This document shows, piece by piece, positions 1-43,595 of a stretch of 43,595 nt of DNA (position 1 is the first letter of the stretch; every line of letters starts with the position of its first letter). The translations under genes and the position numbers were made by a program. The stretch is taken from contig CP070673.1 of the NCBI GenBank assembly GCA_020351915.1, forward strand, positions 4,449,793 to 4,493,387, written 5' to 3'. Source of the stretch: Deltaproteobacteria bacterium (lineage in GTDB: Bacteria > Desulfobacterota > DSM-4660 > Desulfatiglandales > B25-G16). Below the pieces are notes generated by a model. The model did not search any database. It was given only the letters and a program-made list of their open reading frames with translations, and was not told where the DNA came from.

Positions 1-1
1 A

Positions 2-1393
2 GTAATTGTCGCCCTCAATCTGTGGGATGACACCAAGCATCGTGGAATAGATATTGATTTGGACAAATTAAGGCAATTCTTAGGGGTACCGGTTATCCCT
101 ACAGTAGCCGTAACCGGTGAGGGGATAAAGGACCTGGTAGAACATATTCCAAAGGCTACCTCCCCGGGCACTCCCGTGCGCACTCGTGATGAGCGATGGG
201 CTACCATCGGCAGCATCATAGACCAGGTTCAGCATATTGACCATCGCCATCACACCTGGCTTGAGCGTTTACAGGATGCCAGTGTCAAACCACTCCCCGG
301 GGGCATGATAGCTGTGGTTGTTCTTATCTGTGCCTTTCTGGTAATCCGTTTCATTGGCGAAAGCCTCATTGACTACGTGCTTGACCCCCTCTTTAACAGC
401 CTGTGGGCACCGGTAGTAGTGTGGCTCAGCAACCTCATGGCTGGTAGTGGCTTCCTCCACGATATCGTGGTAGGTAAAGTAGTCGGAGGCGAAGTGAACT
501 TTGTGGAGTCCTTTGGACTGCTCTCCAGTGGACTCTATGTCCCCTTTGCCATGGTCCTGCCTTATATTATATCCTTCTACCTCGTGCTTGGCCTGCTTGA
601 GGACATAGGATACCTACCGAGACTGGCGGTTCTGATGGATACCATCATGCACTGGCTCGGATTACATGGATATGCGATCATTCCTACTCTGCTGGGGCTC
701 GGTTGCAATGTGCCGGCTGTTTTGGCTACCCGTATCCTGGAAAGTAAAAGAGAAAGATTTATCGCCTCAACCCTGGTATCAATTGCGGTGCCCTGCGCTG
801 CCTTACAAGCGATGATTTTCGGCCTAGTCGGTGAGCGGGGAGGCCAGTATGTTGCTATTGTGTACGGGAGCCTGCTTGTTGCCTGGGTTATTTTGGGGAT
901 TATACTCAACCATGCGGCAAAAGGATTTAGCCCCGAGCTCTTAATTGAAATACCACCCTATCGTCTGCCGCCATGGCGAATCGTGCTGCAGAAGCTGTGG
1001 ATGAGGGTCTATGGCTTCCTGGTAGAGGCTATCCCCATAATTCTGGGTGCTATTGTGGTAATAAATATGCTTTATTCCCTTCGTGTATTTGATGCCATTG
1101 CCAATTTTACAGCACCGGTAGTCACCGGGCTCCTGGGACTTCCTAAGGAAGCGGTAACATCTCTGATCATCGGCTTTCTGCGTAAAGATGTGGCTTTGGG
1201 CATGCTGGCTCCTCTCGCATTAACAGCCAAACAACTGGTGGTAGCCAGTGTAGTTCTGGCTATGTTCTTTCCGTGTATTGCTACCTTTGTTGTTCTCCTC
1301 AGGGAGCTTGGAATAGTAAATATGTTGAAATCAGCCGGGGTAATGATTTTGGCTGCTCTTATAACTGGTTGGATACTAAACCTAATCTTATAG
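2..1393 (+). CDS. feoB: Ferrous iron transport protein B, 5'-truncated by the window edge
   Basis: Inner-membrane Fe(II) transporter with an N-terminal G-protein domain; only the last 463 codons are inside the window. The visible part opens at the G4 motif of the GTPase (NLWD, visible residues 6-9), continues through the G5-like TVAVTGEG, then enters the membrane domain. The two Gate motifs are recognisable: GLGCNVPAVLATR with its conserved Cys near visible residue 235, followed by VPCAALQ about 30 residues later, and near the C-terminus FFPCIATFVVLLRELG. The segment GYLPRLAVLMD is also typical. The reading frame runs open to base 2, so the TTG at 59 is not the start. The protein ends directly after the last membrane helix, without the C-terminal Cys-rich tail of some FeoBs. 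feoA cannot be judged because the upstream sequence is missing. Confidence 0.95.
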   Translation, partial: VIVALNLWDDTKHRGIDIDLDKLRQFLGVPVIPTVAVTGEGIKDLVEHIPKATSPGTPVRTRDERWATIGSIIDQVQHIDHRHHTWLERLQDASVKPLPGGMIAVVVLICAFLVIRFIGESLIDYVLDPLFNSLWAPVVVWLSNLMAGSGFLHDIVVGKVVGGEVNFVESFGLLSSGLYVPFAMVLPYIISFYLVLGLLEDIGYLPRLAVLMDTIMHWLGLHGYAIIPTLLGLGCNVPAVLATRILESKRERFIASTLVSIAVPCAALQAMIFGLVGERGGQYVAIVYGSLLVAWVILGIILNHAAKGFSPELLIEIPPYRLPPWRIVLQKLWMRVYGFLVEAIPIILGAIVVINMLYSLRVFDAIANFTAPVVTGLLGLPKEAVTSLIIGFLRKDVALGMLAPLALTAKQLVVASVVLAMFFPCIATFVVLLRELGIVNMLKSAGVMILAALITGWILNLIL

Positions 1394-1699
1394 GCAGAAT
1401 TTTGATGACGAGCGCCTAGAATCCTTACCTTTGCCACTTTTTCGGGGACAGAGTCCTTATCTCTTAACACAAGAGCCACTCAACTGAAAGCTCATGGATG
1501 AGTGAAACAACGGGCAGGATGGTTTCATTGTTTGCCGGCCTCTATATCTAACCGCTCTCCATAAGGCCTGTGGCCGTCGACAAGCCCAACCTTTATATTT
1601 CATAACGCTGTTCTTCTTCTACTTGACGCACCAAAGGTTTTGTCTTATGCTGGCATCACACCGAATTGAATCTTTTTGAATTGGAAGGAGGATATGCTC
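1394..1699. other. Intergenic stretch between feoB and the MBL-fold gene
   Basis: About 300 bases with no convincing gene. It holds the sigma-70-type promoter listed at 1623-1651. No clear hairpin terminator for feoB was found. The phrase TTCGGGGACAGAGTCC near 1440 looks like dispersed repeat text, but no second copy is in the window. Confidence 0.5.
1623..1651 (+). promoter_or_regulatory. Sigma-70-type promoter for the MBL-fold gene
   Basis: TTGACG (1623-1628) and TATGCT (1646-1651) are separated by exactly 17 bases. A start near 1658 would leave a leader of about 40 bases ahead of the Shine-Dalgarno sequence at 1685-1691. Found by eye from the consensus only. Confidence 0.5.
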
Positions 1700-2368
1700 A
1701 TGTATACGACGGATATCATTAACACCTCAGGGGAAGATCTCAAGCTTACCTTTCTCGGCCATGGAACCCTTATGCTTACCTTTGGCAGCACGGTGATCCA
1801 TGTTGATCCGGTAAGTGATTTGGCAGATTATGCAAATTTGCCTAAAGCGGATATTATCCTCGTTACCCATGACCATTTTGACCATTTTGAGCCACAGACC
1901 ATTGAAATGCTCCGCAAAGATGGGACAGCGGTGGTAGGAGCTGAGTCCTGTACCCAAAAGATAAACAATTGCCTGGCAATGAAAAACGGGGATGTTAAGA
2001 CTATTCAGGGATTAACGATAGAGGCCATACCCGCCTATAACACGATTCATATGCGCTCTCCAGGTAATCCCTTTCATCCCCGAGGAGTGGGCAATGGCTA
2101 TGTGATTACCTTTAGCGATAAAAAGGTTTATATTGCCGGTGATACGGAAAATATTCCTGAAATGAAGGAGCTAACCGGAATTGATGTAGCGTTTTTACCC
2201 ATGAATCTCCCCTATACCATGACACCGGAGATGGTGGCTGATGCAGCCAGAGCATTCAGGCCGAAGGTCCTGTACCCCTATCATTTTGGTGATACTGATA
2301 CATCTAAACTGACTGATTTGCTCAAAGATTGCACGGACATTGAAGTACGGATTCGTGATATGCAATAA
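1700..2368 (+). CDS. MBL-fold metal-dependent hydrolase (UlaG/COG2220-like)
   Basis: A soluble metallo-beta-lactamase-fold protein of 222 residues. The dinuclear metal site is visible: THDHFDH (residues 56-62), GDTE (147-150, bridging Asp) and a late His in YPYHFG (195). A short N-terminal beta segment with FLGHGTLML and DP is typical of the COG2220 group, whose members act on cyclic esters or phosphodiesters or have unknown substrates. Start choice: three in-frame starts lie close together (TTG 1676, ATG 1694, ATG 1700); AAGGAGG at 1685-1691 is only 2 bases from the ATG at 1694 but 8 bases from 1700, so 1700 is preferred. The next gene follows after 60 bases on the same strand. The substrate is unknown. 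Confidence 0.88.
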   Translation: MYTTDIINTSGEDLKLTFLGHGTLMLTFGSTVIHVDPVSDLADYANLPKADIILVTHDHFDHFEPQTIEMLRKDGTAVVGAESCTQKINNCLAMKNGDVKTIQGLTIEAIPAYNTIHMRSPGNPFHPRGVGNGYVITFSDKKVYIAGDTENIPEMKELTGIDVAFLPMNLPYTMTPEMVADAARAFRPKVLYPYHFGDTDTSKLTDLLKDCTDIEVRIRDMQ

Positions 2369-2428
2369 TAGAAGGGGAAAAAGGATCATATTGCATTCCA
2401 GGAGCATTGCTAAAAGAGGAGGAGAAAA

Positions 2429-3223
2429 ATGAGAGACCACCCCTTTTTCAAGGACACGCCGAGAAAGACCCTGGATATGGCGGGCCAACCCATGGAGTTT
2501 CCAATCTTCTACTATGATGTTCGCTTTGTCACCGCCATTTTTACTGCTAAAACCACCGCGCTGAAAAAACTGCTGCCCCATCCCAGGTTCAAGCCCATCC
2601 AAATCTGGCCGGGAACCGGTATGCTCGGAATCGCTGCCTTTGAATACCACGACACCTCAGTCGGGCCTTATAATGAGGTTGGGATTGCGATCCCCATCAA
2701 ATTTCCATCCAGATTCGTCATTCCCGGACTTTCTGCACTCAAGATGATGCGCAAGAATCTCTTCCCTGTGTACATTCATCACCTTCCTGTTACCACGGAA
2801 TTTGCGCTCAAGTTCGGAATCCATTTCTATAACTATCCTAAATTTCTAGCCGAAATTACGTTCCAGGACCGGGACGAGAGCCTGGAAGTTACCCTGAAGG
2901 AAAAGGATGATCTTATCTTGAAACTGCTCGCGAAAAAGCTCCCTCTTAAAAGATCAGCCGGGTTTGAATTTCACACCTATTCAACTAAGGATAATGTGGT
3001 GATGCATACCCTGGTTGAGGGATGGGCGCCAAAGTTCGGAGCAGTGAGGATGGGTAGTGTTGCCGAGCTTGAGCTAGGGGAGCATGGGATCAGCAAAGAG
3101 CTTGCTGAGCTCAACCTGAGCAAAACTGCCCGGAGCGGACTCTACGGGGAAGGGGTGATGACCAAACTCCACGACCCGGATCAGCGCTGGAATGCCGATA
3201 CCCTAGAGATTATTTCTGGCTAG
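2429..3223 (+). CDS. Acetoacetate decarboxylase-like protein
   Basis: 264 residues, about the usual length of the acetoacetate decarboxylase (ADC) superfamily. The Schiff-base lysine motif is visible as NYPKFLAEI with Lys138; in classical ADC the motif is YPKKL, the first Lys being catalytic and the second lowering its pKa. Here the second Lys is Phe139. An upstream YNEV (Glu83) matches the conserved active-site Glu region. A strong Shine-Dalgarno AGGAGGAG (2417-2424) supports the ATG. It probably shares a transcript with the MBL hydrolase and may be followed by the MFS gene. Because the second Lys is missing, it may be an ADC-like aldolase/dehydratase or a decarboxylase with altered chemistry; the family is sure, the reaction is not. 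Confidence 0.82.
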   Translation: MRDHPFFKDTPRKTLDMAGQPMEFPIFYYDVRFVTAIFTAKTTALKKLLPHPRFKPIQIWPGTGMLGIAAFEYHDTSVGPYNEVGIAIPIKFPSRFVIPGLSALKMMRKNLFPVYIHHLPVTTEFALKFGIHFYNYPKFLAEITFQDRDESLEVTLKEKDDLILKLLAKKLPLKRSAGFEFHTYSTKDNVVMHTLVEGWAPKFGAVRMGSVAELELGEHGISKELAELNLSKTARSGLYGEGVMTKLHDPDQRWNADTLEIISG

Positions 3224-3677
3224 ATGCACATCATTATGAATAGGACCAGATAAACCAATGCTCAGTAAAGAAATGACCACTTAGAAGCATTAGCCAAAAG
3301 GCGTCCACCGCATAGATCCACATAACGCAGAGATACATATTTAACAGGCTGTTGCCCGAACGGAAATCCCTTTGAGCGGTCATTAAAACGTTTTTTGCCG
3401 AAAAACCCTTGGCGAAGTGGAAGATAAAGGATGATTACTTTTTCCACTCCCTTTCCTCCCCAAGCGCTTGCAACAAGCTTTTCTATCGACATTCACCTCG
3501 ATTGGATTATATTAGTCAACACCTGTATCCTTTTCTCTTGATTCTGATTGTAACAAGGCATAGCTCGCGAATTCACCATAGTGACCCTCATTACCCTCCT
3601 CATTTCCTCATAGCAAAATTAAGGTAGATCTGTTATAGACTCCTCTTTTACTATGATTAAACGATGATCTTGATGGC
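3224..3677. other. Intergenic stretch with a dispersed repeat copy
   Basis: About 450 bases between the ADC-like gene and the first MFS gene. It contains one copy of a dispersed repeat (3342-3433, listed separately) and otherwise AT-rich sequence without a credible gene. The open frames across it are short and unlike known proteins. Confidence 0.5.
3342..3433 (+). repeat. Dispersed repeat, copy A (relative of the arm of the flgL-csrA foldback element)
   Basis: Begins TAACAGGCTGTTGCCCGAAC and matches 13844-13934 over about 92 bases with few differences (shared blocks include ATCCCTTTGAGCGGTCATT and CTTGGCGAAG). An inverted, more diverged relative lies at 14222-14302. Here only one arm is present, so it looks like a solo or decayed copy. 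Confidence 0.75.
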
Positions 3678-4982
3678 ATGATGGCTTTCAGGGAAAAATC
3701 CTCACAATCGCATCTCTTCTACGGCTGGTATATTCTGGCCTCCTCCTTTGTTATCCTTTTTTTCAACTCAGGAGCCCGCTTCTCTTTTGGGGTAATGTTC
3801 AAACCCGTGCTTGTAGAATTTGGCTGGAATCGGGGCGCCATTTCTCTGGCCTTTTTCCTGAATATGACGATCTATGCCCTGTCCCTTATCGTGGTCGGGA
3901 GGTTTTATGACCGTTATGGTCCCAAATGGGTGATGATCATCTCAACCATTTTTCTCTCAATCGGGTACGCAAGTATTTCTATAATAGGCTCCTTCTGGCA
4001 ATTTCTCATGTGCTACGGAATAATAGCAGCTATTGGTCTGGGTGGGACATCGGTGCCTTTTGTTGCGGCTCTGATGAGCAAATGGTTCGAAAAGGGCCGC
4101 GGTCTTGCCATAAGCTCGGCCCTCTCCGGTAATAGCTTGGGGCACTTTGCGTTGGTTCCTCTCTTTACTATTATCGTGTTACGATATGGCTGGAGGGCAT
4201 CATATCTCAGCATTGGTATGATCATGTTAGTGGTAAATATTACCCTTGCGCTGGGGGTGATTAAGGGCGATCCAGATGATCTTGGACAAAAGCCTCTTGG
4301 CTCTGGAAATGGAGACCACGCAAACGAACAGAAGGATCAAAGCCCCTCAGGGGTCAGTCCTCCGGATTTAGGATTTAAGGAGGCTCTGCACACCTATTCT
4401 TTCTGGCTCTTTCTTATTGTTATGTTCGTCTGTGGTGGTGGCGATTTTCTGGTGACCACCCACCTGATCCCCCTGGTTACCGATTATGGCATTTCGCCCA
4501 CTGCGGCAGGCAACATGCTGGCCTGGTATGGATTGATGAGTCTGGCCGGGGTTCTTCTTGCCGGACCTGCTTCGGATCGGATCGGGAACAAAATCCCCAT
4601 TGTCGTTACCTTTATGCTGCGGTTTTTTTTGTTTCTCCTGATCCTGAAATACCAGAATCTTGTTTCTTTCTATATCTTTGCCTTAGCTTTCGGCTTTACC
4701 CATCTTATCACAGCGCCGCTCACAGTTACCCTGGTCGGAAGACTATATGGATTATCACATGTCGGTCTTCTTTCTGGTTTTATTACCACCATCCACCATT
4801 TGGGCGGGGGCTTCTGGGCATATATGGGAGGCGTAATCTTCGATCAGACAGGGAGTTATCGTTTGGCCTTTATTCTTTCAGCAATCATGGCAGTTGCCGC
4901 TGTTCTCAGCGGCACTCTTATAAAGGAGAGAGGACATCAAGCTCCTCTTCTCGTGCACAGCAATGACCTAGCTGGCAGTTGA
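3678..4982 (+). CDS. MFS transporter, monocarboxylate/oxalate-formate (OFA/MCT)-like
   Basis: 434 residues, about 12 hydrophobic helices. MFS motif A is visible between helices 2 and 3 as GRFYDRYGPK (74-83), and a long hydrophilic central loop (about residues 196-235) separates the two six-helix halves. The N-terminal FYGWYILASSFVILFF followed by FSFGVMFKPVLVEFGW resembles the OFA/monocarboxylate transporter group, which carry small organic anions across the inner membrane. Two ATGs are adjacent (3678, 3681), with no strong Shine-Dalgarno. Upstream lies the ADC-like gene; a link to organic acid use is a guess from context. Substrate not assigned. Confidence 0.85.
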   Translation: MMAFREKSSQSHLFYGWYILASSFVILFFNSGARFSFGVMFKPVLVEFGWNRGAISLAFFLNMTIYALSLIVVGRFYDRYGPKWVMIISTIFLSIGYASISIIGSFWQFLMCYGIIAAIGLGGTSVPFVAALMSKWFEKGRGLAISSALSGNSLGHFALVPLFTIIVLRYGWRASYLSIGMIMLVVNITLALGVIKGDPDDLGQKPLGSGNGDHANEQKDQSPSGVSPPDLGFKEALHTYSFWLFLIVMFVCGGGDFLVTTHLIPLVTDYGISPTAAGNMLAWYGLMSLAGVLLAGPASDRIGNKIPIVVTFMLRFFLFLLILKYQNLVSFYIFALAFGFTHLITAPLTVTLVGRLYGLSHVGLLSGFITTIHHLGGGFWAYMGGVIFDQTGSYRLAFILSAIMAVAAVLSGTLIKERGHQAPLLVHSNDLAGS

Positions 4983-5348
4983 AAAAAGGGACCCATCTAC
5001 TCATGCCCTATATTATCGTCTTCTTCCTGAACGCCTTTATAATTATGGAGGGAGAGCTTACTGAAGAGAATCCCTTCACGACAAACGTTGTAGCCCCATC
5101 ACCTAGTCAATCTCTTGAACGACAGGAGACTGTTGAACCACCGGATGCTGAAACACTTTCTTGCTTGACACAAAAGCCGCTCTCCCCTATATTCCCTTTC
5201 CCAACAAATGCGTGTAGCTCAGGGGAAAACAATCAACGGTTATCCGCTCGATGTGTGATAATAGCGTTGGGAGGACGATGTATCCTCTTTTGATTTTTTC
5301 ATCTCTGGGCTAGACGAAAGACAAAAGAATTGAAGGAAATGGAACTCA
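4983..5348. other. Intergenic stretch between the two MFS genes
   Basis: 366 bases without a gene I can support. A frame beginning with TTG at 4979, overlapping the MFS stop, would give 104 residues with a short hydrophobic start, but its composition is irregular and it has no Shine-Dalgarno of its own. AAGGA at 5333-5337 serves the following gene. Confidence 0.45.
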
Positions 5349-6560
5349 ATGATTTCCAATGAAAAAAAGATTATCATTATTACCTCTTATTGCCATTTCT
5401 TGTCTCATTTCTACATGCTCATCTTTCCCTCGCTCGTGATACCCCTCACCAAGTATTTTGAGATGCCAATTCCCGAGGTTCTGTCGCTTGGTTTTCTCAT
5501 GTACCTGCTTTTTGGCCTGGGTGCACTGCCTATGGGTATCGTGACTGATTTATGGAACGGGAGGCGAATGCTAACTCTGTACCTGGTTGGATTGGGAGCC
5601 TTTTCTTTACTTGCAGGTGCAGTAAGACAGCCAAAATTTCTAATGATGAGTCTAACCTTTATTGGTGTTTTCGCCTCAATTTATCATCCTGCGGGCATGG
5701 GGCTTATCAGTAAAGGATGTAAGAGGAGGGGGTATGCGCTTGGAATAAACGGCGTTTTTGGAAATCTTGGCCTTGGACTTGCCCCCATTGTTACTGGGAT
5801 TATTACATATTGGTTTGGATGGCGTACCATCTATGTTGTTTTGGGTGCTTCTGTTTTGTTATCCAGCATTATACTGTTTCTTGTACCTATTGATGAAACC
5901 CCGGTGCAAACCGTGGCATCCGATACCGAGGGAGATAAAAAGCAATATCTCCCGTATTTTGCTTTGCTGTGTGTATGTATGATGTTAGCAGGGTTCTGCT
6001 TTCGCGGCACATCTGTGGTTATACCAGCCTACTATGAACAGGCTGTGCCCTTTTTAAATAATATCCTAGACAACTTATCTTTCATCAAGCTCTCTGGCAC
6101 AAAGACCTTAGCTGCCACCGCACTTACCTCGTTTGTGTATTTCTTTGGCATGCTCGGACAGATGACAGGAGGACGACTTGCAGATAACGTTGATCTGCGC
6201 CTTGGTTATTTCTCGTTTCATCTCATTGCCCTGCCTTTTATGGTGCTCATGACGCAGTTCACCAATATCCCCCTGTTTATCTTTACAATGGGCTATCTGT
6301 TTTTTGCCCTTGGCATGCAACCTATTGAAAACAGTCTGGTTGCCCGACTTACCCCGGAAAAGCTTCGGTCAACAAGTTACGGTTTCAAATTTATCTTCAC
6401 CTTTGGCGTTGGTTCTTTGTCGGTTTTTACAGCCAAACAGCTCATTGAACACTATGGTTTTGTATATGTCTTCTGGCTTCAGGCTGGTGTTATTGTTTTG
6501 CTTCTGTTAACTATTGCTCTCCTCATATTCCTGACGCGAAACGAAACATTTCGAAATTAG
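5349..6560 (+). CDS. MFS transporter, fosmidomycin-resistance (Fsr)-like
   Basis: 403 residues with about 12 membrane segments. The opening HFLSHFYMLIFPSLVIPL, motif A as GIVTDLWNGRR (63-73), and the helix 4-5 region ASIYHPAGMGLISKG with GYALGINGVFGNLG are characteristic of the Fsr-type drug/metabolite exporters. The two halves are joined by a short loop rich in charged residues near 190-200. AAGGA lies 11 bases before the ATG. It is not closely similar to the MFS protein just upstream, so the pair is unlikely to be a recent duplication. Natural substrate unknown; fosmidomycin export is the name of the family, not a claim here. Confidence 0.85.
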   Translation: MISNEKKIIIITSYCHFLSHFYMLIFPSLVIPLTKYFEMPIPEVLSLGFLMYLLFGLGALPMGIVTDLWNGRRMLTLYLVGLGAFSLLAGAVRQPKFLMMSLTFIGVFASIYHPAGMGLISKGCKRRGYALGINGVFGNLGLGLAPIVTGIITYWFGWRTIYVVLGASVLLSSIILFLVPIDETPVQTVASDTEGDKKQYLPYFALLCVCMMLAGFCFRGTSVVIPAYYEQAVPFLNNILDNLSFIKLSGTKTLAATALTSFVYFFGMLGQMTGGRLADNVDLRLGYFSFHLIALPFMVLMTQFTNIPLFIFTMGYLFFALGMQPIENSLVARLTPEKLRSTSYGFKFIFTFGVGSLSVFTAKQLIEHYGFVYVFWLQAGVIVLLLLTIALLIFLTRNETFRN

Positions 6561-6626
6561 ACTCTAAAACAAGACGCCTTTGCTTCCTGCACCTGTCTTT
6601 CCTGCCCAAACGTCTTCGAGAAACTG

Positions 6627-6673
6627 GTGAAGTGCATTTTGGGGTGAATCCTGTCCTGCAAAACATACTTCAC
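6627..6673. terminator. Imperfect hairpin in the convergent gap
   Basis: GTGAAGTGCATTTTG (6627-6641) pairs with CAAAACATACTTCAC (6659-6673), 13 of 15 positions, loop 17. It sits between the convergent MFS and TPR genes and could end transcription, but there is no clear U tract. Confidence 0.3.
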
Positions 6674-6763
6674 TTCCTAACGCCTAGGGCACCAATCCGC
6701 AATTGTGGGCATGGACACGCACCACGTATAGCGACGGTAGCCAGAGAGTTTTGGCCCTGGTAT

Positions 6764-7216
6764 TCACCTGACGGGGTTTTTGAGTTCCCTTATCTTCTCC
6801 AGGGTGTCTTTATAGGTATCGCTCTTGGAGGGGTTCAGCTGCATAGCCCTGAGAACAAGGCTTTCCGCTTTATCCAGGTTCTTTCCTTGCACGTAGTAAA
6901 GCCAGGCAAGATTATTATAGGCATCAGCATTCTGGGGTTCTTTCTTTATTGCCTTTTTGTAATATTTTTCTGCTTTATCCAACTCATTTTTTTGAAAATG
7001 TGCATTGCCGAGATAAAGGTAAGCAACCGGCCGCTTTTTGGCTGCAACTTCATATTCTTTAATGGCATTGTCAAGCTCACCTTTTTTCTCGTAGGCAATG
7101 CCTAACTCCAGGTGCTCTTCAGGTGAAAGGGGATCACTAAGAATCGTAAAGCGCGGCACGGCACAGCCCGCACATATGAGGAGCACCCCAAACGTCACCA
7201 AAGGGGGGCGTCTCAT
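6764..7216 (-). CDS. TPR-repeat lipoprotein
   Basis: 150 residues. A short signal sequence ends in a lipobox (LICAGC, Cys near residue 18), so the protein is likely anchored in the outer or inner membrane facing the periplasm. The rest is made of three or four tetratricopeptide repeats, for example LGIAYEKKGELDNAIKEYE and YNNLAWLYYVQGKNLDKAE, with typical W/L/G/Y/A/P spacing. Its ATG overlaps the stop of the C39 peptidase gene by ATGA, so the two are translationally coupled. In Pseudomonas-type PA2778 proteins a C39 domain and TPRs occur in one chain; here the same content is split into two genes. TPR proteins act as protein-binding scaffolds. Confidence 0.85.
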   Translation of the reverse strand: MRRPPLVTFGVLLICAGCAVPRFTILSDPLSPEEHLELGIAYEKKGELDNAIKEYEVAAKKRPVAYLYLGNAHFQKNELDKAEKYYKKAIKKEPQNADAYNNLAWLYYVQGKNLDKAESLVLRAMQLNPSKSDTYKDTLEKIRELKNPVR

Positions 7217-7851
7217 TCTCTCCTCGGAGTGTGTTCGGTTTGTGGTTGGGTTTTCGGCTGGATGCGAAGAGTCCAGCGCCCGGTCCGATCCCAGCGGCTA
7301 AGGAAGTGATTCCACGTGATGAGCTTTTCGCGGGCTTTTGCGGAGTTAACAACGACGCCATCCGGGTTATAGCCCACCACAACCATATAGTGGTTATTGC
7401 TTATATTGGAAAACCCGAGATCCACCATGACAATGAGAGGCACACTCCTATCCACAGACCGCCGGACATCATCCACGCTGCCACTGTACCACCTGGCAGT
7501 AAAGCCCTTTTGCCGGGCGTAGAGCACCATGTCAATCGTAACCGTGCCACGAATACTTTCCCGAAAGATGGCATCGGCAACCTCATCCGGCGTCACATCT
7601 TCACCGTAAAAGGTGAGCACCCCGGCGAGGGAGGCGGGACCGCATTGAAAGGCAAGCTGGGGATAGAAAGGCACATCTTTCACCTTTCCAGATCCGATAG
7701 AGGCCGGCAAATCCGAAGTCATGCCCCCCGGCCGTGCCATACATCCAAGGAGGGCAATGAACAGGGAAAGGGCAAGGACCGCCATGCACAGAGGGAGCGG
7801 GTGGAAGGCTTGCCGAAACGCCTTTTCTGGTTGCCCTTCCGACCTTCGCAC
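7213..7851 (-). CDS. PA2778-like C39-family peptidase lipoprotein
   Basis: 212 residues. A hydrophobic stretch (22-36) ends in a lipobox ALLGC (Cys37). The papain-like C39 fold is marked by YPQLAFQCGPASLAGVL (oxyanion Gln65, nucleophile Cys70) and by NNHYMVVVGY (His154). The third catalytic position, usually Asp in C39 peptidases, reads VVVNS (Asn169), as expected for the PA2778 subgroup from memory. The C-terminal W..F...W.R.GRW pattern also fits that subgroup. The start is a GTG behind AGGACAG; an internal Met23 lacks a Shine-Dalgarno. It follows the PA2779-like gene by 15 bases and overlaps the TPR gene. The substrate is unknown; pairing with PA2779 suggests a fixed partnership. Confidence 0.8.
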   Translation of the reverse strand: MRRSEGQPEKAFRQAFHPLPLCMAVLALSLFIALLGCMARPGGMTSDLPASIGSGKVKDVPFYPQLAFQCGPASLAGVLTFYGEDVTPDEVADAIFRESIRGTVTIDMVLYARQKGFTARWYSGSVDDVRRSVDRSVPLIVMVDLGFSNISNNHYMVVVGYNPDGVVVNSAKAREKLITWNHFLSRWDRTGRWTLRIQPKTQPQTEHTPRRE

Positions 7852-7866
7852 CTGTCCTATGGCCTC

Positions 7867-8256
7867 TTATTGAACGATGATCCGCTTATTAGTAAAATAG
7901 AGTACAGCAATGATGGCCAAGGCAATGACCAGAATCCACACAAGAGTGCTTCCGCCTGAGGTAAGCGAATCAAGCTGAGTGGCAAATTGGTGAAGTTCGT
8001 TATCAGAAAGCTGATCAAGCCGGGAATTGATTTCCTGGTCGGTATATCCCAGGGCCTTGAGCCGCTCTTTGACAAGCTTCTGCTCAAGAACCTTCTGCAC
8101 CGTGGCCATGTCCCTGTGTCGCGCACTGCTCGCAAAAGACTCGTCCGACGGAACGAAAGAGGCCTCGATCCTAGGAACAACACTGAAAATCCCCATCAAA
8201 ACGACCAGTAGCACTGCAATTCGGCGCGTTAAAACAGCGTCCTTGAATTTGCGCAT
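7867..8256 (-). CDS. PA2779-family membrane protein
   Basis: 129 residues: signal sequence (about 12-32), a periplasmic alpha-helical region with RHRDMATVQKVLEQKLVKER and GYTDQEINSRLDQLSDNELH, a Ser/Gly linker, and a C-terminal membrane helix (104-122) ending in KR. This layout is that of the PA2779 family, which is regularly encoded next to PA2778-like C39 peptidases; function unknown. Start choice: AAAGGAG lies 7 bases before the ATG at 8256 but only 1 base before the ATG at 8262, and an open frame continues further up to 8340 without a site, so 8256 is preferred. Possibly the membrane helix or the helical region is a target or partner of the C39 peptidase encoded next. Confidence 0.8.
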   Translation of the reverse strand: MRKFKDAVLTRRIAVLLVVLMGIFSVVPRIEASFVPSDESFASSARHRDMATVQKVLEQKLVKERLKALGYTDQEINSRLDQLSDNELHQFATQLDSLTSGGSTLVWILVIALAIIAVLYFTNKRIIVQ

Positions 8257-8339
8257 AACCATGCTCCTTTCTCTCAAATGTGCTTCGAAAAATAGAAATC
8301 CGCAGATCAGAATCTGCACACCAGCCAAAAGCGCTCTCA

Positions 8340-8368
8340 AACTAACACACTATTAAATTTTTTGTCAA
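8340..8368 (-). promoter_or_regulatory. Possible sigma-70 promoter for the PA2779-PA2778-TPR operon
   Basis: On the minus strand TTGACA (8363-8368) is followed after 17 bases by TTAGTT (8340-8345). The -35 is perfect and the -10 weak. It would give a leader of about 75 bases to the start at 8256. Confidence 0.35.
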
Positions 8369-8770
8369 GGCTTGTGAGCATATCTAAACTCCTTTTCATT
8401 GACCCACAAGGGAAATTCTCCTATACTCCCTCCTAGAAAAAGGAGCTTCTTATCACCTCACTCGACGCTGCGCGGGGCATGCCAGAGGGGGCGAGAAATT
8501 TTTTACCTTGTTACCGGACACGACTTCGGAGATTAAGGATACCTGAGGGCGAATCTCCGAGTGAGGCCACATTCCCGTTTCTACCATCTTCGGCGACAGG
8601 TCGGGTCTCGGGCTGGCCCACTGTGCAGAAAACTACTGTAACCTGCCGCAGGCAACGAGTGTCTGCCGGTCAGGGACATAGCCTACCGAGAGATTCTACA
8701 TAGGGAGTAACATCAAGCATGGCCGGCAGATTAGATATATCAATAACTCCAACCCCCGTGTCCACGAAAG
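8369..8770. other. Intergenic stretch upstream of the histidine kinase, with possible structured leader
   Basis: About 400 bases with no supported gene. An 8-bp hairpin, CGGAGATT (8527-8534) with AATCTCCG (8552-8559), is followed by GC-rich segments (8580-8700) that can fold in several ways. The segment contains ACCTGCC, a piece of the B12-box of cobalamin riboswitches, but the rest of that motif is missing, so no riboswitch is called. Confidence 0.4.
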
Positions 8771-10318
8771 ATGACGAAATATAGCATTGTTCTTAAAGAA
8801 TTAGGTTCCGGAAGAGATCATAGAATAAGCCTGCCTTGTGTTATTGGTCGCAATGAAGAGGCTGACCTGGCATTCTCAGATCCTACCGTTTCGCGCCGGC
8901 ATGCCATGATTGTTAACATAGATAAGGAGATATGGATTAAGGATCTCAAAAGCTTTAACGGGGTTTTTGTCAACGACTGCAAGATAAGTGAAAGAACCCT
9001 TCTGAAATCGGGAGATACAGTGCAGTTGGGCGAAATCAAGTTGTTGGTTTCAGAAGCAGAAGCAGATGTATCGGAACAGACTATTGTTGTGCATTCTCTC
9101 GACCGCGAAGCTGAGTGGCAATTAGACCGTGAGAGGCTCCGACTAATGTACGAAATTACAACCGAATTTTGCGACACCCAGGACCTGGGAACTCTGGCAG
9201 AAAAGAGCTTTTCAAGAATCAAAGAAATCTTCAGGCAGGATCGGGGCTATCTAGCCTTGTTCCAGGAAGATGGGACGCTTAGACCCTTATTCCCGGATCC
9301 TTCTTCAAAATCTGTTCCACTCAGCAGGAGCATTGTTGAGCGGCTCTTACAGAATGGCGAATCTTTCCTTCTGGAAGATGCCCTCAGCGAACCATCTTTC
9401 AAAGAACAAGTAAGCGTTGTGGTCTCAAGGATTAGGTCTGCTCTGTGCGCTCCTCTTATCTATCATAATCAGATCTATGGTCTTATTTACTTGGATCGCA
9501 ATGTCCCCGGGGCTTACCAGCAAGACGATCTGGACTTCTTGAGAGCCATCGCCTTCATGCTGGCTCCTCTCATTGAGAATGCGCGTCTTTGGTCTGAGCT
9601 CAAAAAGCATTATGCCGGCGCTATGGAGACCTTGAGGGAGACAGAAGCAAGGCTGATTGATATGGAGCGGACAGCGGCTTACGTGTCTCTGGCTCAGGCC
9701 ATGGCCCACGAACTCAGGAACCCTCTCATGGCCATCGGAGGATTAGTCCGGAGAATAGCCAAATCGGAGCCAAGAGATTCAAACAGTGCTACGTTACAGT
9801 CTATTGTGAACTTGGTTGAGAGAGTAGAAATGGTCCTGAAAGAGGTGGATAATTTTGTGAGATTTCCGCAGCCTAACATAAAATTGGAGAGAATTGATTA
9901 TCTTGTTCAGGAAGTCATTGAAAGTCAGAATTGGCAATCCCTAAAAAACAACCTACCGCCTCTCCTTTCTGTGGACACACCGAATCTCATGGTCCCCGTT
10001 GATTCTGATCTCTTCAAAAAAGCTCTTTCCATGATCTTCAATGAAATCCTTTCAAGTATTCCTCGGGGATCGGAATTCACAATATTCATCCAGGATGTTG
10101 GCAATGAGCTCGAACTGCTCGTTGGGGAACTCGGCAAGGAAAGACGTTCCTTTGAACCCTTTAGCTCTGGGATGCAAAGCAAGCCATGGAGTCTTGGACT
10201 CTTTCTCAACATAGCTCACAAGATAATTTGCGATCACGGGGGTAAAATCCTTTTGGACCCACAGGGACATGCAGCGTTTCCAATACTTATTAGAATACCA
10301 AGAACTATCAAAGTATAA
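8771..10318 (+). CDS. FHA-GAF sensor histidine kinase with degenerate ATPase domain
   Basis: 515 residues, no membrane helix. Domains in order: FHA (about 1-95, with IGR 25-27, SRRH 41-44 and SFNGVFVN 61-68, the phosphothreonine-binding features); GAF (about 120-272); a coiled linker; HisKA with the phospho-accepting His in AMAHELRNPL (His313); and an HATPase-like C-terminus. In that last part the N box (IFNEILSSIPRG) is weak, the DxGxG G1 box is not recognisable (VGELGKERRSFEPF), and the G2 box is SLGLFLN rather than GLGL. It may bind ATP poorly, act as a scaffold or phosphatase, or simply be divergent. No response regulator gene is adjacent. The ATG is chosen because the FHA fold starts at once; the ribosome site (GAAAG) is weak. 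Confidence 0.85.
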   Translation: MTKYSIVLKELGSGRDHRISLPCVIGRNEEADLAFSDPTVSRRHAMIVNIDKEIWIKDLKSFNGVFVNDCKISERTLLKSGDTVQLGEIKLLVSEAEADVSEQTIVVHSLDREAEWQLDRERLRLMYEITTEFCDTQDLGTLAEKSFSRIKEIFRQDRGYLALFQEDGTLRPLFPDPSSKSVPLSRSIVERLLQNGESFLLEDALSEPSFKEQVSVVVSRIRSALCAPLIYHNQIYGLIYLDRNVPGAYQQDDLDFLRAIAFMLAPLIENARLWSELKKHYAGAMETLRETEARLIDMERTAAYVSLAQAMAHELRNPLMAIGGLVRRIAKSEPRDSNSATLQSIVNLVERVEMVLKEVDNFVRFPQPNIKLERIDYLVQEVIESQNWQSLKNNLPPLLSVDTPNLMVPVDSDLFKKALSMIFNEILSSIPRGSEFTIFIQDVGNELELLVGELGKERRSFEPFSSGMQSKPWSLGLFLNIAHKIICDHGGKILLDPQGHAAFPILIRIPRTIKV

Positions 10319-10460
10319 ATCTTATATAATTACCCCGCTGTGATGGGGAACGCTTTTCTTTCTTTCAAACAAGCCAAAAATATAATTAATCGTAGATATT
10401 GATTATTCACCCCTTTTATTTGTGTGAATAAGGTCCAACTCAGAATCTAACCCCAAAAAT

Positions 10461-10478
10461 AAAAAAGGCCAGCCTTTC
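10461..10478 (-). terminator. Rho-independent terminator of the tRNA-Pro gene
   Basis: On the minus strand AAAGG-CTGG-CCTTT (10464-10477) is followed by a run of T, about 32 bases after the tRNA 3' end. Confidence 0.6.
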
Positions 10479-10508
10479 AGCTAACCCAGCATAATTGTCT
10501 GCTTTTTC

Positions 10509-10585
<77 letters not shown>

Positions 10586-10597
10586 AATATGGTATCT

Positions 10598-10627
10598 CTC
10601 ATAGCCTATTTTGGCGTAAGAAATCAA
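10598..10627 (-). promoter_or_regulatory. Possible sigma-70 promoter of tRNA-Pro
   Basis: On the minus strand TTGATT (10622-10627), an 18-base spacer and TATGAG (10598-10603) lie just upstream of the tRNA 5' end at 10585. Confidence 0.3.
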
Positions 10628-10675
10628 GGAAATTGTAGAAAACCGAACCTTCACCCTGCTATGCTAGATATCTTT

Positions 10676-10704
10676 TTGTTGACTTTGCAATGTTTAGATA
10701 ATAT
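10676..10704 (+). promoter_or_regulatory. Possible sigma-70 promoter of folE2
   Basis: TTGTTG (10676-10681), a 17-base spacer and TAATAT (10699-10704), 38 bases ahead of the chosen folE2 start. Confidence 0.4.
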
Positions 10705-10741
10705 TTATTTTCCAAACAAATATGAGGAATTAACAACCACC

Positions 10742-11515
10742 ATGAAAGATATTCAAAACGAAAAGGATCATCGCAATATTTCTATAGATAAGGTTGGGGT
10801 AAAGGACGTCAAGTACCCAATAACCGTGCTAGATAAAGCAACAAAGACCCAACAAACTGTAGCCGTGGTCAATATGTACGTCGATCTACCAAGGGACTAC
10901 AAGGGCACACACATGAGTCGGTTTGTCGAGATCCTGAATGAACACGATAGAAGAATCTCGATCAAAAACTTTCATGAGATCCTCTCCACCATGAAAGAAC
11001 GGCTCAATGCTGAAAGTGCCCATATGGAAATCTCCTTTCCATACTTTGTAATGAAGACTTCTCCGGTTACCCAAAGCCAGGGACTGATGGAATATCAGTG
11101 CACCTTTAAGGGTAATTTGAACAAAGGCGAGGATCTGGTGCTCATGATAACAGTTCCTATAACCACCCTGTGCCCGTGCTCACGAGAGATAAGCGATTTC
11201 GGCGCCCATAACCAGAGGGGAGAGGTTAGATTGCAGGTGAGGTTTAAAAAGTTCCTGTGGATCGAGGATCTGATACAACTGGTAGAAGAGACTGCCTCAT
11301 GCGATGTTTTTTCTGTGTTAAAGAGAGAGGACGAGAAATTCGTCACTGAAAGGGCCTTTCAAAATCCTAAATTCGTTGAGGATATAGTCAGGGATGTGGC
11401 CGAGAAACTTGAGCAGGACGACAATGTAACCTGGTTCGCTGTTGAGTCAGAGAATTTCGAATCCATTCACAACCACAATGCATACGCATGCATAGAACGG
11501 GAAAAAGGGAACTAA
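10742..11515 (+). CDS. folE2: GTP cyclohydrolase FolE2 (type IB)
   Basis: Converts GTP to 7,8-dihydroneopterin triphosphate, the first step of folate (and in many bacteria queuosine) synthesis; the type IB enzyme does not depend on zinc. 257 residues, the normal size. The hallmark metal/substrate segment TLCPCSREISDFGAHNQRG (142-160) is intact, as are VNMYVDLPRDYKGTHMSRF near 43-61 and the C-terminal HNHNAYA. Start choice: the frame is open further upstream, but the ATG at 10742 is preceded by GAGGAA (10724-10729) and begins exactly where the family does. The gene for AICAR transformylase, which uses 10-formyl-tetrahydrofolate, follows on the same strand after 183 bases. Confidence 0.95.
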   Translation: MKDIQNEKDHRNISIDKVGVKDVKYPITVLDKATKTQQTVAVVNMYVDLPRDYKGTHMSRFVEILNEHDRRISIKNFHEILSTMKERLNAESAHMEISFPYFVMKTSPVTQSQGLMEYQCTFKGNLNKGEDLVLMITVPITTLCPCSREISDFGAHNQRGEVRLQVRFKKFLWIEDLIQLVEETASCDVFSVLKREDEKFVTERAFQNPKFVEDIVRDVAEKLEQDDNVTWFAVESENFESIHNHNAYACIEREKGN

Positions 11516-11698
11516 ACAACATAATTTCGGGTAATTAATGGTGTGTTTCCGGTTCAATTTGCCTGGTTAGTCTCATTTGTTATATTGGTTGAAGGCTGGG
11601 TGCGGCTCCTGCAAAAGGGTTTGGAAATCGGCGAATTCGAGATTGCCAGAATCAACTGAAAAACAAACAAAATCAACAAAACGATAAGGAAATATCAC

Positions 11699-12994
11699 AT
11701 GGCTGAAGATCTGAAGAAGATGTACAGAACGGTGATGGATGACCATTTTCCACCTCAGATTACTATACATTTTGGAGATCAAATACTGGCATACAGAAAA
11801 AGAACCTGGAAGATACCTGATGAGCGTTCAGGCGAATTGATCGAGAAAGGCCTCAGGTATGGAGAAAATCCGGGCCAAGAGGCGGCCCTATATGAGCTGG
11901 TAACCGGAAATCTTGTCCTGGGTGAATGTCAGTTTATTGGACCAGACAAGGGCTTGGTTTCGGCCATAGCCGAAGAGCAAATGATCCAGAGTGGAAAACA
12001 CCCAGGAAAAATCAATCTTACCGACATAGACAATGCCCTCAATATATTGAGGTATCTTTCCTCAAAACCGGCTGTTGTAATTGTTAAGCATAATAACCCC
12101 TGTGGGGTAGCCTATGGTTCTACCATTGCTGATGCCTATCAAAAGGCAAACATGGCAGATAGAATAGCAGCCTTTGGGGGTTGTGCAGCCTTTAACAAAC
12201 CCATTGATCAAGAGGTGGCAGAATTAATTGGTAAAAATTATCTCGAGGTAGTGGTAGCGCCTGAGTTTGACGATAAAGCCGTATCTATCCTGAGCAAGAG
12301 CTCAAATCTCAGGATCATCAAGATCAGCAAGATTGATAGGTTAGCCGAATATAGAGAAAAACGTTTCGTTGATTTCAAGAGCCTCATTGACGGGGGGATA
12401 ATTCTGCAGCAATCCCCGCTAAATACCATAAAATCACCAGATGATTTCGCATTGGCCTCTGTAGAGTATAAAGGAAAGCTATACAAAATCGCCCGAAAAC
12501 CCACTGCTGATGAATACGCCGATATGCTCTTTGGATGGCAGGTGGAACAGGGCATTACATCAAACTCCGTTATCTATGTTAAGGATGGGGTAACAGTTGG
12601 TATCGGTACCGGAGAACAGGACAGGGTAGGTGTGGCAGAGATAGCCATTTACAAGGCCTATTCCAAGTATGCAGATTCCCTCTGCTTCAAAACACACGGC
12701 ATCCCCTATAAACAGCTGCAAGCTGACAAACACAAAGGCACGGGAGATGCAGCGCTCCAGGAGGAAATAGATAAGGCAACTGCAGAAGCCCACGGTGGAC
12801 TCACCGGTTCAACCATGGTATCAGATGCGTTCTTTCCGTTCAGAGATGGAGTGGATGTGGCCATAAAAGAGGGAATAAGGGCCATTGTTCATCCAGGGGG
12901 CTCCTTGAGAGACTTTGAATCGATTGAGGCCTGTAACGAGGCAGATCCTCAGGTGACCATGGTATTTACCGGCCAGAGGGCATTCAAGCACTAG
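11699..12994 (+). CDS. Stand-alone AICAR transformylase (PurH C-terminal half)
   Basis: Transfers a formyl group from 10-formyl-THF to AICAR, the penultimate step of IMP synthesis. 431 residues against about 510-530 for bifunctional PurH. The recognisable PurH sequence begins with GLRYGENPGQEAALYEL (51-67) and includes the catalytic Lys-His of VVIVKHNNPCGVA (Lys130, His131), DRIAAFGGCAAFN and, near the end, IVHPGGSLRD. The first 50 residues are not the MGS-like IMP cyclohydrolase domain, so closure to IMP must be done by another protein. AAGGA lies 8 bases before the ATG. Such separate AICAR transformylases are known in several anaerobic lineages. Placed after folE2, which supplies the folate pathway. 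Confidence 0.9.
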   Translation: MAEDLKKMYRTVMDDHFPPQITIHFGDQILAYRKRTWKIPDERSGELIEKGLRYGENPGQEAALYELVTGNLVLGECQFIGPDKGLVSAIAEEQMIQSGKHPGKINLTDIDNALNILRYLSSKPAVVIVKHNNPCGVAYGSTIADAYQKANMADRIAAFGGCAAFNKPIDQEVAELIGKNYLEVVVAPEFDDKAVSILSKSSNLRIIKISKIDRLAEYREKRFVDFKSLIDGGIILQQSPLNTIKSPDDFALASVEYKGKLYKIARKPTADEYADMLFGWQVEQGITSNSVIYVKDGVTVGIGTGEQDRVGVAEIAIYKAYSKYADSLCFKTHGIPYKQLQADKHKGTGDAALQEEIDKATAEAHGGLTGSTMVSDAFFPFRDGVDVAIKEGIRAIVHPGGSLRDFESIEACNEADPQVTMVFTGQRAFKH

Positions 12995-13065
12995 AAGGTG
13001 CTGCCAACGTTCAAAAGCTGCAACGCGAAAGCAGGGATTGAAAGGAGAGGAGCTTTTCCCACCAT

Positions 13066-13560
13066 TTAACCCTCTGAGACAGTGTTCCCCACCTCATTCT
13101 GGCTACTTCCCGTATTATCATCTTTGTTCTTTCCTACCAGAGAAAACTTATGGGAATAAGGGCTGTCCGTAATGACCATCTGTACAGCCTGGCGGGTTCT
13201 GTTATTTATCAAGATGGGACCAATGAGGTTTGCGGTCATGTCGTCAGGTGAGCTCTTTGGGATATTAACAACTACATATAACTCTAACGTACCCTTGTCT
13301 TTGTCTTCAATCCAGGACATCTGCTCTACTGTATCCTCGAGGCGCACGGAATAGTCAGGCTTAAACAGGAATGGACTGGTAATCACAAAGGCAAGTGCTG
13401 GATCATCCACGGACTGGTACCAGAAGAAGGGTGAATCTTCTCTGTGCTGAAGGATAACATATCGTTTTTCTTCAGGAAATCCGAGCATACCAAAGGGCAT
13501 GGTAATAATCCTCTCTTCCCCTATGGTGATGGGCCCAAATCTTGTGGAGTCAATCTTCAT
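13066..13560 (-). CDS. fliW: Flagellar assembly factor FliW
   Basis: Binds CsrA and relieves CsrA repression of flagellin translation; also binds flagellin, so it senses the flagellin pool. 164 residues, with the family start [30 protein letters not shown] and [13 protein letters not shown], followed by an acidic, low-complexity tail of about 20 residues. Its ATG overlaps the csrA stop by ATGA, a classic coupled pair. It is the last gene of the flagellar units and converges with the AICAR transformylase gene across about 70 bases. Confidence 0.95.
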
Positions 13561-13808
13561 GGTTCCGTATCCCTGGGTCTCTTAGTTTGCAAAAGAGTGG
13601 CTGCCTCGGAGAGATCAGAGGCAGTTACTGCAGATGATATCAGGTTCTCTCTTTTAATTCTCTCATATATCTCTTGTCGGTGAATACTGATACCCTTGGG
13701 TGCTTCAATACCGAGCTTGACCTGTGAGCCTTTGATTTCGAGCAAAGCAATGACAATATCATTGCCGATAGTGATCCGTTCACCTAACTTCCTTGTTAAT
13801 ATAAGCAT
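13557..13808 (-). CDS. csrA: Carbon storage/translational regulator CsrA
   Basis: RNA-binding dimer that masks ribosome sites at GGA motifs. 83 residues: the core [19 protein letters not shown] and [19 protein letters not shown] with RNA-binding Leu4 and Arg44 is intact, plus a C-terminal extension of about 25 residues, as in FliW-controlled CsrAs, where the extension contacts FliW. The start ATG at 13808 is fixed by the invariant MLILTRK; an upstream TTG (13814) would add two residues. No good Shine-Dalgarno precedes it: 23 bases upstream the end of the foldback element begins, so the leader may have been replaced by that insertion. Overlaps fliW by 4 bases. Confidence 0.95.
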
Positions 13809-13830
13809 AGCCAATCCATGGCCTTGGTAG

Positions 13831-14316
13831 AGGGGTCAAACCTTAACAGGCTGTTGCCCAAACCGTAATCCCTTTGAGCGGTCATTGAAACCTTTTTTGC
13901 AAACAAATCTTGGCGAAGCTGAAGATAAGCGATGTCAACTGTTTGAGCCCTAAGGACAGAGTAACGTCCAAGTCCAGGGTATGGGTGTCTTTTTTTTTGG
14001 ATTATGCCCCACATAGTTTGGATGAGTGGGCGTTTCAAAATGGTTGATATAGATGGAGCGTATGATTCTAAGGCTTAGGACGCAATTAACCATTTTGAAC
14101 CGACCCAGTAAGTGGCCATATTATAGGGCATAACAAAAAAAAAGACACCCATACCCTGCAAGAAGCTTGAAAATTAATAGGTTACGTTCACTATAACGTG
14201 ACCCTGCCCTAAAGGCGAGTTTTGACATCGCCTGGAGCGAGCCTTAGATTTATCAAAAAACGTTTTAGACCAAGAGAAAGGGGATTTCGGCAACAGCCCG
14301 TTATGACGTGACCCCT
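13831..14316. mobile_element. Nested foldback (MITE-like) element between flgL and csrA
   Basis: A 486-bp imperfect palindrome without coding capacity. Outer ends: AGGGGTCA (13831-13838) and its complement TGACCCCT (14309-14316), continuing into TAACAGGCTGTTGCC on the left and the complement of AACGGGCTGTTGCC on the right, and further in to GCGATGTCAA on both arms (13929-13938 and 14222-14231). Inner stem: CAGGGTATGGGTGTC plus nine T (13975-13998) pairs perfectly over 24 bases with 14135-14158, and TTCAAAATGGTT (14034-14045) with AACCATTTTGAA (14088-14099). A third small palindrome lies at 14181-14202. No target duplication is obvious. The left arm has a partial relative at 3342-3433. It starts one base after the flgL stop. 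Confidence 0.8.
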
Positions 14317-14317
14317 A

Positions 14318-15184
14318 TTACGTTAAAAAATCAACCAGGCTCAGTTCCATAACCCTGACAGAAGAGGCCAAAGCAGTCTTAAAGGCAAGCTGTCTGGATT
14401 CCAGATCAATGATTGCCGCGGCCATATCCGCATCCTCAATCTCGGATAGCCTCTCGGTACTGCTGATAGTGTAATCCTGAAAGATCTTTTCTCTGGTTTC
14501 CATGTGGATCATCTTTGAGCCAATGCCCGATATCTTCGTGGTAATATGATCAAAATCACTATCAAGATTAGCCATCGCCGCGATAATTCCACCGACGTCA
14601 TTACCCTCCAAGGCATCTTTCAAATCACTCACGGTGGTGAAGAGAGCTCCAAACACCGCCTCCCCGTCACTTCCAACCTCGACGGTGGTATCATTACCTA
14701 TTTTAATGGCGAAGGCGTGATTATCCCCATGGTAGGTCCCGTCCTCATCGAATGGCACAGTATCGGTCTTCCACCCTGCAAAAACATACTCACCATTAAC
14801 CACTGTATTAGCTAAAGACACAATATCATCCAGTGTATTTTGCACAGTCTCGGCTGCAGCGGCCCGCTGTTCAGCATTGATGATCCCATTGGCCATCTGG
14901 ACACACAAGGCCTTTGTCTCGGAAATCATATCCTGTACCTGGCTCAGGGCACTTTCACTGGCAGCTAGCCAAGACCTTCCCATATTTATATTGCGTCCCA
15001 ATTGTTCAAGGTTTAAAAGAACAGATTTAATGTTTAGTGCCTCGCTAAGCTTTACCGGATCATCAGAAAGATCTGTGATGCGTTTGCCAGTTGTGACCAC
15101 CCTGTTGGCCTTGTTCAGCTCCTCGTTGATCCTGGCCAAGTCGAATTTTACCATATCGTAAACGGTCTTATTGGCTACCCTCAT
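14318..15184 (-). CDS. flgL: Hook-filament junction protein FlgL (HAP3)
   Basis: Second junction protein between hook and filament, exported by the flagellar type III apparatus. 288 residues, with the flagellin-like N-terminal coiled coil MRVANKTVYDMVKFDLARI and TGKRITDLSDDPV, a short central part, and the C-terminal coiled coil IEDADMAAAIIDLESRQLAFKTALASSVRVMELSLVDFL. GGGGGAG precedes the ATG by 9 bases. It follows flgK by 20 bases. Immediately after the stop codon the foldback element begins. Confidence 0.95.
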   Translation of the reverse strand: MRVANKTVYDMVKFDLARINEELNKANRVVTTGKRITDLSDDPVKLSEALNIKSVLLNLEQLGRNINMGRSWLAASESALSQVQDMISETKALCVQMANGIINAEQRAAAAETVQNTLDDIVSLANTVVNGEYVFAGWKTDTVPFDEDGTYHGDNHAFAIKIGNDTTVEVGSDGEAVFGALFTTVSDLKDALEGNDVGGIIAAMANLDSDFDHITTKISGIGSKMIHMETREKIFQDYTISSTERLSEIEDADMAAAIIDLESRQLAFKTALASSVRVMELSLVDFLT

Positions 15185-15204
15185 GGCAGTCTACTCCCCC
15201 TTTG

Positions 15205-16974
15205 CTACTTCGTGCTGAGCAGCGTTTCAAGCATTTCATCGGAAACACTAATAAGCTTGGCTGCTGCTGTATAGGCATGTTGAAATTTTATGAGGTTTGT
15301 CATCTCTTCATCCAGGGACACGGCTGAAATACTGTCCCGTATCTCACTGAGTTTGCTGACCATCACTTCATTATACTCCCTACCTCTAGAGATGCTCTCA
15401 GAGGTGATCCCAATGGAGCTCACCATACCATGATAGTAATGCTCAATGGTCGTGGTGACCGTTCCCTCTGTGTTTCCGTTTATCCTGTCACAGGTCCATT
15501 GACTAATTCCCATGGATGTGTATTGGAGGTCAGCAATAGCCAAGGCATTAGTGTTGTCTCCTGACGCATAGCTACCATCGGCTTCTATCTGGGCGGCAGC
15601 AATATAGTCCTTATCGTTTAAAGCTGTATTCACGCTCATGGATCCAGCGCCGACTCCTTGGAAAAAGGTATTCACACCGAGGGCTCCCAGAATATTGCTC
15701 GTATCTTCTGAGAAGCCAAAAGCATAATCGCTACCAGCGGTAAACGTTATGGCATCGCCTGAAACGCTTACCGTAACCCCGGTTAGCCCAGCCGCTGTAA
15801 TCTGGTTATTGATAGCGGTAGCCAGATTGGAAAGCGTTGAGCTCCCATTCAGGCCGCTCAGGTCCACGGAAACAAAGTTCATTACAGGGTTTGCTGGAAC
15901 TGTTCGGTCTTCAAACCAGAGCTTGAAACCATTAACAACGAACTGAATCTCACTTCCAAAGTCGAGATCATCCAGGTCGGTGCTCGTTTGATAGGTGCCG
16001 GCGAGGGTACTGCCGGGCTCAAAAAGGTGGAGCCCCACACCCTGGGTATGCTGATGGTTGATAGCCCAGATGAATTCTTTAGCCAGGGCATTGAGGTCAA
16101 GTTTGTACTTAGCGATGACCTCATCTCGCATAGCAAGCCATCCACCCAGGTTTCCTTTGGTAAGATAGTCTGTAAGGTCAACGTATGCACTCCCAGAACT
16201 CTGCCATGTCACCCGATCTCCACTGACTCCCCCCATCTCCAGGTCATAGGAATCACTTCCCTGAACCAGAACACAACCCTTAGCTGTGATAATGGTAAGC
16301 GACCCGTTGCTCTGCTCAAATGTCTTGACATCTATGTATTCTGAAAGTTCCGAAACAAGACCAGTACGCTTATCTCTTAGGTCATTAGCGACCTTTGCCG
16401 CTTCCACCCCCACGATTTTAATGTTGATATCAGCGATTTCTCTTGTAATTTCATTGATTCTCTCAACACCGACATTCACAGCACTGGTCAAATTTGTTTC
16501 AAGCTCTGTCAGCTCGGCTTCAAGGTTGTTAAACTGCCGCGACAGCAAGATACCGTGCTGATAAAGCGCGGTCCGTTCAGCAGCCCCAGCAGGATGGTTT
16601 GAAAGGTCGTGCCACAAGTTCCAGAACTCTGCCAGCATTACACTAATACTGGTTTCAGAGTTTTCGTTAAACAAGCCCTCTAAGATCTGCATATAACCCT
16701 CCATCTCTTTGGAAGACAGAAGGCAGGATTTTTGCTGCATGAGCTGGTTTTCGACAAATTGGTCGGTGGTCCTGACTACATCTGTTGTGTCCACACCCTG
16801 ACCAAGGAGCACCCCGCCATAGGATGCAGGCTCTTTCGCCTCGATCACCGGGCTCTGCCTGGAATAACTGGGCGTATTAACGTTGGCAATATTGTGGGCG
16901 GTCACATCTATGCCATACCGCTGGGCAAAGAGAGCGGTTTTTGCAATGCTCAATACCAACCCTAAACCTGACAT
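15205..16974 (-). CDS. flgK: Hook-associated protein FlgK (HAP1)
   Basis: First junction protein on top of the hook. 589 residues. The rod/hook N-terminal motif HNIANVNTPSYSRQ (27-40) and the C-terminal FQHAYTAAAKLISVSDEMLETLL define the family. Start choice: an open frame continues 18 codons further up, but GGGAGG lies 7 bases before the ATG at 16974 and the protein there starts MSGLGLVLSIAKTALFAQR as in homologues. The ribosome site lies within the end of flgN, whose stop is 2 bases upstream, so flgN and flgK are tightly coupled, as fits a chaperone and its client. Confidence 0.95.
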   Translation of the reverse strand: MSGLGLVLSIAKTALFAQRYGIDVTAHNIANVNTPSYSRQSPVIEAKEPASYGGVLLGQGVDTTDVVRTTDQFVENQLMQQKSCLLSSKEMEGYMQILEGLFNENSETSISVMLAEFWNLWHDLSNHPAGAAERTALYQHGILLSRQFNNLEAELTELETNLTSAVNVGVERINEITREIADINIKIVGVEAAKVANDLRDKRTGLVSELSEYIDVKTFEQSNGSLTIITAKGCVLVQGSDSYDLEMGGVSGDRVTWQSSGSAYVDLTDYLTKGNLGGWLAMRDEVIAKYKLDLNALAKEFIWAINHQHTQGVGLHLFEPGSTLAGTYQTSTDLDDLDFGSEIQFVVNGFKLWFEDRTVPANPVMNFVSVDLSGLNGSSTLSNLATAINNQITAAGLTGVTVSVSGDAITFTAGSDYAFGFSEDTSNILGALGVNTFFQGVGAGSMSVNTALNDKDYIAAAQIEADGSYASGDNTNALAIADLQYTSMGISQWTCDRINGNTEGTVTTTIEHYYHGMVSSIGITSESISRGREYNEVMVSKLSEIRDSISAVSLDEEMTNLIKFQHAYTAAAKLISVSDEMLETLLSTK

Positions 16975-16976
16975 GA

Positions 16977-17462
16977 TCAAGCCTCCCTGCTGAGGAGAAC
17001 GTTGGCACCAGATCTGCTCAAATGACATTTGTCATTGTACAATATCTTGGATGTGGTCTTCCCTGTTAGAATCGACATCATCTCATCCAGAAACTGGAGC
17101 GAATCATCAATAAAGATCATGTTTTCTTTGCGTATGACCTCAATCTCACCCTTCAATTTGAGAAGCGTGTGAAAGAGCTTTCGAAAGGTGGCCTTATGTT
17201 CCTCAGGCAGTAGTTCGAGAATTTGATGAGAAGCAAAAAACCTCTGATCTATCCTTGGATCAAGGGCAGAAACGATCTCCTCTCGAATTGATTCTATCTT
17301 TGAGCATATGTCCTCTTTCTCCTTGGAAATACTCCATAGTGAATCCAAATCTATGTTGATTAAGGATTCTCTTTCCTTCTTCAGGCAATGAAGTAAATCA
17401 TTGGAGAGGATTATCTTCTTATGAAAAAGGCCTTCAAGCAACGCAACATACTGATCATCCAT
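16977..17462 (-). CDS. flgN: FlgN-family export chaperone for FlgK/FlgL
   Basis: 161 residues, almost entirely helical, hydrophilic and without a signal sequence. The N-terminal LLEGLFHKKIILSNDLLHCL and KERESLINIDLDSLWSISKE match the FlgN chaperone pattern, and the position just before flgK and flgL is the standard one. It keeps the junction proteins in an export-ready state in the cytoplasm. Preceded by a GA-rich ribosome site and a sigma-28-like promoter. flgM, often found just upstream, is absent here. Confidence 0.8.
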   Translation of the reverse strand: MDDQYVALLEGLFHKKIILSNDLLHCLKKERESLINIDLDSLWSISKEKEDICSKIESIREEIVSALDPRIDQRFFASHQILELLPEEHKATFRKLFHTLLKLKGEIEVIRKENMIFIDDSLQFLDEMMSILTGKTTSKILYNDKCHLSRSGANVLLSREA

Positions 17463-17482
17463 GGATAAACCCCCTCTTCTAG

Positions 17483-17510
17483 TTATCGGAAGATTGTGCC
17501 CTCAACTAAA
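17483..17510 (-). promoter_or_regulatory. Sigma-28 (FliA)-type promoter for flgN-flgK-flgL
   Basis: On the minus strand TCCGATAA (17483-17490) matches the -10 GCCGATAA in 7 of 8 positions; TTTAGTTG (17503-17510) matches the -35 TAAAGTTT in 5 of 8. The spacer is 12 rather than 11 bases. A start near 17476 leaves a short leader that still holds the ribosome site. In enterics flgM-flgN and flgK-flgL are also read by sigma-28. Confidence 0.45.
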
Positions 17511-17545
17511 TAACTATTTTACTCATAGATTGTATGCGTTCACAC

Positions 17546-17802
17546 GTTCAGGGTTCACTGTTCAGGGTTTCCCGATGAAATCGCGATTCAGGGTTATCTT
17601 CCTGTCTATGCGTCACACACAGACAAGCCTTTTGTTGACCTTGCTTATATGCCGGCAAGTACCTGACCTGCTCGCCACCTGCCCGCTCGTCCCTTAACTC
17701 CGGTTTGTCTCTTCAACCATGCCCTGAACAGTCCCAATAATCTGTTCTTCCAATATACTCTCAGGTCTCTAATAGCACGTGGGTTTTTAGTGAACCCTGA
17801 AC
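17546..17802. repeat. Intergenic unit bounded by 14-bp perfect inverted repeats
   Basis: GTTCAGGGTTCACT (17546-17559) is repeated in inverse orientation at 17789-17802. The core TTCAGGGTT also occurs directly at 17561-17569 and 17587-17595. No coding capacity. It resembles small non-autonomous or intergenic repeat elements. Confidence 0.6.
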
Positions 17803-17825
17803 CTCTGAACCCGTTAACGATTACC

Positions 17826-18101
17826 CTATCCTTTTATTTGTTCAAAAAGCATTTCTCCGAGCCCAATACCCCCACTCTGTGCAATCTCCAGGGCAAGCTT
17901 TTCATCAAACATCGATTTGAAGATCTTACCCTCATTGCTTTCTCGAATGAGCCCCCCTTCACTAACGGTTTTTCTCATTGCTTTCAGCATATGGGATACA
18001 AAAAGAGACTCAAATTCCAAGCAGGCCCTCTTAAGCCTCGCCTCACGCATATCTTTGTGCAATCCTGCCCCGCCTCGATCCAATACAACCCCATTTACCA
18101 T
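17826..18101 (-). CDS. flgJ: Rod-binding protein, FlgJ N-terminal domain only
   Basis: 91 residues covering the rod-binding domain (LKRACLEFESLFVSHMLKAMRKTV ... GGIGLGEMLFEQI). It acts as scaffold or cap for rod assembly in the periplasm. The muramidase domain found in enteric FlgJ is missing; a separate lytic enzyme must open the peptidoglycan. This short form is common outside gamma-proteobacteria. GAGGA lies 7 bases before the ATG, and flgI ends 11 bases upstream. Confidence 0.9.
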   Translation of the reverse strand: MVNGVVLDRGGAGLHKDMREARLKRACLEFESLFVSHMLKAMRKTVSEGGLIRESNEGKIFKSMFDEKLALEIAQSGGIGLGEMLFEQIKG

Positions 18102-18112
18102 ATCCCGATCCT

Positions 18113-19285
18113 CTATATGATTTCCAGTTTTCCCTGGAGGGCACCTGCTACCTTCATGGCTTGCAAGATAGTGATCAGATCCCTGGGAGTAACGCCAATT
18201 GCATTTAATGCCCTCACTAAATCACCAATCGTCCTTCCCTCTGGAACCAAAAGAAGCCTATTTTTCTCCTCTTCAACTGTTACATCGCTCTCCGGGGTAA
18301 CGACAGTGGCCCCTCCAGGTGCTACGATAACCCCTCCCTCCATCTGGGTAGGTGCTGCCCCCTCCCTAGGTGGTCGTGGTGCAAAGGGAAGTGGCTGCGA
18401 AACCTCTTTTGTCTCCTTTATCTGAATGCTCAGGTTTCCGTGGGCAACAGCAACGGTTGAGACCCTGACATTTTCTCCAATGACGATGGTGCCTGTCCTC
18501 TCATTGACAATAACCTTTGCCAACGAATCGGGTATTACCTCAAGATCCTCAACTCTAGCAAGCATGGGAACGACACTGTCTTGAAAGGAGTCGGGAATCT
18601 TTATGGTTAGGGTGCCCGAATCTATTGGCTTAGCAATGTTCTCTCCCATCTCTGAGTTAATTGAATTGGCAACCCTGATGGCCGTAACAAAATCCGGATT
18701 GTTTAATATAATGGTTAACTCCGTTCTATCTTTAAGCGATAAAGGAATCTCCCGTTCTACTGTTGCTCCCCCACTTATTCTGCCTACCGTAGGATGATTT
18801 TTTCCGACTCCTCCTCCAGCGGCCCCGCCTATCCTAAAACCACCAACAGATATGGGTCCCTGGGCAAGGGCATAGATTTTGCCATCAACTCCCTTGAGAT
18901 GGGTTAGAAGAAGGGTCCCTCCTTGGAGAGTTTTGGCGTCACCGATAGAGGATACGATCACGTCAATCTTCTTCCCTATCCTGGCAAATGGAGGTAATGT
19001 AGCATTAACCATTACTGCGGCAACATTTTTGACCTTTACATCTTGGGCACTTACATAGATCCCCATCTTTTCCAGCATATTCACAAGGCTCTGAATGGTA
19101 AAATCTGTTCCTGCCTTATCACCACTGCCATTGAGGCCAATTACCAGACCATAGCCAAAAAGCTGGTTTGGCCTGACGCCTTTAATGGAGGCAATATCCT
19201 TTATCCTTGCTCCGAAAACCGCAGAGGTGAAAAAGATGTTAAAGATAACGACAATCAGGAATAAAAACCTAAAACGGCCATACAT
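18113..19285 (-). CDS. flgI: Flagellar P-ring protein FlgI
   Basis: 390 residues, periplasmic ring around the rod in the peptidoglycan layer. A signal peptide (about 1-25, cleavage after VFG) precedes the family start ARIKDIASIKGVRPNQLFGYGLVIGLNGSGD; the C-terminus has the typical DLITILQAMKVAGALQGKLEII. The ATG at 19285 is preferred over a TTG two codons upstream because AAGGA lies 9 bases before it. It overlaps the end of flgH by 17 bases, so translation is coupled. A Pro/Gly-rich insertion around residues 295-325 is somewhat longer than in enteric FlgI. Confidence 0.95.
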   Translation of the reverse strand: MYGRFRFLFLIVVIFNIFFTSAVFGARIKDIASIKGVRPNQLFGYGLVIGLNGSGDKAGTDFTIQSLVNMLEKMGIYVSAQDVKVKNVAAVMVNATLPPFARIGKKIDVIVSSIGDAKTLQGGTLLLTHLKGVDGKIYALAQGPISVGGFRIGGAAGGGVGKNHPTVGRISGGATVEREIPLSLKDRTELTIILNNPDFVTAIRVANSINSEMGENIAKPIDSGTLTIKIPDSFQDSVVPMLARVEDLEVIPDSLAKVIVNERTGTIVIGENVRVSTVAVAHGNLSIQIKETKEVSQPLPFAPRPPREGAAPTQMEGGVIVAPGGATVVTPESDVTVEEEKNRLLLVPEGRTIGDLVRALNAIGVTPRDLITILQAMKVAGALQGKLEII

Positions 19286-19979
19286 AATCAACTATCCTTC
19301 CTAACCACCCTGGTCTTTGTTTGTCGGCCAAGGGACCAATGCCTGAATACGTTATTTTGGCATTCGCCACATAGGTAGAGGGAATCTCATTGTGTGGAGA
19401 TATGTCCTCTGGCCTTATTATGCCCGAGAGGGCTATGTACTGTGTTTCGTTGTTTACCTTGATTTCTCTCTTCCCCTGAATGAAAAGATTTTCATTCGGG
19501 AGTACCTTAACGACCATAGCAGAGACATATGCCTTTACGTGGCCATCCCTGTCACTTGAACCCTTGCCATCAAAGCTCATGCCAAGCCCTGCTTTTATAA
19601 GGTCGTCCTCGCCAGGATTCTGGGCAAGCCTAGGGTTTTTGTCAGCGAGGGCCTGCATGTAGCCCAAAAACTTGAGTTGTGCGTTTATACTCGATGATCT
19701 ACTCGTTTTGGTGTTGGCATTCAGTTCTGCCTCTGGATCCTCTACAATCCTTACCGTGACAACATCTCCCACCCTTCTTGCCGTGGTGTCCGGATAAAGC
19801 GTAACACCCCTTGCATCTGACCATAGTGATCCCTCCTCTATCACAGGATGTGTATATTCCGGAAATTGGGGCTCCTGTATGCTTTTGATCTCAGGTACGT
19901 GAGATGTATTTGTGCGAAATACAGCACATCCAGTGAAAAAAATAAGGAGTATGCATAAAACACAATAGCTTTTGGTCAC
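19269..19979 (-). CDS. flgH: Flagellar L-ring lipoprotein FlgH
   Basis: 236 residues forming the ring in the outer membrane. The lipobox is FFTGC (Cys18). SLWSDARGVTLYPDTTARRVGDVVTVRI is the family signature, followed by NTKTSRSS and the C-terminal LSGIIRPEDI and VANAKITYSGIGPLADKQRPGW. The start is GTG with GAGGAG 7 bases upstream. Shows that the cell has an outer membrane. Confidence 0.95.
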   Translation of the reverse strand: MTKSYCVLCILLIFFTGCAVFRTNTSHVPEIKSIQEPQFPEYTHPVIEEGSLWSDARGVTLYPDTTARRVGDVVTVRIVEDPEAELNANTKTSRSSSINAQLKFLGYMQALADKNPRLAQNPGEDDLIKAGLGMSFDGKGSSDRDGHVKAYVSAMVVKVLPNENLFIQGKREIKVNNETQYIALSGIIRPEDISPHNEIPSTYVANAKITYSGIGPLADKQRPGWLGRIVDYVWPF

Positions 19980-19991
19980 CGTTTTTCTCCT

Positions 19992-20747
19992 CTAGAAATC
20001 TACTATTACTATTGAACTATTAACTACCCTTGCGTATATTTTTTTTCTGCTCATGACGTTTTGAATCTCTATGAGCTCACCCAGGTAGCCTTTCTCCAAA
20101 ACCCTACCGGGAACCGTGACCTTTAGATCATCTGATTCTGCCACGATAGTTACCATATCCCCTTTTTTTAGAATAGGAGATCTTTCCAGCATCCATTCTT
20201 TAAGACAGGTGTCTTCCCTTATGTTATGTTTTGTCATGAGTCCTAATGCGTCGGTCATATCGGTCACAATGTCTGGAGATCGGTGAGCGATATTTTTTCT
20301 TGCTACATAAAGGTCATCTTTTTCAATAATCTCACCCTTTTTGAGATTTCTACCAGTGCAAACCACAGATTCAAAGATGTCGACCCAACCGGAGAGCTTA
20401 ACCTGGCTTTTTACTGCGCCGTTTACACTGCAAAGAGCGACTAATCTTACAAATCCTGCAAGTCTTCTTTTATCCTTTTGAAACACCTGAAAACGTATCT
20501 CTCCTTGAGGAAGAGGCCTATTGCCAATAACCTTGAACCTGGATACCATTATGTCAGATTTGTCTTTTCCCAGCTGGTCGCAGAGATATTCCACAAAGAT
20601 TTCACGGAATGTGGCCTCTGGAATCGATTGATACCCTCGGCTGGCTATTGCTCCGGTTTTGTTTTCATCAACTCCCGTTGCCCCAACCGATAAACAAACG
20701 CCAAACAAACATGTCAAAAGAATCATGATCGGTACGGCCTTCCTCAT
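19992..20747 (-). CDS. flgA: FlgA, P-ring assembly chaperone
   Basis: 251 residues with a signal peptide (about 1-23). The C-terminal part is the SAF/FlgA domain: VCTGRNLKKGEIIEKDDLYVARKN, GLMTKHNIREDT and LKKGDMVTIVAESDDLKVTVPGRVLEKG. FlgA helps FlgI polymerise around the rod in the periplasm. AGAGG lies 7 bases before the ATG; 4 bases separate it from flgG and 12 from flgH. Confidence 0.93.
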   Translation of the reverse strand: MRKAVPIMILLTCLFGVCLSVGATGVDENKTGAIASRGYQSIPEATFREIFVEYLCDQLGKDKSDIMVSRFKVIGNRPLPQGEIRFQVFQKDKRRLAGFVRLVALCSVNGAVKSQVKLSGWVDIFESVVCTGRNLKKGEIIEKDDLYVARKNIAHRSPDIVTDMTDALGLMTKHNIREDTCLKEWMLERSPILKKGDMVTIVAESDDLKVTVPGRVLEKGYLGELIEIQNVMSRKKIYARVVNSSIVIVDF

Positions 20748-20751
20748 GGTA

Positions 20752-21534
20752 TTACCTCTTGATATTATTGGCTATCTGCAACATGGCATCTGCTGTTTGT
20801 ATGGCCTTGCTATTTGTCTCATAGGCCCTCTGTGCCATGATCATGGCAACCATCTCTTCGACCACATCTACATTAGACATCTCGACAAATCCCTGGGCAA
20901 TTGTTCCTACACCATCTGAACCTGCTGTGCCAGAGATGCTCTCACCTGATGCATCGGTAGACCTATACAGATTGTGTCCCACACTAAAGAGCCCAGCCGA
21001 GTTAGGAAAGGTGTATACTTCAATAACTCCAAGGGAGGTTCCAGTCCCTTCATGGTCAAACACGGTCACGGTTCCGGTTTTGTCAATGCCAATAGAGACT
21101 GCATCTGATGGGATTGTCATATCCGGTTGCAATCTGTCGCCATTTGACGTAACGATGTTTCCATCGCTATCCAGCTTGAAATTTCCTGCCCTTGTATAGA
21201 GCTCCTCTTCATTGCTCAGCACCTTAAAGAACCCCTTCCCCTCAATTGCCAGATCTAGTTCATTTTTTGTTTCCTTAAAATCTCCCTGCATAAACATCTT
21301 CTGAACACCAACAGGCATGGTTCCCATACCAATGTGGATGCCGGTGGGAATTTGAGTGCCGGCCGGTGTTTCTGATCCAGCCTGCTTTATGGTCTGATAC
21401 ATGAGGTCCTGAAAATCGGACCTGCTCTTTTTGAAACCCACAGTACCCACATTGGCCAAATTATTGGCAATGACATCTATCGTCATTTGCTGGGCAGCCA
21501 TTCCGGTTGCTGCGGACCAGAGTCCTCGTAACAT
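20752..21534 (-). CDS. flgG: Distal rod protein FlgG
   Basis: 260 residues, normal length. Contains the rod motif [16 protein letters not shown] (23-38), the FlgG-specific [10 protein letters not shown] region, [11 protein letters not shown], and the C-terminal [20 protein letters not shown]. Exported by the type III apparatus and forms the distal rod. A strong GGGAGGAG ribosome site precedes the ATG. Confidence 0.97.
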
Positions 21535-21552
21535 AGTTATCTCCTCCCCTAC

Positions 21553-22239
21553 CTATTGTAATCGACCAACTTCATTAACCATCTTGCTCGTTATTTCATC
21601 CATGAACTGAATAGCCTTTTGAGCAGACTCAAATACCCTGAGGGACACGATCATTTTGATCATTTCTCCTGTTGGGCTAACATTTGATTGCTCTATGTAA
21701 CCGTTTTGGACACTGATGTTCTCGGCAGTAAATATGTCTCTTTCTTTTCCTTGGAACACGTAGTATGAACTGCCCTCTTTTTTAAGAAGATCGAGGTTTC
21801 TAAAATCCACTACCGAGATGGTACCGACAGCTTCATTCTCTACTACCACCCTTCCATCCGGCTCTATAGTCACGTTCTTTCCATTGATGGCGATGGGGCC
21901 GTTTTGACCGAGCACCGGATCACCATTGTGGGTTACCAGGGTACGGTCCACGTCAAGCTTGAATGCGCCATCCCTGGTGTATCTAATCCCCCTGGGTGTC
22001 TGGATCTTGAAAAAACCGGGAGTTTCCAAGGCAACATCGAGTTCGTTTCCCGTATAACGTATTGAACCAGGGGAGAAATCTGTAGTGGAACTGTTTTTCA
22101 TGCTCAGTATTCGATGAAACGAGATGATATCCTTTTTAAAGGCATTTGTGCTGATATTTGCCACATTATTAGCGATAGTTTCGAATCTGACCTTTTGTAC
22201 CAATGAGCCATCAACTAATTTATAGATCCCTGATATCAA
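21553..22239 (-). CDS. flgF: Proximal rod protein FlgF
   Basis: 228 residues. Rod motif TIANNVANISTNAFKK (about 21-36), LDVALETPGFFKIQTPRGIRYTRDGAFKLD and the C-terminal QSNVSPTGEMIKMIVSLRVFESAQKAIQ place it in FlgF. First gene of its unit. The start is TTG with GGGGTGA upstream; no ATG is available before the conserved N-terminus. A sigma-54 promoter lies about 80 bases upstream. Confidence 0.92.
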   Translation of the reverse strand: MISGIYKLVDGSLVQKVRFETIANNVANISTNAFKKDIISFHRILSMKNSSTTDFSPGSIRYTGNELDVALETPGFFKIQTPRGIRYTRDGAFKLDVDRTLVTHNGDPVLGQNGPIAINGKNVTIEPDGRVVVENEAVGTISVVDFRNLDLLKKEGSSYYVFQGKERDIFTAENISVQNGYIEQSNVSPTGEMIKMIVSLRVFESAQKAIQFMDEITSKMVNEVGRLQ

Positions 22240-22316
22240 TTTCTTTCACCCCGCTTTTGCTTTAATAAATCCCTCTGAACCATACCAATTCTTTACTTCT
22301 TTCACTGAGTGTATAG

Positions 22317-22332
22317 AGCAATATCAATGCCA
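22317..22332 (-). promoter_or_regulatory. Sigma-54 promoter of the flgF-flgG-flgA-flgH-flgI-flgJ unit
   Basis: TGGCATTGATATTGCT on the minus strand. The GG and GC dinucleotides have the exact -24/-12 spacing of the TGGCAC-N5-TTGCW consensus. A start near 22305 leaves a leader of about 65 bases. A sigma-54 activator gene is not in the window. Confidence 0.75.
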
Positions 22333-22433
22333 GCCTAAATGCTAGTCACGATCATGTGTAACATACTCATAATACAAGAAAAATAGAATAGAAGGTTTGA
22401 AGCTGGTTACCTCTTGAAGGGGGAAAAAAATGC

Positions 22434-22712
22434 CTACTGGAACTTTTCTCCCCTGGCAAGAGAATACACAAAGGCGAGTAATTCTGCGACGACAACGTAG
22501 AGGTGTGGAGGGATTTCTCGATTGATATCGAGTTGAGATAAAAGCTCTATCAGATCAGGGTCATCTCGGATGTATATGTTATGTTCCCTGGCAATCTGGA
22601 TGATCTTCTCAGCCACTTTCCCCTTGCCTTTGGCTATTACCTGGGGTGCATTATCTACGTTTGGCTGATACTTGAGGGCGACCGCCTTCTTTTGTTTGTT
22701 TGTTTTTTTCAT
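22434..22712 (-). CDS. FlhB C-terminal-domain homologue (FlhX/YlqH-like)
   Basis: 92 residues with no membrane helix. AVALKYQPN, APQVIAKGKGKVAEKIIQIAREHNI and REIPPHLYVVVAELLAFVYSLA align with the part of FlhB after its cleavage site (compare AVALKYD, APRLLAKGSGRIAAKIRELAAKHDI and EEIPPALYQAVAEVLAYIYKL in the flhB gene here). Such free FlhB tails can replace the cleaved C-terminal piece of FlhB in export-specificity switching in other bacteria. The NPTH motif itself is absent, as expected. It lies 96 bases after the FliK-like gene, an arrangement also known from Bacillus (ylqG-ylqH). The ribosome site is weak. Confidence 0.85.
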   Translation of the reverse strand: MKKTNKQKKAVALKYQPNVDNAPQVIAKGKGKVAEKIIQIAREHNIYIRDDPDLIELLSQLDINREIPPHLYVVVAELLAFVYSLARGEKFQ

Positions 22713-22808
22713 GTATATAATTCCCGATGCGCGATTTGTGCTGGCAGCACCTTATACCCCTTGCCGTTTCTACCCCGCATCCCGTATGCACATCCACATC
22801 CCACATGC

Positions 22809-23891
22809 TCAGGCAATCAGGTTCAGCGTATAGCCTTCATCCGGAATAATCTCTTGGATGAGTGATTCGTTAACGATCACCGGATCCTTGAGATGGCACT
22901 CCATGGATAGGACGGAAAAACCCCTTTCTTCCAATCTACTGACAAGGAGCGGTACACTTTTTTCAATACGTTCCTTGGTTTCCTTTTTGGTTAGCAAAAA
23001 CCTTCCTTCTATCGCTTGCCCATGAATGGCAAGATCCGCCCTCAGGGGTCCAAGCACGGATAAGTCTAACAAAAAGGTAATCCTTGAGAAGTCTTTACGA
23101 GCCTTTTTCTTTCGATGTTCACCCCATTCCTTTTGAGGGAGCTGGATCAGCAACTGGCCAACGGTAAACAGACCATCAGGAAGCTGAATCGGGACCGGGA
23201 GAAAAATTTTCCCTTCCTGCTCCAGTCCAAGGTGGTTAAGGGTTTGGATGTGGGTAAGGGTCGATACCAATCTCTTCAGGAGGGCTGCACTCTCTCCTTT
23301 AAGGCCAAGGAATTTTGATGCCAGGCCTTTTAGATCCCCATCTATGAGCCTAGCGAGATTATCTCTTCCAATCGTTTTATTATGTAATGCCTCTCTGAGC
23401 TTTGCCTCCCAACTCATACCTGATTTATCAATGAGGAGCCTGAGAAGGTCTGGCCCTGATTTTGAGAATAGTCCACGCGACAAATCATCCATCAATTCCT
23501 TAAATCTGGACAGAGCCTCTCTTGAAAGCCCGTAATGAGCTATATTCTCAGAGGTAGACTTCCATAGATTCTCCTTTACTGCAGACAGTATCAGAGCAAT
23601 ACTGACGATATCTAGATCCGCAGGCTTTGTTCCGAGGAGCTTGAAAGTTAGAACAGGCAATGTTTCTTGGACTTTCAATGACAAGACCCTCCCTTCGGTC
23701 AAGGGAACAGCGGTTCTGGCCATTACTCTTCTTCCTTTGATGAACAACAAGGCCTTGCTTAGAGAGAATGATTTGAGTACCATTCCCTCAACAATTTCAT
23801 TTTTGGATAGTGTGAGAAAGGATTCAGGATGTGCTTCTTTTTGAAGAGATATCTTGGATGGTGAAGAGGATGGAGAACTAACTTCTATCAA
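22809..23891 (-). CDS. FliK-like protein (second hook-length-control homologue)
   Basis: 360 residues, soluble. The last third carries a Flg_hook-type fold: DLSVLGPLRADLAIHGQAIEGRF, then SVPLLVSRLEERGFSVLSMECHL, matching the LG-x-x-x-v-x-l ... L-x-x-x-G pattern of the FliK C-terminus. The N-terminal two thirds are helical with no recognised domain. The TTG start overlaps the stop of the preceding gene (TTGA), with AAGG 6-7 bases upstream. Canonical fliK is at the other end of the locus, so this is a second homologue, paired with the FlhB-tail gene. It may be a cytoplasmic partner in substrate-specificity switching; assignment rests on the C-terminal pattern only. Confidence 0.65.
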   Translation of the reverse strand: MIEVSSPSSSPSKISLQKEAHPESFLTLSKNEIVEGMVLKSFSLSKALLFIKGRRVMARTAVPLTEGRVLSLKVQETLPVLTFKLLGTKPADLDIVSIALILSAVKENLWKSTSENIAHYGLSREALSRFKELMDDLSRGLFSKSGPDLLRLLIDKSGMSWEAKLREALHNKTIGRDNLARLIDGDLKGLASKFLGLKGESAALLKRLVSTLTHIQTLNHLGLEQEGKIFLPVPIQLPDGLFTVGQLLIQLPQKEWGEHRKKKARKDFSRITFLLDLSVLGPLRADLAIHGQAIEGRFLLTKKETKERIEKSVPLLVSRLEERGFSVLSMECHLKDPVIVNESLIQEIIPDEGYTLNLIA

Positions 23892-24388
23892 GATAGACCT
23901 TCTTCTTTACCTATCTGTGAAAGTTTTTGCTTTAGATCCAAGACGAGTTTCACCTCTTCCTTGGGAATTGAAAGTCTTTTCGCTATTTCTTCTAGATCAT
24001 ACCCTTCACCTGCCAAGGCGATAATCTGTCTCTCTTGACTATTAAGAGAAAGGGGGTCGCATTCGGCATCTGCGGCCTGCTGAGCATGTGATGAGAGTAA
24101 TGCATCCGCCCTTTGCAACAACCCGTTCAAACTGCCTACCCTCTTGTCCAATTGTTCATTAAGTCGTTTGATAAGGTGATGTTTTTCCTCCAGTTGCGCC
24201 TTAAATTGCTGTGCTATTTTGTCTGCGTCAGTAAAGAGCGATTCAAGCATTCTGACTGTCTTATCGAATGACTTACCTTTGTTGGCGTAGCGTAATCTTC
24301 TAACTACAAATATGAAAACAACAATAATGATAATATCAATCCCAATTTGAGCAAACATCAGGAGTTGAAGCTCAGTAGCAGTTGACAT
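23888..24388 (-). CDS. DUF2802/DUF6115-like membrane-anchored coiled-coil protein
   Basis: 166 residues: one N-terminal membrane helix (about 9-29), a long coiled coil (about 45-105), and a C-terminal helix-turn-helix-like segment LNSQERQIIALAGEGYDLEEIAKRLSIPKEEVKLVLDL, resembling the short domain found in many small proteins near flagellar genes. Function unknown. It lies between a small charged protein and the FliK-like gene with 2-base and overlapping junctions, so it belongs to the flagellar transcript. A DNA-binding role is unlikely given the membrane anchor, though not excluded. Confidence 0.65.
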   Translation of the reverse strand: MSTATELQLLMFAQIGIDIIIIVVFIFVVRRLRYANKGKSFDKTVRMLESLFTDADKIAQQFKAQLEEKHHLIKRLNEQLDKRVGSLNGLLQRADALLSSHAQQAADAECDPLSLNSQERQIIALAGEGYDLEEIAKRLSIPKEEVKLVLDLKQKLSQIGKEEGLS

Positions 24389-24390
24389 GG

Positions 24391-24696
24391 CTAGACCCTG
24401 ATATCTATCAGGTTTCCCTCAGATAGATTTGATGCCTCTTCTGACTGTTCTTTCTTTGAGCCTTTTTCATCTTGTCCGGAGCCTTTCTTCTTCTTTTTCT
24501 CTTCATCCTCTTCAATCCCTATCTTCTTGGCAGTTTCAAATTCCTGGACCTTTACCCTATCCTCTGTTTTCTTCTCCTCTGTTTGCTGGGCAACAAATTG
24601 TTGATTCAACTCCAGATTCTGCTTTCTGACATTGTGCACCTCTTTCACAGCATTTCCCTGCCCCAGGACGATATTCATGTCTGTTGTGCTTGCCAT
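24391..24696 (-). CDS. Small charged protein of the flagellar operon, unknown function
   Basis: 101 residues, very rich in Lys, Glu and Gln after residue 30 (for example EEDEEKKKKKGSGQ), no signal sequence, predicted disordered or coiled. Its stop is 2 bases before the start of the DUF2802-like gene, which argues that it is real. I do not recognise a family. It does not match FlgM by eye. Confidence 0.6.
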   Translation of the reverse strand: MASTTDMNIVLGQGNAVKEVHNVRKQNLELNQQFVAQQTEEKKTEDRVKVQEFETAKKIGIEEDEEKKKKKGSGQDEKGSKKEQSEEASNLSEGNLIDIRV

Positions 24697-25258
24697 TTCT
24701 TCTCCTACCTGGCAAATGAGCAGTATTGGTTGTTAGTTGTCAGCATCCGACTCCGACGCTGCGCTTCTGAGTTATTCATCAAAGAAACTCTAAGTTATCT
24801 TCCTTGATGTATTAGACAGGATTAACATGATTTTTGTTGTCCTTTTGTCCTTCCCAGACGGAAGGACAAAAACCCAATGCCGCCAAAGGCGGCAAGAGAA
24901 GGCTCCGGGGTCAAACCAGAGATGGGCATTATGCCACTCAATAGAAAATGCACAACCCGGTTTTTATTTCTCCCGCGTAGCGGGATTTTTACCCCGTGAA
25001 ATGTGCAACCTATTTCACTGGGGCGTCTTTCTCAGTTTCTTCAGGAAGCTGAGAAAAAGAAAAGAAAATCCTGCAAATCCAGTAAATCCTGTCACATAAG
25101 AAAAAACCATTGATAATTAAGTTTCTTAGGAGTTGTTGCTCGAAAGAAACAAGTAAATCGACCACGCATCAACAAAAACAGGGCATTCGCTCTGTTCCAT
25201 CTCAATGTTCAGAAACGCCATTTACCTCTGGCAACGGGCTGCTCACAGAGCCCGAAAA
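24697..25258. other. 562-base gap inside the flagellar unit, filled with repeats and hairpins
   Basis: No gene seen. The stretch 24817-25095 (listed separately) is bounded by inverted repeats and packed with hairpins. GGGGTCAAACC at 24907-24917 is shared with 13832-13842, the left end of the flgL-csrA element. Confidence 0.6.
24817..25095. repeat. Repeat-type intergenic element with internal hairpins
   Basis: Its ends read GACAGGATT followed by ATGATTTT on the left and, inverted, GACAGGATTTACTGGATTT on the right. Inside are perfect hairpins: TTTTGTCCTTCC (24843-24854) with GGAAGGACAAAA (24860-24871); GCCGCC (24879-24884) with GGCGGC (24888-24893); and CCCGC-GTA-GCGGG near 24973. ACAGGATT-type text of this kind is commonly dispersed in related genomes (general knowledge, not searched). 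Confidence 0.6.
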
Positions 25259-25921
25259 TCAAACAGCCAGAAATTTTGTTACATATACTTTATGAACCTC
25301 CCCGGTAGATAAGGCACTATTTACTCCGCCTATTATGAGCTTCTTCAGGCTTTCTAGAGGAGGAACCTCCTTTCTCTTGCTGATCTCCTCGGTTAATATG
25401 TCGTAAATGATTCCCCTAAACTCCTTTTTCTTGTCCGTCATTTGTCTCTTTATTTCTTTATTCGGCAATTTAAAGGAAATACTTAAAGAGATATACGTGA
25501 ATTCCCTGTTCTCTGGAATGGGAATAATAAATGAATCAAAGAGCAGTACTCGCTCTTCAGGGCCTGAGATCCTCGCAAGGGGGACCGACTCGCTGTTTTG
25601 CCTCGGTAATCCTTTTAATTTTTCCTCTTTCAGATGAAGGTATCCTATTCCTATCAGAACACAGAGCCCGATTGTGCTCACTACCCACAACCCTTTTTTA
25701 CCGCTCCCTCTCCTGTCTGGGTGATGAGCCTTTTTCTCCTCTGGAATCGGTTTCGTTTCAGCGTCATCTGATTCATCTAGTTCAATTGCAGAGAATTCTT
25801 CCTCTTCGGGACCTTCTGAATTCTCCTGTTCTGAGATTGCTCCAGTCTGTTCTTCCCCCAATTCATCTAATTCACCTCCATTGAGTCCCGCTGCATTTTC
25901 GTCGTGCTCTGGAGAAGCCAT
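25259..25921 (-). CDS. FliL-like protein, second paralogue with acidic N-terminus
   Basis: 220 residues: an acidic cytoplasmic segment of about 70 residues, one membrane helix (about 77-96), and a periplasmic domain with FDSFIIPIPENREFTYISLSISF, then KKKEFRGIIYDILTEEI and a C-terminal VHKVYVTKFLAV. The same landmarks occur in FliL encoded next to motB (LESFIVNLADREG, YTAELRDTILLLL, RLYFTEFVVQ). FliL surrounds and supports the stator. Three bases separate it from fliA; AAGG lies 7 bases before its ATG. A second FliL may serve the second MotB-like protein; that is a guess. Confidence 0.8.
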   Translation of the reverse strand: MASPEHDENAAGLNGGELDELGEEQTGAISEQENSEGPEEEEFSAIELDESDDAETKPIPEEKKAHHPDRRGSGKKGLWVVSTIGLCVLIGIGYLHLKEEKLKGLPRQNSESVPLARISGPEERVLLFDSFIIPIPENREFTYISLSISFKLPNKEIKRQMTDKKKEFRGIIYDILTEEISKRKEVPPLESLKKLIIGGVNSALSTGEVHKVYVTKFLAV

Positions 25922-25923
25922 GA

Positions 25924-26682
25924 TTAACCTTCGTAATATGATCTAAGTTTTGACCTCAAACGAATTATTGCCTTTGAGTGAATTTGAGATATCCTTGACT
26001 CTGTTAGGCTGAGCACCCTGGCTATTTCCTTTAATGTCAATTCCTCATAATAATAGAGTGCTACAACCAACTGCTCCTTTTCTGAAAGCTCTGAAAGGAC
26101 CTGAGAAATAACATTCTTCAGTTCCTTTACCTTTAATGCATCAAAAGGGGAAGGACCATCCGAGGCCTGTTTGGTGAATGCTGGGGCAGACCCATCTGGC
26201 ATAATCTTATCAAGGCTGAGCAGACTCACACCCTGGGCTCTGCTGACCATCTTGTAATAGGTATCAATATCAATATCAAGCTCCTGGGCAACCTCGGCAT
26301 CGTCTGGTTCCCTACTAAGTCTGGAATTCAGGCTCAGCATAGCATCCTCAATCCGATGAATATCCTTCCTGACAGACCGAGGAATCCAGTCCATTTTTCT
26401 CAACTCATCTAATATGGCCCCCCGAATCCTGTGCTCTGCGTATGTCTGAAACTTAATCCCCATCTCTGAGTCAAATTTATCAAGGGCATCGAGCAACCCG
26501 ACTATCCCTGCACTGGTCAACTCTTCTCTCGATACATTGGGGGGCACCCTGACCGCCATCCTGCCAGCAATATATCTTACGAGGGGGGCATATTTCACGA
26601 CAAGCTCTTCTCTGAGCTTTGGATCCACTTTTCCCTGTTCTATTTCGTAGCCCTGTTGATATCTATTAATCTCTGCCTTCAT
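25924..26682 (-). CDS. fliA: Flagellar sigma factor FliA (sigma-28)
   Basis: 252 residues from the chosen start. Region 2 reads GIVGLLDALDKFDSEMGIKFQTYAEHRIRGAILDELRKMDWIPRSVR in substance (cited in parts: GLLDALDKFD, FQTYAEHRIRGAI, MDWIPRSVR); region 4 has a helix-turn-helix in LTLKEIARVLSLTESRISQI. It directs RNA polymerase to late flagellar genes, probably including flgN-flgK-flgL here. The frame is open 20 codons further up, within flhG; the ATG at 26682 has AAGGG directly before it, which is too close to be ideal, so the start is uncertain. It overlaps flhG by 17 bases. Confidence 0.95.
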   Translation of the reverse strand: MKAEINRYQQGYEIEQGKVDPKLREELVVKYAPLVRYIAGRMAVRVPPNVSREELTSAGIVGLLDALDKFDSEMGIKFQTYAEHRIRGAILDELRKMDWIPRSVRKDIHRIEDAMLSLNSRLSREPDDAEVAQELDIDIDTYYKMVSRAQGVSLLSLDKIMPDGSAPAFTKQASDGPSPFDALKVKELKNVISQVLSELSEKEQLVVALYYYEELTLKEIARVLSLTESRISQIHSKAIIRLRSKLRSYYEG

Positions 26683-27598
26683 TCCCTTGACCCGGCATTC
26701 CCGCCATAAGTCTTTTCCAGAAGAATTTGATATTACCATCAATTGGTCTTCTATCTGTCTGCTTAACGAGATAATGAGCCAGCTCTTTAAAGCTCTTGCT
26801 TGACGATGACTCAGGGTAACAACATACTACCGGTTCCCTTCTCGTCACTGACTCTTGCAAACAACTATCCCATGGGATAAATCCGGCATAATCTATTGAT
26901 ATGCCGCCCATAAAGCGTGCCACAACTTTGCTCAGGTTCTGATACACTGACCGTGCCTCTTTTTCATCTTCCACCATATTTACCAAAAGAAGAAAGCTCT
27001 TCGTTGCATGCTGGCGGAACATCACCTTCATAAGGGCATAGGCATCGGTGATAGAGGTGGGTTCTGGGGTTACAATGACGATCCTTTCTTGCGCTGCCAG
27101 ATTGAAATAGATAACATTTGAGGAGATCCCTGCACCGGTATCGATCAGCAGGATATCAAAGTTGTCATTCAAGGTATCAAATTCATTGAGGAGGTTTATC
27201 TTCTGGCCTTCTGTCAGGTGCACCAATTCCTGCACACCTGAACTGGCGGGCATGACTGCAACGCCTTCCGGCCCGGTGACGATGATCTGAGATAGCTCTT
27301 TTTCACCTTTTATGACCTCCGCAATGGTGTGCTTGGGATTAAGACCAAAGATAATATCAATATTCGCCAGCCCCAGATCGGCATCAAAGATTAAGACTTT
27401 TTTTCCCATCCTTTGACATGCAATAGCTATGTTACCGACTGCATTTGTTTTCCCCACACCACCCTTGCCACTCGTAATGGCAATGACCCTGGGTTTGGTT
27501 TGTGACGAAAATGATTGAGATCGGTTATCCCTTCTCAGCCGGCAAATTTTATCAGATTTTCCCTTTACCATCCTTCTCAACCCTGTTGCCTGATCCAT
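26666..27598 (-). CDS. flhG: FlhG (FleN/YlxH), MinD-type ATPase
   Basis: 310 residues. The N-terminal DQATGLR (2-8) is the motif that activates the FlhF GTPase. The deviant Walker A KGGVGKT (45-51), FDADLGLANIDI and LLIDTGAGI are all present. FlhG limits flagellar number and, with FlhF, places the organelle; it can also bind FliM/FliN. A C-terminal membrane-targeting helix is expected after about residue 290 (FFWKRLMAGM). Lies 27 bases after flhF and overlaps fliA. Confidence 0.95.
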   Translation of the reverse strand: MDQATGLRRMVKGKSDKICRLRRDNRSQSFSSQTKPRVIAITSGKGGVGKTNAVGNIAIACQRMGKKVLIFDADLGLANIDIIFGLNPKHTIAEVIKGEKELSQIIVTGPEGVAVMPASSGVQELVHLTEGQKINLLNEFDTLNDNFDILLIDTGAGISSNVIYFNLAAQERIVIVTPEPTSITDAYALMKVMFRQHATKSFLLLVNMVEDEKEARSVYQNLSKVVARFMGGISIDYAGFIPWDSCLQESVTRREPVVCCYPESSSSKSFKELAHYLVKQTDRRPIDGNIKFFWKRLMAGMPGQGNEGRD

Positions 27599-27624
27599 CG
27601 ATTCATTCTCCAGTGAAAAATAGA

Positions 27625-28680
27625 TTAATTTTCATTCAATAAGAGTTGTAGGATTCTCCCCTTATGAGCCCTCTCAATATCCTCCGGTACATTCTGCCCC
27701 GTAGTAAGGTAGGAAATAGGTGCCTGTAGTCTCATTATCTGGTTTATTACTGATCCACAGGTTTCTGCTTCATCTATCTTGGTAAATATATAGCTTTGAA
27801 ATCCGAGGGGGCTGAAATTAAGAGCTGTCTGGTTCATCTCTGACTCAGTAGTTGCAACGCTCAAAAGGAGATGGGAACTTATTGCCAAATCATTGGTCAT
27901 CATCTTCTTAAGTGCGTCTATCCTGTCCGTATCATACTGGCTCTGGCCTGCGGTATCGATCAACACAGCATCGGCCGTTTCCATTCTCTTCAGAGCAAAA
28001 AGCAAATCTTTTCTCGTAAATGCTGGAAAACAAGGTATGCCTAAAATATGCGCATAGGTCTTGAGCTGTTCCATAGCACCTATCCTGTAGTTGTCTATAG
28101 AGACTAGGCCCACCTTTTTCCCTGCCTTAAGCTTGAGCTGTGCAGCGAGCTTTGCGATGGTAGTAGTCTTTCCCACGCCGGTTGTCCCGACAAAGGCCGC
28201 AACTACCTGCCTTTTATCTGTTGGTGTAAAGGGATCTCTTAGCTCAATTACCTCCATAATCTCTTTGATCGCTCTCTCACGGATACCTTTCACAGGGGCA
28301 ACCGACACTCCATCAAGTGCGCCAGCCTTTTCCAGGAAGAGCTTGGCATAATGATCCTTAACGCCGCTCCTGATCAGTTGCGCATAGAGGTTGGTGAGAG
28401 CGGGATTCAGTATTATTCTTTCGAATGTGCCACCAGAATTATTCAAAAGATAGATCATTTCTCTAATACTCATCAGTTCTGATTTTACTTCCCGCAAAGG
28501 ACTCAGATTGGTGTGAGAACTATGATCTCCTGCTGGTACTGCAGCAATCTCAAACAGACTGTTTTCACCCTTTTTCCCCAATTTCTTCGTTGAAAGTATC
28601 ATGGCTTCCGGACCCAAAACATTCTTAACCATAGCCACGGCCTCTTTAATTGTGCCTGCCTGGTATTTTCTAACCTGCAT
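27625..28680 (-). CDS. flhF: FlhF, SRP-type GTPase
   Basis: 351 residues: N-terminal B domain (MQVRKYQAGTIKEAVAMVKN), then N and G domains with G1 GTTGVGKTTT (165-174), the insertion-box region VSIDNYRIGAMEQLKTYA, G3 DTAGQSQYD and G4 TKIDEA. It recruits early flagellar parts to their site. The first bases overlap the end of flhA by 11. Confidence 0.96.
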   Translation of the reverse strand: MQVRKYQAGTIKEAVAMVKNVLGPEAMILSTKKLGKKGENSLFEIAAVPAGDHSSHTNLSPLREVKSELMSIREMIYLLNNSGGTFERIILNPALTNLYAQLIRSGVKDHYAKLFLEKAGALDGVSVAPVKGIRERAIKEIMEVIELRDPFTPTDKRQVVAAFVGTTGVGKTTTIAKLAAQLKLKAGKKVGLVSIDNYRIGAMEQLKTYAHILGIPCFPAFTRKDLLFALKRMETADAVLIDTAGQSQYDTDRIDALKKMMTNDLAISSHLLLSVATTESEMNQTALNFSPLGFQSYIFTKIDEAETCGSVINQIMRLQAPISYLTTGQNVPEDIERAHKGRILQLLLNEN

Positions 28681-30757
28681 AGCCTGAGTTCACCTCTCCA
28701 ATGGATTGAAATCTTATGTCACTTAGTAGCTCACTCTGAGACAACACTATCAAAGAAGGAATAAACTGTTCTACTAATTGCTTTAGATGCCTTCGCAGTG
28801 TCGGCGATGTGAGAAGAATCGGTTGAATATTCTTTGCCATGGCCTTTTCTGCCTCCTCTTTGATAGAGGCAAGAATTGGATCTACAACCTTTGGGTCAAC
28901 AGAGAGATACGAACCGTGTTCCGTCTTCTGTATGCCTTTAAGTAGTATATCTTCTACATCCTGAGCCATGGTTATCAGTTTCAGCACCCCATCTTCTCCC
29001 ATGTGAGGGCTGATAATAGATCTGGAGAGCTTGTGCCTCACGTATTCGGTTAAGAGTTCTGGGTCTTTTGTCAGGGGGGCATAGTCGGCGAGGGTCTCTA
29101 CAACGGTTAACATGTCCCTGATAGAAATGCGCTCCCGTAATAGATTTTGTAAGACCTTTTGCACACCCCCTAAGGAAAGAAGATTTGGCACTAACTCCTC
29201 AACCGCCTTCGGATATGACCTGCTCAGATTATCAAGCAAGTTTTGAACCTCTTGCCTGCCCAACAATTCTGAGAGGTGCTTTCGAAGGACTTCGGTCAGA
29301 TGGGTGGCCATAATCGTAACACTATCAACCACCGTGTAGCCGGCAAGCTTTGCTTCTTCTTTGGTTGCCTCCGGTATCCAAATAGCAGGCAGATTAAATG
29401 AAGGCTCCCGTGTTTCTATTCCCGCAATTTTTCGGGTAGCATCTCCGGGGTCCATAGCCAAATAGTGATTCACCATCAATTCAGCGCCCGCTATCCTTAC
29501 CCCTTTCAGCAAAACCTGATACTCAGCTGAATCTAGTTGAAGATTATCTCTGATATGGATCGGTGGTATTACCAAACCCATGTCAATAGCAAACTGTCGT
29601 CTGATTGATCGAACCCGATCCAGAAATTCTCCACCCTGCTCTCTATCAACCAGGGGGATGAGGCCATACCCTACTTCCAGTTCAAGAGGGTCAACCAGCA
29701 GCAGATGCTCCACCGGTTCAGGCCCCATCTCCACCTTCTCCTTCTTCTTTGTTGCAATCTCTTTTTCCGCCAATGCCTGGCTTCTCCTGCTCGCAAGGTA
29801 GACGCTGCTCGCAATGAGTATGGAGAGTACTATGAACGGTACGTGTGGTAAGCCAGGAATAAGCCCGAAAAAGAAGATGGTGAACGCAGCAAGATAGATA
29901 GCCTTTGGATAACCAAAGAACTGCTTGCCGAATTCCTTTCCCATGGTGTCTTCTGATGCTGCCCTGCTGACCACTATACCGGCGGCAGTTGATATGGTGA
30001 GTGCAGGGATCTGTGATACGAGCCCATCACCGATAGTTAAAAGGGTATAGGCCTGGGCAGCGTCAATAGCAGACATCTTTTTTTGAAGTACCCCGATGAT
30101 AAATCCGCCAATAATATTAATCAGGGTAATAATTATCCCTGCGATTGCGTCTCCTCTCACAAATTTCGCTGCACCATCCATTGCTCCATGGAATTCAGCC
30201 TCCCGTGCAATCGTGCTTCGGCGCCGCTTTGCTTCATCCTCATCTATCAGCCCGGCGTTTAGATCTGCATCAATGCTCATCTGCTTTCCAGGCATGGCAT
30301 CAAGGGTGAATCGCGCAGCAACCTCAGCGATCCTGGTGGCGCCCTTGGTAATAACCACAAAATTTACGATAACCAGGATAACAAAGACGATCATGCCTAC
30401 TACGTAATCCCCTCCGACCACAAAACTCCCAAAAGACTTGATAACCTTCCCTGCTGCCAGAGGCCCCTCGTTGCCATGGAGCAGTATCAAACGAGTAGAT
30501 GCCACATTGAGGGAAAGCCGAAACAGGGTCACCACCAAAAGCAGTGAGGGGAATATGGAAAAATCCAGGGGTTTGAGTGAATACATGGCAATCAGGAGAA
30601 TAGTTATCGACAGGGTGATATTCAGCGCTAGAAGGAAATCCAGGAGTACAGGTGGTAGCGGGATAATCATAACCACCAGGACCGTAACCACCCCAACAAC
30701 GGTCAGCACCTCACTGATAGCGGCAGGACTCGATTTTGATCTTATGACATCTTCCAT
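28670..30757 (-). CDS. flhA: Flagellar export gate protein FlhA
   Basis: 695 residues: about eight N-terminal membrane helices, the FHIPEP signature region (FRLSLNVASTRLIL ... AARFTLDAMPGKQMSIDADL), and a cytoplasmic C-terminal domain from about residue 340 that receives chaperone-substrate complexes. All of it is intact. Its leader is unusual: the ATG is preceded directly by GGCACTTATA, the edge of the intergenic repeat at 30762-30827, and only a weak AGG is available. Followed by flhF with an 11-base overlap. Confidence 0.97.
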   Translation of the reverse strand: MEDVIRSKSSPAAISEVLTVVGVVTVLVVMIIPLPPVLLDFLLALNITLSITILLIAMYSLKPLDFSIFPSLLLVVTLFRLSLNVASTRLILLHGNEGPLAAGKVIKSFGSFVVGGDYVVGMIVFVILVIVNFVVITKGATRIAEVAARFTLDAMPGKQMSIDADLNAGLIDEDEAKRRRSTIAREAEFHGAMDGAAKFVRGDAIAGIIITLINIIGGFIIGVLQKKMSAIDAAQAYTLLTIGDGLVSQIPALTISTAAGIVVSRAASEDTMGKEFGKQFFGYPKAIYLAAFTIFFFGLIPGLPHVPFIVLSILIASSVYLASRRSQALAEKEIATKKKEKVEMGPEPVEHLLLVDPLELEVGYGLIPLVDREQGGEFLDRVRSIRRQFAIDMGLVIPPIHIRDNLQLDSAEYQVLLKGVRIAGAELMVNHYLAMDPGDATRKIAGIETREPSFNLPAIWIPEATKEEAKLAGYTVVDSVTIMATHLTEVLRKHLSELLGRQEVQNLLDNLSRSYPKAVEELVPNLLSLGGVQKVLQNLLRERISIRDMLTVVETLADYAPLTKDPELLTEYVRHKLSRSIISPHMGEDGVLKLITMAQDVEDILLKGIQKTEHGSYLSVDPKVVDPILASIKEEAEKAMAKNIQPILLTSPTLRRHLKQLVEQFIPSLIVLSQSELLSDIRFQSIGEVNSGYAG

Positions 30758-30761
30758 TATA

Positions 30762-30827
30762 AGTGCCTAAAGTTACTAATGCCTACTGCTTACTCCCTGC
30801 TGCCTGTTAAGTACCCAAAGTGTAATC
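30762..30827 (-). repeat. Intergenic repeat, copy 1 (flhB-flhA gap)
   Basis: Matches 32757-32822 in 60 of 66 positions without gaps (shared blocks GTTACTAATGCCTACTGCT and TAAGTACCCAAAGTGTAATC). It begins 4 bases from the flhA start codon and forms its leader. Confidence 0.8.
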
Positions 30828-30863
30828 CCTCAATTCCTCAATCCCTGAATTCCTCATTTTCCG

Positions 30864-31940
30864 CTACCCTGCATGTGCATACTTTCCCTTCAACTTGTAA
30901 ATATATGCCAAAACCTCGGCAACAGCCTGATACAGGGCAGGTGGTATTTCTTCACCGATTTCAACCAAGGAATAGAGGCTGCGCGCAAGATCTTTATTCT
31001 CTAAGATAGGGATATCATGTTTTGCTGCTAATTCTCTGATTTTTGCGGCTATTCTTCCTGAACCTTTTGCGAGCAATCGAGGTGCCCCCATGGAAGAACT
31101 ATCATACTTTAAGGCAACTGCAAGGGTGGTGGGGTTGGTTATCACCACATCCGCCTGCGGAACCGCCTGCATCATCCTCCTTCTCGCCATCTGCATCTGA
31201 ATGCTCTTTATCCTTGATTTGATCAAGGGATCACCCTCTGTTCTTTTGAATTCGTCCTTCACCTCTTTCTTGCTCATCTTGATCTTCTTCTCAAACTCCC
31301 ATCTCTGGAATGCATAATCGATGACTACCAGAAAGATCATTGCCAGGGTACACCTGATAAAGATCTTGAAAATGGCGAGGAGGATATAGGCCGCAATCGA
31401 ATGTGTTTCCATCTCCCCTAAAAAGGAAACATTCTTCATCTCACCCCTTAAGGACCAATAGGCTATCCCCCCGACGATGGCTAACTTTAACAAGCACTTG
31501 AATAATTCCATAAACGATTGCTTGGAGAAAAGCCTGCCAAAACCCTTAATGGGATCCAATTTCGACAATTTGGGCTTGATCAATTCACCGGAGAACATAA
31601 AGCCCACCTGCATGATATTCGAAAACACAGCTGCAATAACAATGGCCGCCAAAAGAGGGCTGATTGCTATGATAAATGAGGTGATCATCCTTTCGGCAAA
31701 TACCATGAAATCTGCTAAACTAAGATCATGCAAAGTGATAAGAGAAAATGCCCCTTTCATAATATCCTGGATCTGTGAATACATATAGGATCCAAACACC
31801 GTTAACGTGATGAGACCGGTCAGGAGTACAGCCACTGAAGGCAACTCCCTGCTCTTTGCTACCTCTCCCTTCTTTCGGACATCTTCTCTCTTCCGTGGAG
31901 TTGGTTGTTCGGTTTTTTCCTCAAAACTCTTTTCAGCCAT
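30864..31940 (-). CDS. flhB: Flagellar export switch protein FlhB, NPTT variant
   Basis: 358 residues. N-terminal EKTEQPTPRKREDVRKKGEVAKSREL, four membrane helices, then the cytoplasmic domain. The autocleavage site, normally NPTH, reads NPTT (residues 269-272; bases 31125-31136): VVITNPTTLAVALKYD. The cleaving Asn and the Pro are kept, so cleavage is still likely; the His change may alter rate or switching. C-terminal APRLLAKGSGRIAAKIREL and EEIPPALYQAVAEVLAYIY are normal. A GTG precedes the ATG directly; ATG 31940 is chosen with AGGTG upstream. It abuts the fliR stop. Confidence 0.95.
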   Translation of the reverse strand: MAEKSFEEKTEQPTPRKREDVRKKGEVAKSRELPSVAVLLTGLITLTVFGSYMYSQIQDIMKGAFSLITLHDLSLADFMVFAERMITSFIIAISPLLAAIVIAAVFSNIMQVGFMFSGELIKPKLSKLDPIKGFGRLFSKQSFMELFKCLLKLAIVGGIAYWSLRGEMKNVSFLGEMETHSIAAYILLAIFKIFIRCTLAMIFLVVIDYAFQRWEFEKKIKMSKKEVKDEFKRTEGDPLIKSRIKSIQMQMARRRMMQAVPQADVVITNPTTLAVALKYDSSSMGAPRLLAKGSGRIAAKIRELAAKHDIPILENKDLARSLYSLVEIGEEIPPALYQAVAEVLAYIYKLKGKYAHAG

Positions 31941-31943
31941 CAC

Positions 31944-32726
31944 CTACACCTTTAACCAGGACATGGTATTCACCAGTACAGAACCAAGACCGCCCAGATA
32001 TTTCTCCATAGATCTCAAAAGCACATTTAAACATATGCCAAAGAATAGAAGTCCTATGACTATCTGCACAGGAAATGCGACAATCATAATGTTCATTTGG
32101 GGCATAAGCTTTGTAATGAGACCAAAGGCAACCTTGGTAAAGAGAAGGGCGGCAATAGCTGGCGCCCCGATTTTTATGGCTACAGCAAACATGTCGCTGG
32201 AAGTGAGCACAATTGTTTGAAATATTTGTCTGTTTAAGCCCAGTGAACCCACGTTTATGATCTCAAAACTCTCCCTCATTGCACTCAGCATTATGTGGTG
32301 GCCATTCAAAACGAGGAAAAGCACCATGGCCACCAGGTATGCCATATTGGAGAGGATTGAGACCTGCATGCCGCTCTGTGGGTCTAAGATGTTGGTTATG
32401 GCAAAACCTGTTTGAAAACCCACTAGCTGACCCATCATCTTAACCCCCTCAAAGAACATCTGAACAAGCAGCCCCAAAATCATACCAATGATGAATTCCG
32501 AAAGTACTACCTGCACCATTCCCCACACGGTATGAGGAAAGGGCCCCATCGTATCACTTATGACAGGGTAGAGAATCACGGTGATAACCAGGGCCAGTCC
32601 GACCTTAACAAGAACCGGAATGACCCGTGCACTAAAGAAGGGAAACATGAACAAAACCACACTAACCCTTATCAGTATCAGAAAGAATGCTTCACATTCT
32701 TGATATGATAGAGGAAATAGTTCCAT
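31944..32726 (-). CDS. fliR: Flagellar export gate protein FliR
   Basis: 260 residues, about six membrane helices, with LIRVSVVLFMFPFFSARVIPVLVKVGLAL, the GFQTGFAITNILDPQSG region and the C-terminal PQMNIMIVAFPVQIVIGLLFF typical of FliR. It forms the export pore with FliP and FliQ. The ATG is preceded by GGCACTTACA, nearly the same leader as flhA, and derives from the repeat. The end abuts flhB. Confidence 0.96.
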   Translation of the reverse strand: MELFPLSYQECEAFFLILIRVSVVLFMFPFFSARVIPVLVKVGLALVITVILYPVISDTMGPFPHTVWGMVQVVLSEFIIGMILGLLVQMFFEGVKMMGQLVGFQTGFAITNILDPQSGMQVSILSNMAYLVAMVLFLVLNGHHIMLSAMRESFEIINVGSLGLNRQIFQTIVLTSSDMFAVAIKIGAPAIAALLFTKVAFGLITKLMPQMNIMIVAFPVQIVIGLLFFGICLNVLLRSMEKYLGGLGSVLVNTMSWLKV

Positions 32727-32730
32727 TGTA

Positions 32731-32956
32731 AGTGCCCAAAATTTAAAGTGAACTAAAGTGCCTGAAGTTACTAATGCCTACTGCTCGCTCCCTACTGCCT
32801 AATAAGTACCCAAAGTGTAATCACTCAAATCCCTAAATTCACAATCCCCGCCCGCCTCGCCTGAGTCCCGCAGAGTGGGAAGATGGCGGGCAGGCCTCAA
32901 TCCCTTCCCCCTGTTCATATGTAACAAGAAACGAGCAACCAGTAACGAAACGAACC
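32731..32956 (-). repeat. Intergenic repeat cluster, copy 2 (fliQ-fliR gap)
   Basis: Two blocks. Block 1, 32757-32822, is 60/66 identical to 30762-30827. Block 2, 32843-32901, is 57/59 identical to 34519-34577 and folds as a hairpin (CCGCC...GGCGG around TCCCG...TGGGA). The 29 bases near 32741 (TTTAAAGTGAACTAAAGTG) recur at 34448. No gene in this gap. Confidence 0.85.
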
Positions 32957-32959
32957 CAC

Positions 32960-33229
32960 CTATCTTATATAATTGGGTATCTGCTCAATCGTAGTGGAAG
33001 CAAAGCGCATCAAATGCTCGAGCATCCAGCCGGCAAAATACAGGAGTGCTATCAATACGACCAATATCTTTGGCACAAATGTCAGGGTCATCTCATGGAT
33101 CTGGGTCACAGCCTGAAAGATGCTTACCATTAATCCCACAGCAAGCCCCAGACCAAGCATGGGCATGGCCACCAGTATGGTGACCTTAATCGCCTCCTGT
33201 GCAAATGTAACCACAAAATCCGGCGTCAT
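32960..33229 (-). CDS. fliQ: Flagellar export gate protein FliQ
   Basis: 89 residues, two membrane helices (about 14-38 and 52-74), with QEAIKVTILVAMPMLGLGLAVGLMVSIFQAVTQIHEMTLTFVPKI, quoted here as a family landmark in parts: VGLMVSIFQAVTQI and LTFVPKI. Part of the FliP-FliQ-FliR pore. Two bases separate it from fliP. Confidence 0.96.
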   Translation of the reverse strand: MTPDFVVTFAQEAIKVTILVAMPMLGLGLAVGLMVSIFQAVTQIHEMTLTFVPKILVVLIALLYFAGWMLEHLMRFASTTIEQIPNYIR

Positions 33230-33231
33230 AT

Positions 33232-34041
33232 CTACCCACCCATAAAACTCTTTACCATTGAACCGACAATCAGGTGCCAGCCATCCACCAAAACAAAGAG
33301 CATGAGCTTAAAGGGAAGAGATATGAGGATTGGTGGAAGCATCATCATCCCCATGCTGAGCAAAACGCTCGCCACAACCATATCTATAATCAAGAAGGGT
33401 ACGTATAGGACAAATCCAATAATAAAAGCGGTCTTGAGCTCACTGATAACAAAGGCTGGGATGAGAACAGATGTGGGGATATCTGCCGGATTGTTCGGTT
33501 TTTTCCCGCCTGCCATCTTAACCAAGAGGGCTAGATCCTTTTCCCGTGTCTGCCTAAACATAAATTGTCTGATGGGATTAATAGCCTCCTTCAGGGCAAC
33601 CTCTTGAGAGATCTCTTCATTCAGGTATGGCTGCAGTGCATTACTATTAACCTTCTGCCAAACAGGCATCATAATAAAGAAGGTTAGGAACAAGGCCAGA
33701 CCTGCAATGATCTGGTTAGAAGGGGTTTGCTGGGTACCCAGGGCATGGCGTAAAAAGGCAAAAACTACAGCCAGTCTGGTGAAGGATGTCATGAGCATGA
33801 GGATGGCTGGCGCGAGAGAAAGAACGGTTAGCAGAAGCACGATCTGGAGCAACACGGAGATATCACCAGGACCCTCTCCCTTTTCTACGCCTATATGCAC
33901 TTTCGGAAAGAGGAAATCGGCGGCAGACGCTTCCCCAATACATAGGAGGTAAAACGCTACACAGAGGATAAGAAGAAAAAGTACCCTCTTTGCTGTGTTA
34001 TTCCGGGATCTCCTGATGTTTTGTGTTCCCGTTTCTCTCAC
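33232..34041 (-). CDS. fliP: Flagellar export gate protein FliP
   Basis: 269 residues from the chosen start. A signal peptide (about RVLFLLILCVAFYLLCIGEASA) precedes the conserved FLRHALGTQQTPSNQIIAGL and the C-terminal GMMMLPPILISLPFKLMLF. Start choice: AGGGAG lies 6 bases before GTG 34041, whereas the ATG at 34062 has no ribosome site. It overlaps fliO by 44 bases. Confidence 0.95.
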   Translation of the reverse strand: MRETGTQNIRRSRNNTAKRVLFLLILCVAFYLLCIGEASAADFLFPKVHIGVEKGEGPGDISVLLQIVLLLTVLSLAPAILMLMTSFTRLAVVFAFLRHALGTQQTPSNQIIAGLALFLTFFIMMPVWQKVNSNALQPYLNEEISQEVALKEAINPIRQFMFRQTREKDLALLVKMAGGKKPNNPADIPTSVLIPAFVISELKTAFIIGFVLYVPFLIIDMVVASVLLSMGMMMLPPILISLPFKLMLFVLVDGWHLIVGSMVKSFMGG

Positions 34042-34330
34042 CTGTTTCTCCCTGTAACTCATCGAGTTTGGTTAGGAATGTTATATTCCCAGGTGTAATA
34101 CCCAACACTATCCTTTCACCTGAAATCTCTATGACCTCAATCCGCTCCTTTGGCGATAGATGCAGCGAAGAGAGGATCTTGATGAGTAAATCACCCTTTA
34201 CTCCCCGGCTCACAAACAGAAACCTTTTCATGAAGTAGAGGAGTAAAATCAAGAGACCAAGCACAATAGCAAGCATGGCTACTGTTTTAAGGCCCGTGCT
34301 GATCAGGTTCAATCCAGATATTCCATCCAT
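33998..34330 (-). CDS. fliO: Flagellar protein FliO
   Basis: 110 residues with one membrane helix (about 15-36: TVAMLAIVLGLLILLLYFM) and a small cytoplasmic domain with VKGDLLIKILSSLHLSPKERIEVIEI and ERIVLGITPGNITFLTKL. FliO assists FliP assembly. No Shine-Dalgarno is seen before its ATG, which lies behind the repeat-filled gap; it may be read by its own weak site or the start may be further in. Confidence 0.9.
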   Translation of the reverse strand: MDGISGLNLISTGLKTVAMLAIVLGLLILLLYFMKRFLFVSRGVKGDLLIKILSSLHLSPKERIEVIEISGERIVLGITPGNITFLTKLDELQGETGERNGNTKHQEIPE

Positions 34331-34668
34331 AAAAAGTGACCAAAGCCCGCCCTGGCGCGACGTGATTGTAACAAGCTAATGCCGCTTTAATAATGCTAAG
34401 CGGGAACTACTAAACTCAGTCCTTGCATGCCAGGTCTGGGCCAGGGTTTAAAGTGAACTAAAGTACCTAAAGTTATTACTCCCTCACCGCCTATTAAATA
34501 TCTAAAGCGTAACTCCCTAATCCCCGCCCGCCTCGCCTGAGTCCCGCAGAGCGGGACGATGGCGGGCAGGCCTCAATTCCTAAATTCACAATTCCTCAAT
34601 CCCATTGCCTGTTTCCCGTGTTGATCTGAGACGAGAAACCTGCAACCAGTAACCACTAACAAAATATC
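34331..34668. other. 338-base gap between fliN and fliO, mostly repeat
   Basis: No gene. Contains the third copy of the intergenic repeat (34448-34577) plus short AT-rich repeats related to the ends of copy 2. No promoter of the sigma-54 type was found. Confidence 0.6.
34448..34577 (-). repeat. Intergenic repeat, copy 3 (fliN-fliO gap)
   Basis: 34519-34577 matches 32843-32901 in 57 of 59 positions. The inner hairpin GTCCCG-CAGAG-CGGGAC is perfect here; in copy 2 one pair becomes G-T, so pairing is kept. The flanking TTTAAAGTGAACTAAAGT is shared with copy 2. Confidence 0.8.
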
Positions 34669-35034
34669 TTATGAGCCCAGAGACTCAACCCTCTCCACAG
34701 GGCTGACAATATCAGTTACCCTTACGCCAAATTTTTCATTGGCAACCACAACCTCACCCCTGGCAATCAATTTGTCGTTTATATATATCTCGAGCCGTTC
34801 GCCCACGGGTTTATCTAGCTCAATTACTGATCCTTGTCCCAACTGGAGCACATCATCTACCAGCATTTTGACCCTACCTAACTCCACCGTTACATCAAGG
34901 GGGATGTCAAGAACGAGATCAAGATCGCATTTTTCATGTGGTCCGGACTCATTCCCTTGCGCTGTTCCTGTCTGGCCGTTATCTTGTGATGCCTCTCTGT
35001 GGCCATTATCTGTTACCGTATCAGTGTCGTTCAT
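34669..35034 (-). CDS. fliN: Flagellar switch protein FliN
   Basis: 121 residues. The SpoA/FliN domain fills the C-terminal two thirds: LDIPLDVTVELGRVKMLVDD, GSVIELDKPVGERLEIYIND and RGEVVVANEKFGVRVTDIV. The N-terminal 35 residues are hydrophilic. Part of the C-ring that sets rotation direction. AAGGAG lies 6 bases before the ATG at 35034; the fliM stop lies between. Confidence 0.96.
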   Translation of the reverse strand: MNDTDTVTDNGHREASQDNGQTGTAQGNESGPHEKCDLDLVLDIPLDVTVELGRVKMLVDDVLQLGQGSVIELDKPVGERLEIYINDKLIARGEVVVANEKFGVRVTDIVSPVERVESLGS

Positions 35035-35037
35035 CAC

Positions 35038-36015
35038 TTACTCCTTGTTAACTCTTTCACTTATTCTTATCGCCTGCTTGTTGTTACGCGTGCCTGGGAA
35101 ACCCTTAAACTTGGGAATATCCTCTACGCTCACGGTGATCAAATCGTTTACCCCTTGCTCAAGCGGTATCACATCATCAACCTTTATCTCCAGCAGCTCC
35201 TTGCCAGTAATCTTTGTCATGCCTAAGGTGCACCGCACATTTATTGCCAGTTCCTTTATTTTTTCCTGAATGTGTTTTCTCCGCCTTTGATCTACTTCCA
35301 CCTTTTCATTCTGAAGCCCTTGCCTCAGTTTCTCTCGCAGAGGCTCAATAGTGGCATAAGGAATACAGATGGCCATGTTTCCCGAGGTGTTCCCAAACTC
35401 TACCACGAACCTACTCACCATCACCGAATCGTTAGGTTTGGCTATGGCAGCAAACTGTGGATCCATTTCCGAGCGTGCTAAGACCATCTTTATCTTATGA
35501 ACATCTGACCACGCGTGCTCTAGGTCGCCAAGCATTATACCGATTACCTTTTCTATTATTCTTGTCTCAATGGGAGTGAAGCCTTTTCCTTCAGCTTTTA
35601 CCTGACCATCGCCCTTTCCCCCAAAAAAGGTATCAACAAAGGCAAATACCAGGGAGCCTTCCATTACGAGCAGGGCAGATCCCTTGAGAGGCTGCATCTT
35701 GAAGATATTCAAACTTGATGGAAGGGAAATGGAATGAGAGAATTCGTCAAACGGAACTGATTCAGCGGAAGATATGGTTACATCTATAACCGACCTTGTA
35801 GCAGCGGAGAGACTTGCCCTTGAAGAGCCAACAAACCTTTCATTAATAGTTCTCAACGTAGGCATGCTGGCAAGTGAAGGTCCAGCTTGTGAAGTAAAAT
35901 CATATACCCTCAGCCCCTTACCTCTTTCAGGAGTATCCGTCTCGGTTTTGACCTTACCGTCACTTATCCCGTTAAGGAGAGAGTCAACCTCATCCTGCGA
36001 TAATATGTTTCCCAT
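35038..36015 (-). CDS. fliM: Flagellar switch protein FliM
   Basis: 325 residues. The N-terminal LSQDEVDSLLNGI (5-17) is the CheY-P binding segment, so the motor is probably under chemotactic control. The middle domain and the C-terminal SpoA domain follow, with ELLEIKVDDVIPLEQGVND and DIPKFKGFPG. Confidence 0.97.
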   Translation of the reverse strand: MGNILSQDEVDSLLNGISDGKVKTETDTPERGKGLRVYDFTSQAGPSLASMPTLRTINERFVGSSRASLSAATRSVIDVTISSAESVPFDEFSHSISLPSSLNIFKMQPLKGSALLVMEGSLVFAFVDTFFGGKGDGQVKAEGKGFTPIETRIIEKVIGIMLGDLEHAWSDVHKIKMVLARSEMDPQFAAIAKPNDSVMVSRFVVEFGNTSGNMAICIPYATIEPLREKLRQGLQNEKVEVDQRRRKHIQEKIKELAINVRCTLGMTKITGKELLEIKVDDVIPLEQGVNDLITVSVEDIPKFKGFPGTRNNKQAIRISERVNKE

Positions 36016-36023
36016 AGTGTAAC

Positions 36024-36527
36024 CTATTGCACCACAAATTCGGTAAAATAGAGTCTCTGAACAATTCTCCCACCAAGGGCGTGGTTGATCCTGGAGAGGA
36101 GTGCCTGTTTCAATTCAAGCTTCCCCTCCATGGTACTGATCTCACTGAATGACTGGCTGGAAAGAAGCAGGAGGATAGTGTCCCTCAGCTCTGCGGTATA
36201 CCTTGCTACCATCCTCTTCTCTTCTTCATCAAAAACCTCCAGCGCAAGGGTAATCTTTAGGTATCTCTTACCGATTCCTTCTCTATCAGCTAGATTGACG
36301 ATAAATGACTCAAGGGGAAAAACGATCTTCGCCTCATCCTTCTTTTTGTTAGCATCAGCTTTGGTAGTCTGGGTCTCTTTTATGTTTTCGTATCTATTGC
36401 CTTTAAAGTAGTTCCAACCCACATAGCCACCAGCTCCAAGAACCACCACCATAACTCCCAAGATTATGAACTTGAGAAAAGATTTCTTGGGCTGTATCTC
36501 TTGTTGAGCATCCATCTCTTCCTCCAT
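36024..36527 (-). CDS. fliL: Flagellar basal-body protein FliL
   Basis: 167 residues: short charged N-terminus, one membrane helix (about 17-37), linker, and a periplasmic domain with FPLESFIVNLADREGIGKRYLKI, YTAELRDTILLLLSSQSF and RLYFTEFVVQ. It surrounds the stator. The gene abuts motB and precedes fliM by 8 bases. A paralogue lies next to fliA. Confidence 0.94.
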   Translation of the reverse strand: MEEEMDAQQEIQPKKSFLKFIILGVMVVVLGAGGYVGWNYFKGNRYENIKETQTTKADANKKKDEAKIVFPLESFIVNLADREGIGKRYLKITLALEVFDEEEKRMVARYTAELRDTILLLLSSQSFSEISTMEGKLELKQALLSRINHALGGRIVQRLYFTEFVVQ

Positions 36528-37274
36528 TTAAACCCCCTGTAGATGTTTGAAGATTATCTCCACCCTCCTGTTTAAGGCCCTGTTTTTCGGAGTATCATTT
36601 GGCCGGAGAGGCCTCGAGGGGCCGTAACCCCCAGCAGAAAAGCGTGATGGTGAGAGCCCCGTTTGCTCCAGAAAATATTTCAGAACAGAAAGCCCCCGGT
36701 AAGCTGAAAGCTCCCAGTTTGATACGAATATCTGACTGTGAATTGGGATATTATCCGTATGACCCATAACAAGAATATGATTGGGGCATCCATCTATAGC
36801 CTCGGCCAGTAAGTCCAGAACAGGGAATGCCTCATGTTTAATTCTGGCCTCTCCCGAATCAAACAGGATGTTTTCCTGAAAGGAAAAAACAATACCTCTC
36901 TCATCATCGGTTATATCTATTAACGCACTCAGATCCTTAAACCTCTGCTCGGGGTCTTCATCTGGTTTAACCAACGGTATGAAAAGATCCGTAAGAAGCC
37001 TCCGATCAATCACATAGGAGGTATGAGTCTCACTGTATTCTTGAATAAAATTGGCTAGATCAGTAATCCCCCTGGTTCCAGCTAATTCAAGCACACCAAC
37101 AGCCTCTTTAAGATACACAAATATCTCTTTCAGCTTCTTATTATCCATAGATGACATGGTAAGAAGCATTACAAAAAAGGTTAGCAAGATCAGCAGCAGG
37201 TCCGAAAAGGTTACCATCCACCTACTGGGATCCATGCGTTGACCATCGGCGCCATGATTTTTTCTTCTGTGCAT
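36528..37274 (-). CDS. motB: Stator protein MotB with the ion-binding Asp
   Basis: 248 residues. The single membrane helix begins WMVTFSDLLLILLTFFVML with the proton/sodium-binding Asp25. The C-terminal OmpA-type peptidoglycan domain has VMGHTDNIPIHSQ, NWELSAYRGLSVLKYF and NRRVEII. Together with MotA it forms the torque-generating channel. It is the second of two motB-like genes after motA and touches fliL. Confidence 0.93.
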   Translation of the reverse strand: MHRRKNHGADGQRMDPSRWMVTFSDLLLILLTFFVMLLTMSSMDNKKLKEIFVYLKEAVGVLELAGTRGITDLANFIQEYSETHTSYVIDRRLLTDLFIPLVKPDEDPEQRFKDLSALIDITDDERGIVFSFQENILFDSGEARIKHEAFPVLDLLAEAIDGCPNHILVMGHTDNIPIHSQIFVSNWELSAYRGLSVLKYFLEQTGLSPSRFSAGGYGPSRPLRPNDTPKNRALNRRVEIIFKHLQGV

Positions 37275-37276
37275 AC

Positions 37277-38047
37277 TTAGAAAATCCTGAAGTCAAAATC
37301 CTTATAGGTAAAGATACCTGCCGGTTTCTTCTTAAGAATCCTTTTCACGTGCAGTGGTGCCCGAAAATTCAAAACAATATCCACCCTTCTGTTTTGGGCC
37401 CTCGACTCTCTGGTGGCATTTGAGGCAATTGGGTTATTGCTGCCCCGTCCGTAGGCAGAGAGCCTCTCAGGGGCGATCTTACCCTTTGAAACGAAATACT
37501 TGAGGACCTGAATTGCCATGAGACTTGAAAACTCCCAATTTGATTTAAAGCCCATTCCCTCACCGGGTCTATTATCGGTATACCCGACGATCTCTACCGG
37601 ATAGTCTCCCTTTCTCGTTATGTGGCAGAGCTCATCGAGCACATGATATGAAGACGGTTTGAGCTTGGATTTATCCTTTCCAAAGAGGACTCTCTCATTA
37701 ATAGTGATTACCTCCCTACCCTCGCCCGATTCGATTTTGACCTGGCCCACCATGGTTTTTTCCAGAAGAGATAATAGTTCAATAATCTTGACCCTCTCTT
37801 CGGTCATGGGAGCAAAAGGTGTCATGATCGACTCACCGGTCCTTGAGGGCGATAACCCACCGGGGAGACTGCCAAAAGGACCCATGAGTGAACCTATGGC
37901 CAATATCTTTTTTCTTTCATCTATTACCGCTATGGAGTTGAGCAAAATAAAAAAGGTCAAAAGAATGAGAAAGAGCGACACAGTCATAAGCAATCCCACG
38001 TTCAGTTTGATGGGCCCATGATCTGTATCTCTCTTCTTTCCAGCCAT
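37277..38047 (-). CDS. MotB-like protein lacking the ion-binding Asp
   Basis: 256 residues, MotB layout: short basic N-terminus, one helix VGLLMTVSLFLILLTFFILL (17-36), a linker, and an OmpA-type domain with EIVGYTDNRPGEGMG, NWEFSSLMAIQVLKYF and NRRVDIVL. Aligned on LILLTFF with the other MotB, the ion-binding Asp is Ser24 and no acid is present elsewhere in the helix, so it cannot carry ions in the usual way. It stands directly after motA (8-base gap) and before the normal motB (2-base gap). It may form mixed stators, anchor them, or regulate them. Confidence 0.85.
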   Translation of the reverse strand: MAGKKRDTDHGPIKLNVGLLMTVSLFLILLTFFILLNSIAVIDERKKILAIGSLMGPFGSLPGGLSPSRTGESIMTPFAPMTEERVKIIELLSLLEKTMVGQVKIESGEGREVITINERVLFGKDKSKLKPSSYHVLDELCHITRKGDYPVEIVGYTDNRPGEGMGFKSNWEFSSLMAIQVLKYFVSKGKIAPERLSAYGRGSNNPIASNATRESRAQNRRVDIVLNFRAPLHVKRILKKKPAGIFTYKDFDFRIF

Positions 38048-38055
38048 ACCTACAA

Positions 38056-38808
38056 TTACTCCCGCTGATTAGGAGGTATAAAGGCCAGGAGTTTCTGCTC
38101 AAGGATCCTGGGGTTATCGCCGTTTGAAAGGGATGCTATCCCCTGAATCGCCATTTCCTTTGTCAGCACCTCTTCCTTGCTTCGGGTTCTCAGCTTTCCC
38201 GCGATGGGCAAACACACGATGTTGGCCATTATTGAACCGTAAAAGGTGGTCAGCAAGGCCACAGCCATAGCCGGGCCAATCTTACTGGCGTCATCCATGG
38301 TCTGAAGCATCTGCACCAATCCTATAAGGGTCCCTATCATTCCCAAGGCAGGAGAAAATGTTCCCATAGTGGTAAAAATCTCTGCACCCAGTTGGTGTCT
38401 GCTTCTGACAAAATCAATCTCTGTTTCGAGGATCTCACCGATCTCTTGCGGCTCCAATCCGTCGATAGCGAGTTGTACCCCTTTTCTCAAGAATTCATCG
38501 TTTACCTCTTTTATGTCTCCCTCAAGAGCCAAGATCCCCTCCTTGCGGGATTTCTTGGCAAAGGTAACAAACCGCTTGATAAGTTTAGTTACCGATATCT
38601 TTTTGGCAAAAAGTGCCTTCTTAACGACCTTGAAAACCCCTAACACATCCTTTACAGGATAGTTAATCATTGTCGCCCCAAGCGTGCCGCCCACAACAAT
38701 CATTAAAGCAGGGATATTGATAAAGAGTTGGATCCCGCCACCCATGGAAATGGCAATACACATAAGGCCAAATGCAGAAATAACACCTAAGACGGTGGCA
38801 ATGTCCAT
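38056..38808 (-). CDS. motA: Stator protein MotA
   Basis: 250 residues, four membrane helices with a large cytoplasmic loop. The channel prolines sit in TFSPALGMIGTLIGLVQML and KIGPAMAVALLTTFYGSIMANI. The N-terminal GGTLGATMINYP is typical. First gene of the long unit that runs to the FlhB-tail gene. Ion type (H+ or Na+) cannot be settled by eye. Confidence 0.95.
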   Translation of the reverse strand: MDIATVLGVISAFGLMCIAISMGGGIQLFINIPALMIVVGGTLGATMINYPVKDVLGVFKVVKKALFAKKISVTKLIKRFVTFAKKSRKEGILALEGDIKEVNDEFLRKGVQLAIDGLEPQEIGEILETEIDFVRSRHQLGAEIFTTMGTFSPALGMIGTLIGLVQMLQTMDDASKIGPAMAVALLTTFYGSIMANIVCLPIAGKLRTRSKEEVLTKEMAIQGIASLSNGDNPRILEQKLLAFIPPNQRE

Positions 38809-38975
38809 AATACCCCCTCAAGATGTTCGTTGCTCATTCTTAGTGGTCCGCCGCTGAAATCATTCCTGTTGTCGTAACCACAGCTACTGGAGGTTGGTCA
38901 AATATTTCCCCACCCATGTCCTTGTTCTGTTAAAAGCAGACCGCTGACACAAGACCACTCACATTTCAAATATAG

Positions 38976-38991
38976 AGCAACCTTTGTGCCA
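38976..38991 (-). promoter_or_regulatory. Sigma-54 promoter of the motA unit
   Basis: TGGCACAAAGGTTGCT on the minus strand is a perfect match to TGGCAC-N5-TTGCW. The best of the three sigma-54 sites in the window. Confidence 0.85.
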
Positions 38992-39105
38992 TTCCTTTGG
39001 GTAAGGTAATATATTTCGTGGAGTGAAAAAAGTGAGGTATTACAAGAGGATATGAATGCTCAACCCGTGTGTGAAGCATTATATCGACACGCTCGCGTCA
39101 AGGAG

Positions 39106-39139
39106 AGAGGCAGATGTCAAGATCTTGACATCTGCCTCT
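39106..39139. terminator. 34-bp perfect palindrome after flgE
   Basis: AGAGGCAGATGTCAA, then GATC, then the exact complement (39125-39139). It lies 6 bases beyond the flgE stop. As RNA it is a very stable hairpin and probably ends or protects the fliK-flgD-flgE transcript, although no clear U tract follows. Confidence 0.65.
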
Positions 39140-39145
39140 TTGATG

Positions 39146-40588
39146 CTACCTCTTCAGATTGATTAGCTCCGCGAGCATCTGGTCAGTCACGGTAATGATC
39201 TTAGAATTTGCCTGGAACCCCCGTTGTGTGGCGATCATCTTAACAAATTCCGTGGCGATATCCACATTCGACTGTTCCAGGGAGTTAGGTGCGATGCTAC
39301 CCAATCCATTGGTCCCAGGTCTGGCGGTAATGGGCACACCACTCAGTCTCGTCTCTCTATAGAGGTTTCCGCCTTCCTTGTAAAGACCCTGAACATTTTG
39401 AAACTTGGCCAGGGCCACCCGATACAGGGGGATAACCTCACCATTGGAGTATTGACCCGTGATGGCGCCATCCGTTCCAACAGTAACCGACTGCAGGTCT
39501 CCTGCGCCATAGCCAGTAGCCGACTGAAAGATCGTTGTGGAAGAGATCGCAAACTGGGTTGTGGAAAGGGAATCGTTGAGCCAAGCACCGGCACCGCTGC
39601 TGTAAACAGAACCAAAATCAAGTTCTACGCTCAGAGGCGACCCGCCGAGGAAATCGGGAGCAAGGGTGAAATAGCCGTTGGTAAGATCAGCGGCCTCGGA
39701 TCGCGGGGTCCAGGTTCCCGTGGTTAGATCATAGTCGCCGGCAGCAGGCGTAAATTCAGTCCAATTAATATCCATAATGACACCGGAACTGGCGTTAAAT
39801 ACAATTTCCCCTCGCCCCAGCATGCCCACTCCGTTGTCACCGGCCGCTAGGCGTGCTTGGGCCCCTGCCCGATTATCTTCGTTCGGATTGCAGGTGACAA
39901 TGAATTCCCATATCGAACCGGCACCCGGATCATAGTACACGGTCAGATCGTGCGTATCGCCAAGGGAATCGTAGACCTTGACCGTTGTCTGATATTCGTA
40001 GGCTGTGTCAGCAATAGGCACCGCATTCTGTGCATCCCATTCCAAGTATAAGTTGGCAGACAGGTCTTGAGCACCGGAGTTCAGGTTTGTCACCACAGTC
40101 ATCCGGTCGGTCGCAGAAGGTGGAGACGTGAATGAGGACAAGGTAATGTCGGTGATTGAACCGGTATCCTGCCCGTTCTGGTCAAGCACCCATCCCCTCA
40201 CAATATAGCCCGCAGGATTTATAAAATTCCCGTCCTTGTCAAACCTGAATTGGCCTGCGCGAGTGTAATATTCATTGTTTAGGTTGGCGGGATCCCGCAC
40301 CACAAAAAACCCGGCACCGCCAATGGCCAAGTCGGTGGTCGAGTCTGTGGACTCAAAAGACCCCTGGGAAAAGCTGCTGTTAATGTCTGCCAGAGACGTA
40401 CCTCGCCCAACCTGAGCCGTACCGGCAGTAGTTGACACGGTTTGACTCAGGACATCCTGAAAGCTAACACGGCTTGACTTAAAACCCACTGTGTTTACGT
40501 TGGCAATATTGTCGCCGATAACGGTCATGGCGTTGCCAAGGGTACTCAGACCACTGATACCCGAGAAAAGTGAACTTGATAGTGACAT
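39146..40588 (-). CDS. flgE: Flagellar hook protein FlgE
   Basis: 480 residues. N-terminal SGISGLSTLGNAMTVIGDNI and ANVNTVGFKSSRVSFQDVL; LAIGGAGFFVVRDP; C-terminal QSNVDIATEFVKMIATQRGF and ANSKIITVTDQMLAELI. The central part is longer than in enteric FlgE (about 400), which is common. A strong GGGAGGG ribosome site precedes the ATG. Last gene of the fliK-flgD-flgE unit. Confidence 0.97.
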   Translation of the reverse strand: MSLSSSLFSGISGLSTLGNAMTVIGDNIANVNTVGFKSSRVSFQDVLSQTVSTTAGTAQVGRGTSLADINSSFSQGSFESTDSTTDLAIGGAGFFVVRDPANLNNEYYTRAGQFRFDKDGNFINPAGYIVRGWVLDQNGQDTGSITDITLSSFTSPPSATDRMTVVTNLNSGAQDLSANLYLEWDAQNAVPIADTAYEYQTTVKVYDSLGDTHDLTVYYDPGAGSIWEFIVTCNPNEDNRAGAQARLAAGDNGVGMLGRGEIVFNASSGVIMDINWTEFTPAAGDYDLTTGTWTPRSEAADLTNGYFTLAPDFLGGSPLSVELDFGSVYSSGAGAWLNDSLSTTQFAISSTTIFQSATGYGAGDLQSVTVGTDGAITGQYSNGEVIPLYRVALAKFQNVQGLYKEGGNLYRETRLSGVPITARPGTNGLGSIAPNSLEQSNVDIATEFVKMIATQRGFQANSKIITVTDQMLAELINLKR

Positions 40589-40667
40589 TTTATTTCCCTC
40601 CCTTACTTAATTGTTTATTGTTTGCTGTGTGTTCTCCGTTGTTTTTTCTGCTCCTGACAACTGACCA

Positions 40668-41330
40668 CTAACTATTGTTTTTCGTAACCTCTGTAATGTT
40701 TTCAGGCGCTACCAGCTTGTTCCCGATCATTAGGTAGGGAATGCTATTTTGATAGGTGACACCGGTGACTTCTCCGGTGAGATACGCATCATAGGGAACA
40801 ATAAACCCATTTTCATCTATAGATTCTACCTCAAAGAAGTAGACCCCATCACCGACCAGGTTGCCGCTACTGTCCCTGCCATCCCACGAAAGATCGTGTT
40901 CGCCGGTCTCCTTCCAACCAGCGTAGATCTTGCGGACCTCGACTCCCTCGGTGTTGTAAATGAAGACGTTTACCTCAGCCCCATCTTCTAAGGTATAAGC
41001 GTTTGAGCCCATGTTTCCGTCTTTTATAAAGACCGTATTGTCATGGGTCTTGACCACCTTCCCAATGTAGTCAAGGACATTCCCGCTCGCCTGGGTCCTC
41101 AGAGTATCCTGAATATTTGCCAGGGCCTCGTTCATCCCGAAGAGCTGCTCGAGGCTGCTAAATTGGGCCAGTTGTGCAGTAAAATCAGCGCTTTCGAGTG
41201 GACTTAACGGGTCTTGATTTTTAAGCTGTGTTATGAGTAACGTTAGAAATTCATCCCTGCCCAGGTCCTTTTTGGGACTGGTATAGGGTGATATCTCCCC
41301 ATGCGTTGTTCCCAATCCATTTATATACAT
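40668..41330 (-). CDS. flgD: Hook cap protein FlgD
   Basis: 220 residues. N-terminal LGRDEFLTLLITQLKNQDPL and SPLESADFTAQLAQFSSLEQ define FlgD; the C-terminal part folds as FlgD Ig-like and Tudor-like domains (EVRKIYAGWKETGEHDLSWDG). The cap directs FlgE assembly. A good ribosome site GGAAAGG precedes the ATG. About 80 bases separate it from flgE. Confidence 0.96.
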   Translation of the reverse strand: MYINGLGTTHGEISPYTSPKKDLGRDEFLTLLITQLKNQDPLSPLESADFTAQLAQFSSLEQLFGMNEALANIQDTLRTQASGNVLDYIGKVVKTHDNTVFIKDGNMGSNAYTLEDGAEVNVFIYNTEGVEVRKIYAGWKETGEHDLSWDGRDSSGNLVGDGVYFFEVESIDENGFIVPYDAYLTGEVTGVTYQNSIPYLMIGNKLVAPENITEVTKNNS

Positions 41331-41440
41331 GGCGCCTTTCCTTTCTATATCTTTATCTTTCTACAAAAACTCGTTGCTGGTTACCTGCTGCAAACTCAAC
41401 AAACACAATAAACTCAATGAAACCAACAAACCCCCAGATA

Positions 41441-43192
41441 CTATGCTATTAAATCCAATACATGATTGCTTGCTCCTGTAGGAAAGGGGAATGAGAGTGA
41501 ATCTGCTCTATCATCCCCTGCTACAGATGAAATGCCGTTTATCTCCTGAAACCATTTTTGCCGATCTCTTGGACTCTCCTTTGAATGAGCCAGGGATTGG
41601 TTAGAATCATAGTCTATATGCACATCTAATCGTTCCAGCTTTACGCCTTGCTCTGCCAAGGCCTCTCTGAGCTCATGGGCATTGGAGAGCAAAACCTCCC
41701 TTACCGAGCTATTCTCGGTTATCATCCACAGTTTTAAGATATTACCTTTTATATCCATCTCGACCTTTACCGCTCCCAGCTCAGGGGGTTTGAGTTGTAA
41801 CTTGATGACCCTTTCGCCCTTCAGAACGGATTTGGCGAGCTGCCTTCCCACCTGATCGATCAGATAGGCTGGCAAAAAGTTCCTTTCAAGAGGTTTCTGG
41901 TTTTCCTTCGCAGCCGTAATTGTTTCTGAAAATTCGTTGCTTGAGACAGGATGGGGCATAGTAGTAATTTTCGTTTTTGATGTGACGCTGTGCACCTCCT
42001 CTTCCGCACCATTTCTAACCCCTTTGCCAACATCCAAACCGGAAGGCAATCCATCTTTGCCGCTGGGATAAGAAGATACTACCTTTTGCTCTCCGTTTTT
42101 CGCGGGTATATGCCCCTTAGATTTAGAAGGAGATAAGAAGCCCCCATTTTTGTCTACCTTACCTTGTGTAGCGATTTTTTCTCTCCCGTGGAGATTAGTC
42201 AATTTGAGCTTAGAAAGGGATAATGCAGAGGATAGGAACCCTTCCTTTTCCTCCGCTATAACTGCCCTTTCCACTATCTGCTCAATAGTGCCTCTTATGT
42301 CAGTGGGTACCTGATTCCCCTTGTGCACCATTACCGCTCCGGTTTCCATATCAAATATGAAATCTTTCATTGAGATTTGACCGCCCGTACCCTGGTGAGG
42401 GGTCTTCATCCCCACCCCATCGAGTTTTGCAGGAACCTGGTCTAACACATGGTGGTCCGGTTTGAGCTGATCACCGGGAACTACCCCTTTACTCACTGCC
42501 ACTCGGTTTATCAAGCCCTCTAGTGCCTTAACAAACTGATCTAATTTCAGCTTGTTTGGCAGGGTTTGCCCCTGCGCACCGATTTTCGCACTGATATCTT
42601 TCAATTCTGTGGCGAGTTTTTGCAGGTTCAAACCCCCCGTTTCAGCCCGCGCAGCACTGAAGGCATGGTCGAGCTGTTTTGGAGTCAGACCGCACGCCCT
42701 CAACGCTGACTCAATGTGAGGAATAGCTGAGGGCTCAAGGGTAATAGCCAGGTGCATTTTTCTCTTATATTGATCAGGCTCACTTATCTTACGAAAAAAC
42801 TGGGAAAGATTGATTTCCCTGCGGGGATTACTTTCGACCAGTTCACGGAGGAAGCTCTTTGCCTTCTCTTCTGAAAAACCACACTGGCAAAGAAATCTTT
42901 CAAGGATAGAGATATCCTTACCGTTCAAAGAGATTTGCTGTAATGGTTTTCCCTTGGCCAAGAGCCCCTTTCGAAGGGACTCAAGATAAAAATGATATCC
43001 TTTGTTACCTGGTAATCCTGGTTGAGCAGGCCGTCCAAGCTGGGGAAAAGATCCCTTCTGAACTGAGCTCATTGATTTTTGGATAAGGGGAATAAATCCC
43101 GTACTGTTCTTTCCCGACTCCACGGCCGTACCTCGCCCACTTGTGTTGCACTGTAGGACTAAGGAGGAAATCTTTAGAATCACTGGGTTCAT
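41441..43192 (-). CDS. fliK: Hook-length control protein FliK
   Basis: 583 residues. The long N-terminal part is low in conserved features, as expected for a molecular ruler. The C-terminal Flg_hook domain is clear: ERVIKLQLKPPELGAVKVEMDI, then SSVREVLLSNAHELREALAEQGVKLERLDV. FliK is secreted, measures the hook and switches FlhB to filament-type substrates. First gene of its unit, with a sigma-54 site 51 bases upstream. A second FliK-like gene is near 23 kb. Confidence 0.92.
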   Translation of the reverse strand: MNPVILKISSLVLQCNTSGRGTAVESGKNSTGFIPLIQKSMSSVQKGSFPQLGRPAQPGLPGNKGYHFYLESLRKGLLAKGKPLQQISLNGKDISILERFLCQCGFSEEKAKSFLRELVESNPRREINLSQFFRKISEPDQYKRKMHLAITLEPSAIPHIESALRACGLTPKQLDHAFSAARAETGGLNLQKLATELKDISAKIGAQGQTLPNKLKLDQFVKALEGLINRVAVSKGVVPGDQLKPDHHVLDQVPAKLDGVGMKTPHQGTGGQISMKDFIFDMETGAVMVHKGNQVPTDIRGTIEQIVERAVIAEEKEGFLSSALSLSKLKLTNLHGREKIATQGKVDKNGGFLSPSKSKGHIPAKNGEQKVVSSYPSGKDGLPSGLDVGKGVRNGAEEEVHSVTSKTKITTMPHPVSSNEFSETITAAKENQKPLERNFLPAYLIDQVGRQLAKSVLKGERVIKLQLKPPELGAVKVEMDIKGNILKLWMITENSSVREVLLSNAHELREALAEQGVKLERLDVHIDYDSNQSLAHSKESPRDRQKWFQEINGISSVAGDDRADSLSFPFPTGASNHVLDLIA

Positions 43193-43242
43193 AGTTTCTC
43201 AATCACGAGCTTTTTGTTCTTTAACAATTCACTTACATCATT

Positions 43243-43258
43243 AGCAACGGTTATACCA
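43243..43258 (-). promoter_or_regulatory. Sigma-54 promoter of fliK-flgD-flgE
   Basis: TGGTATAACCGTTGCT on the minus strand; GG and GC have correct spacing, with two departures from TGGCAC in the -24 element. Consistent with the two other flagellar units. Confidence 0.65.
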
Positions 43259-43407
43259 AAACTCGTGTATAACTAATTTATCTATTATTCCAATATGTTA
43301 GAAAACCCGGTGAGATATGATGGAGGGGAGTGAATGCGTAAAATGAAATAATTTTCCTATGGAAAATGGGCATAAAAGGAAAATATTTCCCTGTCTGAGC
43401 AAAAACA

Positions 43408-43436
43408 TTGAATCTTGGAGTTTTTTGTGGTAGATA
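43408..43436 (+). promoter_or_regulatory. Possible sigma-70 promoter of the right-edge gene
   Basis: TTGAAT (43408-43413), a 17-base spacer and TAGATA (43431-43436), about 30 bases before the ATG at 43465. Confidence 0.3.
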
Positions 43437-43464
43437 ATTAAAAAACCCTGACACAGGAGACAGA

Positions 43465-43595
43465 ATGGCTATTGAGATTGGCAACAACTGGCCATTAATG
43501 CCTATTACCCCTCCAAAGCAGAATACCCTTCAGGAAAAACTGGCTGCTAGGCCTCCTTCACAGGATTCGCAAGATCCCGTTATGCGAGCTGAAAG
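43465..43595 (+). CDS. Unrecognised protein, cut by the right edge
   Basis: The first 43 codons of a gene divergent from fliK; AGGAGA stands 5-6 bases before the ATG. It opens MAIEIGNNWPLMPITPPKQN and goes on rich in Pro, Gln and Ala, suggesting a disordered start and no signal peptide. Too short to place in a family. Its position beside the flagellar locus is the only clue to its role. Confidence 0.5.
   Translation, partial: MAIEIGNNWPLMPITPPKQNTLQEKLAARPPSQDSQDPVMRAE

Follow-up and report, generated by a model that had tools for sequence, protein, structure and literature searches.

Among the nearest described counterparts of the element reported here is Chunjie, a gene-less MITE of Geobacter uraniireducens, which, as described in PMC10969869, is 178-235 bp long, has inverted ends and direct repeats, and occurs in tens of copies and many partial ones, mostly intergenic, with one copy residing in an operon. 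Cleavage by RNase III has been reported for another group of elements, the Correia elements of Neisseria, in mtrCDE transcripts (PMC10969869). In pithoviruses, the palindromic repeats M1 and M2 lie adjacent to each other, are associated with TA duplications and have no known autonomous partner (PMC10664404). Finally, IS1182-type elements can target palindromes, and IS1272 replaces the target hairpin without producing a target duplication (PMC5678879).

The locus analyzed here resembles each of these systems in part. Compared by description only, it is similar to Chunjie in being a deltaproteobacterial gene-less element and in its size, ends and copy pattern, and it departs from Chunjie in joining two different families, one nested in the other, which are mobilized together. 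The likeness to the Correia elements lies in intergenic MITEs ending up inside transcripts. As in the case of M1 and M2, two palindromic MITE-like repeats travel together and one of them is also found alone, the difference being that here one element lies inside the other and the duplications are of 4 and 10 bp. One of the two families, hereafter the outer family, also shares with IS1272 and IS1182 the preference for palindromic (inverted repeat) targets; unlike IS1272, it keeps the target, duplicates 4 bp and has not been linked to a transposase. The kind of element, a MITE, is already known; the two MITE-like families and their composite are newly documented.

The window, that is, the whole stretch of 43,595 nucleotides that was analyzed, comes from a single-contig genome of 5.09 Mb (G000), in which it spans bases 4449793-4493387. 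It carries an imperfect palindrome of 486 bases (13831-14316) in the gap between flgL and csrA, both encoded on the minus strand. flgL (14318-15184; N-terminal match to PF00669, Flagellin_N, E 1.3e-19) is directly upstream on the transcript, and csrA (13557-13808; PF02599, E 5.4e-24) is directly downstream, followed by fliW (13066-13560, minus strand; PF02623, E 5.5e-36). With the flgL stop at 14318 and the csrA ATG at 13808, the palindrome is separated from the two genes by 1 and 22 bases, respectively, and in this spacing, as well as in its coordinates and nesting, the first-pass annotation was correct. The inner arm which it described as perfect is indeed so, with a length of 25 rather than 24 bases (13975-13999 and 14134-14158); the outer arms of the reported feature form a 32-nt pairing at 81%, and a third, innermost inverted repeat occupies positions 14028-14048 and 14085-14105. 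The denial of coding capacity was fair, the sole ORF inside being one mechanical frame of 80 aa. Folded as DNA, the feature reaches -102 kcal/mol (shuffles, -51.5 ± 4.4; z -11.5), and folded as RNA of the flgL-csrA strand, it reaches -222.5 (shuffles, -144.5 ± 6.1; z -12.9).

The feature contains a 454-bp composite of two unrelated gene-less palindromic MITE-like families, one inside the other. The element proper extends from 13847 to 14300. Its left portion (13847-13956, plus strand; CAGGCTGTTGCCCAAACC...) matches positions 1-107 of the outer consensus at 93.5%, its right portion (14207-14300, plus strand; ...GGCAACAGCCCG) matches positions 101-193 at 97.8%, and between them, at the apex of the outer element, sits a 250-bp inner element (13957-14206, plus strand) with the ends CAGAGTAACGTCC and ACGTGACCCTG. 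The last bases of the left arm (GCCCTAAGGA, 13947-13956) and the first bases of the right arm (CCCTAAAGG) are the two copies of the 10-bp target duplication of the inner element. The composite as a whole is flanked by TTAA (13843-13846) and TTAT (14301-14304), which match at three of the four positions and represent the 4-bp target-site duplication of the outer element. Beyond these lie the arms of a host palindrome, AGGGGTCAAACC (13831-13842) and GACGTGACCCCT (14305-14316), recognized as such by comparison with same-genus empty sites, which carry GGTCAGGTC(A/G)AGACCTGACC.

To examine this gap in relatives, we located it through the FlgL orthologs of G004, G003 and G002, which are 97%, 96% and 81% identical, respectively. 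G004 and G002 are empty, containing only a hairpin of ~20 nt, GGTCAGGTC-(A/G)A-GACCTGACC, which resembles the target consensus of the outer family. Hence, AGGGGTCA and TGACCCCT, which had been taken for the ends of the element, belong instead to the small hairpin of the host, of which they form the two arms. Nor are they a dispersed repeat: the pattern GGTCAGGTC-N0-6-GACCTGACC was found once in five genomes of the genus, at flgL-csrA of G004. G003 carries a simple outer element with a perfect duplication (TTAA/TTAA), in the orientation opposite to that of the window, which indicates either two insertions at one favored site or one insertion and an inversion. Only G000 among the four genomes has the composite at this site.

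A BLAST search of the genome with the whole feature returned at least 98 matching pieces, which fall into two families. The outer family is a gene-less palindrome of ~195 bp (194-196) with the inverted ends CAGGCTGTTGCC and GGCAACAGCCTG. There are at least about 97 outer right ends in the genome of the window; 40 near-full copies, out of 139 candidates, were scored at 87-93%, and the mean identity of copies from several genomes is 94%. Identity between the 4-bp flanks is 0.787 (z 13.7; shuffled pairs, 0.488 ± 0.022), and the duplication is exact at 33 of 67 sites (~4 expected). In the flank columns the target consensus is itself palindromic, GTCA-N4-TTAA-N4-TGAC. Empty sites in same-genus genomes have 4 bp fewer at L048 and L053 and 5 fewer at L061. 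By a crude ORF prediction, ~50 of the 52 scored copies lie between genes, 30 of them between co-directional, 10 between divergent and 8 between convergent ORFs, with 2 edge cases, these proportions being without a genome baseline. The outer element thus combines terminal inverted repeats, short length, absence of genes, target duplication and a dispersed, multi-copy, mostly intergenic distribution, features by which MITEs are recognized. The assignment of the family to an IS1182/IS1272-like type was considered and rejected: a 4-bp duplication is present, and the flanks beyond the 20-bp consensus are no more self-complementary (0.392) than shuffled ones (0.375 ± 0.018).

A truncated outer element consisting of the left arm only is present elsewhere in the window (3345-3433, plus strand; positions 1-88 of the consensus at 92%), corresponding to the single-arm relative which had been placed at 3342-3433. 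Some outer elements have changed in length. In relatives, loci L220, L225 and L229 retain hairpin remnants of 24-46 bp where the genome of the window has full-length outer elements; such short remnants are expected if long palindromes lose their centers by central deletion. At L237 and L238 (in G003 and G001, orthologous to L048), the outer element has grown to 318-319 bp through extra sequence lodged between positions 66 and 83 of the consensus, a place other than that taken by the inner element.

The inner family is 250 bp long with ends CAGGGTMACGTCA, which in the window copy read CAGGGTAACGTCA and CAGGGTCACGTCA around a near-palindromic core of 184 bp (13975-14158). At least 85 inner tips were counted in the genome against 2 in a reversed-pattern control, which translates into roughly 40 inner copies. 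Direct-repeat identity of the 10-bp flanks is 0.624 (shuffled, 0.268 ± 0.029), and same-genus empty sites have 10 bp fewer at L026 (compared with G001) and L020 and 9 fewer at L017. The target columns display no clear preference. With inverted ends, no gene, a target duplication and multiple copies, this element too has the properties of a MITE. With respect to the element ends, the core is inverted between L001 (C1:4463617) and L003 (C1:4653938), and it probably flips through its perfect 25-bp arms. Variants with the same tips and longer middles, of 405 bp at L074 (604-1010) and 381 bp at L041, indicate that the inner family is heterogeneous.

Among the loci sampled, 9 left and 19 right junctions between outer and inner elements were detected, all at one position of the outer element and with one orientation of the inner ends. 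The left junctions mostly read GCCCTAAGGA or GCCCTAAGGG and the right ones CCCTAARGG, L030 and L172 each having one more G. The single position and orientation at all 28 junctions point to a single event, so that the nested unit most likely has one origin from which it spread; in the simplest account, an inner element inserted once into an outer one, and the product was dispersed via the outer ends. Apex targeting as a rule, whereby hairpins would insert into hairpins, was dropped: the outer flanks beyond the consensus are not unusually self-complementary, the inner target columns have no clear preference, and the repeated junctions are most readily taken as a single event whose product was dispersed. 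Three complete composites are available, each with its own 4-bp flanks: TTAA/TTAT in the window, TCAA/TCAA at L003 and TTAA/TTAA at L095.

Taken together, these observations make us highly confident that the structure at flgL-csrA consists of two nested palindromic transposable elements, both gene-less and non-autonomous, inserted into the gap. Most likely, the composite was formed when an inner element struck the apex of an outer one once, was mobilized via the outer ends and, in one instance, entered the loop of a hairpin. In this scenario, a 250-bp inner element would have entered the apex of an ancestral ~195-bp outer element, duplicating about 10 bp (GCCCTAAGGG). The composite, having kept the outer ends, would probably have been mobilized by the transposase that serves the simple outer elements, a putative enzyme, yielding composites with 4-bp duplications at several sites. 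One copy would then have landed in the loop of the small flgL-csrA hairpin, which matches the palindromic target preference of the outer family. The imperfect outer duplication of the window copy, TTAA/TTAT, is a point against this reading. The composite could instead have arisen in place, if gene conversion or recombination among the repeats had turned a simple outer element into a composite. A simple outer element does occupy this site in G003, and the ~94% identity of the repeat copies, which makes them a good substrate for conversion, is also in line with such an exchange. We nevertheless consider it unlikely: the copy in G003 is reversed relative to that of the window, so that an inversion would be needed as well, and the composites at L003 and L095 each have their own 4-bp duplication. 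A more far-reaching scenario holds that the outer transposase, through its preference for a 20-bp palindrome, makes intergenic regulatory hairpins recurrent landing sites, that the flgL-csrA hairpin was struck twice independently, and that the csrA-fliW leader is a recurrently remodeled, possibly reversible on/off attenuator in the genus; we regard this as improbable and put it forward as speculation. There is even less reason to class the insert as a REP/BIME-type element and to invoke a RAYT (TnpA-REP) transposase for its movement. Such elements are likewise short, palindromic, intergenic and numerous; however, units of 195 and 250 bp, flanked by clear target duplications of 4 and 10 bp, make this origin barely credible. 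Single-strand HUH transposition is not known to leave such target duplications.

Insertion, as opposed to a structure of local origin, is borne out by the many further copies in the genome, the empty sites in relatives and the duplicated target sites, and the proposal of a foldback element has to be revised in three respects: the insert comprises two nested elements of two families and not one, the ends that were proposed are part of the host site, and a transposase sharing the ends of the element was not detected among the loci sampled. It could be argued that the palindrome evolved in place under selection for an RNA structure that attenuates or insulates csrA-fliW, given that it lies on the flgL-csrA transcript, has a very stable predicted RNA fold, and is represented at the same place in relatives by a small hairpin of ~20 nt. 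A local origin is refuted by the empty sites, however, the sequence being a dispersed repeat that is missing here in two same-genus genomes, and selection for RNA structure appears very improbable: compensatory changes are nearly absent from the family alignment (2 of 47 pairs; covariation term, -0.73 kcal/mol), an Rfam search gave no match for either family, and no terminator-like site was found. Given families of dozens to ~100 copies and close relatives lacking the insertion at this site, the insertion at flgL-csrA is a recently mobile, parasite-like repeat and not a purpose-built control switch. Such a mobile insert may since have been exapted as a modulator of csrA-fliW, for instance, if the long hairpin is cleaved by RNase III. 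Its position, strand and predicted RNA energy would suit this role, and there is published precedent for MITE effects on transcripts in the Correia elements (PMC10969869); still, the insert is polymorphic within the genus and hence not required, which leaves exaptation a rather unlikely outcome.

Mobile origin notwithstanding, the insert may mechanically influence the expression of csrA-fliW. In RNA of the csrA strand, it is predicted to fold into a very long hairpin whose end would lie 22 nt upstream of the csrA start; this structure is the only support for the attenuating or insulating role suggested by the first-pass annotation. The most likely consequence would be incidental, with a slow or RNase III-cleaved leader that might partly separate csrA-fliW from the flagellar message. 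Cleavage by RNase III of transcripts carrying Correia elements provides a precedent for such a possible effect. Should csrA-fliW expression indeed be altered by the insert, the natural strains, which have zero, one or two layers, would constitute a ready test series. More generally, a "regulatory-looking" hairpin beside csrA which is explained as mobile DNA calls for caution in scans for RNA structure.

The search for a mobilizing transposase covered three families (PF13546, PF01609 and PF05598) and a subset of the matching loci in MAG assemblies. PF13546 had no match in the genome of the window, neither tip was present at any of the sampled PF01609 and PF05598 loci of the bacterial family, and the DDE_Tnp_1, DDE_5 and DUF772 matches sampled yielded no transposase with the same ends. 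Since MAG assemblies break at insertion sequences, and given the three families and the subset of loci, the absence of an autonomous partner is not proven; with none found, neither family can be assigned, as a MITE, to any named IS family. Tip pairs 894 bp (L075) and 1478 bp (L074) apart enclose no transposase-like ORF. One candidate partner, at L296 (1409-1785), combined an outer-tip-like sequence flanked by GTCA-N4-TTTA with a broken DUF772-type transposase fragment ~100 bp downstream; this was the sole such pairing seen, the same peptide was found nowhere else among the loci compared, and the pairing, probably due to chance, was dropped. ISAs1-type elements have CAGGG ends and an 8-10 bp duplication. 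The CAGGG ends and 10-bp duplication of the inner family recall these elements, a resemblance which we take as a lead only, and no linked transposase was detected among the loci sampled.

The inner element had no match in phages, and an outer copy compared with plasmids had none either. The exact 23-base outer end occurs in at least 89 stretches of the GTDB collection, and all of the matches listed are in MAGs titled Proteobacteria, Pseudomonadota or Deltaproteobacteria; judging from the isolate names, we read these MAGs as coming from marine sediments or cold seeps. With the whole window sequence as the query, 18 of 41 relatives were matched, mostly within the same family. The empty and filled sites document past mobility in an uncultured marine-sediment deltaproteobacterial lineage. 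The window also contains, at 24749-24819, an 86% copy of a further dispersed repeat of ~71 bp, which adjoins an outer element at several places in the same genome and in relatives, as in the flank of L059.
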